Shown here: positions 1 through 32,460 of the stretch, in pieces
How positions within the stretch are numbered: the first letter of the stretch is position 1
Layout: every line of letters starts with the position of its first letter
Origin: Desulfuromonas sp.
GTDB taxonomy: Bacteria > Desulfobacterota > Desulfuromonadia > Desulfuromonadales > Desulfuromonadaceae
Assembly: GCA_028685815.1 (NCBI GenBank)
Contig: JAQUDG010000016.1
Span: 1 to 32,460 of the forward strand
DNA: 32,460 nucleotides
Reading direction: 5' to 3'
Notes under the pieces: generated by a model
The model's database searches: none
Seen by the model: only the letters and a program-made list of their open reading frames with translations
What the model was told of the DNA's origin: nothing
Translations under genes and position numbers: made by a program

Positions 1-398
1 ATATTGATTATAGGGTGCGTATAAGCGACATCAACTACGGTGGCCATGTGGCAAATTCAGTTGTGTTGAATTTTTTCCAGGATGCACGCATCGCTTTTCT
101 GGCGTATCTGGGCCCTTTTAGTGAAATGGATATCGGCGATTGTGGTCTGATACAACCCGAAGCGCATGTCAAATATAAGGCAGAAATGTTCCATAATGAT
201 ATCTTGAAGATCTGGGTTGCCGTCACCGAAATAAGGCGCTCTTCTTTTGAACTCAAGTATTGTATCGAGCGTGACACCGCGATTACCGCCGAAGGGACCA
301 CCCCGTTGCTGGCTTACAGCTACGCACGCAAAAAACCTTGCCGCCTGCCGGAAGATTTCCGCGCCGCCCTTGAAAAAGTACTGGTATCCCCAGAATGA
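1..398 (+). CDS. Acyl-CoA thioesterase (4HBT/YbgC-FadM type), 5'-truncated by window edge
   Basis: The reading frame is open to the left edge of the window (codons before the GTG at base 15 are also open), so the listed GTG is probably internal and the gene starts outside. The visible part, about 130 residues, begins with the hot-dog-fold thioesterase signature RISDINYGGHVANS, which carries the Asp/Asn and His region typical of 4-hydroxybenzoyl-CoA-thioesterase-like enzymes. It continues through a beta-rich domain (VKYKAEMFHNDILKIWVAV) typical of the family. Such enzymes hydrolyse acyl-CoA thioesters in the cytoplasm; the substrate cannot be told from sequence. It is followed by the long pyr leader, so it is probably not part of the pyr operon. 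Family assignment is firm; the exact role is open. Confidence 0.8.
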   Translation, partial: IDYRVRISDINYGGHVANSVVLNFFQDARIAFLAYLGPFSEMDIGDCGLIQPEAHVKYKAEMFHNDILKIWVAVTEIRRSSFELKYCIERDTAITAEGTTPLLAYSYARKKPCRLPEDFRAALEKVLVSPE

Positions 399-453
399 AA
401 CCCCTCAGCGATATCAAGCGCAAATAACATTACTGAACATGGGCACTTATTTC

Positions 454-482
454 TTGACGCGCGTGATTGCGCGCGGTAGTTT
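454..482 (+). promoter_or_regulatory. Candidate sigma-70 promoter for the pyr leader
   Basis: TTGACG (454-459) is followed after 17 bp by TAGTTT (477-482), a plausible -35/-10 pair. It would start the transcript near base 490 and give a leader of about 340 nt before pyrR. The spacer contains a 6-bp inverted repeat (CGCGCG, 458-463 and 470-475). The -10 match is only moderate, so this is a candidate and not a certain promoter. Confidence 0.4.
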
Positions 483-565
483 GTCGGCATTTATTATGCT
501 TCGCATAGAGTAGAGCTTTGCGAGGGTACAGCCCTAGAAATAATAGCAATAGAGTCAACACATAT

Positions 566-599
566 CCTTTTAAGCTGATCCAGAGAGGTCTGCAAGGGG
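566..599 (+). promoter_or_regulatory. PyrR-binding RNA loop (anti-antiterminator) in the pyrR leader
   Basis: The stretch GATCCAGAGAGGTCT (577-591) closely matches the PyrR RNA-binding consensus known from Bacillus pyr leaders (ARUCCNGNGAGRYU), including the invariant UCC-AGAGAGG core. Flanking bases (CCTTTTAAGC upstream, GCAAGGGG downstream) can pair imperfectly to close a stem. It lies 237-251 bases upstream of the pyrR start and upstream of a terminator, which is the expected order for PyrR attenuation. UMP-bound PyrR would stabilise this hairpin. Match seen in sequence; mechanism inferred from the family. Confidence 0.65.
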
Positions 600-694
600 T
601 TAAAATGCCCGAACCATTCATCAAGTTCATGTCAGCAGTATTCTTGCCTCTGCAAGATATTTTCGCCTATTATTCAGTTCCTGAAAATATAAAT

Positions 695-734
695 AAAACC
701 TGCCTGACCTGCGTAGTGCTGGCCGGGTTTTTTT
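695..734 (+). terminator. Intrinsic terminator/attenuator in the pyr leader
   Basis: GCCTGACC (702-709) pairs with GGCCGGGT (721-728) with one A-C mismatch and G-U wobbles. An outer AAACC/GGGTTT pairing is also possible. The stem is followed by a T run up to base 734. The terminator lies ahead of pyrR inside the leader, so it acts as an attenuator. The 5' strand GACCT (706-710) is complementary to AGGTC (586-590) inside the PyrR loop, giving a possible antiterminator pairing. Confidence 0.65.
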
Positions 735-827
735 GTACCTGTTTTTTGCATTTTCTGCATTTATCTACATGCAGGGTGCAGATGTATCCGTTGTAGTTAA
801 ATCGTGGAAGACATTATAGGAGGTTCT

Positions 828-1367
828 ATGCCCGGACTCTGCACCATACTCCTGGATAACGAGTCGATTCGCCGTGCGGTCACTCGTATCAGTCATCAGT
901 TGCTGGAAAAAAACAAAGGTTGTGAAAATATGGTGCTGATTGGAATCCGCACCGGCGGAGATCACCTTGCACGCATGATTCAGCACCGCATTGTAGAAAT
1001 TGAAGGAATTGAAGTCCCGCTGGGAATTGTCGATGTCACCATGTATCGCGATGATGTTGGCAGCTCCCGTGAACTGCGCCCCGTGGGTAAGACTGAAATC
1101 CCCTTTAAGCTCGGCAAGCGCAACGTGATTCTGGTAGATGAGGTGCTGCAAACAGGTAGAACCATTCGTGCCGCCATGGACGCCATTATGGATATAGGCC
1201 GTCCGGCCAGCATACAGCTCGCGGTTCTGATAGACCGGGGACATCGAGAGCTGCCCATTCGGGCTGACTACGTTGGACGCAATGTCCCCACCGCCAGTGA
1301 AGAACAGATAGAGGTTGAGTTTGACTCAAGCGGACAGGCCCATGAGGTAAGACTGCTGAAACCTTGA
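828..1367 (+). CDS. pyrR: PyrR bifunctional pyr operon regulator / uracil phosphoribosyltransferase
   Basis: PyrR binds pyr leader RNA in a UMP-dependent way and has weak uracil phosphoribosyltransferase activity. The 179-residue length is normal for the family. The PRPP-binding motif VILVDEVLQTGRT lies at about residues 100-112, and the C-terminal LPIRADYVGRNVPT block is typical. The ORF track begins at a GTG at 804, but ATG 828 is preferred: AGGAGG (818-823) sits 4 bases upstream, and the added N-terminal residues do not belong to the family. The gene is first in the pyrR-pyrB-pyrC operon, and its own leader carries the RNA site it would bind, so autoregulation is likely. Confidence 0.93.
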   Translation: MPGLCTILLDNESIRRAVTRISHQLLEKNKGCENMVLIGIRTGGDHLARMIQHRIVEIEGIEVPLGIVDVTMYRDDVGSSRELRPVGKTEIPFKLGKRNVILVDEVLQTGRTIRAAMDAIMDIGRPASIQLAVLIDRGHRELPIRADYVGRNVPTASEEQIEVEFDSSGQAHEVRLLKP

Positions 1368-1403
1368 AAAGGTGCATTACACCTGAGCATGGAGAAAACA
1401 CCT

Positions 1404-2336
1404 ATGGCATTTGCACACAAACATTTTATTAGCACCAAGGTATTGTCACGTGAAGACATCGACCTCATTCTCACGACAGCGCAGAGTTTCAAGGAGATCA
1501 ATCAGCGCGACATTAAAAAAGTGCCCACGTTGCGGGGTAAGAGCATCATCAATCTTTTTTACGAAAACAGTACCAGAACCCGAACCTCATTCGAGTTGGC
1601 TGGCAAGAGGATGTCTGCTGACACCATCAACATAACTTCCGCTTCTTCATCAGTCACCAAGGGGGAAACCCTTGAAGATACAGCCAAAAACATCGAAGCG
1701 ATGGACGCCGATATCATCGTGATGCGCCACCCTGCATCGGGCGCACCGGACTACCTCGCAAAGCGCTTAAGTCGTTGCGCGGTTATCAATGCGGGCGATG
1801 GCGCGCACGAGCACCCGAGCCAGGCCATGCTTGATCTTATGACCATTAAAGAACATAAGGGGACGCTGGAAGGATTGACCGTTGCGATCATCGGCGATAT
1901 CGCCCGTAGCCGGGTCGCGCGTTCAGACCTGTATGCACTCCGGACTATGGGAGCCACGGTGCGACTGGCGGGACCTGCCACCATGTTGCCACCAGGCTTG
2001 GATAAGCTCGGCGCGGAGGTGTATACCGATATTAATGCCGCGATCAAAGACGCCGATGTAATTATTATGCTCAGGATTCAGCTGGAACGCGAAGGGGGGA
2101 GCAAGCTGCTGCCTACCAAGCGTGAATATGCCCAGTTTTTTGCGCTCAATCCAGGAAACCTGAAGCTAGCCAAACCGGATGCCATCATTATGCATCCCGG
2201 ACCGCTGAATCGCGGGGTGGAGATCTCATCCTATGTAGCCGATGGAAAACAGAGCGTTATCCTGGAACAGGTAGAAAACGGTGTGGCGGTCAGAATGGCA
2301 CTCTTGTACCTGTTGGCAGGCGGAAATGATGCTTGA
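1404..2336 (+). CDS. pyrB: Aspartate carbamoyltransferase catalytic chain
   Basis: This enzyme condenses carbamoyl phosphate with L-aspartate to carbamoyl aspartate, the committed step of pyrimidine synthesis. The 310 residues carry STRTRTSFE (about 56-64, carbamoyl phosphate binding), [10 protein letters not shown] (about 137) and [11 protein letters not shown] near the C-terminus. The ORF track starts at ATG 1389. ATG 1404 is preferred because GGAG (1391-1394) lies 9 bases before it and the encoded MAFAHKHF is the usual N-terminus. It sits between pyrR and pyrC with short gaps. No pyrI regulatory chain or separate inactive dihydroorotase was seen nearby, and pyrC itself appears active. Confidence 0.95.
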
Positions 2337-2369
2337 TAAGCTATTTTTTATGCATAAAAGGTAGGTGCC

Positions 2370-3647
2370 ATGAAAACCATTATAAAAAACGGAAGAGTAA
2401 TAGATCCAGCGCAGAATATTGACGCTATCTTGGATGTAGTGATCAGTGCCGGATGTATTGAAAGCATCGCCGCGCAGGTGCAGCCAGCAGCAGATGACCA
2501 GGTGATAGATGCTACCGGCTTACTGATAACTCCTGGGTTGGTGGATATACACGTGCATTTGCGCGATCCGGGGTATGAGTACAAAGAAGATATCGTCTCC
2601 GGAACTAGGGCCGCCGCCGCCGGAGGCTTTACCTCTGTTGCCTGTATGCCCAATACCAACCCAAGTAACGACAATAAAGCCATTACGCGGTATATGATCC
2701 AAAAAGCCGAACTTGAAGGTTACGCCAATGTATTTCCTATCTGCAGCATCACCAAAGGACAACAAGGGGATTCGCTGGTGGAGATGGGCGACCTCAAGCT
2801 GGCCGGCTGCGTTGGTTTTTCCGATGACGGCCTGAATGTGGAAGATGGGGCGATGTTGCGCCACGCCATGGAGTATGCGCAGGGATTTGATATGCCTATC
2901 ATCGCCCACTCCGAGGACGAATCTATCAAAGACGGGGGGGTTATGAACGAAGGCCCGCTTTCCACCGAACTCGGATTGACTGGAAACCCGTGGGTGTCTG
3001 AGGCGGCGAGTGTCGCTCGCGATATTATGCTGGCAGAGCTTACCGGCGCCCGTCTGCACATATGTCATATCTCCTCCAAACGCACCGTTGAGCTGGTCCG
3101 GGAAGCCAAACAGCGTGGGGTCCGAGTCACTTGTGAGGTTACTCCCCACCATTTTACTCTGACCGAAGAAGCTGTGCGTGGTTACGAAGTAAATGCCAAG
3201 GTTGGTCCACCGCTGCGTACTGCCGCCGATGTTGCTGCCATGAAAGAGGGTCTGCGAGATGGCACCATCGATGCTATTGCGACCGACCACGCTCCGCATC
3301 ATATCGATGATAAAAACATGGAATTTGTTTACGCCGCATTCGGCATGATCGGGCTGGAAACTGCGCTTCCGCTGTCTCTGCGCTTGGTCGATGAGGGGGT
3401 GCTTTCGCTCAATGAGGTTATTGCGTGCCTGAGTTGTAAGCCCGCGAATGTACTCAGAATCCCACGCGGAACCCTGATCGCTGGCGCTGTAGCTGATATC
3501 GCCCTGATCAACCTCGAGCACACGTGGGAAGTGACGCGCCAGAGTATACGCTCGCGCTCGTTTAACACCCCGTTTGAGCAACAGAGCATGAAAGGGAAGG
3601 CTGTTATGACCCTGCGGGCTGGAAGAGTGGTCCACAAAGAGATATAA
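2370..3647 (+). CDS. pyrC: Dihydroorotase, type I
   Basis: Cyclises N-carbamoyl-aspartate to dihydroorotate using two zinc ions. The 425-residue protein has the amidohydrolase HxH metal motif DIHVHLRDPG (His61, His63), MPNTNPSND for substrate binding, DDGLNVED, a metal His in IAHSEDE, and TPHHFTLTE and DAIATDHAPHH with the catalytic Asp. All residues expected for an active type I enzyme are present, unlike the inactive pseudo-DHOases found in some operons. AGGTAGG a few bases before ATG 2370 supports the start. It is the last gene of the pyr cluster here; carA/carB, which I recall following pyrC in Geobacter-type genomes, are absent. Confidence 0.95.
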   Translation: MKTIIKNGRVIDPAQNIDAILDVVISAGCIESIAAQVQPAADDQVIDATGLLITPGLVDIHVHLRDPGYEYKEDIVSGTRAAAAGGFTSVACMPNTNPSNDNKAITRYMIQKAELEGYANVFPICSITKGQQGDSLVEMGDLKLAGCVGFSDDGLNVEDGAMLRHAMEYAQGFDMPIIAHSEDESIKDGGVMNEGPLSTELGLTGNPWVSEAASVARDIMLAELTGARLHICHISSKRTVELVREAKQRGVRVTCEVTPHHFTLTEEAVRGYEVNAKVGPPLRTAADVAAMKEGLRDGTIDAIATDHAPHHIDDKNMEFVYAAFGMIGLETALPLSLRLVDEGVLSLNEVIACLSCKPANVLRIPRGTLIAGAVADIALINLEHTWEVTRQSIRSRSFNTPFEQQSMKGKAVMTLRAGRVVHKEI

Positions 3648-3652
3648 AAAAG

Positions 3653-3685
3653 ACGCTTGTAGAGCTTGACGTTCGTCACAAGCGT
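3653..3685. repeat. 8-bp perfect inverted repeat overlapping the greA-side promoter
   Basis: ACGCTTGT (3653-3660) and ACAAGCGT (3678-3685) are perfect inverted copies, with a smaller nested pair GACG/CGTC (3668-3671, 3674-3677). The repeat starts six bases after the pyrC stop and encloses the -35 element and part of the spacer of the next promoter. There is no T run after it on the plus strand, so it is a poor terminator for pyrC; on the minus strand it is followed by six T. An operator or a processing hairpin are both possible. Confidence 0.5.
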
Positions 3686-3694
3686 GGGTATAAT
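3666..3694 (+). promoter_or_regulatory. Strong sigma-70 promoter upstream of greA
   Basis: TTGACG (3666-3671) and a perfect TATAAT (3689-3694) are separated by exactly 17 bp. This is the best promoter match in the window and predicts a start near base 3701. It gives a leader of about 200 nt before greA, most of which can be folded. Confidence 0.8.
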
Positions 3695-3700
3695 TCTTAC

Positions 3701-3875
3701 CCTTAGATTAGGAAAATAGAAGCGTTTTTGGGGAATTAAGCGAGGTACACTCGAAGTAATTATGTCCTGAGCACTTCATGCAAAAACGCCAACGTTAGCA
3801 TATAAAATTGGACTGAAGAGTTAAAGTTACGGGTGGGCCATGAGCCTGCCCGTAACTTTATTGCTTTAATACACA
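3701..3875 (+). ncRNA. Structured leader RNA or small RNA upstream of greA (unassigned)
   Basis: The predicted transcript contains a 9-bp perfect closing stem, GCGTTTTTG (3722-3730) with CAAAAACGC (3781-3789). Inside it an arm is formed by AATTA/TAATT (3734-3738, 3757-3761) and CGAG/CTCG (3741-3744, 3750-3753) around a GTACA loop. A second hairpin of 17 pairs with two wobbles follows (3822-3838 with 3844-3860, loop CATGA) and runs into TTGCTTTAAT. I do not recognise a known riboswitch consensus. It could be a cis-regulatory leader or a terminated small RNA comparable in position to the E. coli greA leader RNA GraL. Confidence 0.5.
3822..3870 (+). terminator. 17-bp hairpin with weak T tail before greA
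   Basis: TAAAGTTACGGG (3822-3833) pairs perfectly with CCCGTAACTTTA (3849-3860), extended inward by five more pairs to a 5-nt loop. The downstream TTGCTTTAAT is only moderately T-rich, so termination is probably partial. It ends about 40 bases before the greA start and so could attenuate greA. Confidence 0.5.
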
Positions 3876-3901
3876 AAATAGAGAAAATAAAGGAATTTGC
3901 C

Positions 3902-4378
3902 ATGTCAGACTCAATTCCCATGACCCCTGTGTCGTACGATAAACTCCGCCAGGAACTGAAGCAGCGTATGCGCGTTGATCGCCCCAAGGTGGTGGAGGAT
4001 ATCGCCGAAGCCAGATCACATGGCGATCTGTCAGAAAATGCCGAGTACGATGCTGCCAAGGATCGGCAGGGGTATATTGAAGCCCGCATCAAGGATCTCA
4101 ACGATAAAATTGCGCGCGCTGAAGTGATTGACCCCACAAAGATTGAATCGGACAAAATTGTTTTTGGGGCCACTGTCACTCTGTATGATGTGGATAACGA
4201 GACAGAGGTGGTGTATCAGATTGTTGGAGAGGATGAGGCTGACATCAAAGAGGCAAAAATTTCTGTTACTTCTCCTGTTGGCAGAGCCCTTATTGGCCAT
4301 GTCGTAGATGATGAAGTTCGAATTAAAGTGCCCGCCGGGCTCAAAGTGTATGAAGTTACTGATATCGAGTATAAATAA
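3902..4378 (+). CDS. greA: Transcription elongation factor GreA
   Basis: GreA rescues backtracked RNA polymerase by stimulating cleavage of the nascent RNA 3' end. The 158-residue length is standard. The N-terminal coiled coil carries the acidic tip sequence ARSHGDLSENAEYDAAKDRQ (about 40-60), with the Asp/Glu residues that act in the polymerase secondary channel. The C-terminal FKBP-like domain ends IKVPAGLKVYEVTDIEYK. The ORF track extends to 3833 through the leader hairpin; ATG 3902 with AAAGGA upstream gives the family N-terminus and is preferred. It overlaps the DUF1858 gene by one base (TAATG), so the two are translated from one message, probably with recG. Confidence 0.95.
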   Translation: MSDSIPMTPVSYDKLRQELKQRMRVDRPKVVEDIAEARSHGDLSENAEYDAAKDRQGYIEARIKDLNDKIARAEVIDPTKIESDKIVFGATVTLYDVDNETEVVYQIVGEDEADIKEAKISVTSPVGRALIGHVVDDEVRIKVPAGLKVYEVTDIEYK

Positions 4379-4587
4379 TGAGTATGCCACGTATAGATTT
4401 AAACACTAAAATGGTTGATATCCTTCGTCTCTATCCCGAGGCTCAAGTAGTGCTTGGCGAGTTTGGCCTGCATTGTTCGAGTTGCTCTGGGGCTAAACAT
4501 GAGTCGCTGCGCCACGGGGCTATAAATCATGGGCTTGATCCAGAAGAACTGCTTGCCCGTCTGATCGCTCTGACAGAGCACCCCTGA
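4378..4587 (+). CDS. DUF1858 domain protein (small CxxC protein)
   Basis: A 69-residue protein made of one DUF1858 domain: IDLNTKMVDILRLYPEAQVVLGEFGLHCSSCSGAKHESL, with the conserved C-x-x-C pair and a helical second half ending in DPEELLARL. The family is common in anaerobes, alone or fused to hybrid-cluster or disulfide-related proteins. Its function is not settled; metal or redox sensing through the cysteines is a reasonable guess only. The start overlaps the greA stop by one base, so expression is coupled to greA. A second in-frame ATG at 4384 could also be used. Confidence 0.85.
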   Translation: MSMPRIDLNTKMVDILRLYPEAQVVLGEFGLHCSSCSGAKHESLRHGAINHGLDPEELLARLIALTEHP

Positions 4588-4617
4588 GCTGAACAGCGCT
4601 GACTGTCTAGATATAGG

Positions 4618-6729
4618 ATGACGCGTTCTAATTATGCAGAAAGCGAGCTTTTATCCCCTCTTACGAAGCTCAAAGGGGTTGGTGACCGCCTGCGTGAAAA
4701 ACTTGCACGTCTGAACTTGCACACCATTGAAGATCTACTTTATCATCTCCCCGCTCGCTATGAAGATCGACGCCACCTAACGACCGTAAGCAATCTTGGT
4801 GCTGGGCAGAGCGCCCCTTTTCGTGCGCGGGTAATTAGTGCTGCCGAAATTAAGCGTGGAGGTAGAGGGCCCAAAGCTGTTTTTGAGGCTCTAGTGGGGG
4901 ATGAAACTGGGACGATCGCACTTAAGTGGTTCCACTACCAGCGCAACTGGATGGAGCGCTCCTACCGTCCCGGACGCGAAATTTTAGGCTTTGGTGAGGT
5001 ACGTACCTTCGGCCCCAATCGCGAAATTCTCCACCCTGAGGTTGAATTTGATCCGGACGCGCAACTGGACGCGCGCATCCTGCCCATCTATCCACTCACT
5101 GAAGGAATAAGCCAGCAGAGGATGCGCTCTTTGGTGCATGCAGCGGTGGCAACATATGCTGGCTTGCTGCGATCAGAAATTCCCAAATATCTACGTACCA
5201 GGCATTCCTTGTTGGACCTGAATGAAGCGATTTATCAGGTCCATAATCCGGACAATAACGTCGCTATAGAGAAATTACAGGATCGTACTTCGATGGCGCA
5301 CCGGAGTTTGATCTACGCCGACTTCTTTTATTTGCAGTTAGGTCTGGCTTTACGCCAGGATCGACAGAACAAACAAAGCGGGCGCGCATTCGCAGTCTCC
5401 CATCGCTACACGCGTCCACTCCTAGAACAACTTCCGTTTCAACTCACCCCAGCGCAAAAGCGTGTTTTAAGTGAAATCAAGCACGATATGATGGCGCCAG
5501 CTCCCATGCACCGTCTGCTGCAGGGGGACGTCGGCAGCGGCAAGACCATTGTAGCTCTCCTGAGTGCGCTGATCGCTGTAGAGAACGGCGCACAAGTGGG
5601 GATAATTGCCCCTACAGAAATTCTGGCGGAACAGCACTACCGTTTTTTTGCTACCTGGCTGCCAAATCTGCAGTTGAACATCGCACTTCTGACCGGCTCC
5701 ACCCCAGGGCGCAGGCGTAAAGAGCTTTTGCATCAATTGGCCACGGGTGAGCTGCATACCATAGTGGGAACCCATGCGTTGCTCCAAGACGATGTACGGT
5801 TTAACGATCTCGGTTTGGGGATTATCGACGAACAGCATCGCTTCGGAGTTAAACAGCGCAATTCGTTGCGTAAAAAAGGGAGTAACCCCGATATTCTGGT
5901 TATGACCGCGACCCCCATCCCGCGAACCCTGTCGATGACCCTGTATGGTGAATTGCGAATCTCGATTATTGATCAATTGCCTCAGGGGCGTATCCCCGTT
6001 GTGACTAGGGTTCTGTCTGAGGCCAAGCGCGCTGGACTGTATAATTTCATCAAAGAGCAGACTCAGGCCGGATTCCAGAGTTATTTTATTTATCCACTAG
6101 TGGAAGAATCCGAAACCTTGGAACTTAAAGCAGCACAAGATGCGTTTATTCAACTAAATGATGACCTTGGTGATGTTTGCCGCGTAGGGCTCCTGCACGG
6201 ACGTATGCGCAGTGCGGATAAAGATGCGGTTATGACCAGCTTCAAACAGGGTGAGCTAGATGTGCTTGTGGCCACGACGGTTATTGAAGTTGGAATTGAT
6301 GTACCCAATGCAAGCGTTATGGTTATCGAACATGCGGAGCGCTTCGGTTTGGCACAATTGCATCAGTTACGCGGTCGGGTAGGGCGCGGTGCGCAGAAGA
6401 GTTACTGCTTTTTGTTCCATTCCCACAATTGTTCCGCCCAAGGGAGGGAGCGTCTGCATATTATGGAGAGATACCGCGACGGCTTTAACATCGCCGAAGC
6501 TGACTTGCAGTTGCGCGGTCCGGGTGAGTTCCTGGGCACCCAGCAATCAGGGTTGCCTGAATTCAGGGTGGCGGATCTGCTCGCTGATCGAGAAATCCTC
6601 GAATACGCGCGGGCAGATGCCTTTGAATGCATAGCTGCAGATGCATTACAGCGGGCGGAATTGGCCCCCATGCTGGAAACCATGGAACGCCGGTGGGGAG
6701 AAAAGCTAGAGCTTGCCGATGTTGGCTAG
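4618..6729 (+). CDS. recG: ATP-dependent DNA helicase RecG
   Basis: RecG remodels stalled replication forks and branch-migrates Holliday junctions. The 703 residues hold an N-terminal wedge/OB domain (start LTKLKGVGDRLREKLARL, then VFEALVGDETGTIALKWFH). The helicase core carries Walker A GDVGSGKT (about 303-310), a DEQH box (about 404-407), MTATPIPRTLSM, and the C-terminal helicase motifs VIEVGIDVPNAS and HQLRGRVGRG, ending with a typical LRGPGEFLGTQQSG block. The ribosome site before ATG 4618 is weak (ATAGG). It lies 30 bases after the DUF1858 gene on the same strand, probably in one operon with greA. It converges on the hydrolase gene downstream. Confidence 0.95.
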   Translation: MTRSNYAESELLSPLTKLKGVGDRLREKLARLNLHTIEDLLYHLPARYEDRRHLTTVSNLGAGQSAPFRARVISAAEIKRGGRGPKAVFEALVGDETGTIALKWFHYQRNWMERSYRPGREILGFGEVRTFGPNREILHPEVEFDPDAQLDARILPIYPLTEGISQQRMRSLVHAAVATYAGLLRSEIPKYLRTRHSLLDLNEAIYQVHNPDNNVAIEKLQDRTSMAHRSLIYADFFYLQLGLALRQDRQNKQSGRAFAVSHRYTRPLLEQLPFQLTPAQKRVLSEIKHDMMAPAPMHRLLQGDVGSGKTIVALLSALIAVENGAQVGIIAPTEILAEQHYRFFATWLPNLQLNIALLTGSTPGRRRKELLHQLATGELHTIVGTHALLQDDVRFNDLGLGIIDEQHRFGVKQRNSLRKKGSNPDILVMTATPIPRTLSMTLYGELRISIIDQLPQGRIPVVTRVLSEAKRAGLYNFIKEQTQAGFQSYFIYPLVEESETLELKAAQDAFIQLNDDLGDVCRVGLLHGRMRSADKDAVMTSFKQGELDVLVATTVIEVGIDVPNASVMVIEHAERFGLAQLHQLRGRVGRGAQKSYCFLFHSHNCSAQGRERLHIMERYRDGFNIAEADLQLRGPGEFLGTQQSGLPEFRVADLLADREILEYARADAFECIAADALQRAELAPMLETMERRWGEKLELADVG

Positions 6730-6763
6730 AAAGTGGTTTTGTATGCAGGTCAGCTTCATTAGG

Positions 6764-7687
6764 TTAATCCTTGCTGTGTAGCAGACTAGTGGAGAAAAAT
6801 TCCACCATATTGCGCTCGAATTGTTCTGGCATGTCGATATGGAATGCAACATGGGTCAATTCGGGTTCAAACCAGAGTCTGGTTGTTTCGCCTCCGGCTC
6901 GGAACAATTGCTCCGCTCCTTGCGGTTCAACCACCATGTCCGCTCCCCCCATCATGATTAGCACCGATTTTCCCTTGAGCGCCGGCATCATAGCTAACGG
7001 AGATATGCGCGGGTTATCCAGATCTACATATGGAAGGCTGAACATGCGAATTAAGGGGACAAAGGGGAAGGGGGGCAAGCCGGTAAAATGTTTTATCCCC
7101 TGCTTGAGACTATGGCGCACACTTGCATAGGGCGACTGCGCAGCAACTGCTTGGATGCGATCATCTTGGGCGGCGTAGCACAGAGACAGGGCTCCACCCA
7201 TGGAGTTGCCTAGGATTCCAAAGGTATTGTCCGGTTCGCGGTTTGCGATATAATCTGCTGCGGCTTTAACGTCCAGTAACTCATGCTGTCCAAAGGTGAT
7301 CAATTCCCCTTCGCTGTCACCGTGAGCGCGCAGATCTGGTGCAATGAAGCCAAAACCATGCCGTACTAGCATGGCTGCAATGGAGGCCATCTCTCCACTG
7401 TCCATCTTGTAGCCATGCAGCAGGATTATTGTAGCACCTGCAGTGGACGGGACATACCACGCCTTGAGTTTTACGCCGTCTTCTGTTTGAAGGTTGAGCG
7501 TACTCGGAGCGACTCCATGCTGGTTAAAGCGCTGGTGCGGGAGTTTTTCCGGTTCCGCCTGATAGCGTGCTTGGCGCGTCTCTTCCGGATTGAACAGCAG
7601 TTGGCGGGAGTTTTTGAAAGAAACGCCGAGGACAAACAATGCTGCGGCAACGATGATGGCTGTACCTACCCAGAAGGATGTGGACAT
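6764..7687 (-). CDS. Membrane-anchored alpha/beta hydrolase
   Basis: A 307-residue protein with one N-terminal membrane segment (WVGTAIIVAAALFVLGVSF) followed by an alpha/beta-hydrolase domain. Visible features are the oxyanion-hole stretch LLHGYKMDSGE, the nucleophile elbow GNSMGG, a late acidic residue in GGADMVVEP and the catalytic His in LTHVAFH. It resembles YqkD/BAAT-like lipase-peptidase hydrolases of the cytoplasmic membrane; the substrate is unknown. An AGAGGA ribosome site precedes the ATG. It is transcribed alone, convergent with recG and divergent from ettA. Confidence 0.85.
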   Translation of the reverse strand: MSTSFWVGTAIIVAAALFVLGVSFKNSRQLLFNPEETRQARYQAEPEKLPHQRFNQHGVAPSTLNLQTEDGVKLKAWYVPSTAGATIILLHGYKMDSGEMASIAAMLVRHGFGFIAPDLRAHGDSEGELITFGQHELLDVKAAADYIANREPDNTFGILGNSMGGALSLCYAAQDDRIQAVAAQSPYASVRHSLKQGIKHFTGLPPFPFVPLIRMFSLPYVDLDNPRISPLAMMPALKGKSVLIMMGGADMVVEPQGAEQLFRAGGETTRLWFEPELTHVAFHIDMPEQFERNMVEFFSTSLLHSKD

Positions 7688-7824
7688 ATGTTCCTCTGTT
7701 CTCTATGGTGCATGTTTCGCCCTAAAAACAGGTAGTTTCATGCTTTAAAGTGTTGGTTAATACTTATGTCAGGATACTGGCTCGGATGCGCCGCATTGAG
7801 CTGATGTTGTTAGTTGGTGAGTTA

Positions 7825-7842
7825 GTTGACGCATGTGTCAAC
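7825..7842. promoter_or_regulatory. Palindrome GTTGAC-N6-GTCAAC in the hydrolase/ettA divergent region
   Basis: GTTGAC (7825-7830) and GTCAAC (7837-7842) form a perfect 6-bp dyad with a nearly symmetric GCATGT centre. It lies about 33 bases upstream of the ettA start and is preceded by two direct copies of GTTAGTTG (7809-7816, 7821-7828). The shape fits a repressor operator; the regulator is unknown. Confidence 0.35.
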
Positions 7843-7874
7843 GTATAACTTCGATTCTTGCAGGAGAATAGCAC

Positions 7875-9560
7875 ATGAGTGAAGACAGTAAAAAAATAAT
7901 CTACTCCATGATGAGGGTGAGTAAGTTCTATAATAAACAGCCCGTCATCAAGGATATATCCCTGTCGTATTTTTATGGCGCCAAAATTGGGGTGCTAGGG
8001 CTCAACGGTTCCGGTAAGAGTACCTTGCTGCGCATCATGGCCGGAGTGGATAAGGAATTTAACGGCGAAGCAGTTTTATCTCCAGGGTACAGCGTAGGTT
8101 ATCTTGAGCAGGAACCGCAACTAGACGCGACTAAAACCGTGCGTGAGTGCGTAGAAGAAGCGGTACAGGAAACAGTAGACCTGCTTAAAGAGTTTGAAGA
8201 GATCAACATGAAGTTTGCAGAACCCATGGATGATGACGCCATGACGGCGCTGTGTGAGCGTCAGGCTGTCGTACAGGGGCGTCTAGATGATTTAGATGCG
8301 TGGGATCTGGATTCACGCCTGGAATTAGCTATGGATGCGCTGCGCTGCCCCCCTTCAGATATGCAGGTCAAGGTACTCTCTGGGGGAGAAAAACGACGCG
8401 TGGCCTTGTGCCGTCTGCTACTGCAAAAACCGGATATCCTCCTGCTGGATGAGCCCACCAACCATCTCGATGCTGAAACTGTGGGATGGTTGGAGCAGCA
8501 TCTGCAGCGCTACCAAGGAACGGTCATTGCCGTAACCCATGATCGCTATTTTTTGGACAATGTAGCCGGATGGATTCTCGAACTAGATCGCGGTGAGGGG
8601 ATTCCGTGGAAGGGGAATTACTCCTCTTGGCTGGAGCAGAAGAACAAGCGTCTGCAGCAGGAAGAAAAGGCAGAATCCGCGCGTCAACGTACCTTACAGC
8701 GCGAGCTGGAGTGGATCCAGATGTCACCTAAAGGGCGCCACAGCAAAAGCAAGGCACGCATATCTTCATATGAAGAATTACTCGGCGCTGAGGCGAAGGA
8801 ACGGCAGAAAGATCTGGAGATTTTTATCCCCTCCGGCCCGCGCTTAGGTGATGTTGTAATCGAAGCTGAGCATGTCAGCAAGGGTTACACTGATCGCCTT
8901 TTGATCGATGATATGAACTTTATATTGCCTCGTGGTGGCATTGTGGGGGTGGTCGGCCCCAACGGCGCGGGGAAGACCACCTTATTTCGCATGATAATCG
9001 GACAAGAACAGCCCGATAGCGGTGATCTCAACACAGGCTCCACCGTCAAGCTTGCATATGTAGATCAAAGCCGGGACAGCCTTAACAGCGAGAACACTAT
9101 CTGGGAAGAGATCAGTGGCGGACAGGAACTAATGCAGCTCGGGGAGCGTGAAGTAAATTCACGTGCCTATGTGAGTCATTTTAACTTTTCCGGTAGCGAT
9201 CAGCAGAAAAAAGTGGGTAATCTTTCCGGTGGGGAGCGCAATCGCGTGCATCTGGCTAAAACCTTGAGCTCCGGGGCTAATGTTCTTCTACTTGACGAGC
9301 CCACCAACGATCTGGATATCAACACCATGCGAGCACTAGAAACGGCGCTGGAAAATTTTGCTGGTTGCGCCATGATTATAAGCCATGACCGCTGGTTTCT
9401 CGACCGGATAGTCACCCACATCCTTGCCTTTGAGGGGGATAGTCAGGTCTCTTGGTTTGAAGGAAATTATACTGAATATGAAGAGGACAGAAAAAAACGC
9501 CTGGGGCGTGATGCAGAGCAGCCGCACCGCATCCGCTATCGTCAATTGACGCGCCAGTAA
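7875..9560 (+). CDS. ettA: ABC-F translation factor EttA (energy-dependent translational throttle)
   Basis: EttA binds the ribosomal E site and gates entry into the elongation cycle according to the ATP/ADP ratio. The 561-residue protein has two ABC ATPase domains and no membrane segment. Domain 1 has Walker [10 protein letters not shown] (about 43-51) and [15 protein letters not shown] with DEPTNHLD. A basic linker holds [12 protein letters not shown]. Domain 2 has Walker [10 protein letters not shown] (about 360-368) and [15 protein letters not shown] with DEPTNDLD. The opening [33 protein letters not shown] is the EttA pattern. A CAGGAG site precedes ATG 7875. The gene appears monocistronic. 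Confidence 0.93.
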
Positions 9561-9612
9561 TACCGCGGCGCGAAGAAACCGCGTAGGCTAGTGTTCTTCT
9601 TTAAAGATTGAT

Positions 9613-9646
9613 CTCGAATCCCCCTTTGTAAAGAGGGGGATTCGAG
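9613..9646. terminator. 12-bp hairpin between convergent ettA and DUF2062 genes
   Basis: CTCGAATCCCCC (9613-9624) pairs perfectly with GGGGGATTCGAG (9635-9646) around a 10-nt loop. It sits between two convergent genes, where a shared terminator is expected, but no T run follows on either strand. It may also be a mobile intergenic repeat; copies elsewhere in the genome would decide. Confidence 0.55.
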
Positions 9647-9667
9647 TACCGATTGGATTGTCACAGA

Positions 9668-10165
9668 CTAGCGTGAATGGTTGCGGCGGCGCTTGAATGG
9701 TCGCGGCCATCTGGCGATGCGGTAGGATTTTAATAATGGCACCATGCGCAGCACCACTGCATAGGATATTGCAGCTGCTAGCACCGCGTAGATAAGGCTG
9801 CCCAGACACAGAGGAACAACCAGGTTGGAGCCGAGTTGAAATATTGTTTCAATGCTGAGTTCCTTGGGAAACAAAACATACGGAGTATCCAGGAGGAAAC
9901 GTCCTGTTTTATATTCCGCCATATATATAAATGGGGCTGTAATTGGATTGCTGATCCATACTGCCAAGGCTGCAGCTATCTTGTCTTGGCCCAACAATAC
10001 CGCCATAAAAATCGCTACTGGGGTCTGCAGACCAATAGTCGGGGTCATGCCGATAAAAATGCCCAAGGCGAAACCTTTTGCAATTTCATCAGGTTTGGCC
10101 TTGATACGTAAAAATCGGAGTAAAAAAAGCTTCGACTGCCTGCTTATCCACCCCTGTCGCCACAT
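9668..10165 (-). CDS. DUF2062 membrane protein
   Basis: A 165-residue integral membrane protein of the DUF2062 family, recognised by GFALGIFIGMTPTIGLQTPVAIFMAV and VWISNPITAPFIYMAEYKTGR. Three to four hydrophobic segments are visible, with a basic C-terminus (RWPRPFKRRRNHSR). The biochemical role is unknown; homologues often sit beside glycosyltransferases or lipid genes. The ATG lies 11 bases after the tsaD stop, and the only purine-rich ribosome site (GGGGGA) is inside the end of tsaD, so translation is probably coupled. Last gene of the four-gene minus-strand operon. Confidence 0.85.
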   Translation of the reverse strand: MWRQGWISRQSKLFLLRFLRIKAKPDEIAKGFALGIFIGMTPTIGLQTPVAIFMAVLLGQDKIAAALAVWISNPITAPFIYMAEYKTGRFLLDTPYVLFPKELSIETIFQLGSNLVVPLCLGSLIYAVLAAAISYAVVLRMVPLLKSYRIARWPRPFKRRRNHSR

Positions 10166-10176
10166 GAATCTGTAAT

Positions 10177-11223
10177 TTATCCCCCAATATTCTTCGTCTC
10201 AGGTTGCAAATCCAGCATTTCTGCGCCGGCCTGTTCTAGAGGCCAAGTGCTGCAGGCATTCAGATCCAGGTCTGAAGTTATGCCCTGATTAAGATAGTAT
10301 TCGCCTGCTACCGCAAGCATAGCGGCGTTGTCCGCGCACAATTTAGCCGATGGAAAGAAAACCTCCGTCGCACCGCTTTTCGTAAAGACCTGACGCAGAC
10401 CGCTGTTACATGCTACTCCTCCAGCAACTACAATACGTTTAAGCTTATATTCCTGTGCCGCGCGTAAGGTCTTTTTATATAGAACCTCCACCACCGCCGC
10501 CTGGAACGAAGCCGCTAACCCCGCAAGGACATCCGCTTCAAGCGGAGATTCCATCTTTTTTAGTTGGGTCATAACGGCGGTTTTTATGCCGCTGAAACTG
10601 AAGTTGTAACCTTTGTGTTGCAGCATTGGGCGTGGGAAGTTAAACATTTTAGCATCACCCACGGCAGCCAGTTGATCTATTTGTGCTCCACCTGGATAAC
10701 TGAGGCCGCACATCTTCGCTACCTTGTCAAAAGCCTCGCCTGCAGCATCATCCAAGGTATGGCCAATCAATTCGTAAGCACCTATGTGCCTGACAATATA
10801 CAGATGCGTATGCCCTCCGGATACGGCCAGAGCCAGATAGGGGAACTCTATGTCGTTTTCCAGCAGGGGAGCAAGAATATGCCCTTCTATATGATGAACC
10901 CCAACCAGCGGGATATCGCATGCAAAGGCTAGTGCTTTTGCGGCCGATACTCCGACGAGTAGGGCGCCGATTAGCCCCGGGCCTCTAGTCACACAAATTC
11001 CGTCTATCTGCTCCAGAGTAACCCCAGCCTTACGCAAAGCCTGATCAATTACCACTGGACAGGACTGTAAATGGTGCCGCGCTGCTAGCTCAGGGACGAC
11101 ACCGCCATATTCAGCATGTATATCGATCTGGGAAGCAACGATATTGCTCAACACGGTCTTACCGTCGCGCACTACAGCGGCAGAGGTTTCATCACAAGAA
11201 GATTCTAGGGTCAACAGAAGCAT
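10177..11223 (-). CDS. tsaD: tRNA N6-threonylcarbamoyladenosine transferase subunit TsaD
   Basis: TsaD transfers the threonylcarbamoyl group to A37 of ANN-decoding tRNAs, working with TsaB and TsaE. The 348-residue length is typical. Signatures: LESSCDETSAAVV at the N-terminus, HAEYGGVVPELAARHH, the metal-binding HHIEGHILAP (about 109), VSGGHTHLY and the C-terminal VVAGGVACNSGLR and CADNAAMLA. The ATG at 11223 has only a weak ribosome site. It lies 27 bases after the phoH-like gene on the same strand, so it is read from the operon led by the aminotransferase gene. tsaB and tsaE are not in the window. Confidence 0.96.
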   Translation of the reverse strand: MLLLTLESSCDETSAAVVRDGKTVLSNIVASQIDIHAEYGGVVPELAARHHLQSCPVVIDQALRKAGVTLEQIDGICVTRGPGLIGALLVGVSAAKALAFACDIPLVGVHHIEGHILAPLLENDIEFPYLALAVSGGHTHLYIVRHIGAYELIGHTLDDAAGEAFDKVAKMCGLSYPGGAQIDQLAAVGDAKMFNFPRPMLQHKGYNFSFSGIKTAVMTQLKKMESPLEADVLAGLAASFQAAVVEVLYKKTLRAAQEYKLKRIVVAGGVACNSGLRQVFTKSGATEVFFPSAKLCADNAAMLAVAGEYYLNQGITSDLDLNACSTWPLEQAGAEMLDLQPETKNIGG

Positions 11224-11250
11224 GCTGAGTCCATACGCAAAAGTAACATG

Positions 11251-12588
11251 TTATAACAAGTTGGCTGCAAGTTCAGCCAGCCCCGAGCGTTCTCCTTGAG
11301 TCAAAGTGATATGCCCGGCGGCAGCCTCTCCTTTGAATTTTTCAACCACATAAGCAAGTCCGTTACTCGCTGAATCTACATATGGGTTATCAATTTGGTA
11401 AGGGTCGCCAGTCAACACAATTTTGGTTCCTTCGCCAGCGCGGGTAATAATGGTTTTAATTTCGTGTGGCGTCAAGTTTTGTGCTTCATCAACGATCATG
11501 TACTGGTTTGGGATAGAGCGACCGCGGATGTATGTCAGTGGTTCTATCTCCATGATTCCCATATCCACTAACTCACGGTAACCGCGTTTGCGTTTACCAC
11601 GATCCTCCACAGAATTGAGGAGCAGATCGACGTTATCGAAGATAGGCTGCATCCAAGGTGCGAGTTTTTGTTCTACATCACCGGGTAGAAAGCCCAAATC
11701 ACGCCCCATGGGGAATACTGGACGCGAAATAAGTAAACGGCTGTATCGGTTGTCATCGGCAACAAGTTGCAGCCCCGCAGCAATGGCAAGCAAGGTTTTA
11801 CCGGTACCAGCTTTACCCACTAGAGTAACCAGTTGGATATCGGTATCTAAAAGAATATCCAACACAAAGTGCTGTTCTCTGTTGCGTGCTTGAATGCCCC
11901 AGATTCCCTCTTTGCTCGGCTTGTACAGAGGCAGCAGACGTTTCTTCGCGGCGTGATATCTGCACAAGGCGGTGTGAGATGGGTTCCCAGCATCGATCAG
12001 AGTGACACACTCATTGGGATATAGGCTGCGCTTGGTTTCATTAGCCTCATTTTCAAAATCAAGGTAACCCTGTCCGTAAAAACGATCAACTTCTGTCGCA
12101 GGGACCTCCAACTCGGTAGTGCCTGAGTAGAGCTCGTCGATGGAGACCTTGTCTGATTCATAGTCCTGAGCAATGAGCCCCATAGCATCGGCTTTAATGC
12201 GCAAGTTGGTGTCTTTAGTGACAAAAATCACCGGATCGGTACTGTTTTCCATTTCGGCTGCGGCAATAGCAAGAATACGGTTGTCTGCACGCTCGATCCT
12301 TAATCCGGGGGGGAGTTTGTCTGCGTAGTCTTTTGCAAACAAAACAACCCTTACACTGCCACCATTTTCCAGCGGCACTCCCTTAATGAGGCTGTTGGTC
12401 TGGCGCAGTTTATCCAACTGACGTGAAACCTGGCGCGCGTTACGCCCAATTTCATTGAGATCCTTTTTGAAAGTATCAATTTCTTCAATGACAGTGATGG
12501 GGATAACAACCTCGTTATCGGTAAACTTATACATGGCGCGCGCGTCATGTAGGAGGACGTTGGTATCAAGAATGAATTTTTTTGGCAT
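11251..12588 (-). CDS. PIN domain-PhoH family ATPase
   Basis: A 445-residue two-domain protein. Residues 1 to about 150 form a PIN nuclease domain: KFILDTNVLLHDARA with its acidic residues, VIPITVIEEIDTFK, then FVTKDTNLRIKADAMG. From about residue 230 comes the PhoH ATPase: Walker A GKAGTGKT (about 258-265), DEAQNLTPHEIKTIITRAG (from about 366) and LTGDPYQIDNP. This PIN-PhoH fusion (YlaK/PhoH2-like) is thought to be an RNA helicase coupled to a ribonuclease. It lies 21 bases downstream of the class V aminotransferase gene and is followed by tsaD. A GAGAA site before the ATG supports the start. Confidence 0.9.
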   Translation of the reverse strand: MPKKFILDTNVLLHDARAMYKFTDNEVVIPITVIEEIDTFKKDLNEIGRNARQVSRQLDKLRQTNSLIKGVPLENGGSVRVVLFAKDYADKLPPGLRIERADNRILAIAAAEMENSTDPVIFVTKDTNLRIKADAMGLIAQDYESDKVSIDELYSGTTELEVPATEVDRFYGQGYLDFENEANETKRSLYPNECVTLIDAGNPSHTALCRYHAAKKRLLPLYKPSKEGIWGIQARNREQHFVLDILLDTDIQLVTLVGKAGTGKTLLAIAAGLQLVADDNRYSRLLISRPVFPMGRDLGFLPGDVEQKLAPWMQPIFDNVDLLLNSVEDRGKRKRGYRELVDMGIMEIEPLTYIRGRSIPNQYMIVDEAQNLTPHEIKTIITRAGEGTKIVLTGDPYQIDNPYVDSASNGLAYVVEKFKGEAAAGHITLTQGERSGLAELAANLL

Positions 12589-12609
12589 GTTTTCTCCGCT
12601 CTTCGGTGG

Positions 12610-13761
12610 TTAAAATGGCTGTGAGGTGATGCTCTTAATCGCTTGAATAAATGTGTGTATATGCTGTTCGGTATTGAAACATCCAGGGCTGACTCGCACT
12701 GTCCCGCCGGGGAATGTACCGATAGTTTTATGCGCATCTGGCGCACAATGCAGACCGGTGCGTACCGCTATATCAAAGTTCTGGTCGAGAAAAAAACCTG
12801 TCTCGACTGTAGACTGATTATTCAAAGTAAAAGACACCAAGCCGGAATGTGTGGGGCCTGGTTCCGGCCCGTAGCAGCATACTCCGGGGATTCCTCCTAG
12901 CCCATCCCAGAGTAATTGGAGTAGGCGCTGTTCATGCGCATGGATGTTATCCATGCCCTGATGAAGGATGTACTTCATTCCTGCACCTAGCCCCGCCAGT
13001 GCAGCAGTGTTAAGGGTACCACTTTCCAGTAATTCTGGCATCTCAAGAGGCTGTTGCGCCTGGCTAGATAGGTTCCCGGTGCCGCCACGAATGAGGGGTT
13101 TAATCTTTAATCCGTCTCTTACATAGATAAAGCCGGTTCCCTGCGGTCCCAGTAGGCCCTTATGTCCCGGAGCGACAAGGATGTCTATATGCATAGCATC
13201 AACATCTATGGGAAGTACTCCGGCACTTTGCGCCGCATCCAGCATAAATATAATGTCGTGCTCATGGCAGAATTTGCCAATTTTCGCAACGGGCTGCACC
13301 GCACCGGTAACGTTGGAGCAGTGGGTCATTACCACCAGTTTGGTGGTGGCGTCCCCGCAGGCGCGATAAACGTCTTCAGAAGTGACCCGCCCCTGGGCAT
13401 CAGCTAAAACCTTGAAGACTTCGACCCCTTCCTGCTGAAGTTGGTGCAGAGGCCTGACTACGGCATTATGTTCTACGCTCGTGGTGACCACTCTATGTCC
13501 TGGCTCGAGTATGCCCGACAGGGCGGTATTGATTCCCTGGGTAGCGTTAAAAGTAAAAGCGATACGTGAACTGGACGAAATATTGAAGAAATCAGCGACC
13601 ATCTCGCGTGTTGCCGCCATGGTCTGGGCGGCAATTCGGGCCATTTTGTAGCTTCCACGACCTGGGTTGGCCCCATAGTTTCTAGCCACGTAATCCTGCT
13701 GTGTATACACAGATTCAGGTTTGGGGAACGAGGTAGCGGCATTGTCAAGATAGATGGACAA
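12610..13761 (-). CDS. Cysteine desulfurase family protein (class V aminotransferase), TTG start
   Basis: A 383-residue PLP enzyme of the TIGR01977-like cysteine desulfurase group. The start is YLDNAATSFPKPE. The PLP lysine lies in APGHKGLLGPQGTGF. A candidate active-site cysteine is in RTGLHCAPDAHKTIGTFPGG, the position used by SufS-like enzymes, and SVEHNAVVRPL supplies the PLP-stacking His. Group II enzymes of this kind release sulfur from cysteine or selenocysteine; the acceptor is unknown. The start is a TTG with AGGA 6 bases upstream and an in-frame stop 24 bases before it, so no ATG start is possible upstream. It heads the operon with phoH-like, tsaD and DUF2062 genes. No scaffold (IscU/NifU) gene is adjacent. 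Confidence 0.88.
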   Translation of the reverse strand: MSIYLDNAATSFPKPESVYTQQDYVARNYGANPGRGSYKMARIAAQTMAATREMVADFFNISSSSRIAFTFNATQGINTALSGILEPGHRVVTTSVEHNAVVRPLHQLQQEGVEVFKVLADAQGRVTSEDVYRACGDATTKLVVMTHCSNVTGAVQPVAKIGKFCHEHDIIFMLDAAQSAGVLPIDVDAMHIDILVAPGHKGLLGPQGTGFIYVRDGLKIKPLIRGGTGNLSSQAQQPLEMPELLESGTLNTAALAGLGAGMKYILHQGMDNIHAHEQRLLQLLWDGLGGIPGVCCYGPEPGPTHSGLVSFTLNNQSTVETGFFLDQNFDIAVRTGLHCAPDAHKTIGTFPGGTVRVSPGCFNTEQHIHTFIQAIKSITSQPF

Positions 13762-13997
13762 GGGCGATCCTGGAGGTTGAGTTTAATAATAAATTGAGGG
13801 AAAATATTGGGATGTTGCTACTTAGCATGGAATTAGAGCCACGGAGCCTAAAGCTCGCGCCAAAATATCATCCCACCTGCTACAAAGGCAATGGGAAATA
13901 AAACCGCCTATGGTTGCCCAAGAGTAGCCCAAAAGTGGTCGACATCAGCCAACATCAATCCTGCGCCAGTTTTACGTATATAAGTAAGGAATGTTGG

Positions 13998-14026
13998 TTG
14001 ACACCACGACATGTTGTGGTTAGAAT
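13998..14026 (+). promoter_or_regulatory. Sigma-70 promoter of nrdJ
   Basis: A perfect TTGACA (13998-14003) and TAGAAT (14021-14026) are separated by 17 bp, predicting a start near 14033 and a leader of about 150 nt before the nrdJ ATG. The spacer is filled by an NrdR-box-like palindrome. Confidence 0.75.
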
Positions 14027-14051
14027 TCGTTTCTTCCACCGTATGTGGTGT
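14004..14051. promoter_or_regulatory. Two NrdR-box-like operators, 32 bp apart
   Basis: CCACGACATGTTGTGG (14004-14019) and CCACCGTATGTGGTGT (14036-14051) each match the known NrdR box (acaCwAtATaTwGtgt) at about 11 of 16 positions, including the CAC...AT.T..GTG frame. Their starts are 32 bp apart, three helical turns, which is the usual tandem spacing. The first fills the spacer between -35 and -10; the second covers the predicted start. NrdR would repress nrdJ when deoxynucleotides are sufficient. Confidence 0.65.
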
Positions 14052-14186
14052 TCGTTCAGTATTGACCCATGTTGAGCGCATCCTGAGTAATGGTGTTTAC
14101 CTGCGTTTCGCGCACATCAATTATCAGTATCGCCCGCTTCACTTCAACCGTTCGAATTCGAATATAAAATCAAAGGAACAGGCGCA

Positions 14187-16406
14187 ATGACAGAGTACCG
14201 CAGTTCAGATGCTATTTCACTGACCAAAAACGCACTCACCGTCCTTGAACGACGCTATCTCAAGCGCGATGAAGAGGGGAGGTCTCTGGAAACACCGGCC
14301 AATATGTTTCAACGTGTGGCTGATGCCATAGCGCAGGCGGAAGCAAAGTATGCCGAAGAGGATGTAGCGGAGATCAGCGCCAAGTTTTACTCTATGATGA
14401 CCAATCTGGAGTTTTTGCCCAACTCTCCGACCTTGATGAACGCCGGACGTGAATTGGGGCAACTGTCCGCCTGTTTCGTCCTGCCGGTGGAAGATTCCAT
14501 GGAGAGTATCTTTGAGGCAGTCAAGAATACAGCGCTGATTCATAAAAGCGGTGGCGGTACGGGTTTTTCCTTTTCCCGCATCCGACCGGCTAACGATGTC
14601 GTCCTGTCCACCAAAGGAGTTTCATCGGGGCCGCTGTCATTTATGAACGTATTTGACACCGCAACAGAAACCATCAAACAGGGGGGGACCAGACGCGGTG
14701 CCAACATGGGAATACTGCGGGTTGATCATCCGGATATCATGGATTTCATCATGAGCAAGCGAGATCAGAATGTCTTGACCAACTTCAACATCTCCGTCGG
14801 GATTACCGAAGAGTTTATGGAGGCGGTGAAGTCCAACCAAGACTACGCCATCATTAATCCTCGAACAGGAGCTGAAGTAGATCGGATGTCGGCGCCGAAG
14901 GTTTTCGACCATATCGTTGATCTGGCGTGGAACAATGGTGAGCCCGGTATTATTTTCCTCGACCGCCTCAACCGCGACAACCCAACTCCGCATATTGGGG
15001 AGATTGAAAGTACCAACCCTTGCGGAGAGCAGCCTTTGCTGCCCTATGAATCATGTAACCTTGGGTCTATTAATTTGAGCAAGATGGTAACCAAAGAGGG
15101 TGAGGTTAACTGGGACAAACTCGAACAGACCATAGCATTGGCTACCCGTTTTCTTGACAACGTCATTGATGTCAATAACTACCCCATCGAACAGATACGC
15201 GACATGTCCCTCGCCAACCGTAAAATTGGGCTGGGCATCATGGGCTGGGCCGACCTGCTAATCCTGCTGCAAATCCCCTACAACAGCACCGAAGCTATCG
15301 CTCTGGGAAACAGGATAATGGGCTTTATAAACGAAAAATCCCATGCTACGTCAAAACAGTTAGCCGCCGAACGAGGTGCGTTTCCAAATTTTAAGGGGAG
15401 CACCTATGATCAGCGCGGGATGGGAGAGATCCGCAACGCTACCTGCACCACCATTGCCCCTACCGGAACAATTTCTATTATTGCCAATAGTTCCAGTGGC
15501 GTGGAGCCCCTGTTCGCGGTGTCTTATATCCGCCAGGTTATGGACAATGATATTCTAGTCGAGGTAAACCCCCTGTTTGAACGTATCGCGCGTGAACGTG
15601 GGTTTTATTCTTTGGAGTTGATGAAGCTGATCGCTGAAAAGGGCAGCATCAAAGATTTTGAACAGATCCCCGAGGATATCCGTCGAATTTTTGTTACCGC
15701 CCACGACATCACCCCTGAAGATCACATCAAAATGCAGGCAGTGTTTCAGAAACACACGGACAATGCGGTGTCAAAGACGGTAAACTTCTGTAATTCCGCC
15801 ACCCGTGATGATGTTTCCAGTGTGTACCAAATGGCTTATGAAAATGGATGTAAAGGAGTAACAATCTACCGCGATGGATCACGGGATAATCAGGTATTGT
15901 CTCTAAAAAAAGAAGATTCCGAAGGGATTAATATCCCTGTGGAGAGCGGCAAACAGAGCCGTAAGCGCAACCGCCCACGGAAATTGTCTGGCGCAACGTA
16001 TCAAATGGAAACCGGCTGCGGTCCCCTCTACGTAACCATCAATGAAGATCAACATGGACTGTTTGAGGTTTTCACCACCATGGGCAAAGCCGGTGGCTGT
16101 GCGGCATCGCAGTGCGAAGCCCTAGGACGCCTAGTCTCTTTAGCGTGGCGCAGTGGGGTCCAGGCGCGTCAGGCGGTAAAACAACTGATCGGGATCTCAT
16201 GCCATAAACACGCTGGATTTGGCGCAAACAAAATCACCTCCTGCGCCGATGCTCTGGCTAAGGCCATCCATCAGCATGTTCAATATGAAGAGGAGGTGGT
16301 GGGTCAAAATGTCCAAGGAGGTGCCTGTCCGGAATGTGGCGGCCCAGTGGAGCATGAAGGTGGTTGCTGTGTATGTCATGCCTGTGGTTTCTCGGAATGC
16401 GCATAA
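14187..16406 (+). CDS. nrdJ: Class II (adenosylcobalamin-dependent) ribonucleotide reductase
   Basis: Reduces ribonucleotides to deoxyribonucleotides using a B12-generated thiyl radical, independent of oxygen. The 739-residue protein shows the active-site region ESTNPCGEQPLLPYESCNLGSINL (Cys about 279, Glu about 281), FKGSTYDQRGMGEIRNATCTTIAPTGTISI, and a TSCPD domain from about 605 (METGCGPLYVTINED, GKAGGCAASQ). It ends in a cysteine-rich tail CPECGGPVEHEGGCCVCHACGFSEC, which probably binds zinc and serves redox exchange. AAAGGAAC upstream supports ATG 14187. It is transcribed from its own promoter with NrdR-like sites; the MBL gene follows after 68 bases and may be cotranscribed. Confidence 0.96.
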   Translation: MTEYRSSDAISLTKNALTVLERRYLKRDEEGRSLETPANMFQRVADAIAQAEAKYAEEDVAEISAKFYSMMTNLEFLPNSPTLMNAGRELGQLSACFVLPVEDSMESIFEAVKNTALIHKSGGGTGFSFSRIRPANDVVLSTKGVSSGPLSFMNVFDTATETIKQGGTRRGANMGILRVDHPDIMDFIMSKRDQNVLTNFNISVGITEEFMEAVKSNQDYAIINPRTGAEVDRMSAPKVFDHIVDLAWNNGEPGIIFLDRLNRDNPTPHIGEIESTNPCGEQPLLPYESCNLGSINLSKMVTKEGEVNWDKLEQTIALATRFLDNVIDVNNYPIEQIRDMSLANRKIGLGIMGWADLLILLQIPYNSTEAIALGNRIMGFINEKSHATSKQLAAERGAFPNFKGSTYDQRGMGEIRNATCTTIAPTGTISIIANSSSGVEPLFAVSYIRQVMDNDILVEVNPLFERIARERGFYSLELMKLIAEKGSIKDFEQIPEDIRRIFVTAHDITPEDHIKMQAVFQKHTDNAVSKTVNFCNSATRDDVSSVYQMAYENGCKGVTIYRDGSRDNQVLSLKKEDSEGINIPVESGKQSRKRNRPRKLSGATYQMETGCGPLYVTINEDQHGLFEVFTTMGKAGGCAASQCEALGRLVSLAWRSGVQARQAVKQLIGISCHKHAGFGANKITSCADALAKAIHQHVQYEEEVVGQNVQGGACPECGGPVEHEGGCCVCHACGFSECA

Positions 16407-16474
16407 GTACGAGCATTTCCCCATTTCCATTTCTTTACTTATAAACCAAGATGAATAGGCAAATAGGGCCCTGT

Positions 16475-17446
16475 ATGGACTACAACTGTTTCCACCAAGT
16501 ATATCTGGATCAGCCGAATCTGGAAGGGTTTCGCAACTTCATCAACGCCTGGATTTACGCTGATACCACGACAAGTTTTGTGCTCGATCCGGGCCCGCTC
16601 TCAAGTATCCCCGTACTGCTGCAAGCTTTGCAGCAGTACGGGGTTGAGCACCTTGACTATATTTTACTCACCCACACCCATATTGATCACGCCGGAGGAA
16701 CGGGGGAGTTGTTGCGCCATTTCCCCAATGCACAGGTGATTTGTCACCCCGTCGGGATTAAACACATGCTTGCCCCGCAAGCCCTGTGGGAAGGTTCACT
16801 CAAGGTGTTGGGTAAGGTAGCGTTAGAATATGGGGAAATTATCCCGATTCCGGAGAAAAACATCCATTATCGTCCTGTCCTTGAAGATATCGGAATTACA
16901 GCGTTGCAGACTCCAGGACATGCCGCACATCACTTGAGTTTTATGTATGGTGAATTGCTTATGGCCGGTGAGGTCGCTGGTGTGTGCCTTGATACTCCCA
17001 ATGGGGTCTATATGCGCCCCGCAACACCGCCGCGTTTTGATCTGGACATTGCCCTTGAATCCCTCCAATGCGTAATGACACATAAACCGCAAAAAATGAT
17101 TTTTGCCCATAGCACCATGCAAGACAAGGCCATGGAACTTTTAAACGTGGCTGAAAAGCAACTGCATCTGTGGGTAAAGCGGATAGTAGAGTTAACAGAG
17201 AATAATGGTGCAGGGATTGAATCTAGTTTAGAGGGGGAGGGCAAAGAGCAGCTTCACGCAGAAATGTACCCCTGGCTGTTGCACCATGATTCTTACTTTG
17301 CCAAGATCGAATCTTTACCCGATGACATAAAAAAGCGTGAGCGCTATTTTCTCGGTAACAGCATCAATGGTATGCTTGGGTTTGTGACTCTGCTAGATAA
17401 AACCCGGCGCCGGGATATTTTAAACCGGGCCGGGGCTAGTATCTAA
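16475..17446 (+). CDS. Metallo-beta-lactamase fold hydrolase
   Basis: A cytoplasmic MBL-fold protein with the dinuclear metal motif LTHTHIDHAGG (His residues about 67-72), then TPGHAAHHLSF (metal His), the acidic ligand region MAGEVAG, and a late His in FAHSTM. The C-terminal helical part (about 230-320) is typical of hydrolases acting on glyoxalase-like or thioester substrates; the substrate cannot be given. The ORF track starts at 16451. ATG 16475 is preferred because AGGG lies 6 bases upstream and MDYNCFHQVYLDQPN matches the usual N-terminus, but 16451 (331 residues) cannot be excluded. Its stop codon lies inside an inverted repeat shared with the convergent gene. Confidence 0.85.
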   Translation: MDYNCFHQVYLDQPNLEGFRNFINAWIYADTTTSFVLDPGPLSSIPVLLQALQQYGVEHLDYILLTHTHIDHAGGTGELLRHFPNAQVICHPVGIKHMLAPQALWEGSLKVLGKVALEYGEIIPIPEKNIHYRPVLEDIGITALQTPGHAAHHLSFMYGELLMAGEVAGVCLDTPNGVYMRPATPPRFDLDIALESLQCVMTHKPQKMIFAHSTMQDKAMELLNVAEKQLHLWVKRIVELTENNGAGIESSLEGEGKEQLHAEMYPWLLHHDSYFAKIESLPDDIKKRERYFLGNSINGMLGFVTLLDKTRRRDILNRAGASI

Positions 17447-17475
17447 GTTAAGAGGATTTTTGCGTAGAATTAAAC

Positions 17476-18048
17476 TTAGCCGGGGCTGTTGGACTCCGCC
17501 CAGTTGTTGAGCTTCTCCAAAACTGCTTCCCTGGTTTTGTAGGATATCTCCGGTAGGGTGCCACCGAAGGCTTTTTCTGCTTCGGCAAAGCCTTTCTCTA
17601 CCCCTTTAAGGATGGCATCAAGACGAGTCGCATCACCCCCAGCAATGCCAATAGCTCCTTTGAATATCCTTTCTGACGTCTGTTCTACGCCAAAATATCC
17701 ATCTTCAGCTACCAACTCCTGCGCCTGTCCTGGTGTCAGGCTCTTAATATCTATACTTGTGTCACCCATAGATAGTTTTGTCGCCAGACCTTGCTCTTCA
17801 AAGATTTGCAGCACCAGACTGCGCAAGAGGGTGAGTTGAGGGTCTTCAGTGGTGCTCATATCTGCTCGATACAGGCCAGCAGGTGAGGCTGGTTCCCCCA
17901 AAGTGACATTATCCGCATATTGTTTTGTTGATTCGACAGCAGGTTTGTCTACTGCGGCACCAGCCTGATGCTGCCGGTTTTGCTGCATCACGCGCTGGCT
18001 TTCAGCCCGAAATTGATCAAGATTAGTGTTATTGATTGTCTGTGCCAT
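17476..18048 (-). CDS. Conserved hypothetical protein, DUF5610-like (often labelled hydrogenase-4 component G)
   Basis: A 190-residue soluble protein with a low-complexity, Gln/Asn-rich first third and no signal peptide. The C-terminal half contains YFGVEQTSERIFKGAIGIAGGD and KGVEKGFAEAEKAFGGTLPEISYKTREAVLEKLNNW. I recognise this as the pattern of proteins databases call DUF5610 or, misleadingly, hydrogenase-4 component G. No hydrogenase gene is nearby, so that name should not be taken as function. The ATG at 18048 is preceded by a GGGAG site. It lies downstream of the HDOD-GGDEF gene on the same strand with a 92-base gap. Confidence 0.7.
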   Translation of the reverse strand: MAQTINNTNLDQFRAESQRVMQQNRQHQAGAAVDKPAVESTKQYADNVTLGEPASPAGLYRADMSTTEDPQLTLLRSLVLQIFEEQGLATKLSMGDTSIDIKSLTPGQAQELVAEDGYFGVEQTSERIFKGAIGIAGGDATRLDAILKGVEKGFAEAEKAFGGTLPEISYKTREAVLEKLNNWAESNSPG

Positions 18049-18140
18049 GTCTATGCTCCCTTCCGTGGGTTGGCTTTGGATATATTGGATACTCTACAAG
18101 AGATATCGGCATAACGGAGATGAGACTTTAGGTAGAAAAA

Positions 18141-19712
18141 TCAACGTCCAAACCACTTTTTCTTGCTGCTGTAGATAGAGACGGTGTTACGACCTTTCTT
18201 TTTAGATTCGTACAGGGCGTTGTCTGCCTGTGAAATAAGTTCATTTTTGCCAAAATTGTCAGCGGCAGGCTTGATAGAAGCAACTCCAAAGCTTGCAGTT
18301 ATATGGTAGCTCGCATGCTCGTACGTAAAGGTGTGTCCAGCTATCATGGCGCGCAGTTTTTCTGCAACCTCACCAGCTTGATTTAATTCAGTATCTGGCA
18401 AAATCAAAATAAATTCCTCGCCGCCGTAGCGTGCAAACAGATCATATTCGCGGATCGATTCACGAAACAGCCGGGAAAACTGAATAAGGATCTGGTCGCC
18501 GATCTGATGTCCATATTTGTCGTTAAATGGTTTAAAGAGGTCGATATCTATCATAATTACGCTGACATTACTTTCATTGCGATCTGCGCGCTTGATCTCT
18601 TTATCTAGAAAAATCTGAAAATAACGATGATTATAAGCTTCGGTCAACCCATCAATGTGAGCGAGTTTTTCCAGAAATAAGTTTTTCTTTTCCAATTCTT
18701 TAGTCAACAGTTCTAGTTTTACAGTTTTTTCTACCAAGGAACGGTTCATCTGTTCGTAGCTTAAATTTAGAACGCTCAGTTCGGCGTTGGCGATCTGTAA
18801 GATCTCAGCGATGGATTTTTGAGGCTCAATTTTAAGGTTGAAAAATTGAGCGTTCTTCTCAACTTCGGTATGAACCCTATCCAGCAGATTCGCAAGTACA
18901 GCGTCATTGAGTCCAAGTCTCTGCTTAGCAAGGTGTCGAAATTCAACTACATGTTCTTCGGGGTTTTTTGACTGGCGTGCCTTAGATAACATGTCGGACA
19001 AGTGAACTACCTGGCACAAAAGTCTGATTTTCTGTGATTCGCCGGGGTATTCATGTGGAGAATGATGGTAGGCAATAGGGGCGACTAGGGTTTCGGGGAA
19101 GCCCCATTTTTTTACAATTTCGCTGCCGATATAGGTATGATCTGCGCCGATTATCTGTTTCTCCAGATCTGTGCACTTTACCGCGGAATCAGAAGATACC
19201 AGCATTTTAGCTACCTTGGGGTATTGATCCGGATACGCACGCGCCAATATCATAATACCTAGATTTTGGAGTAAGCTGGCGACAAATCCTTCCTCCGAAT
19301 CTTCGGCTTTCATGGCCGTCATAAGCATACGCGCAGTAACAGCTTTAAACAGAGAGTTTTCCCAGAAGCGTGCGTAGTCAAAGGTGGTGGAATTTGTCTG
19401 TTCCGGTTTCAGGAATGAAAAAGACAGAACTAGACTGCGCACCGCATTAGTGCCAAGAATTGAGGCTGCTTGGTGAATAGTGCCTATTGGTTGCGGGAAA
19501 CTATAAAAAGCTGAATTGACCACACGCAGAAGTTTGGTTGACAACGACACATCCTTGGAGATGAGAGAGGCAATGTCATTGATAGTCGTTTCTTCCTGTG
19601 ACGTTATGGTAATCAGACGTGATGCCACATTGGACAACGTTGGGAGCTGTGCTGATTGCAAGACAGCATTTAAAACTTCTTCTTGAGTCTGCACAGCCAA
19701 TAAAACCTCCAT
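18141..19712 (-). CDS. HDOD-GGDEF protein (putative diguanylate cyclase)
   Basis: A 523-residue soluble regulator. An HDOD domain covers about residues 15-215 (LPTLSNVASRLITITS, SKDVSLSTKLLRVVNSAFYSFP, VAPIAYHHSPHEYPGES). A helical coiled-coil linker (about 300-345, SYEQMNRSLVEKTVKLELLTKELEKKN) leads to a GGDEF domain with active-site GGEEF at about 430. An RxxD inhibitory site (REYD) lies five residues before GGEEF, so the enzyme is probably active and product-inhibited. It would make cyclic di-GMP in response to an unknown HDOD input. The ATG at 19712 lacks a ribosome site, whereas GGAGG immediately after it could serve the in-frame TTG or GTG at residues 5 or 7, so the true start may be slightly later. 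Confidence 0.9.
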   Translation of the reverse strand: MEVLLAVQTQEEVLNAVLQSAQLPTLSNVASRLITITSQEETTINDIASLISKDVSLSTKLLRVVNSAFYSFPQPIGTIHQAASILGTNAVRSLVLSFSFLKPEQTNSTTFDYARFWENSLFKAVTARMLMTAMKAEDSEEGFVASLLQNLGIMILARAYPDQYPKVAKMLVSSDSAVKCTDLEKQIIGADHTYIGSEIVKKWGFPETLVAPIAYHHSPHEYPGESQKIRLLCQVVHLSDMLSKARQSKNPEEHVVEFRHLAKQRLGLNDAVLANLLDRVHTEVEKNAQFFNLKIEPQKSIAEILQIANAELSVLNLSYEQMNRSLVEKTVKLELLTKELEKKNLFLEKLAHIDGLTEAYNHRYFQIFLDKEIKRADRNESNVSVIMIDIDLFKPFNDKYGHQIGDQILIQFSRLFRESIREYDLFARYGGEEFILILPDTELNQAGEVAEKLRAMIAGHTFTYEHASYHITASFGVASIKPAADNFGKNELISQADNALYESKKKGRNTVSIYSSKKKWFGR

Positions 19713-19778
19713 AGTTTCTGCATAATTCAGCGACAGAGTATAAATATAAGGGTTCTAGGATTTAAGTCCATGCAATAA

Positions 19779-19798
19779 ATTACGCAACGTCGCGTAAT
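19779..19798. promoter_or_regulatory. Palindrome ATTACGC-N6-GCGTAAT upstream of HDOD-GGDEF gene
   Basis: A perfect 7-bp inverted repeat with a 6-bp centre lies about 67 bases upstream of the HDOD-GGDEF start and 72 bases after the mgtE stop. It lacks a T tail, so an operator is more likely than a terminator. The regulator is unknown. Confidence 0.3.
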
Positions 19799-19870
19799 AT
19801 GTATTATGTAAACTTTAGTCACACCTCAAATATGCACGGCAATCTTGTGGAATTTGCCGAGCTCTGGGAA

Positions 19871-21250
19871 TCAGAGACCGCCTATCATTATTTTGGCGAT
19901 CGTAAAGTAAATCATTAGTCCAGTGATATCTACAATGGTAGTCAGAGCTGGGCTGGCGACAACTGCTGGATCCAATTTTAACTTTGACGCTCCTAGAGGG
20001 AGTAAAGCACCTATTAAGGTGGATGTGATTACCTGCAACCCCAATGCCAGTGAAATGGCGCTGGCGATTCGCAGCAAAGAAAAACCGTCCGGCATGGACG
20101 ACCCACCGCCAAAAAAGAATACCCGGCCAAAAGCAATCACCCCGAGGAGTAATGCCAGCAGCAGTGCAACCTGGAACTCCTTGCCTAGAATACGCATGAC
20201 ATCTTTGGACGTAATCTCCTTGAGAGCCAATGCTCGAACTACCAGGGTGGCAGATTGACTGCCGGTATTGCCACCGGTATCAGCCAGCATAGGCATAAAC
20301 ATTGCCAGAATTGCAAATTGGAGCAACAAACCCTCAAAATGCTGCACAATAAAGCCGGACACCAAACCCAATATTGCCAGCGCGACCACCCATGGATATC
20401 TATTTTTGAAATGCCCCCATACGCTCGTTTTGATATAGGCTGCATCCTCATGGGAACCAACGATCCCCATGAATTTTTCCATATCCTCGGTGTGTTCCTG
20501 AGTGATGATATCAAAAGCGTCGTCATGGGTGACTATTCCTACAAGGGCATTCTGCGCGTTGATAACCGGCAAAGCGAGTAAATCATATTTTTGGATTTTA
20601 CGTGCCACCTCTTCTTGGTCATCCTCAACCCGAGCAAATAAAACCCGCTTGTGCATGATTTCATCTATCCGTGCAGCACGGTGCGCCAAAATAAGCTTTT
20701 TAAGGGATACAAAGCCTAGTAACTGCCGCTGATCGCCCAGCACATACGCATAGTAGATAGTTTCGCTGTCGGGAGCGACTTCTCGGAGACGTTCGATGGC
20801 CTGAGCTGTAGTCAACTCCGGGGATAATGTCGCATAGGCGGAGGTCATGACTGCGCCAGCCGTACCCTCCTCGTGCGCCGACAGGGTCCTGATGTCCTCA
20901 CGCTCAGCCTGCGCCAAAGCCGGCAGCACTAATTCCTGCAGGGTTTCGGGCAGTTCCTTAAACAAGTCAGTGCGTTTATCCGGAGGCATGTCGGTCATAA
21001 GGCTCGCAACATCCTTGGATTTTAAGGATCCAACTATCTTGACTTGCAAGTCTTCATCGAGATGGCTAAAAATTTCTGCACGCAGAGGTTTATCTGCATG
21101 TTGGATTAACGGCCAAATATCCTCTTCCGCTAAGCCTGAAATTAACTCTGAAATAATCGCAGGATGCCTAGACTCGTAGAAGTCCCGCAAGGTTGCCGAA
21201 TCCGCGGAGGTGAGAAGTTTTGGGTTTGCGTAGAGCTTTTCGTTTTTCAT
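19871..21250 (-). CDS. mgtE: Magnesium transporter MgtE
   Basis: A 459-residue inner-membrane Mg2+ channel/transporter. The N-terminal superhelical domain spans about 20-125 (LRAEIFSHLDEDLQVKIVGSL, MPPDKRTDLFKELPE). A CBS pair covers about 130-245 (AGAVMTSAYATLSPELTTAQAIE, IDEIMHKRVLFARVEDDQEEVARKIQKYDLLALPVI). Five membrane segments follow, with the conserved pore region MPMLADTGGNTGSQSATLVVRALAL and PALTTIVDITGLMIYF. All expected elements are present. No M-box riboswitch was recognised in the 66-base gap to the upstream amidohydrolase gene, so it may be cotranscribed with that gene. The short spacing to the HDOD-GGDEF gene does not by itself show a functional link. Confidence 0.95.
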   Translation of the reverse strand: MKNEKLYANPKLLTSADSATLRDFYESRHPAIISELISGLAEEDIWPLIQHADKPLRAEIFSHLDEDLQVKIVGSLKSKDVASLMTDMPPDKRTDLFKELPETLQELVLPALAQAEREDIRTLSAHEEGTAGAVMTSAYATLSPELTTAQAIERLREVAPDSETIYYAYVLGDQRQLLGFVSLKKLILAHRAARIDEIMHKRVLFARVEDDQEEVARKIQKYDLLALPVINAQNALVGIVTHDDAFDIITQEHTEDMEKFMGIVGSHEDAAYIKTSVWGHFKNRYPWVVALAILGLVSGFIVQHFEGLLLQFAILAMFMPMLADTGGNTGSQSATLVVRALALKEITSKDVMRILGKEFQVALLLALLLGVIAFGRVFFFGGGSSMPDGFSLLRIASAISLALGLQVITSTLIGALLPLGASKLKLDPAVVASPALTTIVDITGLMIYFTIAKIMIGGL

Positions 21251-21316
21251 ATACTATCCTCGTGGCAGTTGCGAATGCTAAACGGGGCAGAGGTAAAGTC
21301 GCTACCTGAGCTGGTG

Positions 21317-22540
21317 TTATGCTGCAGTCAAATCCTGTACGCAGGCATAAAGCAGCTCTACCCCTTTTGCTATCGCCTCAAAAGAGCTTTGTTCTTTTAT
21401 GTTATGGCTTATCCCATCGATGCTTGGGATAAACAACAATGCAGTGGGTGTTATGGCGGCAAAGTGCATGGCATCGTGCCCTGCCCCGCTGGACATCTCC
21501 ATGGTAGATATATCCATGCTTCTGGCCAGATGTTGTATGTGTTTGCGCAGTGCCGAATCCAGAATTGTCGGCTCATCGTTGCACAGAGTTTTGATATTGA
21601 AACCAAGGTTACGCGTCTGTGCAATATATTTAATTCTACGCTGCAATTCTGTAACTGCTTGGTTTTTAGCGTTCATGTTGGTGTCACGTATATCAATTTG
21701 CAGATGAACTCTACCTGGTACCACATTCATGGCGCCGGGCTCAACCTTTAGCACACCAACGGTACCTACACCAGAAGCTCCAGCATTGCGTGCAATCTCC
21801 TCTACTGCCAAGACAACTTCCGCCGCACCAACTAAGGCATCACGGCGCAAATGCATGGGAGTATTACCGGAGTGATCACTGCGGCCGGTAAGAGTGAGGC
21901 CAAATCTACTTGGGGCGGCGATAGCTGTTACTAAGCCGATATCGATATCTTTTTGCTCTAGAATCCGTCCTTGTTCTATATGGAGTTCTAAAAATGCGTG
22001 AATATCACCCGTACCAATTACCTCCTGCGCAAGTGCATCTATGTTGCAGCCACTTTGCTTTAGTGCGGTGTAAAAACTCGTACCTTCACTGTCGGTGATC
22101 TGTTTAAGTTCGTCGGTACTTATTTTGCCAGTAATAGCCTTGCTTCCTAGGGTCGCCACCCCAAAACGACTGGATTCCTCAGCGCAGAAGTTAATGATTA
22201 TCAAAGACCGTAGCGGACGTTGCCCGGCTGAGTTAAGGCGTCTGACTACCTCAATGCCAGCCAGAACCCCAATCACGCCGTCGTAGTGCCCCCCTTGGGG
22301 AACAGAATCCAGATGAGAGCCGATAACTACCGCAGCGAGCTCCGGCGCTCTCCCTTCCAACAAGCCGTGGATATTCCCCGCCGCATCAATATGTACCTTG
22401 AGCCCCTCTTGCTGCATTATTTTAATGAGGTGCGCGCGAGCTTCCTGATCTGGTGGACTTAAAGCAAGGCGGGTAAGCCCACCGCTAGCCAGAATCCCAC
22501 ACTGGGCAATGGTATTGAAATTGTGTCTAAACTTATCCAT
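21317..22540 (-). CDS. M20-family amidohydrolase (N-carbamoyl-L-amino acid hydrolase / allantoate amidohydrolase type)
   Basis: A 407-residue zinc hydrolase of the AllC/HyuC/beta-ureidopropionase group. Metal and catalytic motifs are intact: GSHLDSVPQGGHYDGVIG, NFCAEESSRFG, LELHIEQG, a dimerisation-domain RSDHSGNTPMHLRRDAL and the C-terminal SSGAGHDAMH. Such enzymes remove the carbamoyl group from N-carbamoyl amino acids, ureidoglycine-type compounds or beta-ureidopropionate. Nothing nearby (no hydantoinase, allantoinase or uracil-degradation gene) picks the substrate. The usual annotations hydantoinase/carbamoylase and allantoate amidohydrolase are equally possible. It precedes mgtE on the same strand and diverges from the repeat-protein gene. 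Confidence 0.85.
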   Translation of the reverse strand: MDKFRHNFNTIAQCGILASGGLTRLALSPPDQEARAHLIKIMQQEGLKVHIDAAGNIHGLLEGRAPELAAVVIGSHLDSVPQGGHYDGVIGVLAGIEVVRRLNSAGQRPLRSLIIINFCAEESSRFGVATLGSKAITGKISTDELKQITDSEGTSFYTALKQSGCNIDALAQEVIGTGDIHAFLELHIEQGRILEQKDIDIGLVTAIAAPSRFGLTLTGRSDHSGNTPMHLRRDALVGAAEVVLAVEEIARNAGASGVGTVGVLKVEPGAMNVVPGRVHLQIDIRDTNMNAKNQAVTELQRRIKYIAQTRNLGFNIKTLCNDEPTILDSALRKHIQHLARSMDISTMEMSSGAGHDAMHFAAITPTALLFIPSIDGISHNIKEQSSFEAIAKGVELLYACVQDLTAA

Positions 22541-22767
22541 ACTGTTAAATTGTCCATTACCCGCTATAGTTAAAGGCGGGTCGTTGTCTGAAACGTTATT
22601 GACCTGCTACGGTAAACATCCGGGGCGATAATACCGATACAGGTTGAATAAAGGCAAGGGTGTGAGGCATACAAACATTTCATGCCATGGTGTTGGTATG
22701 GAGCTACTGCTGGCATGAACCAAATAGACCATATAAAAGAGAGATTATTAGCGACATGGAGAAACTA

Positions 22768-23286
22768 ATGGCGAAAAAGACAGTATTTGTAACGGTATTT
22801 GCGGCTATTTTGTGCATTGCAGGCATGGTAACCCACGTACAGGCAGATGTCGCACCCTTTCAGCTCAGCCTGACCCCAGATATTGCTATCCATTCCAGTA
22901 CAACTCGGATAGACGGTGTAGCCCTCAATATCTGGGGGGAAAATCCGCAACGTGCCCTAGTTCTAGGCCTTATAAACGGCTCTAGCGGAACGAGTTCAGG
23001 GGTGAGTCTAGGGCTGCTGGCCAACTATTCCGAGAATTTCACCGGTGTTAAGGTTGCAGGCTTTGCCAATTACTGTTCGGGGCGCATGTCTGGGGTTGAG
23101 CTGGCTTGGTTTAACCATGCCTATGAACTGCATGGGGTGCAACTGGGTCTGATAAATTTTGCTGAAAAAGCAGACAAGGGTCTTCAGATCGGGCTGATAA
23201 ATGTCATTAAGAACAATATCTACTGGTTTGGCGGCCTGCCAGAACAGTTAGCTCCCATGATGCTTCTGGTAAACTGGCGTTATTGA
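22768..23286 (+). CDS. Exported GV-LGLIN repeat protein (LA_2272-like surface repeat)
   Basis: A 172-residue protein with a signal peptide (KKTVFVTVFAAILCIAGMVTHVQA) and a body of about six short repeats of 13-17 residues built on GVxLGLIN: GVALNIWGEN, LVLGLING, GVSLGLLANY, GVKVAGFANY, GVELAWFNHA, GVQLGLINFA, GLQIGLINVI. This pattern resembles LA_2272-type surface repeat proteins known in Leptospira and other bacteria; the function is unknown. The ORF track starts at 22687. ATG 22768 is preferred because GGAG lies 6 bases upstream and it yields a clean signal peptide; ATG 22756 is the alternative. Ends before a strong two-way terminator. Confidence 0.75.
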   Translation: MAKKTVFVTVFAAILCIAGMVTHVQADVAPFQLSLTPDIAIHSSTTRIDGVALNIWGENPQRALVLGLINGSSGTSSGVSLGLLANYSENFTGVKVAGFANYCSGRMSGVELAWFNHAYELHGVQLGLINFAEKADKGLQIGLINVIKNNIYWFGGLPEQLAPMMLLVNWRY

Positions 23287-23295
23287 AAAACCATC

Positions 23296-23354
23296 TAGGA
23301 GTCAGTCGGAGTTCGCAGGAATTAACTGCGGCTATTCCGACTGACTCCTATTTT
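23296..23354. terminator. Bidirectional terminator between repeat-protein gene and tex
   Basis: TAGGAGTCAGTCGGA (23296-23310) pairs perfectly over 15 bp with 23336-23350, and an inner CGCAG/CTGCG stem caps the hairpin. TTTT follows on the plus strand, and on the minus strand the hairpin is followed, four bases on, by five T. The position between convergent stops fits a shared intrinsic terminator. Confidence 0.85.
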
Positions 23355-23388
23355 CAACGTAAACAGCTATGGTGCAATCGATGCTCCC

Positions 23389-25515
23389 CTACCCCTTTTT
23401 AAGTGATAGTGCTATGCGTTTACGCTTTTCATCTACATCAAGTACACGCGCAATAACCTTTTGCCCCACCTTTACTACCTCTGCTGGATCTTTAACGAAC
23501 CCATCTGCCAGTTGGCTGATATGGGCTAGCCCGTCCTGATGCACGCCAATATCGATAAAAGCACCAAAGTTGGTCACATTGGTTATGATTCCAGGCAAAC
23601 TTAGTCCGGCATGCAAATCTCCGATTTTTTCGATCCCTTCTGCGAACGCGAACACCTCAAACTGTGCGCGAGGATCCCGCCCTGGCTTGGCGAGTTCATC
23701 CATAATATCGGTGAGCGTTGGCAGGCCAATATCACTGTTGCAATATTGTTTCAGATCTATGGAACTGCGCTTCTCCTTGCTCTGCATAAGTTCTGCCACG
23801 CTCGTGGCATTATCGGCACATATCTGTTTTACCAGATTATAGCGCTCAGGATGGACGGCAGAGCAGTCGAGGGGGTTTGGAGCATTGTAAATACGCAAAA
23901 ACCCTGCAGCCTGCTCAAATGCCTTTGGCCCCAGACGTTTTACTTTTTTTAACTGAGCTTTGCTTGCAAAAGGGCCATTTTCTTCTCGATAAGTGACTAT
24001 GTTTTGGGCTAGTTGTGGCCCCAACCCTGACACATAGGTAAGCAATGCTGCGCTGGCGGTGTTCAATTCAACCCCCACCCTATTTACGCAAGAAACAACG
24101 GTATCGTCCAGACTGTTTTTCAGCGCGGACTGATCTACATCATGCTGATACTGCCCTACTCCGATTGATTTGGGATCAAGCTTAACCAGTTCGGCGAGAG
24201 GATCGGCCAGACGTCTCCCGATAGAGACCGCACCGCGCACCGTGATGTCATGCTCGGGGAATTCCTGGCGTGCGATGTCGGACGCTGAATAGATAGAAGC
24301 GCCACTCTCATTTACCTGCACAATAATCGGTGCCGGTGTCAGAGCACAGTCAGCAATAAAACTCTGGGTTTCCCGCCCAGCTGTTCCGTTACCAATGGCA
24401 ATGGCCTCTATCTTGAAATGCTTGACCAGGTCCTGAATGGTTTTCTGCGCTTGTGCCGCTTTCCCCTCCCCAGTGAAGGGATAAATCACATCGTGGTGGA
24501 TCAGTTTACCCTGCTGATCAAGGCAAACCACCTTACACCCGGTGCGAAAACCAGGATCGATTGCAAGGATCGTTTTTTGCCCCAGAGGTGCTGCCATTAG
24601 AAGTTCGCGCACATTTTCACGAAACACGTGTATGGCTTCGGTATCAGCCTGTTGTTTAAGTTGGGTGCGCAGTTCTGTTTCCATTGACGGTGCGAGGAGA
24701 CGCTTATAGCAGTCCTCAATGGCGGCGCACAGCTGAGCCATGTTTTTGTCTTTGGTGCCAATGTGACGTTGTAGTGCCGCGATGGCTTCATCCTGAGGAG
24801 GACGCAGTGCAACCTTCAGAAAGCCTTCCGCCTCGCCGCGCAGGATAGCGAGAAGCCGGTGAGATGGAGCGACGGCGGCTTTTTCAGACCAGTCGAAATA
24901 ATCGCTGAATTTCTGTGCTTGCTCTATGTTCTTTTTGACTACGCTGCTTTCAAGCAGCCCTTTTTTCATAAAAAGATTACGCATGAAAACTCGCGTGGCA
25001 GGGTCTTCATTTATGTGCTCGGCCACAATATCCCGCGCTCCAGCGAGGGCATCGTCTACACTGTTGACATCGACATCCGGCTTGATGAATTTTACTGCCG
25101 CCTGGCTTGCATCCGCGGTTCCAGTCAGAATTAGCTGCGCTAGAGGTTCAAGTCCCCTCTCACGCGCAGCGGTGGCACGGGTGCGGCGTTTAATCCGATG
25201 CGGCAGATAAATATCTTCAAGGTCTTTGAGCGTAGTTGCTGCATCTATCTGCTGTTTGAGCTCACCCGCATAAAGGTCACGTTCACTTAACGACGTGATC
25301 ACAGACTCACGGCGCTTTTCCAATTCTTCTATACGAATTCTGGCATCCCTGATCGCAGCGATATCCAACTCATCCATACTGCCGGTGTTTTCTTTACGAT
25401 AGCGCGCAATAAACGGAAGTGTTGCGCCCCCATCGAGCAATTCAATAACTGCGCTAACTCTATTTAGGGTCAGGTTCAGATCGGTTGCAATGGTGCTAGC
25501 TACTTCATGTTGCAT
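23389..25515 (-). CDS. tex: RNA-binding transcriptional accessory protein Tex
   Basis: A 708-residue nucleic-acid-binding protein related to eukaryotic Spt6. The order is: N-terminal helical Tex domain (LLDGGATLPFIARYRKENTGSMDE), YqgF/RNase H-like domain from about 318 (ILAIDPGFRTGCKVVCLD), helix-hairpin-helix block (VSGLGPQLAQNIVTYREENGPF, VKRLGPKAFEQAAGFLRI) and a C-terminal S1 domain (GIITNVTNFGAFIDIGVHQDGLAHIS). The length is slightly short of the usual 720-780 but no domain is missing. Tex is linked to expression of certain promoters and to stress survival; the exact mechanism is unsettled. It stands alone on the minus strand and converges on the repeat-protein gene. Confidence 0.95.
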   Translation of the reverse strand: MQHEVASTIATDLNLTLNRVSAVIELLDGGATLPFIARYRKENTGSMDELDIAAIRDARIRIEELEKRRESVITSLSERDLYAGELKQQIDAATTLKDLEDIYLPHRIKRRTRATAARERGLEPLAQLILTGTADASQAAVKFIKPDVDVNSVDDALAGARDIVAEHINEDPATRVFMRNLFMKKGLLESSVVKKNIEQAQKFSDYFDWSEKAAVAPSHRLLAILRGEAEGFLKVALRPPQDEAIAALQRHIGTKDKNMAQLCAAIEDCYKRLLAPSMETELRTQLKQQADTEAIHVFRENVRELLMAAPLGQKTILAIDPGFRTGCKVVCLDQQGKLIHHDVIYPFTGEGKAAQAQKTIQDLVKHFKIEAIAIGNGTAGRETQSFIADCALTPAPIIVQVNESGASIYSASDIARQEFPEHDITVRGAVSIGRRLADPLAELVKLDPKSIGVGQYQHDVDQSALKNSLDDTVVSCVNRVGVELNTASAALLTYVSGLGPQLAQNIVTYREENGPFASKAQLKKVKRLGPKAFEQAAGFLRIYNAPNPLDCSAVHPERYNLVKQICADNATSVAELMQSKEKRSSIDLKQYCNSDIGLPTLTDIMDELAKPGRDPRAQFEVFAFAEGIEKIGDLHAGLSLPGIITNVTNFGAFIDIGVHQDGLAHISQLADGFVKDPAEVVKVGQKVIARVLDVDEKRKRIALSLKKG

Positions 25516-25681
25516 AAAATATATTTTTCACAGGAAACCTATGAAATCCTTTATGGTTGCTTGACGATGAATAACATTGCTGCAGACAAGTTTAACAGGT
25601 ACACTTCGTGGGTTTTTCTCTACTAACCAGACTGCCCTTCGCTGGCTCCGATTTTCCTACCTTGGTTCGAGGGTTACTTTC

Positions 25682-26515
25682 ATGAGTAAGGTTCAAAAAT
25701 CAAGTTGTCTTTTTCTAGCCATCGTACTTCTTCTGGCGCTGCCGGTCTTTGCAGAAACTGAAAACACGGAAACCGAGAACGCAGAAAAACGCCAGCGGTT
25801 AATTGAACAGCGTGTGTTTAGAAATTACCGAGAAAACCCCTTTTCCATGCATAAACCGAATTACGCCATCATCGGCAGCAATGATCTCAAACTTCAGTAT
25901 AGTTTCAAGTATCGTTTCTTCACCAAGGCTGATCTATACGGAGCGTTCACCAATCTCATACTCTGGGATATTTATAAAGACCAAAACCCAGCCTACGATA
26001 ACAACTATCAACCCGAGCTCTTTTACCGCTTTGTAAAAGAGAACAAGTGGTTTCTGTCTGCGGATGTAGGATATTGGCACCTTTCCAACGGGACGTCAGG
26101 GGAGAATGCCCGTTCATGGGACCGTTTATTTGTCCGGTTTCTGCAGACTGATAAAATATTTGATATGGATTTATTCTGGTACGCACACATCTGGCCAGTA
26201 ACTCTCTATGAAGGCAGAGAAAATAAAGACATTGGCGATTATCTCGGCTGGTGGGATTACGGGTTTTGGCTGAAGAATATTCTCAAACATCAATCGGGCG
26301 ATGGGCTAGATTTTCAATTCAATTTCCGCTCCGGCAAGCATGGAATTCCTTTTAATAAAGGCAATGTAACTGCTGGATTACAATACCGAATCCAGCGCTG
26401 GACAACGTTTAACCCTACTCTTTTTCTGCAGTATTTCTACGGTTACGGCGAGGTTATTCGAGATTACAATGTAAGAAGCGATGAGTTAAGAATGGGAATA
26501 TCCTGGTTTTATTGA
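25682..26515 (+). CDS. pldA: Outer-membrane phospholipase A (OMPLA/PldA type) with Asp replacing catalytic Asn
   Basis: OMPLA hydrolyses phospholipids that reach the outer leaflet of the outer membrane. The 277-residue protein has a signal peptide (CLFLAIVLLLALPVFA) and the family core YWHLSNGTSGENARSWDRL. Aligned without gaps to the E. coli active site (His142, Ser144, Asn156), His133 and Ser135 are kept but the third residue is Asp147. The rest is aromatic-rich beta-strand sequence ending in Phe-Tyr (ISWFY), as expected for an outer-membrane barrel. The ORF track begins at 25577; ATG 25682 with GAGGG upstream gives a proper signal peptide. A terminator follows directly. Confidence 0.88.
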   Translation: MSKVQKSSCLFLAIVLLLALPVFAETENTETENAEKRQRLIEQRVFRNYRENPFSMHKPNYAIIGSNDLKLQYSFKYRFFTKADLYGAFTNLILWDIYKDQNPAYDNNYQPELFYRFVKENKWFLSADVGYWHLSNGTSGENARSWDRLFVRFLQTDKIFDMDLFWYAHIWPVTLYEGRENKDIGDYLGWWDYGFWLKNILKHQSGDGLDFQFNFRSGKHGIPFNKGNVTAGLQYRIQRWTTFNPTLFLQYFYGYGEVIRDYNVRSDELRMGISWFY

Positions 26516-26562
26516 GATAGAGAGGGCGTGAAGGAGCGACTCCCCCTCTATCTCATGATTTT
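26513..26562 (+). terminator. Terminator after pldA
   Basis: TGAGATAGAG (26513-26522) pairs with CTCTATCTCA (26546-26555), extended inward by GGG/CCC across a bulge, followed by TGATTTT. The stem begins at the pldA stop codon. Confidence 0.7.
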
Positions 26563-26687
26563 GGGCTAGGTCGAAAAACACCTTACTTTGTCCACTTCAA
26601 CTCCATAAGTTCGGGACATCCGGTAGGCTATCCGCAGCAAGATATGAGTCTTTCTTGTATCCAGACTGCGCGCGACAAACAATTCTT

Positions 26688-27992
26688 CTAGTCAAAGGGC
26701 AACTTAACCCCTTTGTTCATACCGGTAGTATTGGGGGCATGGACTGATCTTTGCTCCATTTCTGTTGTGTTTTTCCTACAGATGCTACCATCTGTCAGAT
26801 TTGAGGGATCGCCTTCAATGAGTTGAGCATATGTGAGTTTTGGCGTTACCCGAATCACTTCAAGCAGGGCTATCCAGTCCTCGGTATAACCAAGAGATTC
26901 TTTTGTATAAGGATCTATGATTTTTTTACCGTGGGCAAACACATCAAACAGCTCACCAATTTTAATCCCAGCCCCCCCCTGATTAAGTACGTACGTTCCA
27001 TTCCCCAAGCTAGAAACAACTAGAACTGGGTAAATATTGCTAAGCGTCTCTTCAGCGATCTTTTGTGCAACTTTTTCGAAGAGCGCATCGCGCACCTGCT
27101 GTGGATCACCATATTGGCCGAGTTCGGGTGTGTCTTGTGAACTCATTTCAATCCGTACAGTATTCGCCCACTTCACTTGGCGCGTTGCCATCAGGATGAT
27201 TCGATAGTCTACCGTTGCATGCGTATACCACCCAGGCTGAATCTGACCTGTCAGCTTTAGTTCGCCGACATAGCGCTCGTAACCGGCGTCATTGACCGTA
27301 CCAACCACCATGTAGTCAACCCCGAGCACATTACCAAGTTTTGCTTGCTCCTCAATCGGTGCATCTGGAGAAATAATAATATTTTTCTCAGCCATGAACT
27401 CCTCGACAAACTCTCGGTCAAGCACCGCAAAGCGACGCGACTGGGTAAACTGTGTCACCAGTCCCTGTGTTACCTTTCTAGAAGCTTCATTTGGCGATAC
27501 TAGGATGTCCTCGAAAATATACGTCTGACCATTAGTACGAAAAGGCATGACGGCGAGTCTTCGACGGTTTTCTGGCGAAAGGCCGACCATTTCGTAGTCT
27601 GGAATTTTAACTTCTAAATGAGCTTCGTGCCCTAATCCTTCCGAGCTTTTATGAACGCTAAGCACTTTATAAGACGAAATCGCGCCGTTGGTTTTAGAAA
27701 AGATGTCACTTGATTGTTGCTCTTTTAGGACAAGCCTATCTTCTCTTACCCCATCATTAGAATTGGTAGTTTCAGAAAAATTTGATTTCAATTTCTCTTC
27801 TACTTCTACTTCTACACCTTTGACTTGCCTAATTGCCTCAATAAGACCATTTAATACAGCTTCTTTTGGGGTTATACCGTAACCGGAAACATTTCTAAAT
27901 TCTCCAAAACCCTGGTTCACAATAGCTAAAACTAAGGCTATTGCGACCAGTAGAATTTTTTTATGTGGTAGTTCTGCCATGTGTTTTCGCAT
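26688..27992 (-). CDS. Exported three-domain CsgG/FlgT-like protein
   Basis: About 434 residues with an N-terminal signal sequence (KKILLVAIALVLAIVNQGFG) but no lipobox cysteine. Residues about 30-125 (VSGYGITPKEAVLNGLIEAIRQVKGVEV, SSYKVLSVHKS) resemble the FlgT N-terminal domain. The middle part (RRLAVMPFR, VTQGLVTQFTQSRRFAVLDREF, AKLGNVLGVDYMVVGTV) is CsgG-like. The C-terminal part (TYVLNQGGAGIKIGELFDVFAHG) resembles FlgT-C. CsgG is a lipoprotein secretion pore; FlgT is a flagellar H-ring protein; neither role is shown here. The start at ATG 27992 (AAGG upstream) is preferred over 28022 but is uncertain. Last gene of the exported-protein cluster. Confidence 0.7.
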   Translation of the reverse strand: MRKHMAELPHKKILLVAIALVLAIVNQGFGEFRNVSGYGITPKEAVLNGLIEAIRQVKGVEVEVEEKLKSNFSETTNSNDGVREDRLVLKEQQSSDIFSKTNGAISSYKVLSVHKSSEGLGHEAHLEVKIPDYEMVGLSPENRRRLAVMPFRTNGQTYIFEDILVSPNEASRKVTQGLVTQFTQSRRFAVLDREFVEEFMAEKNIIISPDAPIEEQAKLGNVLGVDYMVVGTVNDAGYERYVGELKLTGQIQPGWYTHATVDYRIILMATRQVKWANTVRIEMSSQDTPELGQYGDPQQVRDALFEKVAQKIAEETLSNIYPVLVVSSLGNGTYVLNQGGAGIKIGELFDVFAHGKKIIDPYTKESLGYTEDWIALLEVIRVTPKLTYAQLIEGDPSNLTDGSICRKNTTEMEQRSVHAPNTTGMNKGVKLPFD

Positions 27993-28113
27993 AATTGCCT
28001 TGTTGAAGAAGATGTTTAACATATCATCTGGTAAAATTAAACCATGCTTCTCGATGTCAGAAAATTAGATACCACTAAACCGGATGGTCTTTGTACTTTA
28101 TGGATAACACAAA

Positions 28114-28887
28114 TTAGAAATCATCTGCGGTTGAAATGAAAGGGCGCCTAACTGCCTCACTTTGATCAGAGCCCTGCACTTGACCCACGCTCTTTCCAAC
28201 TGATTTATGCATCTTTGCTTTTTGATTGTTGAGTGTTTCTGCATCAGCTGCAAAATTTGCACTGCTTGGAGACCATTTAAACACCTTAACGGCTAACATT
28301 TCATTATACTCTAGCCCTGAATGCGAACCAAAGATAGTCATGCCTCGAATCATTTGGTTAGTTTTTTGACGTACCTCTAAACCTGAGACTGATTGAACTG
28401 AAGAAGAAGACTTTATGTAAGTTATGACTTGTCCAAGTACTGCCTGGATTATGATAGCCCTATCTTCGGGAAGAAGTTCCTTAGCTAATTCTTCGTTTTG
28501 AGTGACTTGTTTCATCTTATCCATAATGTCATCTATGTTCATCGATGAATCAGTTATTGTATCAGTAACATCAAGACAAGCATCCACATTTTTCTGTACA
28601 AACTCAGCAAAAGCCTTGTTTGCGGAAGCTTCAGCTATGCGAAGCGCGTGGGCCTCGGCTTTCAATTTGCTTATTTTAACAAGACTCTCTGTTGCTGAAC
28701 CACGTCCACCAATGTAAACCGTGATAGCACCGTTAACATCTCTATAGACGTCTATAATACCGTCGGCTATTGTTAGTTTTTGTATATCTTGTGCAAGCTT
28801 ATTTTCCTTCTCTGACTTATTGGCGGCAATGGAATTTGTTCCAAAAGCAATGAGGCATGTTAATACAAGAAATAGTGTTTTTTTCAT
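28114..28887 (-). CDS. Exported protein of unknown function
   Basis: A 257-residue protein with a clear signal peptide (KKTLFLVLTCLIAFGTNSIAA) and an excellent AAGGAG ribosome site. No family was recognised with certainty. After the signal come a short beta-rich stretch (GIIDVYRDVNGAITVYIGGRGS) and a long, Ala/Lys-rich helical region (about 65-150, LKAEAHALRIAEASANKAFAEFVQ). A segment about residues 175-215 (GLEVRQKTNQMIRGMTIFGSHSG, MLAVKVFKWSP) resembles the C-terminal part of LPP20/TolB-accessory-type envelope proteins. The tail is polar. It lies between the LpoB-like and CsgG/FlgT-like genes on the same strand, and conserved neighbours suggest it belongs to the same envelope system. Confidence 0.65.
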   Translation of the reverse strand: MKKTLFLVLTCLIAFGTNSIAANKSEKENKLAQDIQKLTIADGIIDVYRDVNGAITVYIGGRGSATESLVKISKLKAEAHALRIAEASANKAFAEFVQKNVDACLDVTDTITDSSMNIDDIMDKMKQVTQNEELAKELLPEDRAIIIQAVLGQVITYIKSSSSVQSVSGLEVRQKTNQMIRGMTIFGSHSGLEYNEMLAVKVFKWSPSSANFAADAETLNNQKAKMHKSVGKSVGQVQGSDQSEAVRRPFISTADDF

Positions 28888-28971
28888 ACGTTTCTCCTTT
28901 TATTGTTGGTCAAATGGCTTAGTTAATAGCTATGTAATACAAACCTAGCAACAGATTTGGTTGAAAAATTG

Positions 28972-29589
28972 TCACCACGACACCGATTTGCTACTACCAC
29001 GCTTAACAATAGGTTTCTCATCTTCCCACCATGCCAATCCAGTCGCAATATCGGTCATTGTCATTTGGAAGTAGTAATCAACCTGTTGGCGACGTTTATC
29101 GATCCTATTATTGCGCTGGATTATTTTTCCAGACAAACTCAGTTCAGGCTTAATCAGTTGCCCTTTAACTGTGCCTCGGCTTTGATCGAATTCATCCGAA
29201 TGGCGCAAATCTCTAGCTGCCATCACCATTTGATCCTCCGGTCCATCAAGACCAACAGCTGTGGTTGTAACCACCTTGCCGCTGCGTAACAGTTCCACGC
29301 GGATTTTCTTGACCAATTGGTCCGTATCAATTCGCTGCATGGTGTCGTTGGTGATTCTCGAAATAACCATGACATAACGTCCACCATCCGGTTTATTAAC
29401 CGCTCCGGAGCTGAGCATTGACTCAACCATGTCGCTGGCAGCATTTTCAAAGTCGCGATAGTCCAGTCCCATGACTGCCTTGCCTTTGTCATAACTCGTG
29501 TCCACAGTTTCAGTGGGTATGGCACATCCAGAAAGTAGCAGGCATGCTCCCAAACAAGCAAAAATGACATATTGCATAAAACGTGACAT
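28972..29589 (-). CDS. LpoB-like lipoprotein (penicillin-binding protein activator family)
   Basis: A 205-residue lipoprotein: signal sequence with lipobox LLSGC, then a globular domain close to E. coli LpoB/PF13036, with VMVISRITNDTMQRIDTDQLVKKIRVELLRSGKV and the C-terminal VDYYFQMTMTDIATGLAWWEDEKPIVKRG. LpoB in enterobacteria reaches from the outer membrane to activate PBP1B; the same action cannot be assumed here because the partner site (UB2H of PBP1B) may be missing. The next upstream gene is YcfL-like; ycfL and lpoB (ycfM) are also neighbours in E. coli, which supports the call. GGGGAG lies about 9 bases before the ATG. Confidence 0.85.
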   Translation of the reverse strand: MSRFMQYVIFACLGACLLLSGCAIPTETVDTSYDKGKAVMGLDYRDFENAASDMVESMLSSGAVNKPDGGRYVMVISRITNDTMQRIDTDQLVKKIRVELLRSGKVVTTTAVGLDGPEDQMVMAARDLRHSDEFDQSRGTVKGQLIKPELSLSGKIIQRNNRIDKRRQQVDYYFQMTMTDIATGLAWWEDEKPIVKRGSSKSVSW

Positions 29590-29662
29590 CAGTATTAACT
29601 CCCCATTGAATATTAAAATAGACTGCTCAACAAATCATTGCACGGCAAAGGGTGGGTACTGC

Positions 29663-30070
29663 TCAAGAACCGCTACTATCATCTCGTATGATTAGAATTT
29701 TGAAGGATGAGATGTCGGCTTTTGGAGAAATAGCATGTATTTGAAACGGCATGTTGTTGACTAGCGTTTTCTTATTCCAGCGCGACAAAATAGACTTGAT
29801 CTCCATTCCGCGTGAATCAAACCAATCAATCTTATATTCTATCTTTTGGACATTATTCGAAATATTGCGCCCACTCAATTGAACCTCAGTGAATCCTCCA
29901 TTATTGACATTCTCGATGAGAGATTCAAATAAAACTCCAGAATTAAGGTTGCTATGCACAAGGAGTCTCTGATCCTCCGACAGTGCCCGAGTAGATGTTG
30001 AAGCGCATCCAGACAGTACAATCAGCGCTAGAGATATAAATAAAACAGCCAGTTTGAAATGCTTTGCCAT
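29663..30070 (-). CDS. YcfL/DUF1425-like lipoprotein
   Basis: A 135-residue lipoprotein with signal peptide KHFKLAVLFISLALIVLSGC and lipobox LSGC, followed by a single beta-sandwich domain: FTEVQLSGRNISNNVQKIEYKIDWFDSRGMEI and a late ISPKADISSFKILIIR. This is the DUF1425/YcfL pattern, of unknown function. The ORF track starts 33 bases earlier; ATG 30070 is preferred because GGAGG lies 8 bases upstream and the signal peptide then starts properly. It lies 37 bases after the COG3014-like gene and 73 bases before the LpoB-like gene. Confidence 0.8.
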   Translation of the reverse strand: MAKHFKLAVLFISLALIVLSGCASTSTRALSEDQRLLVHSNLNSGVLFESLIENVNNGGFTEVQLSGRNISNNVQKIEYKIDWFDSRGMEIKSILSRWNKKTLVNNMPFQIHAISPKADISSFKILIIRDDSSGS

Positions 30071-30107
30071 CGGTATATCCTCCAAGATAGCTTTAATGGT
30101 CAACAGA

Positions 30108-31577
30108 TTAATTGCTTATATCGCCCTTATCAACATGAACAAACATCTCCCTACCAAAAGAGATGACATGACCAACGGCTGGAGCCATTGCAGAAGGTAC
30201 CTTTACATAGACGATGGCAAATTGTGCATTAGGTAGATTAACTGAGAGGATTTCACTTGTTCCTGCTTCGGGCGCTCTGAAACTAAGAATTCCATTTGCA
30301 GGACGTTCAAACCGTGCAAGCTGGAATTCCTTCGGTAAGGCTGTCCAATTGCGAACATCAGCTTGAGTTGTCGCCACCTGATAAAGGCCAGCAACTAAAG
30401 AGCCAAGATCTCCATACTCACGACCAGCTTCATATTGAACATATGATTTCAAAGCTGTAGACAAAACTGCACGTGTAACAATACCAGAAAATTCTTTTTT
30501 AAATTCGCTCTGAACAACCCTATCCATACTCGCCAGAGTTCGGGTTGCGGATAATGTATTTATCCCATCACTTACGTGGAGCGTACTAAATGCGGAATCC
30601 CTGAAACACAATGACGGTAGGGCAATCCCGACATATTTGATTTTTTCAAAAAACATCGGGATATCAATACGGCGTTCATCCTTAACCGGACCAAGTCCAT
30701 TTTCGAAAACAACCCAAACAGTAGCGGGCAGAGCATCCCTAGATATTTTTGCAGCCAAAACTGAATCTAAAACGGCGAGATCCTCTCCAACAAACGGATT
30801 CCTTGTCATACCTACAACTCTGCGAAATGAATCACGTGCCTTGCTAAGATCTTGTAGGTCTTCGCCCCCAAGGAAGAGAAAAAGTCCCTGCATGTATGTT
30901 GTAAATGGATTTACGAAATCTGGATAAGTTTCCCACTGCTCAAGCTCGGGATATTTATTGGTTATGCTGGTCTGGAGATCGGGGTTTGTAAGAGCTTTTT
31001 CAAGAAAAACTCCTCTTTTTTCGTTTTCTTCCTTCTTTTTTTCAACGGCTTCATTTCTAGACTGAATTTCTTTAGCAAAGTATTCAACAGCTCGGCGCTG
31101 TCTATCATCTGCGCGGTTCATTTCTATCCGAACATAGTCTGGTTGCCCCGTGGACATGAAGTTTAAAGCTTTGTAGGTGTTTACCATAACGCCGTCGTAA
31201 ACTTGCCCACGGTAATCCAGCACTGCGTCGTTAACCGCTATTTGAGCAGCGTAATTAGTCGCCTCTTTAAGGGTACCCTCCTCATCGTACTTCTTCATAA
31301 TCGCTTCACACTGGTCGAATAACTCAGAGCTAATCTCATAATCCGAGGCGGCACGAGAGGAGGCAGCAGCCTGAAGGGTCCAGAGAAGATTCCCTGAACC
31401 TTGTTTCCCAAGTAGGCTCTTCTGTTTTTCAAGAGCAAGTTGGGTTGATTCAGCGTAGAGACCATTTACATATTTAGCATCAAATTGACCCAAAGACTTC
31501 TTATGTCCAGCGCAACCGCTTAAGATGCTCACAATTATGAGGCACAGAAGGAATGCAATTGTTTTTTGTTTTTTCAT
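30108..31577 (-). CDS. COG3014-like lipoprotein
   Basis: A 489-residue lipoprotein (KKQKTIAFLLCLIIVSILSGC, lipobox LSGC). The first half is helical and TPR-like, with the motif YKALNFMSTGQPDYVRIEMNRADDRQRRAVEYF typical of COG3014 proteins, then a charged coiled coil (EIQSRNEAVEKKKEENEKRG). The second half is beta-rich (TVWVVFENGLGPVKDERRIDIPMFF, ISFGREMFVHVDKGD). Function unknown. Families like this often stand next to YcfL- and LpoB-like lipoproteins, as here. It appears to be the second gene of the block, with the glycine-zipper gene 105 bases upstream. Confidence 0.75.
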   Translation of the reverse strand: MKKQKTIAFLLCLIIVSILSGCAGHKKSLGQFDAKYVNGLYAESTQLALEKQKSLLGKQGSGNLLWTLQAAASSRAASDYEISSELFDQCEAIMKKYDEEGTLKEATNYAAQIAVNDAVLDYRGQVYDGVMVNTYKALNFMSTGQPDYVRIEMNRADDRQRRAVEYFAKEIQSRNEAVEKKKEENEKRGVFLEKALTNPDLQTSITNKYPELEQWETYPDFVNPFTTYMQGLFLFLGGEDLQDLSKARDSFRRVVGMTRNPFVGEDLAVLDSVLAAKISRDALPATVWVVFENGLGPVKDERRIDIPMFFEKIKYVGIALPSLCFRDSAFSTLHVSDGINTLSATRTLASMDRVVQSEFKKEFSGIVTRAVLSTALKSYVQYEAGREYGDLGSLVAGLYQVATTQADVRNWTALPKEFQLARFERPANGILSFRAPEAGTSEILSVNLPNAQFAIVYVKVPSAMAPAVGHVISFGREMFVHVDKGDISN

Positions 31578-31681
31578 TAATCTAAAACCTTTTTGAATTC
31601 ACCTTAGATAAAACCTAATTGCAGACTATGGCGGTCATCAAACGGATGATTAAAATGGATAGAAACCATTTCTTCGGAAAA

Positions 31682-32149
31682 CTATTTTTTAAAGGTCAGA
31701 GTCCTCTGCCTACCTTTTTCGTAAAAAGTAGCTGTTGAGTGGCTGTATACCTTTTCTGAGACAGTTTTATAGTGGGTTTCCACGGTACATGTCTTTACTG
31801 AATTGCGCCGGTCTTGGTAGATCTGATGTCCGACATTACTGCCGATGAATGCACCCGCTGTCGTTGCTGCATTTCTCCCCCAACCTCTGCCGAATTGATG
31901 CCCGATGATTCCGCCAGCGGCAGCCCCGCTAATTGCCGCGAGTTCTCCCCTAAGTGCGGATGTAGGCCCATAAAAAATCCCCTCATTTCGCGAATAAACA
32001 GGGGTTTCACTACATACTTTGACTTGATAGGGGATTTTTTTAGTTACGGTTTTATAGTGGTCGGTGATGGCACCGTTAATATAGCCTTGGGAGAAGGCGT
32101 TACAGGCCATTAGAATTAGGACGATAAAAATCGATATAATTTTAAGCAT
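31682..32149 (-). CDS. Glycine-zipper exported protein (Rick_17kDa_Anti/YMGG-like)
   Basis: A 155-residue protein with an N-terminal signal (KIISIFIVLILMAC) that may be a weak lipobox (LMAC) or be cut after NAFSQ. The centre is a glycine zipper, AAISGAAAGGIIGHQFGRGWGRNAATTAGAFIGSNVGHQIY, the 17-kDa-antigen type that inserts in or lies on the outer membrane. The flanks carry two matching segments, HYKTVTKKIPYQVKVC and HYKTVSEKVYSHS, each near a cysteine. The ORF track starts at 32257; ATG 32149 with AGGAAG 7 bases upstream is preferred. It is the first gene of the envelope cluster. Confidence 0.8.
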   Translation of the reverse strand: MLKIISIFIVLILMACNAFSQGYINGAITDHYKTVTKKIPYQVKVCSETPVYSRNEGIFYGPTSALRGELAAISGAAAGGIIGHQFGRGWGRNAATTAGAFIGSNVGHQIYQDRRNSVKTCTVETHYKTVSEKVYSHSTATFYEKGRQRTLTFKK

Positions 32150-32334
32150 AGCTATTCTTCCTGTTTTCCCCAACCGCATGCGCGAATTAAACTCAAAGTG
32201 ACATTGACAGGTATTTTCTGCATCCAGCTTTAGACTAGCTCGTAGGCTTGACTCCATCTATAAGTTTTAGTTTCACAAATATACTTATAGCGCATTGCGG
32301 TAATCTAATTATTTTTATCGCACGGAGCAATCCC

Positions 32335-32460
32335 GGATAAAGCAACAACTGTTCTGTAAATTCAAAACTTCTCTTTGGAGCGATTGTTGATCCTTAAAAA
32401 GTCAAGTAAACTCGGCCAGTTTCCCACTCTTCCGATATCTCCATCAGCACGGCGCTGACG
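32335..32460 (-). mobile_element. End of an IS256-family insertion sequence (continues beyond window)
   Basis: On the minus strand, bases 32459-32394 encode an open frame entering from the right edge: VSAVLMEISEEWETGRVYLTF followed by TAA. This matches the characteristic C-terminus of IS256/Mutator-type transposases. Beyond the stop, GAATTTACAGAACAGTTG toward base 32335 resembles the terminal inverted repeats of that family. The ORF track missed it because it is short and open-ended. The outer boundary is approximate. Confidence 0.65.
32394..32460 (-). CDS. IS256-family transposase, C-terminal 21 residues (partial)
   Basis: Only the last 21 codons and the TAA stop are in the window; the rest lies beyond the right edge. 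The block LMEISEEWETGRVYL is the recognisable family tail. Whether the full transposase is intact cannot be seen. Confidence 0.65.
   Translation of the reverse strand, partial: VSAVLMEISEEWETGRVYLTF

Follow-up and report, generated by a model that had tools for sequence, protein, structure and literature searches.

Gene neighbourhoods indicate that the core of the gene set described here is a trio of lipoprotein genes, COG3014-YcfL-LpoB, to which a gene for a CsgG-like protein is a frequent extra, and that the glycine-zipper gene and the gene of a 257-aa protein found with them are rare or private to this genome. The analysed window, 32,460 nucleotides of Desulfuromonas sp., is an entire contig of a 2.6-Mb genome with 99.4% completeness. 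Its minus strand carries six ORFs between 26688 and 32149, where an earlier note on this DNA had placed them, in the order glycine zipper, COG3014-type, YcfL, LpoB, 257-aa protein and CsgG-like protein (Table 1). The earlier note had read them as six same-strand genes for exported proteins, which the ORFs and the Pfam and NCBIfam matches confirm, with three clear lipoboxes and one weak one. We assigned signal peptides and lipoboxes by eye from the ORF translations, and found clear lipoboxes with Ala at +2 in COG3014 (SILSGC-A), YcfL (IVLSGC-A) and LpoB (LLLSGC-A, with LSGC-A at residues 19-23) and a weak one in the glycine-zipper protein (ILMAC). The 257-aa and the CsgG-like protein have plain signal peptides, and the latter has no Cys near the end of the signal peptide and thus no lipobox. 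According to the E. coli rule, Ala at +2 after the lipid-carrying Cys means sorting to the outer membrane.

Table 1. Genes of the six-gene set in the window, listed in order along the minus strand.
Gene product	Position	Strand	Evidence and role
Glycine-zipper (2TM) exported protein	31682..32149	-	PF05433 1e-7; ATG at 32149; accessory, weakly linked to the module
COG3014-type lipoprotein	30108..31577	-	Family alignment A1, lipobox LSGC; core gene
YcfL (DUF1425) lipoprotein	29663..30070	-	PF07233 1e-13, lipobox LSGC; ATG at 30070; core gene
LpoB-like lipoprotein, short spacer	28972..29589	-	PF13036 4e-39, TIGR02722 5e-44; core gene
257-aa exported protein, family unassigned	28114..28887	-	No Pfam or NCBIfam match above cut-off
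CsgG/FlgT-like three-domain exported protein	26688..27992	-	PF03783 5e-12; accessory

With the starts chosen here the intergenic gaps are 37-121 nt, and Shine-Dalgarno-like GGAG/AGGAG motifs precede the YcfL, LpoB and 257-aa genes. The longest version of the glycine-zipper ORF would start at 32257 and that of the CsgG-like gene at 28022, for which 27992 is the likely start. Simple scans for promoters and terminators gave no more matches than shuffled sequences or chance. Only 311 nt of contig remain upstream of the chosen glycine-zipper start, so the gene set could reach further.

The loci were surveyed with the COG3014 protein alone as the query, in genomes of the class and the phylum and in a named genome collection, and an LpoB gene was scored when it shared the strand with COG3014 and was no more than 4 kb away. 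As the query contained no LpoB, its adjacency to COG3014 is not built into the survey. An LpoB homologue was found at 103 of the 106 distinct COG3014 loci, and the three exceptions (L038, L058 and L129) lie at contig ends. YcfL was found at 77 loci and was missing or unrecognised at 29, and the order COG3014, YcfL, LpoB on one strand, seen in the window, is the order at most of the loci with YcfL. At the genome level, all 57 COG3014-positive Desulfuromonadia were also LpoB-positive (one draw, n=244; Fisher 2e-43 with phylogeny ignored). Thirteen Desulfuromonadia genomes had LpoB with no COG3014 match by single-sequence search; a profile found a divergent COG3014 adjoining LpoB in 11 of them, and of the remaining two, one has LpoB at the very end of its contig and the other has a weaker LpoB relative standing alone. 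Record names and tree labels place the module in Desulfobacterota, Myxococcota, Pseudomonadota (Aeromonas, Colwellia, Piscirickettsia, Endonucleobacter and Chromatiales), Planctomycetota (Brocadia and others), Verrucomicrobiota, Lentisphaerota, Omnitrophota and CSSED10-310. The belief that similar sets recur in other Proteobacteria is therefore borne out in at least eight phyla and well outside Proteobacteria, and the gene-neighbourhood survey that the earlier note had proposed clearly found co-occurrence and not the lack of it that the note had named as the contrary outcome. The trio stands as a kept set, but the six genes are not conserved as six.

The three further genes differ in how they recur. 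A glycine-zipper gene follows LpoB immediately at two loci of Colwellia (L135 and L148), and among the surveyed loci this arrangement did not recur outside Colwellia, nor in Desulfobacterota; the window protein matches PRK11280 at 46 bits, under the cut-off of that model. Searches of 395 genomes from the phylum and of the module loci brought up no relative of the 257-aa protein, which appears private to the window genome within everything searched. Its AlphaFold2 (AF2) model, made from the protein alone, is unusable (pLDDT 43.6). Comparison of the 257-aa protein with the LPP20 alignment A3 by hhalign gave a non-significant match in the corresponding region (probability about 1%, E 0.057), and Pfam gave no match; the CsgG-like protein likewise was not significant as an LPP20 protein by hhalign. 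CsgG-like genes are present at 39 of the 106 loci, a Lcl_C lipoprotein at 30, a PEGA/CsgG protein at 16 and LPP20 at 9, and OmpA-type barrels lie beside several module loci. It is possible, although we would lean against it, that only the trio is the functional unit with the glycine-zipper, 257-aa and CsgG/FlgT-like genes as unrelated neighbours that came together at this locus: the trio occurs without extras at many loci, for example in Aeromonas (L215), and neither the glycine zipper nor the 257-aa gene recurs with it in Desulfobacterota, but in many lineages the trio is accompanied by CsgG-like genes, their three-domain form also adjoins the module in Endonucleobacter, and in the window all six genes share one strand with short gaps.

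The CsgG-like protein has three parts, with a CsgG domain between an N domain and a C domain. The N domain is shared only with a 441-aa Endonucleobacter protein (L194; 27% over 136 aa, E 3e-13), which has the same layout and adjoins COG3014-LpoB. Against the PDB, the CsgG-like profile reaches CsgG chains at 5e-8 and FlgT chains weakly (3w1e at E 0.022, 8z5n at E 0.03), and the profile of the C-domain family reaches TsaP at 5e-13 and, together with the CsgG part, weakly FlgT; the profile of the FlgT-like pair alone does not reach FlgT. Of the two membrane hairpins in each CsgG subunit, the region of the first is similar in length, and the alignment with CsgG ends before the second. Together with PF03783 the match to CsgG chains confirms the CsgG fold, and the domain is shared with the curli channel CsgG, from which the window protein differs by its missing lipobox, the extra N domain, the TsaP/FlgT_C-like C domain and by being optional in the module. 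We consider it rather improbable that the set is a secretion or export complex, in which a CsgG-like outer-membrane channel would pass a surface fibre or polymer and the lipoproteins would form a periplasmic collar. In addition to the CsgG fold, such a complex would fit the match of the LpoB family profile to the chains of 5t10 and 5t11 (4e-4 to 9e-4), which we take to be PelC; 5t11, with 12 chains, a match at 4e-4 and the PDB name 'uncharacterized protein', would then be the PelC dodecamer of Pel polysaccharide export. The Pel export system also has a TPR partner, PelB. However, the trio persists where CsgG-like genes are lacking, the window protein has a plain signal peptide in place of the CsgG lipobox, no gene for a fibre or for curli was recognised next to the CsgG-like gene in the window, and no Pel genes were recognised beside the module there.

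Likeness to the H-ring proteins FlgO/FlgP/FlgT of Vibrio is found in the three-domain layout of the CsgG-like protein, which resembles FlgT, and in the LPP20 (FlgP-like) genes that flank some module loci, and the L-ring gene flgH is present in the window genome. Still, a flagellar assembly of this type seems very improbable. The module is carried by genomes in which flgH was not detected (G021, G577, two Puniceicoccales genomes and Endonucleobacter), and Endonucleobacter holds the closest FlgT-like homologue, adjoining COG3014 and LpoB. No FlgT domain was above the cut-off in the window protein, FlgT_C and FlgT_M were below it in family members, and the neighbourhood of the window locus contains no gene recognised as flagellar. 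Incompleteness of metagenome-assembled genomes (MAGs) could mask flgH in single cases; the overall pattern is against a flagellar role.

The LpoB-like protein belongs to the LpoB family by TIGR02722 (150.7 bits against a cut-off of 110.55) and PF13036 (134.3 against 22.3), and the family profile matches the E. coli LpoB structures at E 7e-10; members of the family also match CsgG, FlgT_M and TolB_N weakly. In all 103 module LpoBs measured, a spacer of 56-61 residues separates the lipid-carrying Cys from a conserved Asn, with 59 in the window protein and 60 in Aeromonas, compared to 90 in E. coli LpoB. This constancy suggests a fixed geometry and not a loose tether. In E. coli, LpoB needs a reach of about 145 Å across the periplasm, provided by a long disordered stretch, to contact UB2H (PMC6220978), the domain of PBP1B to which it binds, and LpoB has been described as restricted to enterobacteria and co-evolving with UB2H (PMC3060616). 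UB2H was not detected in the window genome by a search in which the E. coli control was positive, nor was it found in the Planctomycetota and Verrucomicrobiota carriers searched, and it was absent from most of the Desulfuromonadia module carriers searched. The carriers with UB2H are Aeromonas, Piscirickettsia, Colwellia, two other gammaproteobacterial MAGs, some Desulfobacterota and one Omnitrophota genome, the last with a low score that is yet over the cut-off. As UB2H was not found in many carriers, the module does not depend on it. For the several Gammaproteobacteria that carry both, a link to PBP1B is possible.

Activation of PBP1B in the window genome is thus unsupported, as UB2H was not detected and the spacer is short, and going by the sequence the name LpoB misleads for the window protein. 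We regard it as unlikely that the set regulates peptidoglycan synthesis by another route, in which the LpoB-like protein would activate a class A PBP through a different dock and COG3014 and YcfL would supply the reach. Homology to LpoB over the whole domain, above the NCBI cut-off, synteny with E. coli hinT-ycfL-lpoB, the meropenem sensitivity of E. coli lpoB mutants (PMC11731830) and the UB2H-bearing Gammaproteobacteria among the carriers would agree with such a role, whereas the lack of detectable UB2H in the window genome and in most carriers outside Gammaproteobacteria, and a spacer 30 residues shorter than in E. coli, speak against it.

For the COG3014-type protein nothing in Pfam or NCBIfam was above the cut-off, and its assignment rests on the name given in the earlier note and on the homologous family found here, and not on a model from either database. 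An AF2 model from an alignment of 18 sequences (pLDDT 78.1, pTM 0.78) predicts a TPR-like helical domain at about residues 63-276, followed by a beta domain that is interrupted by a single 53-residue helix (351-403). Relatives of the protein score just under the curated cut-offs of the Pfam TPR models, and a fold search of the PDB with the model gave weak matches to generic TPR proteins, none with E <= 0.001.

Our preferred reading, which we hold tentatively and with slightly less than even confidence, is that the trio forms an outer-membrane lipoprotein complex, a scaffold that organises the outer membrane with respect to the cell wall, not via LpoB-PBP1B in this organism. We infer that the three lipoproteins would sit close under the outer membrane, with the LpoB-like subunit, of a TolB-N/CsgG-type fold, kept a short and constant distance away from its lipid anchor. 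This subunit would probably oligomerise, possibly into a ring, because its fold relatives CsgG, FlgT and PelC do so. The TPR surface predicted for COG3014 could be the hub for binding partners, and YcfL would be a small third subunit. Lineage-specific additions might then plug into the complex, such as the CsgG/FlgT-like, LPP20 and PEGA proteins, an OmpA-type barrel, the glycine zipper and, in the window, the 257-aa protein. The E. coli LpoB is an outer-membrane lipoprotein that acts alone as a stalk spanning the periplasm, and members of the family need not form rings.

The copy in the window seems to have come from elsewhere. The genomes listed for the window's genus and family gave no COG3014 match, and among 14 genomes of the family a strong LpoB was found only in the window genome. 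The closest COG3014 protein, 44% identical, is from a different family of the phylum (G302, locus L106), and the LpoB of that locus is 60% identical to the window protein, as against 18-29% for the other LpoBs in the comparison. In the tree, the window sequence and that of L106 join Puniceicoccales (Verrucomicrobiota) first and a pair from Planctomycetota next, with 99-100% support and apart from the other Desulfuromonadia. This placement, together with the low GC content of the module (42.6% vs 49.1% in the remaining contig), suggests that the module arrived horizontally.

The E. coli locus, hinT-ycfL-lpoB, has YcfL followed by LpoB as in the window but lacks COG3014. In Aeromonas caviae KAM479, a gene for HinT (2e-60 to E. 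coli HinT) lies immediately upstream of COG3014-ycfL-lpoB. Although this synteny is a comparison of two genomes, one Aeromonas record and E. coli, it makes the E. coli LpoB look derived, and the simplest reading is one ancestral locus from which COG3014 was lost, and in which the spacer was lengthened, on the E. coli line. The longer stalk would there allow LpoB to reach PBP1B. The earlier note had taken the E. coli pair as coming from the same module, in line with the hinT synteny, but it had seen an ancient YcfL-LpoB pair extended by COG3014; the direction now appears reversed, as COG3014-(YcfL)-LpoB is widespread and the E. coli locus looks reduced. COG3014, YcfL and a short-spacer LpoB would thus make up an ancient outer-membrane lipoprotein machine, present in at least eight phyla, of which the E. 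coli PBP1B activator would be a late spin-off, formed when COG3014 was lost and the spacer grew by about 30 residues, and most proteins called 'LpoB' outside enterobacteria would be misnamed. We judge the chances of this whole account being right as even.

The Neisseria genes NMB1124-1126 and NMB1162-1164, whose products we presume to be homologous to COG3014, YcfL and LpoB, may be the same trio. They and their H. parasuis counterparts are consecutive lipoprotein genes of which the third is named as CsgG family (PMC6338130), and two of the Neisseria proteins are listed as meningococcal outer-membrane vesicle (OMV) vaccine antigens (PMC10097807). In the literature searched, with subscription journals outside its reach, no full text names COG3014 and no paper treats the trio as a system. 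The families themselves are known; that literature appears to contain no description of the conserved module or of how it relates to E. coli LpoB.

Textbooks present LpoB as a regulator of cell-wall synthesis, and its family is now seen in at least eight phyla, nearly always adjoining COG3014. Outside Gammaproteobacteria the family usually occurs without UB2H and with a geometry that is different and strikingly constant. These results flag a widespread misannotation of 'LpoB' proteins and point to a conserved envelope system that has yet to be assigned a function. As Aeromonas looks like an intermediate, how the PBP1B-LpoB switch arose becomes testable.

In one Desulfuromonadales branch (L061 and L064-L070) the module order is LPP20-LpoB-COG3014-LPP20, with no YcfL recognised, and at two other loci the genes 3' of LpoB encode an SLH-domain lipoprotein and an exported protein of unknown family. 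Several module CsgG-like proteins share a conserved C-terminal tail, TPGSSxxPLKW, in alignment A6. The window genome also carries a second LpoB/CsgG-type protein, a weaker match to its family, and similar stand-alone proteins are present in relatives of the same family.

Coordinates of genes and proteins discussed
Feature	Location	Strand	Details
TPR protein and BamB-like PQQ protein	L106:4269-6364		PF13360, 5e-36 (BamB-like protein); pair ends about 20 nt upstream of COG3014
Phospholipase A1 (OmpLA-type)	window 25577-26515	+	convergent with end of minus-strand set
LpxR lipid A deacylase	L124:9486-10880		after LpoB; Puniceicoccales relative
SLH-domain lipoprotein and 310-aa exported protein	L049:5748-7947; L054:4003-6160		3' of LpoB
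Second LpoB/CsgG-type protein	L074:6341-7006 (window genome, contig 166)		221 aa; PF13036, 36 bits; without COG3014
CsgG-like protein with tail motif (example)	L041:10261-11298

The module-bearing Aeromonas caviae record NZ_AP026896.1 (L215, 3084897-3098075) is a plasmid-collection entry titled 'plasmid pKAM479_3', but it is evidently the chromosome and not a plasmid, because of its size (4.94 Mb) and content (hinT, flgH and a UB2H-bearing PBP).

Phospholipase A1 in the window and LpxR in the Puniceicoccales relative are both outer-membrane lipid-modifying enzymes. In L106, which holds the nearest COG3014 homologue, the TPR and BamB-like pair preceding that gene may tie the module to outer-membrane assembly.
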